Assembly: GCA_020055645.1 (NCBI GenBank)
Contig: CM034547.1
Location: 70,218,884 to 70,282,883 of the forward strand
Origin: Tomocerus qinae
Taxonomy: Eukaryota > Arthropoda > Collembola > Entomobryomorpha > Tomoceridae
Length of the DNA stretch: 64,000 nucleotides
Direction of reading: 5' to 3'
Shown here: positions 1-64,000 of the stretch, piece by piece
Numbering within the stretch: position 1 is the first letter of the stretch
Layout of the letters: each line of letters opens with the position of its first letter
Translations under genes and position numbers: made by a program
The notes under the pieces: generated by a model
Database searches by the model: none
What the model saw: the letters and a program-made list of their open reading frames with translations, nothing else
Told to the model about the DNA's origin: nothing

Positions 1-48
1 GATTGTAATGTGGGAGCGAATGTTTCTTCCTTCCTTAATCCTTCCCAG

Positions 49-397
49 CTCTAGTATCTTACTCTGGGGATTTGAGAAGGCAGAGCACATCGTCTCTAAT
101 TTCTCTGATGGACTATCCGCGTTTAAAAGACATCAGTAAGCAGTACAGTTCTTTTCATATTCCCACAGTACATTACACATACATCCCCAGTCACGTTTTT
201 CTCTCTCACTTTCTGCAACATTTCTGTCTTGTAAATAGCTTCTTGGCGTTTCTTTGATCTCATGACCAAGAAGATGTCTATTGAGTTATATGGATGAAAA
301 AGCACTTGAAGCGAGACGACAATACAATATGGAATTGAATGAAGTCTATCGCAATGCAATGAGTCAGTGTCTTTCAGCTAATAGGAAATCGCATTAG
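49..397 (+). CDS. 3' end of an unrecognised gene (last two exons)
   Basis: Two exons can be joined. A pyrimidine-rich tract at about 22-46 leads into an AG at 47-48. The reading frame then stays open to 135, where a GTAAGC donor follows. An AG at 269-270 (or 272-273, same frame) reopens the frame at 271, which runs to a TAG stop at 395-397. The joined peptide is rich in charged residues at its end (MDEKALEARRQYNMELNEVY), which suggests a terminal helix. The gene must begin left of the window. A possible poly(A) signal lies at 795-800. I do not recognise the family. The alternative is that this is chance open frame in noncoding DNA; frame continuity across the splice and the good donor argue for a gene, but only moderately. 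Confidence 0.42.
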
Positions 398-794
398 GTC
401 TACCTACAATATTGTCTACTTCACTCACCTCATCCTTGATCCTATCCATCTAGCTACATGATTAGATCCCACCAATCAATAACCAACTTGTATAGCATCC
501 AGTCTTGTCTTTGCATTCTCACACGTTAAGCTATAGAGCATTATGTAACATTTTCAATTTTACGTATGTCGTACTGCAATGTTTTTTGTTGTTTATTATG
601 TGATACATAGCTGGTCTGATGTATTGGCATTGCCGTATGTTTATGTTACTACGTACTGTATCTTGAATTGTACACGGTTGCCTTTAAATTACTCCATAAC
701 AGACTAGCATTTTGATTTGAAATCTTTTCTGTTGTTGAAAAAGGCAAAGCTTACTAGGTACAAATAACTATATCGGTCGGTATACGAAGTATGG

Positions 795-800
795 AATAAA
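795..800 (+). promoter_or_regulatory. candidate poly(A) signal AATAAA
   Basis: A canonical AATAAA lies about 400 bases after the stop codon of the left-edge gene. It would fit that transcript's 3' end, but AATAAA is frequent by chance in DNA this A+T-rich. Confidence 0.25.
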
Positions 801-3355
801 TGTAATTGTAATCGGTTAATTGTTTTAAAATTCGGTCAATCGATGAGAAAAAAATTGCTATATAAACATCTAAAGCAGTCTACAAATGATCAATTCAACA
901 TGATCCGGTTTAATATTTTAGCAAAGTTGCATAACTAATGGAGAATCAACATAAAGCATAATATTATTTCACAAAAGTTGTAATGTGTAACCGTAACTAC
1001 CGAATTCCAGGGCTATTTTTGTAATAAGTGATTTTGTCACGCAATGACTTGGTAAAACGGTTAAAGTATTAAACAGTTATCTAGGTTATAATAAATTGGC
1101 ACTGGCACCTATTACCAAGAGGTTAACATATAGAAGTATGGACAGATTATTATGAAGAAGTAATAATTACTACATTATAGTGGACTATAGTGGTAATGCT
1201 TTTCCACTATAACGTGCTAAACAGGCATAGGGAGTCGGAATTGAAGGATTGGCTGACCAAGATTTCGATTCGTTTGACGAGAGATGAGTCACCCGCATAA
1301 AAGCAAACGGTTCAGTTCAGGTAGTCCCTCAGTCAGTAGTAAAAGGCCAAACGGGCATGCACGCAAGGACATTACATGCATGACTAACCTCTTTCTGTAA
1401 AGCTGTAGAATTTTCTCTTCAAATGATTCGGTCGTTGTCTAGTACAGCTGGATGTAAAGATTCTATGTAACAACAACACAGTTTCAATTTAACCCAGTAC
1501 AGCTCAACTTGGATCGATTGAAATGCAAATTAACATTATCTCGGTTTGGGTGACTTGGTTTGTGACGTTTGTGGTAGGAAGTTGAAGTTGCTATTCTTGC
1601 TTCCATCTCTTTAATAAGATACATCCAATACGTCTGCATTGCTGTCGATACAACAGACGATGAAAGTAGCAAACGATGCTAATTGTGGATTCCATGAAGA
1701 CTAAATACAGCTCATTGGTTAGGCATGTTTGATTTGTGTGGGGTCAGAGATAAGGACTGGAATAACTGCTGATAGGGGAAATGGGTCATCATTAAAATAT
1801 TTGATTCGTTTAGAGGCTTACCTTATATTAAGATTATTTACCTTCGAAGCTCTGTCAGCGGCGAGATATCAGTAATGCACAATTCTAAAAATCAGCGTTG
1901 TTACTTATTAAATGATCATTTGCTCATAATCGTACCTTCCCTACTGTACACACTATGTAAATTCACACAATAAGTAATCCTCTTCCCAAGTATGTCAACT
2001 AGGACTAGACCTTTAGTATTTCCAAACACCTCTGCCAAACTATAACTAAACCTCCTCAGTGTATTGCCTAGTCTCACACAGAACTCAACCAAATCCAATT
2101 GCATGGAATAATGAACTAAATCTGACTAATTGTATTGGAAATCAGCACCGAATTGTTACAAACTGCAATACTGCTTTCAAGACCGCTTTTATTAGTATTT
2201 TTTACTATCTGTCTGTTGTAATTTTTAATCTTTTCTAAATGCAATACCGATAACATTGTCAATAGTTTGGGCTTGAGATGAGATTAGTTTCGGCATCCTC
2301 AAAGAATTTTACTGATAATGTACTGAGAATCAGACTTCTCCATAAAAGTCTGCATTACATCTTGTTCTCTGTTGAATGAAGAAATTTAAAAAAAACTAAC
2401 GCCCCAACTAGTTCTCGGAAAACTCTTTCACGAGGTACTTGATTTTAAAGTCCGGAATCCCAAAGTGACTGCAAGTGACTTTTACTCTATTCCCAGCCCC
2501 TAATCGAACTGAAGGCGGAAATCATGTGTACGATAACTTAAAAACGGAGAAAGATAACTCTTGATAAAATGGATAAAAGTGTTTAATGCTATATGAAACT
2601 CATTGATCTTTGAATTTCTAACCTAAATCCTATCCCTAAAGCTTCCTATATATATTGTCTGCCTTTCCCTGACTATTTGGTTACACCCGTTTGATATGGT
2701 TAGCACCATTTTTGTAAAGGTGCATTTCATACTCTTTCATGTATACAATCTAAAATAAATGCACGTCTTTGATTTGTAAAATAAAAGTATTTATTTTGTA
2801 CTATTATTTGGCATCTGTTGGTTTTTGTATAAGTCACGTCATTATGGCTGAAAAACATGTTTTTATGGTCCAACAAACAAGCTAATTATTTTGAGATACA
2901 TGTTCCAAGGATATGGTAGCAGGCTAGCACAGAAATGGCGTGTCACCCTATCAGTGGGCTTGACTGATTTGTTGATCGTAAGAAATCTTTTTAATGAAGT
3001 TCTGACGTTTTAATCGGATTATCTTGTACTCTTGTACCACGGTGAGTGTCAGGTTCCCTTTCTATTAAGTTCTCGACGACATGTAAAAAAGATGGGATTC
3101 CGTCGTCTCCGCCAGGTTTAGCACGATTGAAATTATGTCAGAGCACGCTTACGAGCAGTGTAACATCATTTCGACTCACACAATTTGAACAAAGTATGTA
3201 ATAACAGAAAATACCTGTTCCATAAAATGATCTCATTATTATGTACAAATTTATTGCTCTTATTCCAAGGGCTTCAGCTTAAAGACAACCACAAGGCATT
3301 TGATTTGCCTGGTAAATACTCTAGGAATCCTGTTTTATTACTACCAAGGTAGCTG

Positions 3356-3549
3356 AAACCATGGCGACCTAACAAGGTACGCTTATAGTTTTTTAAAAAA
3401 TCTCTGAGAACCACTAATGGGGATCAAAAGGTAAGGAGCCATAGAGCATTACTCAATGGCATGGGGACGCCTGTACATTTCCCCCGTAAGTGGTTTTGAG
3501 TGAATTTCAATCCCCACTATCAGCGTACCTTGTTAGGTCGCCATGGTTT
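3356..3549. mobile_element. MITE-like element with 28-bp perfect terminal inverted repeats
   Basis: The 28 bases at 3356-3383, beginning AAACCATGGCGACC, are repeated exactly in reverse complement at 3522-3549. Inside, a weaker inverted match continues (AACCACTAATGGGG near 3410 against CCCCGTAAGTGGTT near 3482). The 194-bp unit encodes nothing. This is the form of a short nonautonomous DNA transposon. I could not define a target-site duplication, so the superfamily is unknown. Confidence 0.7.
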
Positions 3550-6500
3550 AAATTACCTTGATTACTACCGTCGCCTTCAGATTGTGCTAGAATATAACTG
3601 AAGTATGTTGCTTCAATCGCATTTCAGAAAATATCAAAATAGTACTATATAGCTATTAAAAAGGATTACTTTTAGATACTTGAATACGAAACATTTTTGG
3701 GAGCAGAATGCAATGTTAAAAGAGATACTCATTAATAGCTAACGTACTTTTGGTTCTTTTGACCAATAGTTTGCATGTATCATACAGTTTTGTTGATTCT
3801 ATTTCAGCAAAACAGAAGCTGAAGCAAATCCTTAGTTTTCATGAAAGGGAAAATGTTCAAGTATCTTTGCACACACAAGAAGTTATATTTTGCATATGTC
3901 CCAACAACTACTCAATGAACAGGGCTGGAATAATAATATATTTTTATCTGTTTATCCTGTGCAAGTGAACATTTAGGAGATGTATGCTAATTAGATTGAG
4001 TGTGAAGGCAGCCTTGATTGAATGTTTGAGCCACTAGTGCTGTGAGAGTCGCTAATTAAAGGATGCGTGAAGGGAATGCGATACTGTAATTATGTAACTA
4101 GGCATGACATGACCGCTACCATATCATAATTCTGCCCCACTCCCGACAGCACTTGCTTGCCTGTCTGCCTTATTAACATGATCCTACAATTATCATATTG
4201 TTTAGACTTAATTTCTGTCATGGAAGTCTTGTAAAGATGTCTAATCCATTCCTCTGGCTCTCCTACGATTACCATTTCACGTTTCCTCGTATCACCGTCT
4301 TACTCTCGTCAATTCCTCGCCAAATAAGGCCAATTTCTTTCTCAGTTTCTACGTTTTTGGTGTTTTCAATTCATGCGAAGCTTTTGCTCATTTTAATGGG
4401 CGTGTGACTTATCACATGCATCACTACTAACGAAACTGGTAGTCATCTATGAGTTCAGCCTCATGCATATTTATGAATTTATATTCGTTGTTTGCTTTAT
4501 TTCTCTTGATCGTTAGCTGGAGATTTATTCTTACATGGAACCACAACATAAATACATGGTCAACTGTCAAAATCTCAAGTTCGCTTCACGTCGTTGTATC
4601 ATTCAACAACAAAGTCAGAAGAACTGTATCAAAAATGATGTAAATTGATGGATATCAATGTACTTTTACTCGCACCAAGTGCCAAGGAAAGCGCATTGCA
4701 TAGCAATTACTACGAGTAAAGCGATTCCCCAAAGGCTGAGAGAGACGCCGCTCCACATCGTGTACAATTAAATACTCTTTTATCTCTTCTATCACCACAT
4801 CCACCAACCTAGCAACTAAATTGTGACGATTATCAACGTCCCCAAATCTGACAAGTGTTAATCACAATTTTTCATTATTGTAAGCGTAAAATACAGTCTT
4901 TAATTCGTCAATCCACTTACTTAGCCTTAGCCCTTGGTGTCATATAAATACTGATTATTAGCATGTGCATGGGCTACAAAGCTTTTGCGTCTGATTCCTT
5001 GCATGAAAATATAATCCCTCGTTAACTAATCAAATAATTTATAGCACTTTGCATTACGAATATTCTTTCTGAACTGTAATTGCTGATAATAAATGCCACA
5101 ACTTGATAAAGGAGTGAGGTCATCCATGTGTAGTCGTCCATGTACGTCTATTATGCCCAATATCATCTCTCCACATTCGTATCCGTACTTTTCTTTAGGC
5201 ACATATGCAATGTTCGCATTCTTTGCTGCTGACATACACGTTATATTAGCTCCAGCTCAAAGTGCAACAAAAATTCGCAAAGGACATGCATTTACTATGT
5301 GACTCGAGATGAACCAGACCTAGTATATGTTATAGTTATTTATTTATTTAATTATTTGGTATGCATTGTGTAGAATGTGTTTTAAATACATAGCTCACTA
5401 ATTGTAAATGCCAAGTGCGATTGAAAAATTGGCTTTGCACACACCCTAGAATACGCCAACCTATTATGCATTGTTATTATTAAATCATTTCAAGGTACAG
5501 ACCGGGATGAGATTCTTAAGCTGTCTTGCTTTAGTGATGGTTCGATTTGTCCTCCTGGAAGAGACGGTGCGATATGAAAGTTTTGGCGACTTCCTTCGAA
5601 AAATTCGGGTATTTATAGCCACTATCCGAGTATTACTAAAATGTCACTATAGCCATAAAGTCACAACAGACTAACAAGATATCTTTACTTGCAAAAGGCT
5701 AGAAAATAAATTTAAAAGCAACCAGGGGAGTGGAGATCGAGATTTAAACAGGAATAGATAAAGCTAACTGATGTTATGAATACTAATTGTATCTTTGTAA
5801 TGATAATATTTAAACGAATAACCCCCTTCAATTATCTTGAATGAAATAGCTGAACTTGTTAGTTTTCCTTTTGTGTTAGAAAATAATTTATCTCCAAGTA
5901 GTTCCATTTAGAAGTGAGTACTTTTATTACCCCTTCATTTAGCGAACTGACATGGAAAGGGAAATGGACGTTGAAACACTCTGACTCTCTTTTAGTAGCA
6001 GTTTGGAATTTGAAATTAGGATATTAAGCTGACATTGAGTGTAAGTGCATGCTTCGTGGATATGTATTTTAGGACGACGAAAGCTGTTAACGTTTGAGAT
6101 GTGCTTTCTATTAATAGACATAGGTAATTGTGGGGCCTTCAATTTTAATAAGACGAGACACTTGACAATTCTGCTAGGCTGAATAATGCGACTCGGGACT
6201 GCGAGTGATCTGTAGTGGTTGAGATGAGATCATAAAGTCAGATTCAGATGAGATCATTGCATAAATGAACATCGCAGTATTTCCACTTCACATTAGCCCC
6301 ACTTATCTATCAGCCAGCATAATCTGTGCAGCAGGAACATGTTATGTGTGTACTCTACCTATTACTTCTCGTGATTGCTAAATTGTCTAATGCAATAATC
6401 ATTTAGGCTAATACTAGCCATTACACCTGCAAGCCTGCAACTCGTAGTAATATGATATTTCAAGATAAGAGTTTATGATGTAGTTCGTCCGGTCTCCGGC

Positions 6501-9500
6501 CAAAAGACCTTCCACAATTCACACTCAGATTTAACAAAAGACAACTAATGAAGTGAAAAGTACACTTAATAGTATTCTCATCCCCTTCAATAATGCCAAG
6601 CAAACGCAATCATAATGAGTTGATAATATTATGATAAGAACTAATCTGTAGGTATAGACAAGGATGGGATGAGCTGAGACGTCTCGCAAGTTTGTAAATC
6701 TTATTTACGACTTTTTTAGAAAGCTAACTCAACTAAGTAAATGCTATTTCGCTATTTATGCTACATTAATGGGATATTATATTATCTGATATAAGAATAG
6801 TTCAATGGTAAAATTACACCTGCCATTCAGACATAATTACACAGAGGTAGTATACATTCCAGGCTGGATATTTTAGAAACTATTTACTTTTTCGCTTCAA
6901 AAGTCTGCTTTCCAAAAGTTGCAAAGGATATTTATTTTATGTAACTGCTTCTTTAATACACTTCCTTTAGTTATATTTTATAATACCAATAATTGCTCAT
7001 TTACACTGACTTTGAAAATAGAACTTTATTTATTTGACTTGGTTAGGAGAGCTTAAAATTCATTTCAAGGTCGTTTCTCATTTTTCATTTCCTAGCATTT
7101 CTGAAGCGTGGTGGCTTTGCTTTTCGCATGTCAACGCTAAATAGATTTCTCAGGGATGAGCCAAATTTTGAGAATAGTATACACACAAGCTCTCGGTGAA
7201 CAAAGCGGAAACAGACTGCTAGTATGTTATCCTATTTGATAGTATTGGGTTTACAAAGCAAACACGCACAGAGTGGCTTTCACATACTATTGCAAATATC
7301 TCATATCTATGTTAAGGATATCATGCACTGACTGTTGCATGCAGGTAAGAGTGGGAAAATAAACAAGGAAACGTAAATAGTAAATCCAATGCTCCACATA
7401 AACTGACAGAAAGGTGCACATTCAATCAGTTTCTTTGCCATATTATTCTACATAGGTATAGCTGGTACAATTTGCAATACTATTGTATGACATTGCATCA
7501 GTCTTTCTTTTCCTGCTAATAAAGGTACAACCTAGAGCCATTTTGATCGTAAATCAGAGCAAGTGTTTTTACTGCAGAAAACTGCAGCAAAACAAGAAAC
7601 TTCTTACGTGAACTGAGAACATTTACATAAATACACATTAACTGATTTTTACACAGCATGATTGTAATTATTGCCTTACAACAGATGTGTACCTTTATTT
7701 ACATACACTCACTAGCCAACTATCGCCAAGGCAGACTCGATAGCAAAGTAAATAGAAGTACTAACAGAGTTCAAGTGTATCTTTGTTTGTGCGTTTCGTT
7801 TCAGTGCATGCGATGTGATTGTTATCACTTACAAAAAATCTTGCTTCAGTGTAAATTGCTATATGCAATTATTATGTATGTGCTGTAATCCTTGTTTGCT
7901 AGGCAGTCAGTAAAGTCAGCTCCATTTGCATTTGCTATTATACATACTCACTTTTGAACATTTTCACCGACATGCATATATATTTCATTTCGTATTTATA
8001 CACATTAGGCAGAATTTTACTCTTATAGAACTACCTTGCTTACCAATGTACTACCATACCTTATCTAATCCACATGCTAAAATCTTCTTATATGTACAAA
8101 CATCAGAAGAGAAACAAGAATATTATTACGAAATTACCTCTGTAGATGTGGTAGGCCCACTGATGTATCCGACCAACTGATGAATACTATTTCACTGAAT
8201 AGTCCCACTGAATGATGCATGAGACTAATTGCACTACTTACTAAATAGGGATGGGTTTATCGATAATATTAATGCAGTTTACTTAATTAATTACACATTA
8301 GTCTACCTAGGTTTAAATTATGCGAGAATTTGACATTCTATTCAAAAGATATGTCATAAATAAAATCATAAAGTTATGCAACAACTCATTTTAGTTTACA
8401 GTTTTGATATCGTTTAAAAATTCTAATTCATCTCATGTTGTAATTATAGATCACATATCCATCTGGCCGGATTTGTCAGTTGGTCAACCACATAGATACC
8501 TATAGATAACCTGTACTGAATCGGTACGGACGGAGGCACGGCGTTAAATGACTTTAGATTTAGGTACCTACACAATATATATTATATCCTTTTATAATTA
8601 TCTGCTTTTCTGTTACAGGTACTATAATAATGTGCTAGTTTATTTTTATTTGCTCAAATGTCAAAGACAGAGAATGAAATGGTAACTACTTATAATAGTC
8701 GTATCGTAGCTTATCAACTCAAGTTAGGAGAGGAAACCTCCAGGCAGTCTCTGGTGAACTCACTCATATTGTGGCATTTCATTTCCTTTTCATCCCCGCC
8801 TATTGATTCTTGTCTTTCTAACAAGTTCACAATGAATGGGGTTGCACAATTCTATCTACCTCATATTTAATTTAAGGCACATCTAAATATTTATCCAGTT
8901 TTTTATTTAAGCCACCCTTACAAAATCAGAATTCAGATGCTATCAAAAATGCACGAGGTACTATACAGCACACAGAAATTCAAAGTATAAATAAGTAATA
9001 AACTTCCCTTTTTATTCAAATTGTACTTCAACGGTATAGGGTATAACATTTGTAATGTGCTATGACTTATGACTAGTTTTAATACAGGTAGCAAGCATAA
9101 CCAAAACAATCGCGAGCTGCAGTTATTGCGTTAAAAACCTTGAGTGCTATGCTTGAGTAAAATCAAGAATAAAGCCTTTTGCTAAGTCACTCAGAATGCA
9201 CTCATGCCTTATATCAAAATATCAGGCACTTCATCTACCCTAATTTGTACAAAGTTGTGCATCTTGTTAAGACTCTTAAGACATTATAATTGAATACAAA
9301 GGGACTCTGTCAACATCATTATTGATATTATTAAAAACTCAATATTAGTATTTATTCACAAATCATACTCCTGATTTTGATTACCGAAAAACGACCTATA
9401 TAAGGAAGAAGAACTTTTGTCCGTGATGGTCACGGTTAATGACGTCTTTCTTACGTACGTTGCATGAATTAACCTATCCGTTGTAATTATAATTTATTTT

Positions 9501-10113
9501 ATATCGCTTAGCACTTAAATAGTAGCAGCAGCACTATATATCGTGAGTGAAATATGAATTAAACTCTCGGCTTGAGATTTGCCATGAGTAGAGCTGACAG
9601 ACAACCTCGTTTTCTGAAATAATCTTTCGCACGTTCACAAAAGGTAAACATTAAAAGGTTATCCAAGTTTATGTGATAAATATAAATTGTCAGTATACTA
9701 ATAATTATCACAACGGGAGGGAAAGTATACAATCGCGTTTCCAATTAGAAAACTGTCATGTTACGCTTCCAGTACAACGAAACGATGTAAATAATCGATA
9801 TCTTTAGTACAAACATAATTACTGACTAACTAGCAATTTTTAAATGATGAATAGTGGATAGGGATAATAACTTAGAAATGAACATTAAAAATAATACAAG
9901 ATCATGCACCTTAGAAAACTCATTAGCATACAAGCAAAAAAACTTGAAACAAGCCAGTAATAATATTCAAATTGATATAGAATATATATTACATGCAAAT
10001 GAGTTCTATTAAATTATTTGGCTTTGAAACAATAACATGGACTTTCCGATCTACCTATTTAACTATGATACAGTTGGATTCCATTCCATTACAACGTAAG
10101 TCAGGATTGGCTA

Positions 10114-12420
10114 TTACCGATTCTCTACTTTCGTCTTAGATGCAAGCCATACAGTTCCCAAATCAATTTCCAATTGCCTGTAATGTTATACAAAAATGTA
10201 AATCACCATTAAGAAAAATGCAAGCTAAATGAATTACTATTGCTACCTCTTTTCTGTTTCAATCAATTCCAGTCGCTTAGACTTTTCACTGATTATTTCT
10301 TTAAGATTTGATGTTTCTTCCCGATGCCTGTCGCCGATAGACTCCAATATTTTTTCCAGCTCTTTACATTGATGAATAAGTTTATTCATTTCTTGCTGAT
10401 GCAGATCTTCCATAATCTGTGCAAGTCACATAGTACACATAGGTAGTATTTAATGCTTTGTGATATCATATAATTATATTAATTACCATTTGCACTTTAT
10501 TCTACATATTAATGCATTTATAAATTTATTGCGCATCAAACGACCTACGTCTAGTTGCCATTTTGTTATTACTGATGCCTTTACAATACATTAGTCAATT
10601 ACTCATTTTAATGAGCGAACGACATAACTATCATAATAACGAACCACATTGATTACTTAACTTAATATAAAATGATATACCTTGTTTTTGCCCTGGAGCT
10701 CAGCAACCAGTTCAGTTTCCTTGGATCGAAACAACATCATACGTTCGTTTACTGATATCTGTTCTTGCAATGCCTTGTCTATAGAATCTCGCTCCGAAAT
10801 TACTGCTTGTGCTAATTCCATCATTTCATTTACTGTGGCTGACGTGGCCTCACCAGACTTAGCTGCATCGCGTAGCTTTTTTTGAAATTCTTTGATCTGG
10901 CCTTCCTTGATTCTATAAAAATAATGTTCAATAAAAAATGTAGATAATATTCTATGCCTATTTCAATATCTATGACAAGTTTGTAATTGATTAAACTACA
11001 TACAAAATCGTTTCTTCCAGTGTCTTTAAATCTTCTAGTAGATTTCCATTTGTAGCTTCTAACTCTGTGGCTTCTTCCACTAATCTTTGTCTTTCTTTTT
11101 CTAATGCAGAGTTTTTATCTTGTAAAATAATTCTTTCTTCGTTATAACTTAATTTTAAATCTTCAAACAACCTGAAAAATAAAAATACAGTATACAGCAA
11201 CACCAAAAAATGCTTATTATAAGACAGTCACGATGTTATTTGTGATATCATTTGTTTTTAGATTCGTCAAACTACGTGTAATTCCAAATGAGAAAAAAAT
11301 AATAACATAGTTTTAATTCAGTGAGTCAAATACAATTAAAAATGTGTATTACCTCTTACACTCGTACACAGATGACTCATGGTCTTCTCTGGGTATCCGC
11401 CTATCAATCATGTCCGTCATTTTCGCAATTTGATCAGTAAGCATAGCACAGTGGGTTTCCAGCTGATTGTAACTAGTTTTAAAGTTGGATTGACTTTCCT
11501 TTAAATCTTTTACCCGACCATTCAACTTGGAAACTACATATATGCATATTGTTGAACTTATAAGTAAATTGTTATGCATAGCTATTGTAGTATTTTTATA
11601 TTATATTAAGTTAGGCGTTTTTGTTAATTATAAACATTTCTACCTTTACCTGTTTCATTATGGGTAGTTTTCAGAGAATCGATTTTATTTTTAAGAGCTT
11701 TTACTTGTTCCGAAAGCTTATCGTTCTGCTCTAATACCAATGCAGCGTTGTCGTAAAGTACATGCCACTCTTCCTTCGATACTGAACCCTAAAAATTAAA
11801 TAAACACACTTTAAATGAACAAATGGAAAAATAAGTTAAATTATAAAATTGATAAAATAGTAAAAAATTATTAAGCGTATTTGTTACTAAGTTTCACTAC
11901 CTTTTGCTTGGACCATGCCACTTTTTTACGCAATTCTTCGTTTTCTTTCACAATTTCTTGCCTTTGAGTTCTGATTCGTTCTAAGGCTGCTTCTTGGCTT
12001 TTAATTATTTTGTCTTTCTGTTGTATAGTTTCGTCATAGGCAGCCAACAGTGGTTTCAAATTTTTCCTTGGTTCCTTTAACCAAGCATCGGATTCTTTCT
12101 CGGGTTTATTCCTTTTGTCGTCAAATTCTGTCGGCGAGGTCGGTCCGGATGATGTGTAAATTGGTATCTCATCGGGCTTTGAAAGATACTTTAGGTGGAG
12201 CTTGTCTTTATAAAAATTCATTTCCTTCGTAAGACGATGAATTACAGATTTCAAAACATCCATATCTTCAGTTAAATTTTTATTTTCTTTGGCCAATGAT
12301 GTTGCTATCATTGCTATATTCTTATTTTGCTGTCTTTGTGATTTGCTAGTTGCCATTTTATTGGACCCCTTCGGATTTGTAACAACAAGGTAAACGAATA
12401 AGGCAGTTTTCATTGGCTTT
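10114..12420 (-). CDS. CEP89: CEP89 (CCDC123) homologue, centriolar coiled-coil protein
   Basis: Seven minus-strand exons join in frame: 12420-11901, 11788-11650, 11533-11353, 11171-11004, 10912-10681, 10416-10247 and 10177-10114, all with GT-AG borders and consistent phases. From the ATG at 12413 this gives 488 residues, shorter than the vertebrate protein of about 780. Family marks seen are the LKSVIHRLTKEM segment (about 54-65), LKPLLAAYDETI (119-130), EEWHVLYDNAALVLEQN just after the first junction (from about 177) and a C-terminal ELEVIWESTF-like end (here LEIDLGTVWLASKTKVENR). Nearly the whole protein is predicted coiled coil. CEP89 is known as a distal-appendage protein of the mother centriole needed for cilium formation. 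The exon at 12420 follows a strong acceptor (TTTTTTGCAG), so an upstream noncoding or coding exon is likely. A second in-frame ATG (MATSK, residue 20) could be the true start. Family assignment is from memory. Confidence 0.85.
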
Positions 12421-15187
12421 CTGCAAAAAACAAGAAATATTATAATGACAAATGGTTAATTTTGAAAAATCTTTTTCAAAACTTCCAATTACATTCTATT
12501 TCCGTTTTTAAATGTTCTGAATAATAGATACAAAAGCAAAAATATTTATTTCAATTTGGTAATAGTAATTTTACACTTTCAGTTAGAGGCTGGACCTTTC
12601 TTGTGGTTGATGATTTTCAACAATAATAACAGCTAATGCAGACGGAATTAGATGGACTTCTTAACTCCTAGTCTGACGGCCACCTGGGCCACATAAAAAT
12701 GAGAAATGCGTAATTCAATCACTGTCAATCGAACACTACAAAACTAAAATAAAACTAAACTATTTTTTTACTACAAATGCAAATGACAAACAATACCACA
12801 CATAACACATGCAATCACACAAAATCCCACAAGCATAAACTAAACAACTTTTCGAATATGCCACGTAAACGAGGAGTCTGTCTATTATTCGCTCAATCTA
12901 GTCGTTATTGTACATTCATTTCAATGCATTAAACTGAAAATTCAAAATAAAATATTTTCTTTTATTCCCTACTCAAAATCAAAATTTTCAAATTGAATAT
13001 TTGATGAAAAATGATTTTCAAAAATTGGGTTTCATGTTCTTAAGAATCTTGGTAGATTCTGAAACTTAAAACCGAAGTACTGTACGTTTAGCCGATTTCT
13101 CTGGACAATATTCGCTAAAACATTAAGGTCCTACCCTCCCCCCCCCCCACACCTCCTAAATCGGATGCAGGTGAACTAGTGAACTGGCCTGAAACCACTA
13201 CATAATTTACTAGGTACTACTAGGTACATAAATTTACTACTAGGTAGAGGTGATTTGTTATAATGACAAAGGTGAACTGTTCTAATATCAGAGGTGATCT
13301 GTTCCAAAGAGAAAGCGATATAGTTTCGGGGCTTTGGTACTATTGGTACTGGCTAAGTTCAACTTGACATTGGGCATGCATAATGTATACAAGACCTGAA
13401 ATTAATTAAAATATGGAATACAATTGTCAAAAGTAGTACTAGAAGTATTAGAGCAGTGCACCTCTGCCATTGGAAGAGTCCGCCTTCGTCATTGGAACAA
13501 ATCACCTTTTCCTTTTTAGACCAGTTTCTCAGATCAGTTCACCATATACCCCTAAATCTGTAGAAAAGTGATATTATTCCCAGCTGTATGTACCTATTTA
13601 AGTACATTTGAAGGACTAAGAACTCTTAGATCACACAAAAAGGTAGTCATTCATGTAGATCTATGCAAAATCTCATTTGGATCTTTCAAATGGTTAATAT
13701 ACAATGGACTACATATTATACGAAGAGAAACCGTGTATATAACTAAACATAATCTGTGAACGTCTTAGGATCAAGGTTATCATGTCATTATAAATGTCAA
13801 CGTAATTAATGATTGTCGTAAAAGTTAGATCATTCAGTCTGTTTCACTACGTTACTGCTGTAATTGACTTACGGTAAATGACTCTTTCGAATATATACAG
13901 TGACAACAGTGATGCTGGTTCGTAATTCCCAGAGCTGGCCAATTAACATAGTATCTTCTGTTCTTCCTCATGTAGACGATTTATTTTCTTCAGGTTTCTA
14001 CAGAATTGTCTTACCAACTAGTACTATATTGGCCATTGTAGGACATAATATTATCACATAAATTGCATTTGTTTTTCAAATGCATTTCATTTCGCATTTC
14101 AGCAAAAAGCAAAAAGCAACGTCCATTGCATAGATAAACACATGCGACATAGGAAATTATTATTTTTATATAGATGATGATACATTACATACGTTCTTGC
14201 GCGTCGTAACACAAAGATCCATGGCATAGAACATAGACACACATATACCTGTACCTACATACATGCGACATAGGTATAGGTACAAGTTACAATCAGCTTT
14301 ATTAATTGTGAGATTTTTTTTAAATTTTGGGATTGAAAGTTATGACTTACCATTTAACCCACTTACGATGCAATAACCATACAATTATATGGGCATATTA
14401 GCCCTGCATGATTGTTTTGCGTAAGATAACATTAGTCTCCAGTACATGATTATCAATACGTATGTATTAATAAGTCTTCTGCAAATATTTTACTAAGTTT
14501 AGCTTAAGCGTGATATAAAGTTGATCTCAGAAGGAGCCACACCTTATGATTATACATTTACATTTCATCTCTTTCAGTTTCGCTACATTATTATAAGTAC
14601 GTCTACCTTATATTATGCCGACGTATAGACGTAGTTCCCCTTATGTATTGGCTGTATTGTATTGTGGTATTTATCCATCTTAATGTCTATTCTATAATGT
14701 ATAATGCATAGTAAATTCCAACAATAAAATATTAGCCTTTAGTTTAGGCGTTGTTGTGTTTGGTTTAGGAGGACCTACCTATTTTGCGTCAATTAAGGTA
14801 CGCAAAAAATTAAAAATAGCTCAGAGGCATGGCTGGATATGCTCAAAAGAAGTTTGCATTGAAAAACTTGCCAAATCCTTTTGATTTTTGTATTTTTGTG
14901 GTGTTCTAATAAATGAAAATCCTTTTGTGTCTGTACACTGCTCTGTTCATGCATTTACATCTTTTGCAAATGTATATACTCACTCACACACATTTTTGCA
15001 AGACTTAAGATAATCCTGTGGAGTTGCGCGTGCTAGTCTGCGATTTTAGTGCCCCAATGAAATAAGAAGTTTGGTATATTATTCTATCTACATGATTGTT
15101 GAGTGTTTAATAGCTTTATTATGGCGCTTCAACTGCATACTTTACCCTGCAATCTGTAAAAATATACACATTTTTGATGTTTGTACA
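12421..15187. other. intergenic, upstream of CEP89
   Basis: No recognisable coding sequence. The stretch should hold the CEP89 promoter and any 5' noncoding exon. It contains a run of C at about 13138-13148 and the inverted pair of 22-bp arrays at 13160-13550. The rest is A+T-rich with nothing I can assign. Confidence 0.5.
13160..13550. repeat. foldback element built of 22-bp tandem units in opposite orientation
   Basis: Three head-to-tail 22-bp units start at 13248, 13270 and 13292, each of the form AGGTGATCTGTTCYAATGNC. Three units of the same sequence lie in reverse complement at about 13440-13505. Outside them, a further imperfect match pairs 13169-13195 with about 13515-13545. The result is a hairpin of roughly 390 bp with a unique centre. 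It encodes nothing. A nonautonomous foldback transposon is the likeliest origin. Confidence 0.55.
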
Positions 15188-15242
15188 ATGCACTTTGGTG
15201 CATGTTTGTTGTCCTTGGCTGTAGTCTCTGTTGGGGTTACTG
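15188..15242 (+). CDS. possible signal-peptide exon of an unassigned gene
   Basis: ATG at 15188 opens an 18-residue peptide, MHFGACLLSLAVVSVGVT, with a typical hydrophobic signal core. It ends at a consensus donor, ACTG|GTAAGT, at 15242/15243 (phase 1). The next C-type lectin exon begins with its own ATG and its own signal peptide at 15821, so this is not simply its first exon. It could be an alternative first exon spliced to a phase-1 acceptor such as that at 17787, or the start of another secreted protein. Without a clear partner exon this is tentative. Confidence 0.25.
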
Positions 15243-15820
15243 GTAAGTCAATCTTTCAGTTGTTACAGTCGTTAGTATATATATTATGGGGATCTCAATC
15301 TCTTGGATCAATCGAATCGTCTTAATCGTCTATAGATCTTACCAGTTACCACACTATATTATTTCATGCTGTGGTTACATATTGTATTGACGCGGTTAAG
15401 AAATTGGTGGGATTGCAAACTGGACGTACGAATATTTTCTAAGTTTTGGAAAAATCTCTGTGCATCGGCAAAAAACTTAGAACAGTGCATCTCGATCCCA
15501 GCAAATACACTCTATGAGAATTGTATTTGCTACTTATTTTCCCAAAATATTACTGTTTTGCAAAACTTGGTCATTTTATCTGAAATTTCAAGAAGAAACA
15601 ATTTAATATTCACCGAGAAGGCTTCTTCTTTCTTAAACGCGGCAACAAATTGATTCTCAGTATTTCTCGAGTTTTAAAAAAGGGTCAAGTATAGGTTTTC
15701 TTTACGCAGATATAGTATACGCAGAAAAGTGAATGGCCTGAACAAACTAATGTTCTGTGTGGGAAATTGTGATATTCTTTTTACAATGTGTTTGCTATAA
15801 TTAGTGCCAACTTTTTCATA

Positions 15821-18010
15821 ATGTTTTCATCTCATAAAAGATATTTGCACTTGTTTTTATGTGTTACTGTAATTGTGGGGGTCGTAATGGGTCGGATCCG
15901 CTTATCTTCAGACACACCTCGCTCTCCACCGAATCTGTTCAACAGGATTGGTAGGATCAACAGTGATGGCTCATCGCCGTCAGTGACAGTGAGAAGTCGT
16001 AGCGTTCCATTAGCCAAATTCTCTTTTATTGGGGCTGTGGAAGGGAAATCCTTCTATACGAATCCAAACAAACTGGTACGTATTTCCATTAAATATGGAT
16101 GTGTTGCTCGCTTTTCATTCTACTATCCTTAATTGCTTGTAATTTGCCTTCTGTGCTCTGTGACCAATTAGTATCAACTACCAATTCTCTTTCAATTCTG
16201 TGTGGGATGTCACTTGACAGTGTTGTTGTAATGCAACATTGTAATTTACTTTAGTTGTCCAAATACTAACACTTATTGTATGGCTGTATTTGTTTACCTT
16301 TGGGAGTGAGAATGGGAATTGATTGAAATTGTTAAATTCAGGGAGGCTTAATTTCATTTGTTTCCCCTAAAATGCAATATAAATCAGGCCACAACCAAAC
16401 TATTTATTACACTCGAATCCAATAATAGGGTCTTCAATGGGCTGAAGCCCTCGACTTCTGTCACGACCTCGGCCTACATGCCGCTTCCATAGAGTCCGCA
16501 GCCCAGCACGTACTTGTCAGAAATTATTTGGGAAAATTACCTCGTAAGTGCCATTTTCCTATCAGCCCAAAAATCACTCTATGAGGTATTTTGTTGCAAA
16601 TGGGAACTTCTCCTTTGAATACGTAAATATAATGTGAACCAGCAATAATTTCGTTATGTCTGCCTATAGCTACTGTAAAACACAACTACATGCTCTAGGT
16701 GGGCACCTCTCTGCCGCATTGTTCGTTGTCATTTCTATGTATAGTATATCGGAAAACTTTTCTATGAACCAATAATTTACTTCGTTGATTTAGCTTTTGT
16801 AATATGTACCTATATTTATACATTACCATCTATATGAAACTAAACTCGTATGAAAACATACCAGGTCGTATTAAATCCTGTTTTCATATCATATCAACCT
16901 TAAAAACTGACAGAAGTTCCATTAAATAATTTTTATTATACAATTCAATTTGCAAAATCATAATTAAACCTTATATTTCAAATGGATGTAAAAAAGTAGC
17001 GGAATTGGATGGACTAAAAACTCACGCTTTACGAGTTGCATAATTTTGTCGTACTTGACACCGAGCGATTTGTCCCGGCGAAAAACCATTCGAATATCAT
17101 CTATCTCGTGACGTTCTACGACATAGAAACCTAAAGTTACATCGATTTTGATGGAGTAGTGACTGAATTCAGTTTAGCTATTTGACATGACTTTTAACCC
17201 GTGGATTACGTTAAAAAGTTTACACGCTTTATATATTTCCTTGTGTTATCGTGCTATCATATCGAACAGACAGACAAATTGTACATTCCCATAAAGTAGT
17301 TCCGCACATTGAATGCAAATAGAAATTGGTTTCATTTAAGCACATTTAAAGAAATATGACTACCTGAAATACAGTAGAGTAATGGTTCTAATACGTCCTA
17401 GTGTGGGTTTATACAAACTGTATCATTACAAAACTATCCATGGGTATAAAGAATCCATATTGTGTTCGGTACGTTGTAATGAATATTGCTACTTATAAAA
17501 GAAGAATTTATTGGAGAATTGGAGGACAATGTAATATCGATAATTGTAGCATAACATTTGCCACGATGTAATATTGTGCCACTAGTGTGCTAGTAAAGCT
17601 AGATATTTCCCATTTCTAACATCAAAGGACATTGTCATTGTTCTGGGCAGAACGGAATTATGTTTATGGCAATTTATATCCATAGCTGTCCTGTGCACTT
17701 ACCTGTATAATATATTATTACTTATGTGCTTAGATTAGCTAGCTTGATTCCGTGCTTATTAACCTGTCTGTTTGTTTGTATCACAGATCGATTTTTCTGG
17801 TTAGCTGGCACGGATTTATTTAGTGAAGGAAATTGGCATTGGTTGAGCACAGGGAAAACTTTTAATTACTCCAAATGGACTCCAGGATATCCTTCTAGAA
17901 ACCGGAAGCTCAACTGTCTGTACCTCAGCTACGGAAACAATGGATGGGTTGATGTCAGTTGTAGCGACGCCAAGCTCATCATCAGGCCTTTATGCGAAAA
18001 ACTGCTGTAG
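15821..18010 (+). CDS. secreted C-type lectin-like domain protein, noncanonical ligand site
   Basis: Three exons join in frame: 15821-16075 (donor GTACGT), 16429-16543 (donor GTAAGT) and 17787-18010, ending in TAG. The product has 197 residues. Residues 1-24 form a signal peptide ending in VVMG. A Ser/Pro-rich linker follows, then one C-type lectin fold at about 68-197. Conserved marks include WAEALDFC (89-96), the ASIES helix, FWLAG (127-131), W154 and four cysteines (96, 167, 182, 193) placed for the two invariant disulfides. The long-form N-terminal cysteine pair is absent. The EPN/QPD sugar-specificity triplet is replaced by YPS (158-160), and WND reads WVD (177-179), so calcium-dependent sugar binding is probably lost. 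An extracellular recognition or adhesion role is inferred only from the fold. The start was chosen at the first ATG giving a signal peptide; upstream in-frame codons have no ATG. Confidence 0.85.
17026..17162 (-). CDS. candidate antisense exon within the lectin gene's second intron
   Basis: On the minus strand an AG at the revcomp of 17163-17165 opens a frame that stays clear to a GTGAGT donor after 17026. The peptide reads FYVVERHEIDDIRMVFRRDK onward and is strongly charged, unlike the surrounding A+T-rich intron, and the segment is richer in G+C. I do not recognise the family and found no partner exons on the minus strand nearby. It may be a single exon of an interleaved gene, or a fragment of a mobile element. 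The plus strand also has a shorter open frame here. Confidence 0.3.
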
Positions 18011-21000
18011 GAAAAGCTGCTTCAATTATACATCTGCAGAAATACCTACAATATTTCAATGTTATTGCCTTATTCCCTTGACTTTGCTTACTTTTAATGT
18101 TCTTACTAAGCAAACAAATATTTAGCTAAGCTAGCAAAAGTTTATGTATCAAAAAGTTATGATGTTCATGAAGTACTAACACTAAGACACTTCTGTCGAG
18201 AAATAAGACCTCCATGCTGATATTAATGCTCATACTTTGAAAGTAATTTGCTGGCACATTCTACTTATGTAATAGTATAATGTAGGTAAGTAAATATGCA
18301 TGGATATTATGAGTAGCGACAAAGGTTTGGTTAGCAGACATTTCCTTCCGCAGACTGTACTGTAGCCTAATTGCCTGGACCTCAAAACAATGTTTATTAT
18401 TTTGCAAAGTTATTACTTTTTGGGATGAATATACTAATAGTAGATATATACCACTTAAAATAGTACGTATACTACGCCCTAACATACTAAAATGTACTTG
18501 ACATGCAAACCGGAATTTTCATCGCCAACTTTTACACTCACGCACTTTCAGTAAACAAGTTTTCCTTCATTTGTTTTGTGACTATTGTGTATAAAAATAC
18601 ACGGACATTTAAATCCCTTTAGAATTGAATTCTCTGCTTTAATTGTAAACTTGATCCCATATAATAGTCCACAATACACGTGATTTTATTTCATTCCATA
18701 ATCTGCTTGGATATCAGTATGTATGAATACTATCAACTATCTATAAATGTGTTCAGAGAGCGTTAGCCGCTGCTAATTATTTGCCCATAGAGGACTTTAT
18801 TGTGTTATAATTTATAACATGCTTTGTATATGCGCTTGCGCATTGCAACATTAAGTTGTCAATGGCATGAAACATCTTTACTATTATTATTAGATAAACA
18901 CAAACTGGGACATGCGCATGGAATTCTGTCGGTATCCATGTCGGTGTGTTTGTCCGTATTCCGTATCTTTTTGTAATAACTATAAACTACCAGTACTGTT
19001 TTTTAACTTCAAAAAGCTTATACATCAACAAGTGGTCTACTAACTAAATTACTAAACAGTTATCGGTCTATCAATGAGGCCAATGCGCAGTCGTTAAAAA
19101 TTAACTAATTTTTCACCTGTAGCACATTGTGCTAGGTTTGCAGCTAGTACATACATAAATGCGAATGAGACACTTGTGATTTATAGAATAGTTTGGTCCT
19201 ATGGCTGTATGCATATATGGTATTAAATTACAGTTCTCCAAATGTATCAATTAACAGAATGTAAGATTTGCTAATAACCATAAATACTATTAGTACCAAC
19301 CAATTACAGATATCAATGCAATTCTATTGCCAACCACTATTAGGTACACTAATATTCTACATATACATACATATTTAACATAATAATTATATTACGTCAA
19401 ATAATAAATGCATTTATGGTTTAACATTTCGCCATTTAACAGTACATCAGTTATGACTATGCGCCCGCATGCATTGATAACTATTATTTATGTATTAGTA
19501 CATGCAGATTATCGACAATAAGTAATGTTATTGTTATCTGATAGCAAGGAAATACTCCTTTGTGTTGTTATTATAGACATAGCCAGATTCAAGAATGCGA
19601 GGATCATTTATAATTATAAGTCTTTCTTAGGTATAGTTTTTTGTCTATTTGCCGTCCGTTTGTTTAGAAATGCTTCACTTGAGCTCACCTTGACGTGGCC
19701 GTTCACTTGTGTTTGCGTAGGTACTTCTGTTTTTGTTCTGTTCATTCACGCATTCACTTCCCCAATTCCTATGCCTGAGTGCTTCATCTCTTCTCTCACC
19801 TGTACTACGTACAAACACATGTACTCAGTGTTAAGCTGCTTATTGTACTGATTCCACGGATCTCATAGTCCCCTTATACCTATTCAATGACAATATGACA
19901 CACGCTACCATATTATTATTATATGAACCACCGACTTGCGGATTGAGATGTTGTGACTGTTGTGAGTGAGTGTAAAATTCTAGCATTAATCTAGTGGTAT
20001 GACTGGAATTTATTCGGTTAGGGTCCAATAGTGATCAATCTATAATTACTGTGCAGAAGTATTTGAACTATTATTTTTGCACTGTTTGATTTACTGCCAT
20101 TCTTCCTATGGGATGGTAGTGGCAACTGGATGTATCTATACCATACAAGGAGGGGATTTTTATTTGAGCTGAAAAGCAACGCTCTAGCGATTATAAGTAT
20201 CGAAATGATAATGTATTCCCACTATAGTGATTTTTAGCTTATGGATATTTGGCTTGGTAGCCATATATACTTGTAGAGAAGGTGGGACAGGTCTACTTAA
20301 AGATAAATAGTTAGATGTCAAATTAGGAAGGAATGAAATGAGCAGAGTTCCTTTTATTTGTTAGCTCTGATTATTTGTTTATGCAAAAGTGGGTTATGTT
20401 ATTGTTACACGTACCCAATTTCCTCTTTAGCATGGAGCTGGACTGCGGCTGTTCCAGGGGTAATTTCCCCACCCAGAACATCATTAATGCACAGCTCACT
20501 TTACACAAATAGTACATAGTAGGTCAATATATATTCAGCATAGGCATTTGAGTGCATACCGCACTCGTGTATGTACATAAACACGGAAATGTAGTTCTAT
20601 TCAGGATATTTAAGATGTTGTTTGCAATCGATACACCTATGGAAACTCCATTGGTTCATGCAGTCCATCATTCTGGACTCCTGACTGAACTAGACTGGAC
20701 TAGGGCCAGCTGGACGGCACATTATTAGTGCCCATCACCATACATCAGCTATCTACTAATATGATGGACTCTTTCTCCTACGATCGTTAGTCAAGTTATT
20801 CTACCCTTTTTCTGTTCCTTATTTGAAAGCAGAAAGAGTTGACTTACTTAGTCAGACTGTGTGACTGAAACGTGACAGACCAGTCAAATAGTACAACTCA
20901 CTGCTATAGCCAACTAAGAAATACTAAGCAGTCAGAAAATTCAAATGAAAAGAAATGCCTACACCAGAATTATATAGTATGCATCTACAATGATACGAAG

Positions 21001-22660
21001 AATTTCTACGTATATCAATGAAAGGCATGTACAAAGCACACTCTGATAGCCGATTGTGCAATCCTTCCTTCTACACCAAGTAGGATAAGAAAACCCCTGG
21101 AATTCAGGGTTTCTTTTCTCCCGTGCTCATACAAATCAGCATACTTGCAGACAGTTACTATAAATTCAACTTTGAAACACATTTTTCATTTTAAAAGTCT
21201 TAAAAACTAAAGGAACTTATATCGGTATATATTACTGTGATACGAGTAATTGAATATGGTAATTTAAAGTGTTTTACTGCCCTTTTAGCCAATGTTTTGA
21301 ATTTTATTTCTCCCATTTTTCACTAGAGGTTCAGATTTCAGACCGCTTGTCCAAGACACCGACCGTATATTTCTTATTTATATAGGAGGACTGGTACACA
21401 AATAAGTTAACAAATAAAGAGGATATCAGCAGTTATAGCCTACCTATATAAGAGTATGTGGTATACGTGCATGAGTACGCAGTAAGCCAAGAACCACCCA
21501 CAACCCGCCCCAATTCGGGTCTCTATCAGTCAAGTGAATAAGAAAGGAGCCTAAAAGAGCAGCAGACACCTGAGAAAACCGATTGACGGAATGCCGGTCC
21601 AAGTCCTACGTACTTATAATAATATAGTTTGTATCTTCTTTTGCTGCATATCATAATAGTACCTGAGACTTACTCTAGTTTTGTTAGCGCGAGACTAGGT
21701 TTTTGGATTACTAAAGCGGAACTGACACTTGCTCTCTCTCTCCACGTATCCATCCGTAGCTTCGTGGGGTAGAGTAGGTGAATTCAACTGTTTAATAGAA
21801 ATTTGCAACTCTTATAGCCCGTGCTAACAATACATCCAGTTTATTGATCAAATAGTATATCGTCTTGTGTGAGCGAGTGAATGTATCTGTCCTGCCTGTG
21901 TGTATTGCAATTTCTGTTGTTGCTTCGGCTGATATGCACATTCCGTCCTCAGACTTGGACTCTGTCACTTCAGTTCCTCTCCCAATGTCCATCACACACC
22001 AACCACACACTCCCCTCATTTATTCACACAGTGGCAGTCACTGAGACAGAGAGCATCCCTGCTTTCTCCAGAATCTCACACACGTTTCCCTCGTCTCATC
22101 TCCACCAAGTCATATTGTGAATGTAAGCATCGGACTGTTTACCTTCGACTCAGGCTCGTCTGACTCAGACGCAAACACGACATAATTTTGCTGGAATTTT
22201 TGTCATTTTCATAATATTATTACTTATTATACACACTATACAATTATTATTATTAGCCTATTATTTTGTTGACCTGTTGTGTTCAGTACTCACAAACTGA
22301 ATTTAGCGGTAAATCCCATTCTTGTGAATACATCTTCGTGATATAACAAATCAGACAGTCGTATAGGAAGATCATATCTTATCGAAGTACGTCTGAAGAT
22401 ACATCTGCAATTATTTAGCTGGTACAATTATGTACACAATCTGTACTACCTACAGATATGGTTATTGAATGACTGTGTGTTATTGGCTAAGCTTCACAGA
22501 GTATTGCGAACGAGTTAGTTCCAAGAATTTGTATAGTAGTCAATATATAAATCGTATATACGTCCAATGCACAGTGGATGTATTCTATTGACAATGAATC
22601 GAGTTAATTCATTTCTAAACAAATGTAAACTGTAAAAATATCTTGCTCTACAAAATTGAT
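18011..22660. other. intergenic between lectin and coiled-coil gene
   Basis: No gene I can name. A pocket at about 20415-20500 is coding-like on both strands: on the plus strand a good acceptor (TTTCCTCTTTAG) precedes an ATG frame ending at TAG, and on the minus strand a frame ends at a GTACGT donor. I cannot choose between them. The CT-rich segment at about 21730-22190 probably belongs to the upstream region of the gene starting at 22661. Confidence 0.4.
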
Positions 22661-24406
22661 ATGGGTGATATTAGCGGTAATGATAAATCAATGATGGTGC
22701 ATAAAAAGTCGGGACCTACTTCTGGAGTTGCTTTCAGACAATTTCAACCGCAGCGAGACCAAAACCATCAGGGAATGCTTCTTTGGCAGAGTCGCTTGCA
22801 GGAAAAATTACTCAAAGAGGTAAAGTGAAACATTTCACAATTACTAAACACTATCCGTATCAAGTAACTTATTTGCTATACCCGACCTACTGCCACTTTA
22901 GAATTGCCTCTGAAATTGCATGCATAAATAAAATGCTCACCCTGGAGTGAATGCAAAAGTAGAAGCATTAAAATTGAGCGTATTTGTTGGGTATGGATGT
23001 TGCACGTAGTGGCCCGTCGTATTTATGTGATCTGAGCTAACATTATTTATCTGAACATGCAATTGTAGCAAAAGGAGAAAAAGCAATTAGCATTAGAGCA
23101 ACAGCAGTTCAGAAATGAAAGAGGGGACCAACATGCAGAGCAATTTGAGGAGAACCATGGCCAACTTTCACCGTCAGAATCCAAACCGACGGTGCATTTC
23201 CCAAAAATATCTTCCTCCGTTTCCTTCAATGTAAGTGACTTTTTAATTCAAATAGGCGTTTCTAATCTGACAAACAGAAAAGACTTGCTGACGGGTTGTT
23301 TAGAATTTGGGGACAATATCTCGAGGTGAGACAGGAGGACAAGAGACTCATCAGTACCCTGTGCTTCATAATAACTCAGCAACATCTATGACAATGCTCC
23401 CGACTCCGGCTGGACCAATTCCTAATCAATATTTTCCAGGTGGCTGTGGTGCACCTCGACGATCCCCTTCTGGGAAATTATTAACGAATCTACAAGGACA
23501 TATCGATATTAGATATCATCAAAAGGATACTCGGGGATTTGATCAAAGCATTCGCTACCAAGTGGACAAGGACAGAATACTCAAGTACAGACAAGAGCTA
23601 GACAAACAAGTCGAAGAAAAGAGACGAAAAGAAAGCGAACAGGTACGTTCTTTATATTTATTTGGGACGTTGCATTTCCAAGAGTTCTAAGCCAACAGGA
23701 TAATCCATAGTTGATGGAAAATTCTCAGAGTCAATTTTTTTCTATAGTCTCCGTCTTTGTACTACCACCGCCGACAAAAACTTCCCTCGAAAATAACGAG
23801 TATCAAGTCCGAAGAGAGTGATGACGGAGTTGAGTTGGCCCCGTTGCTCAGAACTAAAGTTTACTCGAAAAGTTTACCGAAATTGGACAATCATTACCTC
23901 AGCTCGACGGATGTCACAAGTACATTTAATTTGTAAGACAACTTTTTTTGTTATACATTTGGCGTATGTTTGCATAACTGCAAGACTATTTATATGTAGT
24001 AGTATATAGTTAAACTTCTCCATTAAATTCTCAAGTCTCTGGTCAGTAAATTGCATCCAAATAAATACTGTCTAGTTCACCGAGGAGAGTGCAGTTTTAT
24101 TACACACCGCAACCGGAAACCTCAAGATCTTCCGAAGGAGGAAGTGGCGATTCTTCCGCAACGCGCCGAGTACCTTCACTCGAGAATCCTTATGCGTCCA
24201 TACTGAGACAACAAACTAACCTGAAGGTGAAACAACTAGAAAATGAAAAAACTTTTGAGACTGTGGCTAGTGAGCAGCACTTTAATACATGGGATTCCTT
24301 TTGGGGACGACCCGGACATGGAGCTCCCATCAACTACTACTCCGAAGAGCAGCACAAAAAAGGAGATTTATGGAAATTACTCCATGCATCTAATAAAAAG
24401 AAATAA
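22661..24406 (+). CDS. coiled-coil protein with two GxGAP motifs, possible CSPP1 family
   Basis: Five exons join in frame: 22661-22819, 23069-23230, 23304-23642, 23748-23932 and 24076-24406 (TAA), giving 391 residues. ATG 22661 is the first in-frame ATG. Charged helices occur at about 45-70 (QEKLLKEQKEKKQLALEQQQ) and 195-220 (KYRQELDKQVEEKRRKESEQ), both coiled-coil in type. Two related motifs stand out: PGGCGAP followed by GKLLTNL (about 152-170) and WGRPGHGAP followed by GDLWKLL (358-384). GRPGxGAP motifs plus short coiled coils resemble, in my memory, CSPP1, a centrosome and ciliary-tip microtubule protein that is much longer in vertebrates. No signal peptide or membrane segment is seen. 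The gene model is solid; the family name is a suggestion. HAX1 lies about 0.9 kb downstream in convergent orientation. Confidence 0.75.
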
Positions 24407-25323
24407 TAGAAAGTAATAGAAACACATTTAGTGCAGTATGAGGCTATGATAGGACGTGGTTGGGGGATTTGCACAACCATGAAGGAAATTGGGTGCTATT
24501 TGATTGACAATGTATACTCCATAAATACTATATTAAATCAAATATAATAGAAATAGCCACTTTACAATCAAATATATTATAATCGATTCCATTTCCATGT
24601 ACTTTAAGAATACTCTTTTTCTGTACATATTGGACAGTATTTACCTTTTATTAGTACTACTTTCTACGTGTGCCTATTTACCTCTGGGAGCGTAGAAATC
24701 TTATGATTAGAAGTTTTCACTTACTGTGCATACTTTTTTATATGAAAAGTTTTGTCTTAGGTATTATTATTATTTTACTGAAATTGAATGCTTGTTAACT
24801 CATCCAGCAAATATTGTTATCCAGGATTAAAACAGGATGAAAATTATTACGCATTTAGAATAGGCAACTGGACCCGGAAATTGGAAGTAAATTCTCAAAA
24901 AGAACTACTAAATTCATTTCTAATGATAGAAGAAACATTGAAGCAAGAATTACATATAAACCTTCCTCTGAATAAAGGAATTGCCATTGTAATTTTTTAC
25001 CTCCTCAAACTAATTTTGATTAAATTGCTAAGTTTTGATCTCATTAACTGTTGGTAAAATAATGTAATAACGTAGTGCAGTCAGACTATTGACTATTGGT
25101 ACACCTAAGTCTCAATTACCTTCTAAACGTGTCTGATTAGGAGATACGTTTAAGCATACTTACACACAACAACAAAATACTTTTATTTATAAGTGATTAA
25201 AATATTAATTTTGATTTATTGCTTTACCAAGATAAACGAGCATAGCAGATAAATGTATTTTAAAGTTTTAAAGATGCTAAGAAATACATTACGATGTATG
25301 CCACAAAGGGAAAGGATGGCGTT
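24407..25323. other. short intergenic between two convergent genes
   Basis: This stretch holds the 3' ends of two converging transcripts. A plus-strand frame at 24788-25057 is open for 89 codons and reads as a charged peptide, but its composition is what A+T-rich DNA gives by chance and no splice partners are clear. A candidate poly(A) signal for HAX1 lies at 25182-25187. Confidence 0.4.
25182..25187 (-). promoter_or_regulatory. candidate poly(A) signal for HAX1
   Basis: The minus strand reads AATAAA about 137 bases after the HAX1 stop codon, a fitting distance for its 3' end. Confidence 0.4.
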
Positions 25324-27135
25324 TCACATTCGGGGTTTAAAAAATCTATCAAAGATGCTGACCATCTTTATTAATTCGTCTGCAAGTTAAAATGAAAAAT
25401 TTTGTTAGATCAATTATCATTACCAGGACCCAAGTTCGTTAAATTCCAAGTCCATAATATCTTATGGGCATGAATGAAACATAAACACTCACCGTCACCA
25501 TCTTCAAATGACTTCACAGTATTTCCAGCCCTATTGTAAGGAAAGAATTCTGTCTTGCTTTCCACTTTCCCCTTTTCATTAGTAACACGAGTAGTGATTT
25601 CTTTCCCTTCGTTTGTTTCCTTAACGAGTTTTTCTTTGAGTTGCCATTTCTAGTTCAAAAATGTTACAGAATGTTTTTTAAAATAATATCAATGACAGGA
25701 TTTAATAATTCCTCCATCGGTACGTGCTTACCCCATTAGTAAAGCTGTAGCTAGACTGGCTGCTTGTGCGGGTTCGCATTGACTGTGACTGATTTGGTTG
25801 GGGTACCACTAGTTCGTAATCAAAAGCATCAATCAGTACAAAGAGTTAGTAAAGTGGACATAATTTAATACTAAGAAATAATCAATAACAATCATTATTA
25901 TGTAGTTAGTTTTACATTGAGTGGACTGAGGATTTTTTTCATCTCTAAGTAATGGCAGTTCATTCAAATCTAACTTGTTTTGTTTATATCTAAAAGACAA
26001 AAGAAACATTTCCAACAAGAACAAGAAACCGAATTTAGCAATAAGTACATTATTAAGGTCATTTAACATACAGATCGTCCAAAATCGTATCAATCTTTTC
26101 ATTATCAGTTGGTGGTGAATCCGATTTTAAAATCTGATCTCTTAGGTTAGCATTTCGATCACATCTTCCTTTTGACGCTGTTTCGCTACTGCTTTCCTGA
26201 TCGTCGAATGTATTTGAGTGATATCGTGGTGTGATATTGATATTGTCCTCCAACATCCCAAAACCAGAACGATTAAAGAATTCACTGCCTAATGAAAGCA
26301 GATATTTTTTCACTTTACGCAAATACCCACGATTTGACATAATAAAAAATATCAATCTGGAATCTGGATACCTACTAGCACCAATTGAACTTACCAACAC
26401 AAACTAATAGCCATTAAATATTAGTATTACCGATTATTTAAGACCGTACCTTCAAAAAATTGATTTACATCGTGCATAGACCTTTCCATATCCCGAAACA
26501 TTTCACCAACAACAGAAAATAAATCCCCAAATATCATGGCAGGTCTAAAATTAAAAAACATAGCAATAATATATAGCTGTTTTACAAAATTGCGGTAAAT
26601 GGTCGAAATACTAGATACGTTACCTACCTTTCATTATGATGAGAAGGATTACAGTCAAAGTCATGTCTGGTAATAATATTCCTGCTGGAAAAAATCACAT
26701 TATCACATTACTTCTAAGTAACTGGACAAAATAATAATATAGTCAATAGTTTAACATCGTCGGGCCTAAGACTTCTGTGTATTACATGGGTGGGTGCGTA
26801 TTCAGTATTCTATCCATGTTAATAGTGAATACATGCCTATGGTTGACTATGACATAATTTCGCAACCTTTTTATTATTGATATTATTGAAAATGATGACT
26901 TTCGAGCGAAGACTTACTGATTATCGGGATATTCAAAATTATCTTGCAATGTTCTATCTTGACTTGGGGACTTATACAAGGGGCTATAAAATTGTGGGCT
27001 TTTCCTGTCCTGTAAAAAATTCTCCTCCTGCATGTATAACCTTGGCGGATTGATTTTAGACTCTGGTTTAACTTCGGGATCTTCGGGTTTCCTTGCCCCA
27101 ACAAATCGACTGAAGAAGTTTCTCAAATTATCCAT
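25324..27135 (-). CDS. HAX1: HAX1 (HCLS1-associated protein X-1) homologue
   Basis: Eight minus-strand exons join in frame: 27135-26918, 26684-26628, 26544-26450, 26288-26072, 25989-25916, 25808-25732, 25649-25493 and 25379-25324, encoding 316 residues with TGA at 25324-25326. Family marks are the N-terminal MDNLRNFFSRFVG (vertebrate MSLFDLFRGFFG type), a central IFGDLFSVVGEMFRDME segment, NLRDQILK (vertebrate TLRDSMLK), the strand-forming WQLKEKLVKETNEGKEITTR segment (vertebrate KITKPDGIVEERRTV type) and the C-terminal MVSIFDRFFKPRM (vertebrate SILDLFLGRWFRSR). HAX1 is known as a mostly disordered, mitochondria-associated anti-apoptotic protein that also binds the cortical cytoskeleton. The acidic stretch near the vertebrate N-terminus is not seen. 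Exon 2 has a tandem CAGCAG acceptor, so two forms differing by one residue are possible. The assignment rests on several aligned blocks recalled from the family. Confidence 0.82.
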
Positions 27136-27297
27136 TTTTAGTGTGTTTTTGATTTGTCTTCTACCAGTGACCTGAGACCTGCAACCTGAGGGAGAAAAAT
27201 TACAGCTTTGAATTTTGACAACTGCAATACACCTTCAATCTTTGATGACTAGACCTAAGCCATTGTTGGTTTGATGAAGACTGAGATAGTAATAATA

Positions 27298-27716
27298 GAC
27301 GTTTCCCACAATTCCAGGATAACACAGGCAGGTACTGTAGTCATTTCAATACCTATTCATATTAATTTAGTGACCGGTCACCAATTGTGGGAAACCTCTA
27401 TTGATTTTATTTATAATATTGAATATAGTTTTTAGTACAAAATAAATACAAGTTAATGGTTAAAGAGCAAATCGAGTACCAACAATCCACAATCCGTTTT
27501 GTGTTAAGCAGAGTTCAAGCTGTTCCAGGAGTACTCTGCATTCAGTATTCGTTGTTCGTCACTTTTCAGCTGTCCAATACAGAAATCCACAGGTCCTCGG
27601 TTCAAGCTTCCAATAGATGTTTCCCACAATTGGTGACCGGTCACTAAATTAACATGAATAGGTATTGAAATGACTACAGTACCTGCCTGTGTTATCCTGG
27701 AATTGTGGGAAACGTC
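27298..27716. mobile_element. TA-flanked nested foldback element (Tc1/mariner-type MITE candidate)
   Basis: Arms of 106 bp at 27298-27403 and 27611-27716 are near-identical inverted copies around a 207-bp spacer. Both outer ends are flanked by TA (27296-27297 and 27717-27718), as expected of Tc1/mariner-type insertion. Each arm is itself bounded by an inverted pair of GTTTCCCACAATT, so the motif occurs four times. It encodes nothing. Either two copies of a 106-bp element sit head to head, or one foldback element has composite ends. Confidence 0.7.
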
Positions 27717-28473
27717 TATTTTTCAATCGACGACATCCAACTATCCAACATCAGGAAAAACTTCGTCATTCGTCCAATAATCATCTGGGTTTTTTTATTG
27801 CATCATATCACAAAATTTGGTCTTTCCCGGTAAACCAAACTAAATGGGGCACTTTGATAATTTTCACCAGAGATGAATGATACCTTATACTTATATCATC
27901 ACGTGCAAAAGAGATGATAAAATCGGTTGATCAGATCGGTGAAAGCTTTAGTGAAAGTTTACAGAAATTTTTATTCATTGCACTAGAAATTGTATTGAGT
28001 GAATAAGTGAGTAATACAAGCATGAGAATTTTAAAGTATTTATATGATAATAATTATTGAGTAAGTCATACAATAAGCAATATTAATATACGTGACAATC
28101 AAACTTTCCGTTTTCTTCTACCATGACTGCACTACATAATGTGTCCCTTTCTGTACATGACCAGTACTTTTTTTGGTCTTTGAATTCTTTAACTATAAAT
28201 ATAACCGTTTCTGGCCAGTTGTTGGGTCACTTTGTTCTTCGTTTTAGAAGTAAATAAAGTACAATACGATGCCATTTTTTTCCTTATGTATTATTGTGTT
28301 GTGCACAGCCTCAAGTTGGAGTCTACGACTTACCTTCTATTCCCTCTTGCATTCATTATCAGCAATCTAAATATCTGATAATAAAATGGTAATCTACCAA
28401 GGCAGTAACTTAGATTAGGAGAGAAAAAAATGCAATATCTTAAATGAACTGTATAACGTAAATTGCCCACAAT

Positions 28474-28498
28474 TATAAGGAGTACATTTCCTTATAAC
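28474..28498. repeat. short inverted repeat beside the tandem array
   Basis: TTATAAGGA and TCCTTATAA pair around a 7-base loop, ending two bases before the tandem array. It may mark the end of the element that carries the array. Confidence 0.45.
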
Positions 28499-28500
28499 GT

Positions 28501-28681
28501 GTTGACAAAAAGGTGTTGACAAAAAACCGTTAAAAATGTTGTTAACAAAAAGGTGTTGACAAAAAACCGTTAAAAATGTTGTTGACAAAAAGGTGTTGAC
28601 AAAAAACCGTTAAAAATGTTGTTGACAAAAAGGTGTTGACAAAAAACCGTTAAAAATGTTGTTGACAAAAAGGTGTTGACA
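28501..28681. repeat. 40-bp tandem repeat, 4.5 copies
   Basis: Units begin at 28501, 28541, 28581, 28621 and 28661 (the last cut at 21 bases). Each unit contains GTTGACAAAAAGGT followed by a longer relative that starts GTTGACAAAAAACCG. Only one base differs among the copies that I can see (GTTAAC at 28541-28546), so the array is recently expanded or kept uniform. It has no open frame of note. Confidence 0.9.
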
Positions 28682-29299
28682 ATTAGGGGTTCTTCCATAT
28701 AACAATATTATGTTTGTGCAACAAATAAACGATTAATAACTTGAGTTCTTCATCCTCTTTGTTTTAAAAACTCGACTAATGCAATAGCCGTCGCGTGCAA
28801 TGTTAGTCAATGTTATGGTGAAATAAAGAATTCATAAAATCATTAACTGATTACAGCTTTAACACTTTTAATGCTTTCAAAATCGAAAATGATTGGAGAT
28901 CAACATTTTAATTAGGTTTTCATGGCTTTTGTTGATGTACATGTATTAGCACAGACAGAGATACTGTTAGTTATAGCATCCAAGAGATAGGAAATAGTAA
29001 GCACCTTGTACGCGTGTACAGATTGGCATTTCGCTTCTTCATGGCAGTCAATTATAGTGTCGCGTCGCGATTGCATTGTAAATACACCACAAAAGGGTAG
29101 TAATTTTGAGATAGTGCTGTAAATAAGCATGGTGAAGTTAATTTGATTTGATAATTAGTTAAGAGAGGTTGTTAAACAAGGAACTTGATACTGTAATTGT
29201 AAAATTGTAAGTATTTAAATGTACAGGAAAGTCAAATCTAAATTATTCAGATCAGAAGAAACTGCAAATCGGCATTGATTAAACATTCAAATAACATTT

Positions 29300-32200
29300 T
29301 TATATTTTTGGAATGTAGACACTGGATGACAATGCTGGCATATTTCCCTTGGCGTCTTTCATTATTGCGTTAATATTCGGCCCTCCATCTTTCCTCTGTT
29401 AAAATCCAAAAAAATATTAAGTTTTAACGGATCCCAATTGTCTATCATATTTATGTTATTACTGCATAAATAATATTTCACCTCTTTATCAATTTTATCG
29501 AATTGCTGAAATAATTGTCTATATTGCACATTTTTTGGAGAAATGTCAACTTCTAAGGGAAGATTCTGTCTGACGAGTTTGGGGTGCGTGTGGTACAATG
29601 AGACGATGACTCTATCAGCCACACGACGCACACTTTCGGACGGTTGGTTCAGGGCTGACACTCCGAATTCCACAAAATCTCGAGCTGTCATCCCACTAAA
29701 CATCAAAAATTATGCAGACTATTTTACAAAATACATCATTAACGATGTCAATTATTATTTTTAAACAGTATTTTATTCCAAAAATTGGACACCTAAAGCT
29801 TTTAACAATTATTGGCAGCGTTCGATAAGTTTCTACAGATAAACCTCGATCACCTCACCAATATCGAGGAATAGGAAGTAGGTTACGTGAATCATTACTC
29901 ATTAGTAGTAAAATAGTATTCATTTTCTCATACTTCGCGTAAATACATTTGGTATCATTATTTCTGTCCCTTACCTGTGCTTTTCGGACGATAAGCCATA
30001 TACATTGAGTAATTCGTCGACCATTTCTGCTTTACTTTGTGCCAGCCTCGGATGAACAGGAGTGTCAAATGGTTTCGTCAGATGAACAGAAATTACATGT
30101 AAACTCCTGTGAAAACCATGTCATTTAGAATATCAAAGGTGAGAGAAAGAATATAAAATTGTAAATATATGTACATATTACAGACATAAGCAGTGAATCT
30201 TATTATTATTTTTTAGGTATACTTATCCACAAACAGACATAGGATGGTAAGGCACGTAAGCATAATATAGTAAAGCAACCTAACTCATAAAGTTTAATAT
30301 TATCCCATAATATAGGATTATTACAATTACATTGCTGTTAGAGAACATTAGTTATTTATAGAGGTTCACAGCCCTTACTGCTAATAATGGCCATTATTAT
30401 CCATTATACGGAGTTTGGGAAAGGCGCATTAAAGTTGTAAATGCAAGGAAAACTTATAATAAAGGATTTTCAACATTTTACTTACCTTATGTGCTGACAA
30501 GATTGTAGCCTTAATATGCAATCTGTTGCCACTTTGTTCTTTCCTAATGCAGTGTCCCCCGATTTTGACAGCAATTCAGGCAAAATTCTTTCCAGTCCCT
30601 GACTCAGCTCCGATCCTGCTAGTCTGTTCGGAAGCCAATTGAAAACATTTTGCTTGTCAATTTTGCAATTCCTGTTACAAGAATATTTTTTGTTCACTCA
30701 CCTATGTTTTTTTGAAAAATCGTCCATCATATAAATTAACGTCTGAATAGTCAAATTGAATACACTAAAAATTGTGTCTTTTATGGTCCTTTGTAGGAGG
30801 AGGCTGGCAGCTCTAAATATTTTTGATGGTGGATCAGCTTCTGAAAAATAACAGTTTTCTAATATTAGTTGACCCTTTGCAGTTAGTTTTAACCAAAGGA
30901 AGTTATTTAATTTTACTTAATTTATTTTTACTATTCTTATCGCCTCGTTTATAGTCCGACAGTGTCTTTTGCAAGCATTTCAGTCCGTCTTCTTTCACAG
31001 CAAAATTTTTGGAAAATATCTTTTCAACCTGTGTGCCCATTATATCATCATCATCAATAAAACTGGAGTAATCGCAACTGATTGTATGGATAAAGACGAG
31101 GGACAATGATATATTAATCAAGATAAGGGAGGAGACAAATTCTCACGAGCGGTTCTCCAAAGACTTGAATGGGCAAAGCAGCATAGCGGCGTGCTCTCTC
31201 AGATAAATTAGAGATTTTGGAACAAGGACATGCTGCGGATTTCTCTTCCCGGTCACGACTCTCTCGATCTCTGCTGTCCACAGTCATCGGCCGTCTCTTT
31301 CTGCAATGTACCCCAAGAATACATAATATTATACGTTTCTGTGCTATAGGGCCTAATTATTTATCATTCTCTTGTGATCTCCCTACCACGTCTCATTCTC
31401 AATACTTAAATATTACTTAAGAACATTATTCGCCAACTCTTGCAGATGTTCCACAAGAATTTAAATACGGCAATGCAATCTTACAGTGCCCCATGAATAG
31501 GTACGTAGTGCTCAGAAAAAATTCTTGTTTACACAACTGTGAAGCAAACAAATGCAAAGTTAACTTTTCCAGCCTCATGAAACCGTTTTTGGAAAACCTT
31601 CGGAATAACATTTTTTATAATAGTAAGATGACTGCTCTTATTCATTAGATAGAGAGTACAGATTTTCATTTATTGAATTTACAATATTTACTTTCATTTT
31701 GATAATAATATAAAAGTTGACTCACTTGACAAAAAGCGGAGGAAATTTCGGTTCGTCGTTACTGTAATAGCCGGACTCTTTCTTCTCATTATCAGGAGTC
31801 GTTAGCCTCGATGAGAAACGGTCGCTGGTTGTACTCTCTAAGGAATCACAAATCACACATAACTTTTTAAGTATCAACCTAAGTACCCAGTAGTATACCT
31901 AGCTAATTCTTTAGCAGCTGTAGCCAAACATTTAGTCCACCATATTTTTCTCGCACGAAACGGAGTTGCAGAGAAGCATAATCACGTATAACGTACGGAG
32001 CCACCAGGATGAGTCACAGACTCGTATACAGTAACTTTCCTCCCAGTAAAACAACTATAGTCTCTATAAAGGACAGGATTTTAGTTTCTATTTCCAATAG
32101 TGAACTCCTTTTCAAACTTAACTGCGACATGCTATTAACTTTTATATTAAAGCAAACTTAAATAGTCTCCTACTCAGTTCATACACAAGCCTCTCTATCT

Positions 32201-35200
32201 ATAGCCAAGTATTTTAATTAAAAGTATAAGTGTACTAAAAGGAGACCTGAATGCTGACCTGGAGTCGATGCAGCGGACATGGGAGCAGGTGGCAAAGACA
32301 ACTCCGTCACCGAGCGAGTCATTCCGGGAAGACCACTGATTTTACCAGGCTCATCATTGTCAGGGAGTCTCTACTCAAGCAGAAAAACAAGTTTTCAGCA
32401 TGGACGAGGTCCGATGAATTATAAAAGACATGGATTTGACTTGGGTAGGGTTCAGTGTTACAGGTGTTCTCTAATGCACTGCAGGATGCTTATGGCTTTT
32501 GTGCTGCATGAATAACAATATTAGATTTATTCAAAAACCAGGGTCACTGCGACCTTTTAGGCTATCTTTTGCTATTGCAGCTTCTACGTTGTAGCAGCTC
32601 TTTTTCATGAAAGAAAAATGTTATTTATTTCTATCCTCACAGAATGCACAATCGATACATTTTAGAATTGTTATCAGGTTTGAAATTATAAGTTAGTAAA
32701 TGTAGTTTATATATCGTGGTGTTCGTACGGAAAATAAAATCTTTCAGAGAAATCTAACATTCTAAAATTGATTATTGGAGTGGGTTACTTCTATAGTCCG
32801 GTGAAAGGAAATTATTCATAATGTGACTCATACCTTAAAGGGGATGACCTAAACCAAAAGCAGAACAAATTCACTTTCACAAACCGGAACACATTCTAAA
32901 GGTAGAATAATTCCAAAAGAAAGCATGCAAATGACACCCTAAGGCATGATTGTGTTAATTTTTAATATCACATTAGGTCACTTTCTATCATTACGTATGT
33001 ATTAGCCTTCGATATGGCACAAGACGGTAAAGAAGTAGGTTCTGGAGGGAGTTCTTACAGATAAAATTCTTTTTGATGTCATGAAAAATCATGAAAAAGC
33101 AGATGTCTCTGCCTTTATGCACCTTTTTATTTTACAAAAGTAATCTACAGGGTGTACGCGAAAAATGTACAACTTTTTAGATATACTTTAATTCCAAAAA
33201 GTTGTGTATGTTTTGCGGACACCCTATAAGCTTTAAAATTAGGAAGTTTTATTGACATGATTTTTCTCTTGAAAAAAACATCGTACCAATGAAACTACCT
33301 AATGCCGATCCTGAAAAGGAAGGCACCAATTGAAAATTGGATATTTAATAAACCATGTACAAATGGATGTTCTTGAGTGCGTGTGCATTGTGTCTGCTTT
33401 GGTTTCCTTTGGAAAACTCTACCTTATAAGGATTTTTTGCGTTCAATGTGTCCGGTTCATTTAAGATAATTTATTCCCCAGTATGGGACAACTTTCTACT
33501 CAGACAGACAGTAATTATTCATTAAATCATAAAATATATAGTTCGCTGTCATCAATAATCAGATATAGCTACAGAAGATGTTTATCATGTGCACTGGAGT
33601 GTCATTGGGACAGAGAAAGAGTAACAGAAGGAAGAAACGGAAGTGAGGAAGGGCGTCGTGTGTCTGCAGTGTACCCCATTTGGTTCGAGAAGCTCTTTGA
33701 TCCGGAGTGACTTGTACAGTTCATCTCGGTACGTATCCATCTGGATTTTCTTTTCCTTGGCTCTCTGGAAGTCCTCTCGGCTGGCAGCGATCTGCTTCTC
33801 CAGTTGATACTTGGCCAACATTTCTCCAGACTTTCTCAAATGTTCCATCGTCGACTTCAACTTGCTGGCGTAGTCAAATCGCTCATCTGAAATCGATACG
33901 ACATACTTTTTACGTTCAAATTGAGTGAAAAGACAGAAAGCCACGGAGGGAGTCGACCCAACCGCACATCCCACTCCATTCCTCTTTCCAGACCAAAGTA
34001 AAGTATAATATTTCATCCATTAACTCTAAACTTCAATATCTGTAAACTGCACCCGCCATTTTTTTAACCCAACTCTATAGCTAGTAAACAGGAGAAGAGT
34101 TAAGCAGACGTCTGGACAGGACTCGGGTATTCTGTCAGTCGGGTAGGTCGGTTCTATTTGCAGATCTAAGTTGAAGGCAATGGTAGTTGTAAATACAAAG
34201 TAAAAGTTTATGGGCACAAGAGACTGTCGATTCACTCAATCCCGCAAAAGTTCCTTGTGAAATGTTTTCTTGAAAATGGGAATGTGGAAATTGAAACGTT
34301 CCAAAGAACAAGATCAACTTTTCCCACATTTTACTAAAATGTTAAAAGTGGGAAACCTTAAATACCTATGTAATTTCCGAAACGTTTTTGGTTTGGTGGA
34401 AAGTCTCCCAGCATTGCTCTGAATGTGACTTTCTCCATTCGGAGTAAAGTGAAAGAAAATAATATTTTAGCATAACATACGTTTTCATGTTTAGGTTTAA
34501 GTACCCAACTATAAACTTGTGTTATTATATGTATTTCCGTACCCGCTTGTTTTTTGCAGCTGGATCGTTACTCAGCGTGTACAACTTCTACAAGGATTCG
34601 TTAATATCTGTATACACATTTATCCTTCTATGATAATGTATATTTAGCCAGGAAAAAAGAGTATGCATGCACGGTAGTTCAAATAAAAGTAAGAACTATG
34701 TCGTTCATTCAATTTCCAGATATTCCGGGTGATAAAGACAGAGATGAAGACGGTGGTAGCTTGGTAAAGCGTAACTTGGGTATATTATGTGAACTGTGAA
34801 GGGAAATGGGAATTCCTGAGTCATAACAGAGTTCGGGTAGAGCAATTCACTTACCCGCTCTGTTTTGGGCAGACACCGATAGTACATATGTATGTGTGAT
34901 GTACTTATTTGACTGTTTGCCAAGTTAGATAGGAGTGGAGTACCATTGGGATACAATCAATCATAAGTATAGACACATAAAAGCCAATTGTCATGAAACT
35001 CTTAAAGAACGAAAAACATTTCAGGTATGCGGTGTCAGCGATAGTAGTTAGTCATAACAGCTGACATTTGTAATCGCGAGTAGGACGGAAGATCAAATTG
35101 ACAGAACTCACCGAGCACAGCTTCCTGTTTCTTTTGGTCCATTTTTCTCACGAGGTCTTGCACTTCTGTGTCGACATACATGGTGAAAGCCAAGTCGTCG

Positions 35201-38200
35201 TAGGGCGAGAAAAGACTTTTATCCCGCTCACTTTGACTCGTCTCCTCGAAAGAAATCAGCGTGGCGGAGCGTATCATCTCGTCGTCGTCGTCCAGCTTCT
35301 CGCCCAGAAGATTTATGGCCACAAGAGCTACCTATAAAGTTCACAGTTCGCATTACATCCTCTTTTATTCCTTTTCTATGTTAATTCCATCCTTTTGACA
35401 ATGAACCTATGGAAGATCTCTGTTCCTCCATTACACAACTTTTATGACGTGGTGCATCTGCTAAATTGCTTTCTCCAAGGAGAAAGTTATACTTTAAATT
35501 TAAGTTATTTTCTCTCCGGGGAAGCCTATGCAGCTACATATTGTAATTGACTTTCTCTGCAGAGAAAGTTAACAGATTAGTTATCTTTGTGTCCTCAACT
35601 TTATTTCGCAGACATAAATACCTACACAAGGATACGTCTTTCCGAAAGAGCAGTTTTGACACAAAAGCAGTTAACCAAATGCAGAGAACTAATCAAACTC
35701 CAGTGAAAAAGTAATTGGAAGAGAAAGTGGAGTCTTTCAGGTGTGAGACTTGACATAAATCATGTATGAGAGAACGGAGAGAAAAGAAGTTTAGTGAAAG
35801 TGTACGGAGGAGGAGAAAATTCTGGAGATTGTCCAGTAAGTGGCCTACCTGGTGATGTCGGTTGTACTTGTTCTTGTAGTTGTTATGGAGCAGTAACTTT
35901 ACAAAGGCTCCGTTGCATTCGACGCTAATGGACTTGAGTTCCCTGGCCTTAAAGCCTGTGCTGTGATTAGTCGACATTGTAACGTGGCCAAGAAGAATGA
36001 AATGGACTTTTTCCAAATCCACTTTCCCCGTTTGAATTTCATTTCTGTCTCCTTCACCCAAAAATTCCCCAATGAACAACTCGATTTTCTCCGCTGAAAT
36101 TAAGTTAGTCAAGTTTAGTATACCAATTCATCCAGCACCCGAACCAAATAAACAACAACGTCACCGCACACACCACAATTCTCTTCATATGAGAAATTCT
36201 AACATCGCACAAAGGTCGTAAACAACAAATTACACTAATCAGGTCTTAGCCTACTTGTTTCACCGGAAATTAAATTTATAAATACCAATGACAATATGGA
36301 ACCTTCGAAAACCTTTTCCCCAACTTTGATTTTACATTTTGGAAGGAGAAAGACCATTGCAACTATTTTTCACTGGTATTTATTTACTAGGTTTGGTTAA
36401 TTAACGGAGGTAACGTAGTTTTTCTCTTGCCGAAAGATAAAACGGGAAGTTTAGTCATTACAAGGTTTTATTTTGTAAAACAATGATTTAGAATTGTTTA
36501 TGCAAATACCAAGTCCCTGGTGCAATAATATAAGTAATTTATGTAGGCTATGACGCAAGTTTCCCAACTTTTCACTTAGCATTTATTGCTTAATGTTGAT
36601 GAGGATACTGTATGATAATATTATTCGGAATAAAAGCCAGGACGTTGTTGGCAGCCTGTTCCTACTGTGAATTGTTATTTACAATAACATTTAATTTAAT
36701 ATGCTGTGTGTTTCCTGCAGCAGATGTTACGTGTAGATTGGTTAACGAACACATGTAGCTGAGCATAAGCTGCTTAACAATAATAACCTAATTTCACGTA
36801 ATAAAACATGGCATAGAATGAAACGAAACCACCCGCAGACTTAGTTAGCGCACAGACTACGTGCCTTTCCCAGACAATAAATATTTCCACGTTGATTCAA
36901 CTCTGGCTAGTTAGTGTAGAAATAGAAGTGGAACTAATAAAAGGCCATTAAGGAAATCGTTTATGAGATGCGGCGGGAGATAGCCGGCGGAAGAAGTGTG
37001 TGTAGTGAGAGTCGTTAATAGAATAGGAATCGGTGGACGGAATTTAAGTGGGCTCACGTATGAGGTATTGGTGGGCGAGGAGTTGGATGTGTCCGAGTCT
37101 CGCTCTTGACTCCAGGTGCAGAATTAATTCCTGAGGCTCTGTCTTTGATGACGACTTGGCAGTCTTCCACCCGTTCACCGTCGGTCCATGTCTCTCCAGC
37201 TCTGAGCCCAGAAACGCCGGCTCTTCACCTGAATTGAATAAAATATCACCATTGTCACATCCATGCATACAGATATCCTCACTAACTACACTTCTTTCCC
37301 TCTGCATCAATCCTCTGTGCTTTCATTTCAACACTCACTGTTGATTGTCTTCTCTGTCTTTCTACTTCACTCTCTACTTACCACTACCGTAAATACTCAA
37401 TTAATTCCAAGTCTTATTTGCCACTCCGTAACTTAAAATTATCTTACTGGTATCAACACTCTAAATTACAGTAACACTAGTTTCGGTGATAACCAATTCA
37501 GTATTATTAACTTTTATTGCAAGAGTAAAATTGTATTTCCATGATCCAAACTTTTTCGTCTGTTGAAAATTCCTCAGATAAATGGAATACTTTTATTTAC
37601 CTCAAAACAATTAAAGATAAATAGTTAAAATTCTTACATACATTAAGAAAAATGTTATTAAATTATTATTGTTACTTTGAGGTTTAATTGTTTAAAATAG
37701 ACGTATACACAAAACAACTGATTAAATGTTTAATAATAGAGCTAGAGACTTATAAAACTTGGAGTTTAATGGAGCGATTACGGTTTTCTCATATTGCATT
37801 AAGTACTGGTGGTGTTGCCAACATATGGCAGCTGTAGAAGAATTGGCCAGGGCCATAAAAATTGTAATGCATTAGATATGAGCTGCAGTCGCCGTCAAAA
37901 ATGGTTTAGAAACGGTAATAGAAGTAGAATAAATGAAGACGGAGAGAAAGAGAGGTTTGTTGAGAAGGGAAAGTGACAGATGAAGTAAACTGAAGAGACA
38001 GACAAGTTAAATGTCAGCATGTCAAGACTTTTTCCTTTCCTTCCATTTTTCATTCCTCATGACTTTTGCAAACAGACTTTGAAGGGACGTGAGTGTATGC
38101 CTAAGCCCATCTCATCCCTACGTATGAAATTTTTCATTTGTTTTCCCAAAGTTGCATGCATAGTGTATGCTAATCGATAAAGTTTTTATTTACGACTCAA

Positions 38201-38493
38201 TAAAACTCGTATTAAGTACAGTCCACTTTGCATAATGCTCATACTTGTAAATACTCGGTTTTACTTCTCGGTGATAATAGGTTATTTGTACAATAAGAAA
38301 GAAATGGGCAAACAAGCCATAAAATGTTTTTGAAGTGAAAAACAAAGCTGTAGTTGTAAAACGGACGTAATTTTAGAGCTTATTGGCTAAGCAACTACTT
38401 AAGCAAATATATAGAACAGGAAATGCAACAACTTTCTGGAAACTTTCACTTACTGGTGGCATGAATAACCCTGAAATTAATCTTTTCGAGCAT
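29300..38493 (-). CDS. CEP104: CEP104 homologue, ciliary-tip TOG protein without C-terminal zinc fingers
   Basis: Thirteen minus-strand exons join in frame: 38493-38454, 37228-37058, 36093-35849, 35331-35112, 33886-33675, 32370-32259, 31837-31726, 31077-30917, 30840-30702, 30671-30486, 30106-29975, 29695-29482 and 29395-29300 (TAA). They give 679 residues against about 925 in human. The N-terminal jelly-roll spans about 1-155, with HGPTVNGWK (vertebrate HAPTVSGWR), QLLAHQYLI and FKARELKSI (vertebrate CKARELKSV). A helical segment at about 195-290 includes RFDYASKLKSTMEHL. A low-complexity linker follows, then a TOG array at about 375-650 (TIKDTIFSVF, QYRQLFQQFDKID). The protein ends 31 residues after the TOG part. 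The vertebrate zinc fingers and SKIP-type EB1 motif are missing; the last residues, SVYIPKI, only approach SxIP. CEP104 is known to act at cilium tips in axonemal microtubule growth. Confidence 0.88.
33149..33225. mobile_element. 77-bp palindromic MITE fragment in a CEP104 intron
   Basis: AGGGTGTACGCGAAAAATGT at the left pairs with ACATTTTTCGCG-like sequence ending in GCGGACACCCT at the right, around an A+T-rich centre, with TA dinucleotides on both sides. An end of the form CAGGGTGTNCGC is typical of short Tc1/mariner-type elements. It lies between CEP104 exons 5 and 6. Confidence 0.5.
35469..35568. repeat. paired CTTTCTC palindromes in a CEP104 intron
   Basis: CTTTCTCC-AA-GGAGAAAG (35469-35486) and the perfect palindrome CTTTCTCTGCAGAGAAAG (35551-35568) lie 64 bases apart, with a related TTTCTCTCCGGGGAA between them. 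They could be hairpin ends of a decayed element or protein-binding sites. Function is not inferable from sequence. Confidence 0.4.
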
Positions 38494-40100
38494 CTCCGTT
38501 GTTGAGAGTGTCTGTGTAAAGTTGTTGGTAGACTGAGTCAGTGTCAATGTCACGACCCTTGCCAAAGAGTAATAAAGTTTTTGCTGAATTTCTCCCAATA
38601 GCTTCCGTAGAGACTGAACTCTTTTCTCAGGGAACAAATACAATTACATGCCACAAACATTTTCATGGTGAGTGAACCGGTTCACAAGGAACAGACGCAG
38701 AGGATGCCATTATTGCATCGAATATTCACCAACAATCACAATAGCAGTCGGCGAGCACCACAATTACTGTCACTTTCTCCGCTGCTCTGGATTTGCATCC
38801 GCTTTCTCCACTTTCTCTCCCGTCCACACTCAGCACTTTTCTTCACTCACTCCGTTCACAGTCTCTGATCAATACTAATGCAATGCACCTGCTATCTCTA
38901 GATCTCCACACAACTGAGTAAACCCATATACAGCACGAATATCATCACCCACACGGACAACTCTGTAATTTGGAACACCACTTAAAAATGAACTACATTC
39001 TCCTAGGTGTGCTGCCGTGTCGAAAGTAGAGCACCTTTCTCTTGTTCAGACGTCAAAACTATTTCTCAACTCCTCTCTCAATTCCAAATCACATTTATTT
39101 CAACTCCAGTTAACTTTCACGGCAACCAGGGGAAAGCGTTAATCTTCCCGTCCCTCTCTTTTAACTTATGAATGTGTGTGAGAGGAAAATAAGGTGCGAA
39201 TGGGAATTCCCAGTACCCAGACCATCAAGGAATTGCACAATTCATTCACAGCCACTTCACTTTTAATATTTCACCGTTTTATAATGCTGACATCTTCATT
39301 TTCACAGAAATGGAGAAAGTGGAGAAATCCAACCATATTATTTAGAAAGTTAAACTTAGCTTATTATAAAAACAAGTGATAACAATAACAACTAACGATG
39401 TAGCGGATTATGGATGGATTAAAAGTTGATTGTGATTGTTAGCATAAAAGGCTTTTACAAAACTTACCACCTCTTTTCAAAGTTATTGATTTTCAAGGTA
39501 CAGAGGGACACTTTCTCTTCTTGCTAATTAATGTATCTTGTGATCTTATATGTATAACAACGGGTAGAGCGTAGGCGGTGAGATGAAGTGACTTTTCACC
39601 GTCATTTAGAACAGATAAATCAGATGTCTTGTAGATTCAGTTGGTGTCTCCGGTAGTTTGTTATTCTTTACAATTTTAGCACTTATCAAATGTGACTGTC
39701 ATGATGAAGATAAAGAAATGAGAGAACAAATTCGGACTAGTATTTGATCGTGTGAAAGGAAATGGGAAGACTAACCATGTGGTTGATCGGCACGGCTAAG
39801 AAACGCTCGCTCTCTCAGCGAATGTGATCCCGAATTCTGGCTCACTTTCCATCGCTCCGATTTTCGGCTTCTTTCCCGTCAATTCTCTGCCTTGCTTTGG
39901 TTTGCATCGGCTACTTCACCGCTGCCGGATCGATAATGGTGGAGCTGGAGCTCGAAGCATAGCTCAACGCTAACTCTACAAACTCCGAGCTCAATGTACA
40001 CATCAACTAAAGCAATGAATCTGCTATACTCTTACTTCCTATACCGACTTGCACAAACATACAAACAACTACTTAGTTGAGACAAGGCAGACCTAGTCTT
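38494..40100. other. upstream region of CEP104
   Basis: This is the likely promoter and 5' noncoding region of CEP104. It has CT-rich blocks at about 38740-38870 and a G+C-richer block at about 39780-39970. On the minus strand the latter contains ATGGAAA followed by GTGAGC, which could be a short first exon, but no partner is evident. Confidence 0.35.
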
Positions 40101-43100
40101 ATAAAATTCAGCTATATGGACAGACTTCCTTTCTCCCCATATTCAGGGGCGTAGCTCACTTCCTTAGGTTACATGATTACCATATAAAGCAAATATTCGC
40201 AAAGTTAAGTTAGAAGCGAAATCAAAATGTACATACCAAAATATTGATTGTAAATTTTAAAAGAAATCCCCTTTCAAAATAGTTTATTTTAATTACTGTA
40301 TTTTAGATTAGTCTGAGAGTCCTTTTAAAACAATTCTGACCAATAACCGTATTTTGCTGTACATCTACCGCATATTTCGATTTTTCCATGTCCGATCGTG
40401 TACTGTCTGATTTTTATGCCAACCACGCCAATTTTGTTTTGCATGTCATCCATTGTACGTGCAGCCCACTCTAGCATGATAAGATGATTCATACAGGAAT
40501 ATCGCCATTGGAAGCAGTCATTTCTTACACACCTGAATATGTTGTGATATTTTCCTCTCTATTTTTGCCTGTTGTTGCCCAAAGCAAGTGACTGCATTGA
40601 TGTAAAATAAGGCAGTTATTCTAAAAGGAATTACATTGGTAAAATTCAGGTAATTTGCGGAGTTTGGAGTGGACCCTCTTCCAAATTACGCCGCCTGTCA
40701 ACATCAGTACCCAAAAAGTGTCTTTGTAGGTATTCCTTGTTATATGGCTATTCAGAATTATAAGCCAATTGTACATGGAGAAAGTATGTGGCTAACTGCA
40801 GTTTTACATTGGTATTCGCTCCTTGATGCCCACAGAAGATCGTGTAATGTTATTTGTAGCCTTCGAGCAAATGCATCGATAAAGTAGAGCGCCCTGCCTC
40901 TTAAGCCTTATACTCTCTCTGACATTAACACTTTCGTCTCGAATGGGTTTTGGGTAAGGATCTACTCTGTTTGTATCCGAGTGTGCCTACTCGCGTTTAC
41001 TCTTTCTCTGCCTTTTAGCCGACAAGCGAGCTTCATCATCAAAAGACCGGCTCAATGTATAAAACAACTTTCGTCTTTATGATAACAGCCATTTAAATCG
41101 TTAAGGAGGCTTTAGTAAGTTGTTGGCAATAATAGCAGAATTGCTTCTGTAGTAGTTTCTCTATTAATCCCACCGAAAGTGGGTAAACAAAATAATATTT
41201 AATTCTCCTACATAAATGAGAATCCTCTGTTCTTATGTGCTTGTTGTTCTGATAAATAAATTAGCAGCTGCGTTGCCTCTTTAAATGTTTCTTTCTCACC
41301 CAATTATCATCTAGTACGTTGAATACTAATCTTACATTATCAATTAAGCAAATGTGCGATTATAATTTGCATGACATTTTTTTCGTATTTTATGTTAATA
41401 ATATCGGTACTAAGTTAATTAGTAATTCTACATTAAACGTGGAATAAATTATTGTAATATTATACGTTCTTATAACTGTGTTATTAAGAGAATGAAAGTA
41501 CCTTCATTGTGTAGTTGTAATTTAGCAGTGGTAACTCTAAGTGTTGGGTGTTGACATACAAAGACTCATTTAAAGATGAAAGAAAGCCTCTGAAAGCAAC
41601 AAATTGTCATGTAAATTCCCTGGAATAGAAATTACTCTTAGTTTGAGGTCTTTTTGGCACGTTTTTGCACGCATCAGCTATATGCAAATCATACTTTCTC
41701 CTATTAACATTAGTGTTTTGTATATTTCAGTGTGCTCATAATTTCTCTCCAAGGAACGATAATTTCTCCTCTTGTTAAAATGAATTGAATTAGGTCTTGA
41801 CTACCCTCAGCCTAACTTATTGTAGCCTGTTAATTTGCAAAGTTTACTTTCCTGATAACCATAAAATTATGTGTGTTTGTAGCGTATAGTTTTTCTTTGA
41901 CTGGATCTAAGTGTCATGTATCGCGTATATTAATGCACTCAATTTCCATTCCTGAACATCCTTAGTTGGTGGTGCTGAGGAAATTCTTTGCATAGCATTA
42001 AGATATTCTGCTGTGGTTTATGTACAATGCAAATCTAGGGACATAAGAAAGGCATTAGCCTGGCATGTCGAAAACTTTTCCAAAATTCTTTTGCTTATTG
42101 CCAGCCTATTTGTATTCAGATCAGATTGTTAATTCTTAAGCAGCGGAGTACTATAGGCACAACAATATGGATTCCAGGAAAGAAAGTGAGTATAAGATAG
42201 GCATTAAAGACCTACCTAGATGTACTATATCTGGCTGTTTGAGAAGCACAAGGTCATTAGTAAACTTTAGAGCCTGATTAAAGAACGCGTATTAATTTAC
42301 ATGCCATAAAATTTCCACCGCATTATGACATAATTTGCCCATGCGCCTCATTCCAAATCAACTCTGTTCAGTTAGCAATAATCTCTGTTGATAAAATAAC
42401 CATATCTTGCTATACATCTAGAGCAACTTTAGATTCTCCTTGTCCGAAAACTTTCTGCACGATCTGATTTTTACAGTGTGGTTGGCTTTCCCGACTTGTA
42501 TGCATATATCCGTTTCATTTTATCACCGGGATCACCATGACCTTATTTTATTAGTTTTATGATGATAGACTCTGTTCGATATCCACAAGGATATAATATG
42601 CAAAATAATCAAAATCTTCTCCCACTATTATAAAATGACTTGGCATATTTTCCTCAATTATTTGCTTATCTTTAAGTAGTTTCAGGCTTGTGTCTTAAAA
42701 ACTAAAGATATTAATACGAGTGAATGTAGTACGGTGCACAATAAACTCAAAACTTAAATACAGACACATATACAGTAGAGAAATCTCAATATAAAATTGT
42801 ATACCTTTGGTTCGTGTGAGACAAAGAACTGCTAAGAGAAAGAAGCTTTCTCCAAGATACATCTAGCAGTGACCGCCACACAAACAGAGAAAAATGTTCC
42901 GACTTGGGGCAGCAGATGGCCTATGCACGTTGAAAGCGGAAAGAAAGTTAGTTTCCATCGCAGGGTTTGAGTGAACTGGGCATTACTGAAAGTGTCGAGT
43001 TGAGACTGAGGGAAATTGAGATAAACATTTTATCGTTACTGTTTTTTTGTGATTCGTCAATTCCAAGTGCAGTCAGATGCTCACTCATTTATGATTACGA

Positions 43101-46100
43101 TCTGCTACAAGTTTGATGTTTGAATTTATACTATTTTGCATGTTGCTAAATGTAGAAATTAATATCTATCGTAATGATAGGCATAGTTAGTTCAATAAAT
43201 AAATGTGTATTAGAAAACGCAGTGTATTACGAAACTATGATTCTATATTATGTGGTTCAATAATTTATCTTGTCTTCTACATACATAATATATTTAATAT
43301 GAAGACAACTATTTTGCTTTGTCGGTATATATGAGTTACTAATGAATCTTTATATCAACTTTCAAGAATTCTTCTTGCTATGGGATCATTGGCTATATAA
43401 ACGCATCCCAATTAATAATGACAGTAGAAATACCATCCCCAATTCTCTCTCATCTGCTTACATCTTTACTTCATATTCTCTATCTACAAAATGGAGATCC
43501 CCATGTCCCCCTGAAATGGGCTGTGAATCCACTGGGTCTTCTTCCCCTCTTAAAATATCTATGACATAAAGTTTGGAAATGTTATGAGGGTGGTGATGTA
43601 TTGAGTTCTGTCATTAGAAGGATATTTTCTTGTAGAATAGAAAGAAATAAGTGTAGGGTGGTATGATGCAATATCAATTAACTGATAGGAGTGAGGAGAG
43701 ATATTGATAGTGTGATGGTATGCAGTTAGCATGTAAGTAATATTATGTAGAATGAATTATTTCTGCTCCCGGTGGACTTTCTTAATCTTAGTAGGTCACA
43801 CAATGTCAATTTGTCTTCCTTAGAACAGCAGACGAATACGGAGAAAGGAGCCGCGCATTTTAGGCGAATTTTGGAGTAAATGGTTTTGGGTACTCTGTCT
43901 ATTTGGCCGTGGGAAATACAAAGCCCAGGGGGGACACTTCACTTAATGCTCCTCTTTTTCAACTTTCACATTTCCCTTCGCCTGCCTGGACCTCATAAAG
44001 CGAAACAGCTCCACCAAACGCCACCACATAAATTACACTCTTCACCCTCCACTTAATTGACAAGAGTTAAAGCGTCTTCCTCTCATCTCATGCCGTGCTA
44101 ATCCCTCCATTTAGTTTTCTATTTATTTTCAGAACAATTTCATACTACAAAGAAAAATTAAAAGGTTGATTTTCCATTGAACCTCCAAATCTCCTTAATA
44201 CGCTGTTTTTCTTATTATTTCTTAAAATAGCTGTACATTATGCCTACTAAAGTAAATATCTGAAATTCTCGTGATTTCCTTAAAAATATTAACAATTTAT
44301 AACTTCCTAGTAGCAGAATGGACTAAATTATACATCAGCTTTTCGCTTCGACGAAATACATAGTCATATTTACATGAATAATCCATGTACATTTGTTGGC
44401 GGAATAATCACCCAGATGGGCTAAAGATTGGCTAAAGCTTTACAAAGCATTTACTTCTTAAATAAATGATTTAATTCTGTAAATTGCAGGTCTGTGAAGA
44501 GAGAATTTTCGGGTCACCCGGAAATAGAAAACAAACTTTTATGAATGATGATTAAATTCATGAGTATATATTATATAAACACTTCCATCGGGGTAAATCA
44601 GAAACTCCATGCGCTTTATTATTGCTAGCTGAAGCATGAATAATTCTTTGTCTCAGCATTTAGTGGATAGAAAGTAAAAGAAAGTCAGCTCTGTAGTCAT
44701 GTTTTTAAATAGTGGTCAAAACTAAACCTCTCCTTTAACATTCCTTCTCCATTATTGTTTAATTCATTTATCTTTTGAAAGTTTAGTGCCTCAACAACCT
44801 CCTCATTCATAATTGAAATGTAACTAGTACATTGGCCCACATACTGTACTTCTCATAGCAAGTGTACAATTGTATTACGTCGGACTTTAGGAGGAATCCG
44901 AATTACAAACAATACAAACAACAGCTTTGTTAATTCAACTTACCGACCAGAATTTACAATTTACAATTATACAGATTGAAAATTCCAGTTTTGCAATTGC
45001 AATTTAGTGAATATCTGTTTTTAGAGATATTTTAACAAAATAGTACATCCTATTAGAGAGAGTAGATATTTTGCTGTCCTTGGCCGCCCACGCCCTTCTG
45101 TCCAACCCATGCCTGTGAAACTCTAGTATAACTCTTTATAGAGTCATCTGAATCTGAACACTTTTAGTAGTAGCATTAACGATACAATGTACTGTACTTA
45201 ATGTGACTGCATAATAAGTGAGGACGGGGCAGTGTGATACTTATGGTGAAACTGGTGAAAGTTAGCTCAAAAGTAAAAGGATAGGGAGGACGGGAGGAAG
45301 ATATAAATGCAACATTTCATTTTAAGAAGTACTTACTATTATTTATTTTGTTGTGTAGACAAATGGAAGTTTTATATACACTAAAGTTTGACATTGTTAC
45401 ATTATATATTAACCTTAAGAACAGGTCGATAAATTACATTTGTGTTAAATCGTTTCAGTACAAGGAATAAATGAATCTGTAATCCATATCACTTTATGAT
45501 TTTATCTATGTTCCCATACTCTGTAGTAAAATCTTTCCACTTTCAGTTTGATTATGTGCTAGGTACAGAGGAAACACAGAATAAATTATGGACTCAATGT
45601 TGGGGTTCCGAATTTCAAAATCTACTTCGTAGATATTTCAAACAGGCATTAAACTTTTGGGACTTTATAATTTTTATGTATTCGTCTTGTTTCGGTCCAT
45701 CTTGAATTTCTTCCACTCCGAGAAACATTAACTTTACGTCAATTATGAATGTTCTGCGCATCGTGGAGACAGCATTAAGAACTTACGCACAAATAAGTTA
45801 AGGAAAAGCTATTTTGAAAATAATGGATTTTAATTATGTAGCATCAGCTTGGCCATTTTAGATTGAGATTTGCTCCCTTGGCCATTGTAGAGACAGTAGA
45901 GAATAGAGAGCCAATTGCAGCACGGACTTTCTATGTAATGTACACCTGTCTAGGCGAGACAATGAACTTCCTTGCAATTAATTCATACACACAAAAGAAA
46001 AGGTAGACAGTAGATCGCATTGAGGTAGCTTTTGGACGGTGTGGAATGCGTAGGTGCAGAATGTGCATGGAGGTGAGGGAAACTGTACTTATGATACATG

Positions 46101-46244
46101 TGTGCATTTTTCCCTAGTGGTATTATGTGAAGTCTCTCTCCGATGTAAACTTGCACAAAACAAGCACTGCCATAAAAGTGAAAACAAACATTAAATAAAG
46201 CCACACGCATTTGTGCCCACTTATACGCAGCTAGTAAGTGATAA

Positions 46245-46403
46245 TTTGAAAACTTCTACGGCACGCTGGATCCTACGCTGCCCATCACTGCACACATTAG
46301 CAGGCAGAAGGATCTGAGTTTAGAGCTGGGGACACGCTCAGCATACAGACCACCCAGTACTGCTACTTTGCAGGAACTTTCTTCCCGATATGCGTGTGCT
46401 TAA
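46245..46403 (+). CDS. coding-like pocket, unassigned
   Basis: A 52-codon plus-strand frame between TAA (46242-46244) and TAA (46401-46403) includes KDLSLELGTRSAYRPPSTAT and is clearly richer in G+C than its surroundings. A second frame over the same bases is open too, from an acceptor-like TTAG at about 46303. Because both frames are open, this could equally be noncoding, such as a degraded SINE. No family is recognised. Confidence 0.2.
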   Translation, partial: FENFYGTLDPTLPITAHISRQKDLSLELGTRSAYRPPSTATLQELSSRYACA

Positions 46404-46597
46404 ATCTTCTATTATTTCTGTAGCACTTGAGCTATGATAAAACACCGCTGCATGTATGCAATGTTGATATTTGCAAACAGACTTAAATACGATTTATGTC
46501 CAATACCAAATACAAGGTGACCTGATCACATCGAGTCTTGGGTGTCAGATTGCTTAACCCAACTCGTTCATTTTCCCCTTCAATTACTATTTAAAAG

Positions 46598-46993
46598 ATT
46601 AAGGGTGGTTATTAGCGGGGTAGCTTGAGCATACAGTTTGTGTGTATTACTTAGGATTAGAGTGTAGCCCGTATTTATTTACCGAAAGTCTTCAAAATTT
46701 CCAAAAAGTGTCGGAAGGTGAGCATCTCGGACTTGTGGTTCAGAAAAATTTGAAATTTCTAATAAGTTTTAATTATAGCGTTGGCGAGAAGTCGTGTTTT
46801 CTCGCTGACGTTATATTTCAAAAGGGATTAATTTTTTTATTTTATATTTCGGAGATACAAGTTCCAGATTCACCTTCCTCCACTTTTTGGAAATTTTGAA
46901 AACTTTTGGTAATTAAATATAGATTACACATTATTCCTTCATAATACACTCAAAGTGTATGCTCCAGTTACCCCGCTAATAGCCACCCTTAAT
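46598..46993. mobile_element. 396-bp TTAA-bounded foldback element (piggyBac-type MITE candidate)
   Basis: The left end ATTAAGGGTGGTTATTAGCG is matched in reverse complement at the right end with one mismatch, and the pairing continues for about 170 bases per arm (for example TTCAAAATTTCCAAAAAGTG on the left against the same string on the opposite strand at the right). The centre near 46790 is again palindromic (GGCGAGAA...TTCTCGCT). TTAA lies at both ends (46599-46602 and 46989-46992), the target of piggyBac-type elements. The open frame inside the left arm (46642-46899) is a by-product of the palindrome. Confidence 0.7.
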
Positions 46994-49631
46994 GAAATTA
47001 CTTTATGTCTGTTTATTGCGATACCGCATGTAATAAATATTAAATTGGCACACCTGGCTAAAATTATAATGGGCATTTAGGTATGGCCCAAGTTATAAGT
47101 AGTGACTCATGAATTTTTTAAATCATTGCAATTCATTTACCATGAAGACTCATTTCCTGGCAAATGCTTTACTAGAACAGAAAACCAAATGGACGTTGTG
47201 ACTAGGTTTTTTACAAAAGAATTTGAAGCAAGGAGAGAGTTAAAACGGATAAAGCAATGTGAATGTAAGTTAAACGTCACAGTTTTAATTAGGCAACATT
47301 ATGTCTTGCGTAAATCATTTTTTTCGTGGGGGAAGAAAATATTAAACTGAGATCGTTAGGCAGTAAAGGTAAGTAGTATTATTAAAGATGCAAAAATAGC
47401 TTATCAAACAATCTTAATTGAGAAACAACTGTATTCCGTTTGACTATCGCACACTGAGGTTCTTTATGATGAATAGAATGATAGAGAGAGTGCTTTCAAT
47501 TCCAAGTATTTCATTTTCAGACCAAGTCTCGAGTTATGGCGATTTGTGAAGTAATTAAAACCCTTTGGCTATGCAATACTGAAGTGCGACATAGATCTTA
47601 ATGGCTTAGTTTCACATTCAAGGATAATCTTTGATTCCCTGTGTATAGCCTTTGCATTGTGCCAAACACTCTTAACGTCTTCACTCCTACTTCCTCCCGA
47701 AATCTACATAATGTAATTAAATGTAGCCTGTAGACATTGGATAATTATATGATCTAAATACGTAGAACTCTGAGTACTCTTCTTACTCTTAACAAGCGTC
47801 ACAGTCATAATTGCAAGGAAATTATTTATAGAAGTGTTAACGAGTGCTAATGCACTTTGTCACTTCAGCCTTTCTTCGTTTCTAATCGCCAGATCCGCTC
47901 GTATTTCATAAATATAACAGTTCTATTTTTATTTAATGGGGAAAAGAAACGCCCTTGCGACATAAATAAGTGTGTACACATGGAGAACATGTTGGTCCAT
48001 CCGTTGTGTCGTTAGAAAGAGTAATTTAATTTAATTTAGAACAAACCTGGTGCGTTAATGCAGAGATTTCATCAGCAAGGTATCTTTATGCTTCCCAAAA
48101 TATGTTGCTTGGCTTCTTCCATTTTTCAATAATGATGAGCAAGGAACAGATTTAGCATTTTTTACTGTAGTAAAAAATTCAGTCTGCAGAAATTTCGGTA
48201 TTGAAAAGTAATTTGATATTCGTGAATGTAAATAGTTGATTCTGCTTAGGAAGGAGGAGATTGTGGAGATATGGAATGTGAGCCGGGGAGGAGATGAAAA
48301 GAAGAGTCTTAAAATATTCAGAAGAATCTTAAGTGCCGACATAACCACCAAAGAAATTTTTAATAAGAACATATGCTGTGATTTTTAGTTAGCATGTGAT
48401 TTGCATAGAGGAAGAGAGCAGACATTAGCATACGGACTACATAAGCCACTCCACAATTGTTGGGAGTGGGGAAGTAGCAGTGTGGACTGTGAAAATTCGG
48501 AGAAAGAGGCATCCACGTCATCTTAGCAGAAGGCCCACCCGTCCGACCCAAGTCCACAGGATACAGAAAAATTTGGTGGAGTGAAGAAGAGTGGTATGTA
48601 AAATTAAAAAGGCAGCAGCAGCCCAACTGTTCCTCAGGAGCACTAAACTCGAAAGTTTAATTACCTCCTGAGTCTTATGTAGTTAGTTAGTTGGTTCGTT
48701 AGTAGTGGGAATGTGGGCTGGATGGATGTTCAGCAAAATAGCGTCTGCTTCCTAAATCCAAGACTACGGACTTGTTTTCCTGACACGATTCCTTAGCCAC
48801 TCCATGATCTTCCATCTCGTCCAATCCAGACTCCTCCTATTAGATCTCTACTAAATAAGTACTACTACTCCACAGCTTGAGTGTGAAAAGAATAATTTCT
48901 TTGTATGAGTAGTCTTCTCCTAGCTGTACACATAGCATCTAGTAATAGCGGATAAAGTCTCGGCGAGTTAAGTCAGAGTTGGCGGAAGTGGAGAAAGAGG
49001 CGACTCTTTATAAAATTAGACGTGATGGCGAAGGAGAGGAAATATTCCAAAGTGCAAAGTTTCATTCGGTTTCCCTTCTTTATCATATGGAAAATGGAAG
49101 GCAAGTCAAATGAAGCAAACTAACCAGACCGGAGCATTTGTATCTCTAAGGACTCAATTCAGCCAGCTCCAGTTACTTATTAAGCATGAGGACCGACCGT
49201 CCTCCCTAACCTCTAAAAGGGGTCACTAAAGTTTACAGCGCCTTCCTCTCTGGAATACAAATTACGGATCTCAATGCATAACTAATACTATTCGAGAAAA
49301 AGTGTTATTTTCACAATTGCACTCACTTATAGGCATCTCATCTTATGAAGTGGATTGTTCTCAGCAAATGGAGAGAGCCGCTACGTTATGATACGAAAGT
49401 AAACATTGAGCCAAATAGTTTTATTACACCAGACAGAAAGAACAGCTTTTAGCAGTTGCTTTGCATGTTCACGCGTTTTTATTTCCTCATAAATAGGACT
49501 ACATATAAAAGTACTAATCTCTAAATGCTTACTCTGCAGACAGACAAAGATTGACTGCTTGCCACTACATGCAAATATGCAATGTCCATACGCTTTTACT
49601 TCCACTCCTCGCCCCAACTCACAATTGGTGC

Positions 49632-49780
49632 ACTACTCTTCAGGGCCGCAACCAGAAAAGATTTTCAGAGGGGCTACACGTTTTGACCAATTAGCACTAA
49701 ATAACTAATAGATCATAATTGCAAGAAAATGATTTCGGAAGGAGGGTCGCGGCTGTCGTGGCCCTCCTGGCTACTACTCT
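49632..49780. mobile_element. hAT-type MITE with 8-bp target duplication
   Basis: The 8-mer ACTACTCT occurs at 49632-49639 and again at 49773-49780. Between them is a 133-bp unit beginning TCAGGGCCGCAACCAG and ending in GTGGCCCTCCTGGCT, whose ends are imperfect inverted repeats (CAGGGCCGC against AGGGCCACGAC). An 8-bp duplication and CAGGG-type ends are marks of hAT elements. No coding capacity. Confidence 0.55.
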
Positions 49781-52700
49781 CACTTCCAGGCTAGCAATGC
49801 TAAACTTAATTTGAGTTGAATGTGTAGATGGTGAATGGGCAGAGCAAGCAAGTAAGTAGCAATTAACGTGCAATTTCTAAATGACTGTAATCTTATTTTT
49901 AATGTCACTCTTGTTTTATCACATAAAATTTTTAGCTAGGCAAATAACAAACTTAACTTAATAATGCCAAGCAAAAGTCGGTCTACTTAGAGTAGCATTG
50001 CATTAAAAGGGGGAAAGCATGCACTCAAATTCATCGGAATTCCTTTGCACATGGAAGTTGTTTGCTCTGTCAAATGACTGTTATTCCATTCCAGATAATT
50101 AATGCGATACTTTCGTTTGACGTTCGTTCTGTTTGGCTGTACGGAGACGTGTGTGCTGATAAGCGTTTGACACTGAAACGAGAACATCTAGTAGTAACTG
50201 AGACTGAGATGTAACTGAGATGATAATAATATTACAAAGGATAAAGACAAATCGTGCAAATGACAAAACGTGCAAGACTTGACTTTTTTCAAGTAATTTT
50301 GTTACAAAGTTAATACGGATTCGAGTCAAACAAGCGTCACACATTCAAAGTGAATTGTAAAAGTTTCCATATTGTTACATGAACAAACTGGATTGTTAGC
50401 AGCACTAAATGACATTTTTTCTAAGCGAGCTTTGAAGAAGTAAAAAGGATTTGTTTGGCACTGCTACACGATGCGAAATAGGTACGTCTATTTGCTCTAA
50501 ATATAGGGTGCATAGTTGTGAAAATGAAATGCGTCGTCGTGTGATGATGTGAGTGGAGCACGAGAGTGTGCAACCATTAACTATGTATGTAGTAGAATAT
50601 ACAGACTTACTTACTTACTTAGTACTTGTTATATAGCAGAGCAGAGTTCAATAACGGTGTACAATGTATTTTTATACAATACGTGCTTTGGGCTAAAATA
50701 TATACAATGTGTTATGCAATAAAGAGAAGAAAGAGGGACGGAAATCACAAAATCGATTCGATCTCACTCTGTAGGAAGAAGGTAACTACCGTATCTCTAG
50801 TAATCCAGTGTAATGTGTATCCAAGCCAAGCCAATACCTTTATGGCCATCTAATCTAAATAGTGCCTAAGCTTGTATTACTACTTCTAACACCCGTATGT
50901 CTATTCTACAATGCATTTTTGTGTACTTACACTACAAGCCATATTGTTAAAGTATAAGATTTACGTAATTATAGCTGACAAGACTAAGTGCTATGTATCC
51001 TACTATTTTACAGTTTGCTTTGCAATCTTTTTCGTGTAAACTGTTGGTAACCCTAAAGTAGTTCGGAAAACGAATGTCACAAATACGGAAAGTGAATCAG
51101 TTTTTTCAGAACACAAATAAATAATAATACAGCTATACGTTGGTATAATTTGTTCTGCATAAGACCTGCACACGTACTGATTTAAGAACTGTGTCCCTAA
51201 TAAAGTGTCGTCTTATATAACTATGGAGAAAGCATTAGTATATGGCTAGAGAGAAAGTCTCACTCAAGTGGAGTGTTTCGCTTCATCTAACTCATCTTGG
51301 GAGCAAAGCAACTGTTCGAGTGGAATTCACAGCAAAACTTTTTTTGTCGTTTCCTTCAGTCTTCTCTGTAACGATGAGTACAAGATAACCTGGAGGTTAA
51401 AAGTAGTGCAGGGGGAGAGGATCTTCTTTTGTACTAGCCGCCTTTCAAAGTTGCACAAAAAGAATTCAATAATGATATCCCAGGAATTCTATACTTTCAC
51501 CAACCTTTATTCCTCCAAAGGTAATTGGCTATAAATACTGTATCCGTCCATCACTCCCATTATCATCCCAGACAGCAGAAATGAAGAGAGGACAACAAAG
51601 TTGGGAGTTTTATACCTCCTCCTACCTACTTAACTCTTATTATTGCAGCATTACTAGATGCACATTCTAAGAATAAACTGCTTCTAAGTGATTTTAATAT
51701 CCTTTAGACTTCCAATACTGAATTAAAGACACCAAAAAGTTTGGTTGATGTTACTACAAGGTGGCCGATTCATGTTTTCTGTTCTTCAAAGAGTTTTTTG
51801 AAGCTCAAATTGGGAAAGTCTTGTTGGTAAAATGCTTAGCAGGGAAAGCAAACATGCATGTGAAAGTTGTAGGAAGGGTAAGGTATTTTTGTGAATTTTA
51901 TATTGATCTGATAGGATCAAGTCGGGTTGCAATTTTGGGTGTATAGGAAGGAGTTTATGTGGATAGGTAGGAATGGGAGAGGAGCAACGTGGAATGCTAA
52001 GAAATCTGAAGACTCACAGAGTCAACGACGATGCCGAATTTTTTCGTCGTAACTAGATGATTGCGTGCCTTTGTGTTTTTTGACTTGTGTGATGTGGAGT
52101 CGAGTTAGCGCTGAATTCTGTTGACCGGCATCCTCACTCACTTCACCGTGTCTATGCCCTGTCGATCCATAATCACTCTCGACAACATCCCACCCTACCT
52201 GCCTACACGGACAACCAGACATTTTTCATCTCCTAACTCACCACCGCAAAAACCTCAACCCAAACCCGGCGAGCCTTAATAAAGTTTCTTTCATCGTTAC
52301 CTAAAAAACATATTCTAGGTGCTGCTTTATGATTCAAATAAATGTCTTTCATCACGTGGGAAAACCTAGCTGTGTGCACCTGAAAGAGCGATGACAGATG
52401 ACTTAGTTCTTTAGTGATGATGAAATTCAGACTTGGGATCGTCAAGTGTAACATTTTTAAGAGTTTACGGTGCTTACAAAATAAATGACTATTATACCTA
52501 CTACAAGGTTCTTAGTGGAAAGACTTGCTATGCAAAGTGAAAGGCAAAGAAAGTCAATTCACGTCGTATTCTTTGAGCAGGCTGATTGAGAAAGTGACGA
52601 ACGACTTGGGCTCTCAGTTCCTTGCAGTGGGCGTGTGACCAAAAGGGAAACACACCTACGAAAATTCACAACCATTTTTCAAAGTTGCCCATTTTCAGGC

Positions 52701-52898
52701 AAATAACAAACAAATCTTCTATTTGGAATGAGCTGGACGCGTGTCCCAATTGCCTTTCTCCTCTCTTCTCCCACACGACTCGGTGCATTGCTTTTTATTA
52801 TAGTTAACCGTACTGCATGCACTCTTTCCTTATACTCTTAACATAAGTATTTGTAGTACTTTGTGCAATAGCATTAGTCAAGATTCCTCTATGGTAAC

Positions 52899-53091
52899 AG
52901 GTTAGTCGAAGCGGTAGTTGGCAAGTTAAAAATTCACTTTTATCATATCTAAATTCCCCTGCCTGGAACACCATGGTAATAAGTCAGGTCCTATTATCCT
53001 ATCCAAGCAGTGGAGGACAAATTATAGGATTTGTCCTCCAGAGGTGAAAAAAGTGAATTTTTAACTTGCCAACTCCCGCTTCGTCTAACCT
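52899..53091. mobile_element. 193-bp foldback element with an inner perfect hairpin
   Basis: The left arm (52899-52941), AGGTTAGTCGAAGCGGTAGT onward, pairs with the right arm (about 53049-53091) with only a few mismatches. Inside, GGAGGACAAAT (53013-53023) and ATTTGTCCTCC (53030-53040) form an 11-bp perfect stem around 6 bases. It encodes nothing; a short nonautonomous transposon is likely. Confidence 0.6.
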
Positions 53092-54817
53092 CTTAAGGGG
53101 GTCTCTATAGAAACCTTGAGCATTAGTACAATGTAACTGTGCATTTGCAATGCATTCTACTCTGCTCTGGCATAGAGTTGATGTTTTTATACAGTGCAAG
53201 CATGGTTAAATTCAATTGGATCATTTGATGCATGATAATATAACAGATTTATTATTAAGTAATCCCTGTACTAACCGCAAGTAATAAACAGTGATTTTTT
53301 GATTGCCTTAATCTCTCGCAAAGATGTCCTGCTGGTATTTGAATTGCTATTCCCACACATGCATCTTTAATGCCGGCCACTGAGTACCATTGGAACATTT
53401 ACTCAAGTTTTTAAGAGTATTATTGTCGTGCATTCCAATCACTGCAGTATCTTGAAAGGTAGTGAGTGTAAATAGCACCGAGAGCGGTGCGTGGTTGAGT
53501 GTTTGGTCTAATTTTGGTCAGGCCTAGTGGAGGAGAAATGGATGAATGAATGAAAGTGAGCTCCATAAATATGCCATAATGATTGTTATTTGAATCCGGT
53601 CACACATTTCTGTCCATGCAACGGCTTTGAATATCTCAGTAATGCATGGCGAGGAGGGAAGTGGCGGTGGCAGGTAATGCAAGTCAACTGGAGCATTCAA
53701 GTGAATGGAACTGCTTGAAATATGATTTCCATAAAAATAATCACCTACTTGTGCTAAAAGCAACACCTTTTCTGTGTGAGTCGTCAAGCTTCAACTCGTA
53801 ACACTCCCACTCCACACACTGCTCTCTGATACTACTATACTTAACATACATTCTACTATATACATTGGGTATAGCATTTCACGCTGACATCAATAGACCT
53901 GAAATTAAATGGCCATAGCAAACAAAACCAAAGGTTAGAGGACTATCAGTGTCCACATCAAAGTTCATTCATTTCGAAAGTATTCATTCCCGACAGGTTT
54001 TGTACTATAAGGGAGAATAACCGTACACAATGAATAATAAGGAAAAGCGGGGAAAGTATTTGTCACAGAAAGAGAAAACTTTCACAATCTAACGAAACAA
54101 AGTTTACTTTCCTCGTAAGAAACACGGATGCACAAATAACTGAAAGTATATTTACTCGTTCACCAGGATTCAGTTATAGTTATTGAGGGTAATTTGTTTT
54201 GTTGCATGGCCATAGCACTTTCATATTATTTGTCAACTGTGGAAATACTAAACACAAATACTATTCCAATATGTCACTACTTAATACTACACCAAGTGCT
54301 CGTATCAATAGTGTCGTGCACCCAAGTTGAGACACCAGCCAGACGTGCAAGAAAAGAAATTCTGTCTATTTCTATTTCTACAATACATAGACAGAAATAG
54401 CTGAAACATAAACAGATGATTTTGTATAGTAGTTCGGTGTATTAAGTATATAGTTGGAATTAATATTTGTGTAATGTGGTGGCAGTAATATTATGGGAAT
54501 GGGAATTGATAAGTCTCTCTACTGAATCCTCGTAGTCTGTCTTAGCGCAAACAACTAAACTTTCCAACATGCACATTTGGGACACAAAGTTTCATATTTC
54601 AGGTCCGACTAATCAGTCTGCCGTTGTTAATCCCTGGTGTGTATTTTTACATGCCTGGTTGAGGATATACAGACAAGACAGAATTCTGGAACATGAAAGA
54701 ATCATCTCAGTGTTTTGCAACATTTCAAATTCGAACTAAACTTTTCGGCGAGGACTCGCAAAACCCTTTGATGAAAACTTGTCTGAGTTATATAAAAATA
54801 AACAAAAGCATGAAAAC

Positions 54818-55790
54818 TGTTCAAGCACGTTTTGTAATTTTTATCTAGTAGTAAGTATGCATGTTTGTGTGAGTCAATTTAGTGTACTTTCCTCAATGTA
54901 TTATGACATTTTTGCTCACAATTTCTATATTTATTAACTTAATTGAATTTTGTTCTGATACGATTGTTCAGTATATTTTTAGCTATTTTTTGATACCTTA
55001 CTTGCCCTCCTAGGTCAAGGTTCAAGGAATTTAAAATGGGGTGCTCCGTCATGTTAGGAGTAACCCATAATTTTCATGCATCCATCACAAGGCTGCATCC
55101 ATCACAATGCAGTGTAAGTGTAGCTGCATCCATCACAAGATGCGTGTATTTAAGCCTAAGCTCATTGAGCCGTGTAAATTAGTATAGACTAGTAACTAAA
55201 CATTGCGATGTAGTTTTTACATACCTAGCTATAAGAATCCAGCAATTTACCTACTAGAACCCAGCAACCTATGTTAAGCTTATGGATCTGGAACCTGCAA
55301 ATTCCAGCATCCATTCCTATTAAATTGTAATATAATTTAGCGCTAATATTAAATAATAAGCACATTTCTAAGCACGTCTAATCTAATACAGCGAACCATG
55401 TTCAAACCAGCCAGTCTTCTACGCGAGCTCCCAGAGTCAACACGACTAACTGCTCACCTGCGGCATTGTGCCAATATTTTCTAAGCGTCCTAGTGACATC
55501 GCGGCCTAGTGCCATTATAGTTAATTGCGGACATTTGGTCCACCTATTTTAAATAAGCAAATTGTGTGTGTGTGTGCCCTTACGGAAATAAATTGTGTGA
55601 AAGGTAAAATACCCAGTTTACACTGACATATTTATTTTATCCTTACACATCATACATATCACGCACAGCATCAACAACCATCATTGATCAGTGGCAATAG
55701 TTTGGCTGCATCAAATAGACTTAACCCTTGACACTTCCACTGCCTGGGACACAAGACACAGCTGCACGCATTACCTAACTGTGGTAAACA
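54818..55790 (+). repeat. 5' LTR of the BEL/Pao element
   Basis: A 973-bp LTR bounded by TG...CA. It holds a TATA-like TATTTAAG at 55147-55154 and AATAAA at 55587-55592, which would place the transcription start and poly(A) site in the usual order. A (GT)n run lies at about 55564-55575. It is the direct copy of 58757-59729. Confidence 0.95.
55078..55138 (+). repeat. three copies of GCATCCATCACAA upstream of the LTR TATA box
   Basis: Copies at 55078-55090, 55095-55107 and 55126-55138 lie just before the TATTTAAG box, with the same three in the 3' LTR. Repeated short motifs at this position often bind transcription activators; that role is inference. Confidence 0.6.
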
Positions 55791-55793
55791 TTT

Positions 55794-55811
55794 TGGTCCT
55801 TCGTATGCCAG
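55794..55811 (+). promoter_or_regulatory. primer-binding site of the retrotransposon
   Basis: TGGTCCTTCGTATGCCAG starts three bases after the 5' LTR. TGG matches the CCA end of a tRNA, and TGGTCCTTCG is a start I recall from other BEL/Pao elements. Which tRNA primes it is not settled here. Confidence 0.65.
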
Positions 55812-56127
55812 ATCACTGACAGCAATCAGTGGTCTAGTGATTGAATAGTTTTGTGTGCCTATGGACCTCTGGAAGTTAAAAGTGCCATTTTTAGACAATT
55901 AAGCATTGTCATTTCACAAATCAAGCCGCACGCCGCCGTTGGAACGGATACAAGTAAGCCTGTGTCATCTCGTCTCCAGTCGGTCACCTATCGTCAGTCG
56001 TCTCAGTCTCATCTCGTGTCACAGTGCCCCGTCCCAACAAGCAGAGATCCTTGAATCCCGCAAGATTCAAAAATAAAAACATTGGTGTCGGATTTTTAAT
56101 ATATTTTGTTAGTGTCAGTTCATAAAA

Positions 56128-57114
56128 ATGAATTCACTAGTTAATAAACGTAGTGCACTCATCGCAAAGATTGACGTTCTGAAGCAGATCGTCGATCAAC
56201 ATTCTACTGCCCCTCTGGATGTGCTAGATGTCCAACACCACCTTGAGAAGATCAAGGAACATGCAACAAATAACGACAAGATATTTGATGAGATCGCCGA
56301 CAAATGCAAAGCTGAGTCAGAAATCATGACTCATCATCTGGTCTACGACGCGGAAGATAAGAAGCTTGCAGCAATCAAGAAAGGACTGCTAATTATCTCA
56401 GCGACCTTCCCGTCCACGACAACTACAACAACAACTACTGCAACGGCCACACCTGCAAGTGCCGACATTAAATTGCCGAAGTTGGAGCTGCCAACTTTCT
56501 CCGGAGAAAGTCATGAGTGGCTTTCTTTCCACGATCTGTTCGTTGCCAGCGTACAGAATAACGCCAAGCTCTCAGGAGCACAGAAGCTACAGTACCTGAA
56601 AGGTGCACTAAAGGATGAGGCTGCCAACCTCATCAAGAATATTACGTTGACCGACAGCAACTTCGACGTGGCCTGGAAGACACTCCAGACACGCTACGAA
56701 GATAAGAGAGAACTCATCCGCAGCCAGTTGGATCGTCTTCTCTCTCAGCCCAGCCTCACACAGGAGAACCCGACAGCTCTCCGCAAATTAGCAGACACGA
56801 CGAGTGAATGCATCCAGACACTGGATGTCCTGAAGATTACGCCTGAAGAAACCAGGGACCTTCTCATCATTCACCTAGTCACCAAGAAAATCGACCAGGA
56901 GTCACGCCTACAGTGGGAGAAAAAGGTAAAATCAGATGCCATTCCCACCCTAAAGGAATTTTTGGAATTCCTTATTGAACACGCACGAGTCACCGCCGCG
57001 GCCAAGATTGTCACCACCACACCACAAGCCTGCAAGCCAAAAGGGACAATCAGCGACTCAACCCAGCAAGCAATTTTCGTCTGCAGTGCACCACAGCCAC
57101 ACCGGGGAGTCTAG
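56128..57114 (+). CDS. gag: Gag of BEL/Pao element (DUF1759 type)
   Basis: The ATG at 56128 opens 328 codons to TAG at 57112-57114. The N-terminal 95 residues are helical and charged. A threonine run (about 96-106) follows. The DUF1759 capsid-like region starts at KLPKLELPTFSGESHEWLSF (about 113) and includes LKGALKDEAANLI and WKTLQTRYED. This is the structural protein that packages element RNA. The frame closes just before the zinc knuckles, which lie in the next frame, so as read the Gag lacks its RNA-binding part. In related elements Gag and Pol are usually one frame. The last 30 or so residues, after about residue 303, look unlike the family and are probably out-of-frame reading. Confidence 0.9.
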   Translation: MNSLVNKRSALIAKIDVLKQIVDQHSTAPLDVLDVQHHLEKIKEHATNNDKIFDEIADKCKAESEIMTHHLVYDAEDKKLAAIKKGLLIISATFPSTTTTTTTTATATPASADIKLPKLELPTFSGESHEWLSFHDLFVASVQNNAKLSGAQKLQYLKGALKDEAANLIKNITLTDSNFDVAWKTLQTRYEDKRELIRSQLDRLLSQPSLTQENPTALRKLADTTSECIQTLDVLKITPEETRDLLIIHLVTKKIDQESRLQWEKKVKSDAIPTLKEFLEFLIEHARVTAAAKIVTTTPQACKPKGTISDSTQQAIFVCSAPQPHRGV

Positions 57115-58486
57115 CCCCAAGAAACAATCGTGCACGTTTTGCGGCGAAAACCACCATATATTCACATGTGCAGCATTTCGTGAACTAACCGTTGATGACA
57201 GAATCAATGGAGCCAAAAGCAAAGAGCTTTGCTTTAACTGCCTAGGGATTGGACACCGATCTGAACAATGCAAGAAGATAAGATGTATCAAGTGTTCCAG
57301 CCCTCACAATCGCCTACTGCACAAGGAGAAAGCATCTCAGCAACAAACAAGCACGCAACAGGAGGATACTTCTTCGGCGACGCCTCCCGAAGACCCTCCT
57401 AAATCTAACTTCTTCTCTACACAAGCCCAGAAAACCCAGCAAGTGCTCCTATCTACTGCAATAATTAAAGTTCGAGACAGCAAAGGATGTTTCCAACTCT
57501 GCCGAGCACTTCTGGACAACGGATCGCAATGCTGCCTCATCACGAAGAAGTGCGCAACACGACTCGGTCTCAAGAAAAGACGAGTCAATATCCCTCTGCA
57601 TGGAATTTCAGGAATAGAAGCAGGAATAATTACGGAGAAAGCAGACATCCTCTTCTCTTCCTGCCACAGTGAGCAACCAACTTTCTCCATTGACGTCTTC
57701 GTTCAAGACAAGTTGACGTCCGACTTACCTGTTGCTCCACTCGCGGTCAAGTCATGGCCACATCTGGAAAGGATCACCTTGGCAGATCCTCTCTACCACC
57801 AGCCCGGAAAGATTGACATCATTCTGGGTAACGACATTTTTATGGATCTAATCATAGGCACGAAGCGGGAGGGACCTACTGGATCTCCAACAGCCTTGGA
57901 GACGCACATTGGATGGATCGTCGGAGGAAAAATCGACGACTCCCTCAGACCTGTCCCACCGCCATCAACTCCACGACACCCAAAAAAGGAAAGTGCTGTT
58001 CTCACAGCCGCTGTCGCCTCCACTTCAGGAACTTTCACCGCCACAGCAACAACAGAAGCACTTTCCCCAACTAGCTCAGCAATCAACACGACAGAAGAAG
58101 ATGTTGACGACAACTGCCTTTTCTGTCATCAAATGACACACTACCTACCTGACTGTCAATTCTTTTGGAAAGAATCAGAACGAAGTCAGCGGAAGTTTAC
58201 CGAGAAGCGAAAGCTCTGCTTCTACTGTCTCGGAGCCAACTGCACGGATCCTTTTTGCAAGGCTCAACTGGATCCACCGAAGCAACTCTCCTGCAACACG
58301 GCCATCATTTTGGCAAGCAAGCAACCACAGCCACTCCAAGCCTTGACGACTTTAGTGGCAACCCCGACATACGTCATCCCGCAACGGCGACGACAACTTG
58401 GCGTCAGAGAGCCACAGCTAGGCTCAAGTCGTTGCAAACTCAATTTTGGAACCAGCAGCAGCACCTCTTCACGTCAGCTCAAGTGA
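57047..58486 (+). CDS. zinc knuckles, aspartic protease and a second zinc-knuckle pair
   Basis: This frame, +1 relative to Gag, is open from about 56970 and has no ATG of its own in the overlap, so it needs a frameshift or an undamaged relative to be expressed. In order it encodes knuckles CTFCGENHHIFTC and CFNCLGIGHRSEQC, a CIKCSSPHNRLLH finger, an aspartic protease (ALLDNGSQ active-site motif, ILGNDIFMDLI, ETHIGWIVGG; DUF1758 type), a Ser/Thr/Pro-rich linker, and a second pair, CLFCHQMTHYLPDC and CFYCLGANCTDPFC. Spacing and flanking residues of the second pair copy the first (C.FC...H...C, then K.LCF.CLG), so it is probably a duplication. In the last knuckle the histidine is a cysteine. The frame ends at TGA 58484-58486 with no reverse transcriptase, RNase H or integrase. 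Confidence 0.88.
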   Translation, partial: QSATQPSKQFSSAVHHSHTGESSPKKQSCTFCGENHHIFTCAAFRELTVDDRINGAKSKELCFNCLGIGHRSEQCKKIRCIKCSSPHNRLLHKEKASQQQTSTQQEDTSSATPPEDPPKSNFFSTQAQKTQQVLLSTAIIKVRDSKGCFQLCRALLDNGSQCCLITKKCATRLGLKKRRVNIPLHGISGIEAGIITEKADILFSSCHSEQPTFSIDVFVQDKLTSDLPVAPLAVKSWPHLERITLADPLYHQPGKIDIILGNDIFMDLIIGTKREGPTGSPTALETHIGWIVGGKIDDSLRPVPPPSTPRHPKKESAVLTAAVASTSGTFTATATTEALSPTSSAINTTEEDVDDNCLFCHQMTHYLPDCQFFWKESERSQRKFTEKRKLCFYCLGANCTDPFCKAQLDPPKQLSCNTAIILASKQPQPLQALTTLVATPTYVIPQRRRQLGVREPQLGSSRCKLNFGTSSSTSSRQLK

Positions 58487-58756
58487 AAGTGTTGTAAAAT
58501 ATTTTTATTACTTCATGATATAGTTTTAATTCACTTCTATAGATTAATTTTTGCACGTATGCTCTTATGTCTCCACATATTTATTTTATTATAATGTTTC
58601 CGCATATGTATGTTGGTGAATCCGCATACATTATATTGTTTCCGCATATTTTCATTTTGAGCGTCCACATTAATTTTTATTATTACCTCATATTATTGTA
58701 GCTTGTAAGCAAATATTTCCTTTGTTTTGAAATTGGGAATTTCAAGGCGGGCAGTA
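58487..58756 (+). other. 3' noncoding part of the element with purine-rich tract
   Basis: A 270-bp A+T-rich spacer separates the last coding frame from the 3' LTR. It contains several imperfect repeats of the form TTTCCGCATAT (about 58590-58670). The bases directly before the LTR, AAGGCGGGCAGTA (58744-58756), serve as the expected polypurine tract. Confidence 0.7.
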
Positions 58757-59729
58757 TGTTCAAGCACGTTTTGTAATTTTTATCTAGTAGTAAGTATGCA
58801 TGTTTGTGTGAGTCAATTTAGTGTACTTTCCTCAATGTATTATGACATTTTTGCTCACAATTTCTATATTTATTAACTTAATTGAATTTTGTTCTGATAC
58901 GATTGTTCAGTATATTTTTAGCTATTTTTTGATACCTTACTTGCCCTCCTAGGTCAAGGTTCAAGGAATTTAAAATGGGGTGCTCCGTCATGTTAGGAGT
59001 AACCCATAATTTTCATGCATCCATCACAAGGCTGCATCCATCACAATGCAGTGTAAGTGTAGCTGCATCCATCACAAGATGCGTGTATTTAAGCCTAAGC
59101 TCATTGAGCCGTGTAAATTAGTATAGACTAGTAACTAAACATTGCGATGTAGTTTTTACATACCTAGCTATAAGAATCCAGCAATTCACCTACTAGAACC
59201 CAGCAACCTATGTTAAGCTTATGGATCTGGAACCTGCAAATTCCAGCATCCATTCCTATTAAATTGTAATATAATTTAGCGCTAATATTAAATAATAAGC
59301 ACATTTCTAAGCACGTCTAATCTAATACAGCGAACCATGTTCAAACCAGCCAGTCTTCTACGCGAGCTCCCAGAGTCAACACGACTAACTGCTCACCTGC
59401 GGCATTGTGCCAATATTTTCTAAGCGTCCTAGTGACATCGCGGCCTAGTGCCATTATAGTTAATTGCGGACATTTGGTCCACCTATTTTAAATAAGCAAA
59501 TTGTGTGTGTGTGTGCCCTTACGGAAATAAATTGTGTGAAAGGTAAAATACCCAGTTTACACTGACATATTTATTTTATCCTTACACATCATACATATCA
59601 CGCACAGCATCAACAACCATCATTGATCAGTGGCAATAGTTTGGCTGCATCAAATAGACTTAACCCTTGACACTTCCACTGCCTGGGACACAAGACACAG
59701 CTGCACGCATTACCTAACTGTGGTAAACA
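58757..59729 (+). repeat. 3' LTR of the BEL/Pao element
   Basis: A direct copy of the 5' LTR, 973 bp, with one observed difference (C at 59187). It is followed at once by the target duplication AAAAC. Confidence 0.95.
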
Positions 59730-59734
59730 AAAAC

Positions 59735-62700
59735 ACACTTTGTGATTTTATTCCAATCATTTAATAAAATAATTTTTCGCTTGACTGTGACGAAAGCGAC
59801 GAATGCATCGTTTTCCATTGTCTCCTCAGGTTTCTGTAATTATATGACATTTGTCAGATGCGAACGTAGAATTACAAGAAATCGGGATGACAGATTTACA
59901 TGAAAGAACTCTAAAACTGGTATGAAATGTATACCTGCATTTGAAAACCTAAAAGGAATCATTGAACGAACTCTAGTATTATATAAAAATCTGCTTTTGG
60001 GAGTCTTTTTAAGTCCTCTTAGGAGTTATTTATTCGGGGCAGTCAGAATTGGATATAAGATGTTAGGTGGATGAGGAAGAGTTGACATTAGGAGAGAGGA
60101 TACCTGTCTCGTGTGGTGGGCTATGGGTATGGAGTGGAACGAATTTGTTCTGGTTGTCCTTTATTCTCGTTGTCTTTCTCTGCGTGGTCCAGTGCTCAGA
60201 CACCGACATGACTTCCTGTACCTACGTGTACATGTTTGGAGAGCATTTCTTAGTGCAGTGGTCGGTGGATGAGGTGAGTGCTGATTCTCGTCAGACCCGT
60301 GTAACCTATACAAGCACTAACGAAGAACATTCCTCTCTACTTTGTTCCGTTCCAAGAGTTTACTTATTGGTTTTCGACCTGAAGGTAATAAAAATAGGAA
60401 GCCGGCTGTCGCTGCACTCAAATTACTTGCTCTTGCGCTGCGGGAAATATTTAGCGAGCACAGTCAGAGTTGTTTATCTTCTATTCTTTATCTCTCTCAC
60501 TCTATTGCGTAGCTAGCTACTCGATGCTTACATGTCATCCGATAGTCCACTCTGGCAATATACACACACTGTTGTATAAATGAACTCTAAATTTATCTCC
60601 CGCGACAGCAACACCGAGATATGTCGGGATACAAAATATATCAAAGGACAAACCCCATCCTGCAGCCTGCCCTGTGTTAAAAAATAGTTAGATATACTTA
60701 TAAGTAAATCTAATGTCTAAGTAGTACGCATAAGCTTACGGTAGAAAATCTGTAATTCAACTACACCTGTTTACGTATGTATAATATTTTTTGTACAATA
60801 ATAATAATAAATGATATTATTTTTCGTTCGTTTTAGATTTGAGAAAATCCATGCGGAAATCAAGATATTATTTTCCACGTTTCATTCTTCTTCAAACAAG
60901 AGCAAATATTTGATGACATTTTTCCTAGATACAATGTGTGTTGAAAGGAATTTAGATGCGTAGAAGTTTCCTTTAGTTGCTTATTGTTCTGATGGTAATG
61001 TACATTGATACATTGTTGGGCTTATAACATTGTTGATCATTTATTTTCCCAAATATATCCCAAATATTTGTTGTCTCTAAAGGAAATATCAAATATTTTT
61101 TTTCTGTTTTGTTTCTTGCCTGTATTACATTGACATTCCAAATACCTACCTGTTAGAGTACATTGAAACCGAATCACATAGAACAGAAGATGCAGGTCTT
61201 GTAAAGAGCTCAATGCATTCTTGACCTTAACGATTCAACTAGTCATAATAATATCTATACTAAAAGGGATAGTGGTAGGAAAAGTGGAGAGCATATTGGA
61301 GAGATGGTACAAATGCGGGATCTTTTGAAAAAAATAACTCTAGTACTTTCCCCTTGTAGCTGCTTCAGATCCCATACAGGAAATAAGTGATCATATATAT
61401 TTGGTTCAGTTGGGAAGATGGAACCAAGAATGTATGACACAGTACTAATACCGGATCTGTACTAATGGCAGAACAATAATAGTAAGGAGGTAGACTGAGC
61501 TAAAGAAAATAATAATTTGGTTTAGCATGGAAAAGCCTATAAGGGATGTAGTGGAGCAAGTAGAAATGATACAGATGTTTAAGAGATAGGTGCATTAAAA
61601 AAGACATAAATGTAGCGGCGTTGTGTAGCTGTTAAGTAGGGCTGTGTACAAGCCACTTGGGTTGGTCTGTGTGCACCTACACGAACTTAATGGACTAATA
61701 TTTGCATAATGCTCTACGTGTTCTCTCCCTCAAATGCCTGTCATTTATTGACGCTGTCTGCCTTTGCCCTTATTGCCAACAGTCAGGGACTAATCCTGCC
61801 AAACAGGATCTACATGCACGTCCAATCTTGCAAACACCAGATCTACTTGTGACGAATATGATAACATTATGCTCCAGAACAACTGTTCGCCTAATGACAG
61901 CCAATGTTGGTCGTGTCGTCACATCAGTCCAAGTTGAGCGATATACGACACAACTACATACACTCACACATACTATAGTAGTGTGTATGCATATGCGGGG
62001 AAATATAAATAAGTAATGAGTCACATAATTCTGGCTGACTGATAGGCATGTAAGGGCGGATTTAAGTAGCTTTTCGTTTTGTAAAGTGAGTGCTAAAAGG
62101 AAAGTGAGGAAGGAAATGACGTGACGTGACTTGACTTGACGTGACATTGATGATGAGTGCAGAAAAAGAGAAAATACCGATATGTTTCTCGTCACCATTT
62201 ACACTCACTTTGCACTAACCAACAACACCACAAACTCATAAGTGCTACTCTCACGGCTTCTGTAATATGTAAATCCACGTTTCTCACTTAAATGTCACTG
62301 TCTTTCATCTCCGTGTCTAACGATGTCATGTTAATATCCGCTTATTCCATCTCCCCCAGAATTATACCTAAGAAACTACAAGATATTACACTCAGCACAA
62401 TGTGCATTAGCAAATATTATTTGCTAATATTGCTCTACATTTATTCTTTCTATGGTAAGTAGATTAATATTTGCATATTCCGTTTTAGGTTTTAAAAAGA
62501 TTTTAGATTTTTTGTTGTTTTCATATGAAATGCTAAGAAATTCTTCCTTAGATTGTGCATCTACATATATGATACAATATCTCAGATAAGGAAATAGATT
62601 GTACCTAGCCATTATACCCATTAAATAAGGGTTTCTCCCTTAGAAATATCAATAATGACAACCATTTATTATTTTAATTTCTAACACACGAAATACTGAG

Positions 62701-63778
62701 CTATGAATTTTTATTCAATTTAATTCAAATTAAGCAGTTGTAGGCTTGTAGGTGGTAAATAATTACTGGAATGGGCTTTCATTTGTTGTGGAACATGCCT
62801 CTTGTCTTAAATGTCACCTTAAAACACATAACCAGAAAGTAGAAGAATATTATTACGACATGTGTATGTTGGGCAGTCCTTTAATAATTGACAATATACA
62901 AGCATCATTCTCTATAATTTGTCATTTACATCATCACTAGCATCATTTACATGAGTATTACCACTTATTAATAGGCCCCAGAACTCAGTAACTACTGCTA
63001 TTAAATATTTATTATATAGTTGTCCGAAATACATATCTATTAATACAAAAAAGTACATTGAACATAGGTTTTATTGTTTTGTCTCCGCAACTGGAAACGA
63101 TAATTTTCGGCTGACTATAATAATTTTAGATTGAAAGGTGTACAATAGATTATATCTTAAAATAGAATAATTTTATTAATATGGTATATAATGCATCCTA
63201 CTTGAGCACAGATGGGTACAATACGGTATGGGGCGCTAAAAGCGTTCATTTGACGTTCACTATTTAAGTCTATAAATGCTGTATATAAACCTTTCCTCTA
63301 TGAAGACAGAAGACCGTAATAATAGGAAATTCGCCATGTCAAGCTTTCGCTAGTGAAAGCTTTATATGGTTTTAAATAAGTGTTAATTGTGGTGAAATGA
63401 ATATTATGAAGAGTTGTTTGCTTTCCATATTGTAGCTATTTGTCAATGTGCTGAATTGAGAATTAAGTGAATTAATAAAGATCGGCTGCGAATTAACGTG
63501 TATGGCACACACAGGAATTTTTGTATGGCAAGAAATATCATCGAACAGTCGTACATTTGTATGGTACGTTATAAAAAACCGAAGGGTATGGTATGGAAAG
63601 TAAAGGACCTATGTATGGTACTAAGACAAAATTGTGGCTTTGATAATGTAAATATTTAGTCATTTTAGATACTAATATTTACTTTAACCAACGCAAAGAA
63701 TTTGTGGTGAACACGTAAAATAAAGTTAGGCAATGTCAATAATGAAATAAATTATAAGCAGGTATGGTAAAGGTAAAG
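59735..63778. other. mostly unassigned sequence right of the retrotransposon
   Basis: Apart from the possible two-exon fragment at 60067-60677, I see no supported gene. An open plus-strand frame at 61702-62016 has no splice sites or family marks. A short GACGTGAC/GACTTGAC repeat lies at about 62119-62143. Confidence 0.45.
60067..60677 (+). CDS. possible two-exon gene fragment, unassigned
   Basis: After an AG at 60065-60066 a frame stays open to a consensus donor GAG|GTGAGT at 60273/60274. It contains a hydrophobic stretch (LSFILVVFLCVVQC) and ends GEHFLVQWSVDE. A second piece starts after GCGACAG at 60609 in the matching phase and ends at TAA (60675-60677) with DMSGYKIYQRTNPILQPALC. No ATG lies at a useful place in the first piece, so an upstream exon would be needed, possibly beyond the retrotransposon insertion. 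The family is not recognised. Confidence 0.25.
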
Positions 63779-64000
63779 TTATTGTCGTTTCAGAGCTCGT
63801 GTCAGTTTCTTTGGCCAACCTGGTTTTCTTCGCTGTCCGATAGGTATGGCCTTGGCTGTCTCTGATATCATCTCTGTTAACTTTTAACCTGGCGATTCCA
63901 ATAACATGCTTACAAATATTATGTTTCGGTAAATGTCGGCAAGTACAATTTGATAGGGAAATAGTCGGGTTGTAGATGATCTTCCTTGTTTGCTCAGACA
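63779..64000 (-). pseudogene. C-terminal fragment of a SWIM zinc-finger protein, frame-broken
   Basis: On the minus strand the right edge reads CTCRHLPKHNICKHVIGIAR, a SWIM zinc finger (C-x-C, then C-x-H after 8 residues). About 15 residues later the family's basic tail, IPIGQRRKPGWPKKLTRALK, appears in another frame and ends at TAA (63779-63781). The two frames differ by one base, with the break at about 63865-63885. Such SWIM proteins with a GRPKK-like basic tail are often MULE-transposase derivatives. The rest of the gene lies beyond the window. A decayed mobile-element gene is most likely; a short intron or a sequencing error is possible. Confidence 0.6.

What the first reader, a model, noticed from the sequence alone, without database searches (positions are those of the whole stretch)
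54813..59734. A young BEL/Pao element that keeps Gag and protease but has no polymerase
LTRs, target duplication, primer site, Gag and protease are all intact in form, yet reverse transcriptase, RNase H and integrase are absent and the element is only 4.9 kb. With one difference in 973 bp of LTR it moved very recently. That points to a mobile nonautonomous lineage that supplies its own capsid and protease and borrows enzymes, rather than to a dead copy.
Basis: partly seen in the sequence, partly recalled or inferred. Interest (0 to 1): 0.72.

Follow-up and report, generated by a model that had tools for sequence, protein, structure and literature searches.

The report
Pol-less BEL/Pao elements keeping Gag-protease
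A young mobile element in an unnamed host genome has lost its polymerase genes but belongs to a lineage that still keeps shell-protein and protease genes under selection, and the same genome holds three further families of this stripped-down design that appear to have arisen separately.

Summary
The element is real: two 973-bp LTRs (1 difference), target duplication AAAAC, primer site, purine tract, Gag (DUF1759), zinc knuckles and aspartic protease, without RT, RNase H or integrase. One detail is wrong: in this copy the Gag-protease frame is shifted; a sister copy is open for 794 aa. It is not a one-off deletion. The same pol-less structure stands at two other insertion sites with their own duplications: a tandem array of three, and a copy about 10% diverged. 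Between array and diverged copy Gag-protease shows dN/dS 0.12-0.17, and copies are mosaics. Three further pol-less Gag-protease families occur (4, 4 and 7 LTR pairs). The four do not form one clade; two are firm sisters of different full-length Gag-Pol elements. Full-length relatives share LTRs with two families over most of the searched LTR, with the third and the window family only in parts. Best reading: a semi-autonomous lineage that makes its own particles and borrows Pol. Wheat has analogues (RLG_Sabrina, RLG_WHAM); I found none described for BEL/Pao in five searches.

The parts
54813..54817 (.). target-site duplication AAAAC, left
54818..55790 (+). 5' LTR, 973 bp, TGTT...AACA
   Evidence: one search shows the first 300 bp
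55794..55803 (+). primer-binding-site-like TGGTCCTTCG; junction AACATTTTGGTCCTTC shared 16/16 with full-length relative L033; tRNA-Tyr is proposed from a recalled sequence (a recalled 20-base pattern had no exact match in the genome)
55804..56127 (+). leader
   Evidence: by position
56128..57114 (+). Gag, first open frame (DUF1759 at 56497-56934); the frame shifts in this copy in the linker before the zinc knuckles
56954..58486 (+). second open frame: zinc knuckle (zf-CCHC match 57230-57277, weak), aspartic protease (about 57440 to 57935, motif LLDNGSQ), then a tail
57936..58486 (+). tail after the protease, where RT would begin; no detectable Pol homology; about 58004-58282 weakly resembles the Gag zinc-knuckle region of other BEL elements
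58744..58756 (+). polypurine tract AAGGCGGGCAGTA
58757..59729 (+). 3' LTR, 973 bp, one difference from the 5' LTR
59730..59734 (.). target-site duplication AAAAC, right

Best explanation
The element is a recent insertion of a semi-autonomous BEL/Pao-derived lineage. The lineage encodes Gag (capsid plus nucleocapsid) and aspartic protease but no polymerase. Its RNA is presumed to be packaged in Gag particles and to be reverse transcribed and integrated by RT, RNase H and integrase of full-length BEL/Pao elements that co-assemble and recognise shared primer-site and LTR signals. Shown: structure, shared junction in copies at three insertion sites, target duplications, near-identical LTRs, mosaic copies, purifying selection on Gag-PR, three other families of the same design in the genome, and full-length relatives with related LTRs or primer site. 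Inferred: co-packaging, Pol in trans, and which partner serves the window family.
For: Same pol-less junction in 5 internal copies at 3 insertion sites with distinct 5-bp duplications; LTR pairs differ by 1/973 (window) and 3/966 (diverged copy D); between window and D the LTRs differ by 16% and the internals by 10.4%. dN/dS of Gag-PR 0.17 (211 codons) and 0.12 (393 codons) for array copy A23 versus D in D's own two pieces, tail 0.32; window versus D 0.26 for the Gag-PR part and 0.23 for the tail. Mosaics: window versus A34 1/1669 differences up to 57459 and 42/1297 after; window versus A23 31/812 inside 56973-57784 and 4/2153 outside. Three other Gag-PR-only families with 4, 4 and 7 LTR pairs; DUF1759 frames of at least 790 aa in 4 of 4, 3 of 4 and 5 of 7 of these. 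dN/dS of Gag-PR 0.19 and 0.12 in two of them. LTR-sharing full-length elements: for L029 78-82% over positions 1-388 of the 404 searched, with Gag-Pol frames of 1733, 1728 and 1733 aa; for L031 76-79% in three pairs 6.4-6.5 kb apart, two of them with frames of 1781 and 1744 aa. Primer-site junction of the window shared with L033, 16/16.
Against: Only 1 of 5 copies of the window family has an open Gag-PR frame, so Gag may also come in trans; gag-less relatives of its LTR have moved recently. No full-length element with an end-to-end matching LTR was found for the window family; about 170 bp of LTR core is shared. Two of the 5 internal copies probably arose by tandem duplication, not transposition (inference). 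Genome searches score only the best candidates, so absence is weak. Nothing here measures expression or movement.
Confidence: 0.85

Rival explanations
1. One-off internal deletion: a full-length BEL/Pao element lost pol after or during a single insertion and is dead.
For: The window copy's Gag-PR frame is broken, and internally deleted BEL copies of other kinds exist in the genome (L034, L035, L038).
Against: The same junction occurs at three insertion sites with different target duplications and in a lineage about 10% diverged internally, under purifying selection.
Confidence: 0.03
2. Fully dependent parasite: the lineage moves with both Gag and Pol from other elements, and the retained Gag-PR is passive baggage or serves only as a packaging sequence.
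For: 4 of 5 copies have broken frames, yet the LTR pairs of the window copy and of D are nearly identical. Related elements of about 4.1 kb (L012-L014) with LTR-core similarity and the same primer-site junction have no detectable Gag (one chance-level hit, E 0.94) and L013 and L014 moved recently (LTRs 100% identical).
Against: dN/dS of Gag-PR 0.12-0.19 in three families (0.26 for the window copy itself against D), and frames of at least 790 aa in 12 of 15 LTR pairs of the other three families.
Confidence: 0.1
3. The pol-less families descend from one ancient pol-less ancestor, and the full-length relatives secondarily acquired pol or Gag by recombination.
For: All four families lose homology to full-length relatives shortly after the protease, L031 and L032 at nearly the same place (22 and 23 residues past the GWI motif); recombination among copies does occur. 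Changes counted on the tree could in part be regains.
Against: The tree forces at least 4 changes; the AU test rejects one clade (p 3.2e-4 with 17 rows; 4.8e-38 with 16 rows) and rejects L029 with L032 (p 1.3e-9). The window family and L029 break elsewhere (about 5-13 and 32 residues), and the tails show no evident likeness in the alignment (not tested further).
Confidence: 0.06

Closest known systems
RLG_Sabrina_SA and RLG_WHAM of wheat (Ty3/gypsy; the first called semi-autonomous in PMC9744471; passages read)
   Same: LTR elements with a GAG-protease ORF only, without RT and INT, thought to be mobilised by a related full-length family (RLG_Wilma).
   Different: Gypsy superfamily in a plant, high copy number; here BEL/Pao, few copies, apparently several origins in one genome.
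RLC_famc1 (Fatima) subfamilies of wheat (passage read in PMC6097303)
   Same: Subfamilies with gag and protease ORFs beside one with RT and INT; complementation suggested by the authors.
   Different: RLC (Copia by that code) in a plant.
TR-GAG elements of plants (passages in PMC8704663)
   Same: LTR element with Gag only; a new insertion was observed in an Arabidopsis ddm1 mutant.
   Different: No protease mentioned in the passages seen; plant; Copia example.
CM-gag of Culex pipiens (title seen only, in the reference list of PMC3286476)
   Same: Animal element said to contain only a gag gene.
   Different: Only the title was seen; superfamily, LTRs and protease unknown to me.
Full-length BEL/Pao elements of the same genome (L033; Gag-PR parts read of L043, L044, L045, L046)
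   Same: Gag DUF1759, zinc knuckles, protease; L033 also shares the primer-site junction and a similar purine tract.
   Different: L033 goes on into RT, RNase H region and integrase in one frame (Peptidase_A17, RVT_1, Integrase_H2C2).

Membership tests
BEL/Pao LTR retrotransposon | LTRs starting TG, ending CA, with short target duplication | tested here: met
   973-bp LTRs TGTT...AACA, 5-bp duplication
BEL/Pao LTR retrotransposon | BEL-type Gag (DUF1759) | tested here: met
   E 1.2e-35, 123 bits, cut-off 25.4
BEL/Pao LTR retrotransposon | aspartic protease | tested here: inconclusive
   Pfam match below cut-off (E 9e-4); but the sister copy A23 aligns with full-length L033 through the whole protease, 48.6% identity over 609 columns of Gag-PR
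BEL/Pao LTR retrotransposon | RT, RNase H, integrase (pol) | tested here: not met
   no Pfam match; matches of the L033 protein stop at its residue 604. It is therefore filed as a BEL/Pao-derived nonautonomous lineage, not as a BEL/Pao element proper
BEL/Pao LTR retrotransposon | RT phylogeny within BEL/Pao | not testable with these tools
   no RT present; a Gag-PR tree places the lineage among BEL elements of the genome, its exact place weakly supported
Semi-autonomous Gag-protease LTR retrotransposon (RLG_Sabrina_SA type) | Gag-PR kept, RT and INT absent in all copies of the lineage | tested here: met
   5 of 5 internal copies are 2.90-2.97 kb without pol match; frame open in 1 of 5; dN/dS 0.12-0.26
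Semi-autonomous Gag-protease LTR retrotransposon (RLG_Sabrina_SA type) | repeated transposition | tested here: met
   three insertion sites with own duplications
Semi-autonomous Gag-protease LTR retrotransposon (RLG_Sabrina_SA type) | mobilised by a full-length partner | not testable with these tools
   candidates with related LTRs exist; cross-mobilisation not shown
LARD (non-coding internal region) | no coding capacity | tested here: not met
   DUF1759 and protease present; L012-L014, partly alike in the LTR, do look like this

The most novel reading that the evidence does not exclude
Division of labour: full-length BEL/Pao elements here encode Gag and Pol in one ORF (L033 and the 1.7-kb-codon frames) and so may make them one to one. 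Gag-PR-only lineages, apparently arisen four times and kept under selection, may be suppliers of surplus Gag and protease for mixed particles, so that the host carries a multipartite retroelement community in which loss of pol is recurrently favoured. In the window family the lost Pol is replaced by a tail with a second nucleocapsid-like zinc-knuckle stretch that could raise RNA capture.
Probability: 0.25. Interest if true: 0.8.

Novelty: new variant of a known kind. Interest (0 to 1): 0.6.

Why it matters
Gag-protease-only LTR elements are described in wheat, where the autonomous partner is hard to name. Here one compact genome holds four such BEL/Pao families that seem to come from different parent lineages, two of them beside full-length elements whose LTRs match over most of the searched length. 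That makes it a natural replicate set for asking why pol is lost while Gag and protease are kept, whether such elements are parasites or co-operators, and how much Gag divergence co-assembly tolerates.

Tried and rejected
Host identity: searches for a genome note with 334.4 megabases (one hit, a moth with 31 chromosomes, does not fit) and for the chromosome lengths (7 papers, none relevant by title); host left unnamed, and 'animal' would be an inference from BEL/Pao (recalled range). tRNA primer: a recalled tRNA-Tyr 3' pattern had 0 exact matches in the genome, so the tRNA assignment stays recalled. tRNA scan of the window: none. Idea that the tail is a remnant of the Pol C-terminus (DUF5641): not supported for the window, L029, L031 or L032 (best hits E above 1); it holds for L034 (E 3e-9; Pfam 0.0011). 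Direct LTR match between the window family and L033: none beyond the primer-site junction. Comparison of A23 with the window copy by pieces gave dN/dS 0.53 and 0.42; not used, because the shifted frames overlap and misalign, as the 35 of 2965 differences between the two internals show. The window-D value 0.26 may be inflated for the same reason. L029 against L042 gave 0 synonymous and 7 nonsynonymous differences, so no ratio. Rows left out of the trees: the window copy, D, A12 and A34 (broken frames), L030 (fragments). L036, L037 and L034 lacked the trimming motif; they went in untrimmed and cut at residue 620. The tree tool warned of long branches (L036, the window family; L031 group with L037 group).

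Literature: searches (67 papers, 25 listed; 734, 20 listed; 86, 20 listed; 60, 15 listed; 1 listed), and passages of PMC3442997, PMC6097303, PMC9744471, PMC8704663, PMC2678813, PMC13195028, PMC3286476, PMC4028053. No listing or passage that I saw describes a Gag-PR-only BEL/Pao lineage; the listings were cut, and the library lacks most subscription journals.
Full report
WHAT IS THERE. The window lies in an assembly of 334,443,149 bases in 115 contigs (window = C2:70218884-70282883). The element runs from 54818 to 59729, with LTRs of 973 bp that differ at one position and a 5-bp duplication AAAAC outside them. After the 5' LTR comes TTTTGGTCCTTCG, a primer-site-like sequence; before the 3' LTR stands the purine tract AAGGCGGGCAGTA. 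Pfam finds DUF1759 (E 1.2e-35), a weak aspartic protease (E 9e-4) and a weak zinc knuckle (E 0.039), and nothing of RT, RNase H or integrase. In this copy the coding region is split over two overlapping frames.

COPIES OF THE SAME LINEAGE. The LTR finds four near-identical LTRs (98.8-100%) in a tandem array on C1:111385915-111398629 (four LTRs, three internal regions) and a diverged pair on C1:132195754-132200652. The array as a whole is flanked by CCTTA, the diverged copy by CACCA, the window copy by AAAAC: three insertion sites. The internal stretch 57800-58756 is found only in these copies (5 of 5 first-look candidates scored, 6 matching pieces). Window and diverged copy differ by 16% in the LTR and 10.4% inside, the diverged copy's own LTRs by 3 of 966, the outer LTRs of the array by 12 of 972. 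Array copy A23 is open for 794 aa; the diverged copy has one in-frame stop; A12, A34 and the window copy are broken, so 1 of 5 is open. The other LTR matches (73-93% over various lengths) are, in the stretches fetched as L015-L028, mostly single or fragmentary.

SELECTION AND RECOMBINATION. Between A23 and the diverged copy, read in the latter's own two pieces, dN/dS is 0.17 and 0.12 for Gag-PR and 0.32 for the tail; between the window copy's second frame and the diverged copy it is 0.26 and 0.23. Both lack pol, so this constraint belongs to the pol-less period if their common ancestor, as parsimony suggests, lacked it too. The copies are mosaics: the window copy follows A34 up to 57459 (1 difference in 1669) and departs after it (42 in 1297; Fisher P 1.4e-14); against A23 the differences crowd into 56973-57784 (31 in 812, 4 in 2153 elsewhere; P 3.8e-14). 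The split points were chosen after seeing the data. This fits template switching between co-packaged RNAs; gene conversion would look alike.

THE SAME DESIGN ELSEWHERE IN THE GENOME. The DUF1759 search listed 150 scored hits of 666 candidates, among them recurrent frames of about 800-885 aa against about 1725 aa for full-length elements. Three families were followed by their LTRs. L029 type: 4 LTR pairs 3.8-4.5 kb apart, frames 798, 798, 798 and 817 aa. L031 type: 4 pairs 3.9-4.0 kb apart, frames 816, 816, 816 and one of 767 with a stop. L032 type: 7 pairs 3.7-3.9 kb apart, of which 5 have frames of 885, 885, 870, 884 and 885 aa, one 699, and one is not among the listed 150; an eighth, truncated pair was left out. 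Of these 15 pairs, 3 were read whole or nearly so (L029, L031, L032) and 3 in most of their coding part (L040, L041, L042); the other 9 rest on spacing and frame length. Target duplications read and 58 output: CAAGG (L031), AGTAG (L032), only four bases GTAT for L029. Within families dN/dS of Gag-PR is 0.19 (L031-L040) and 0.12 (L032-L041); the tails are less constrained (0.55 and 0.60, Fisher P 0.16 and 0.11).

FULL-LENGTH RELATIVES. L033 (C1:86479500-86487500) has one 1630-aa frame with DUF1759, protease, RVT_1, Peptidase_A17 and Integrase_H2C2. Homology of the four families to it stops at its residues 602-656, just after the protease. Among the relatives read, the nearest in Gag-PR are L046 for L029 (66.7% identity), L043 for L031 (59.6%), L044 for L032 (59.3%), and L033 (48.6%) and L045 (47.6%) for the window family. 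LTRs: L029's matches full-length elements at 78-82% over positions 1-388 of the 404 searched (three pairs 6.5 kb apart with frames of 1733, 1728 and 1733 aa); L031's at 76-79% (three pairs 6.4-6.5 kb apart, two with frames of 1781 and 1744 aa); L032's only in a piece of about 110 bp (77%), in two pairs 6.2 kb apart whose gag and pol frames are interrupted. For the window family only an LTR core is shared: 86% over 170 bp with C2:18174509, which lies about 2.5 kb beyond a Peptidase_A17 match in a 1432-aa frame, 90% with C3:826668 and C1:40444394, and, by way of L013, with the pair C5:4414241/4420796 that encloses a 1725-aa Gag-Pol frame. The link to C5 is indirect: its letters could not be fetched.

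ORIGINS. In a Gag-PR tree of 17 rows the 7 rows of the four pol-less families need 4 changes, 4 being the least that well-supported branches force, and the AU test rejects one clade (p 3.2e-4; with 16 rows p 4.8e-38 and at least 3 changes forced). L029 with L032 as one clade is rejected too (p 1.3e-9). L029 is sister to L046 and L031 to L043 with 100/100; L032 lies in the clade of L044, L046 and L035 without a resolved sister; the window family sits on a long branch of weak place (55/73). Counted changes could include regains of pol, which I think unlikely. The ends of local alignment past the GWI(L/V)xG motif are about 5 (L033) or 13 (L045) residues for the window family, 22 for L031, 23 for L032 and 32 for L029. 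I read this as four separate losses; two are firm.

THE TAIL. After the protease the window lineage carries about 180 aa without detectable Pol homology. A search with it listed 50 matches (150 of 201 candidates scored): 10 pieces of the family itself, then 40 weak ones (E 4e-6 to 1e-3, 23-39% identity), several of which lie just behind DUF1759, where the zinc knuckles of Gag stand (for example C1:107040425, C2:68298085, C2:71066509). So it seems to hold a second nucleocapsid-like stretch. In L029 a piece of the tail (685-751) resembles the protease-RT linker of L046 (31%, E 8e-4).

MECHANISM. Established knowledge of LTR retrotransposons (recalled): RNA is packaged by Gag, primed by tRNA at the primer site, copied by RT and inserted by integrase. 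The lineage keeps the cis signals and Gag-PR and lacks the enzymes, yet new copies with target duplications exist; Pol must have come from elsewhere. The related full-length elements with Gag-Pol frames and shared signals are the natural source. Co-assembly is inferred.

RESULTS AGAINST. 4 of 5 copies of the window family are broken. Gag-less relatives of the LTR (L012-L014; L013 and L014 with LTRs 100% identical, own duplications and the same primer-site junction) have moved without any Gag of their own, so Gag in cis is not required for movement in this group. Genome counts are lower bounds because only the best candidates are scored.

COMPARISON AND NOVELTY. Wheat RLG_Sabrina_SA, RLG_WHAM and Fatima subfamilies are the closest in kind (passages), TR-GAG elements come next, and an animal precedent, CM-gag, was seen only as a title in a reference list. 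I saw no Gag-PR-only BEL/Pao lineage in searches. New variant of a known kind.

Noticed in passing
L013 (C4:16744000-16753000), L014 (C1:103049700-103058500), L012 (C4:25205500-25214500): About 4.1-kb LTR elements with LTRs partly like the window's, the same primer-site junction, internal repeats and no detectable Gag; L013 and L014 have 995-bp LTRs identical within and between copies and duplications GAGTC and CCATG. LARD-like and very young.
   Followed up: partly
L034 (C3:9659500-9666000), L035 (C1:94235500-94242000), L038 (C1:119634600-119641200): Other internally deleted BEL/Pao elements: Gag-PR plus parts of Pol, long open frames (937 aa in L034, 1089 aa in L035), LTR pairs 98.98-100% alike.
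   Followed up: partly
C1:111385915-111398629: Tandem array of three internal regions and four LTRs inside one target duplication CCTTA, probably made by unequal exchange between LTRs.
   Followed up: yes
C50:13516-16378 and C12:66017-69159: Two small contigs carry the same LTR fragments with nearly equal identities in opposite orientation, perhaps duplicated or haplotypic contigs.
   Followed up: no
L021:4174-5495: A minisatellite of about 21 bp, open in several frames on both strands; arrays of short units also lie in L015, L019 and L030.
   Followed up: no
window 28500-28682; 46598-46993; 27294-27403 with 27611-27720: A 40-bp tandem repeat (4.6 copies), an imperfect palindrome of about 400 bp (76%) and a 110-bp inverted repeat (98%).
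   Followed up: no
window 11871-12455 (-): A 194-aa open frame rich in charged residues, possibly a host exon.
   Followed up: no
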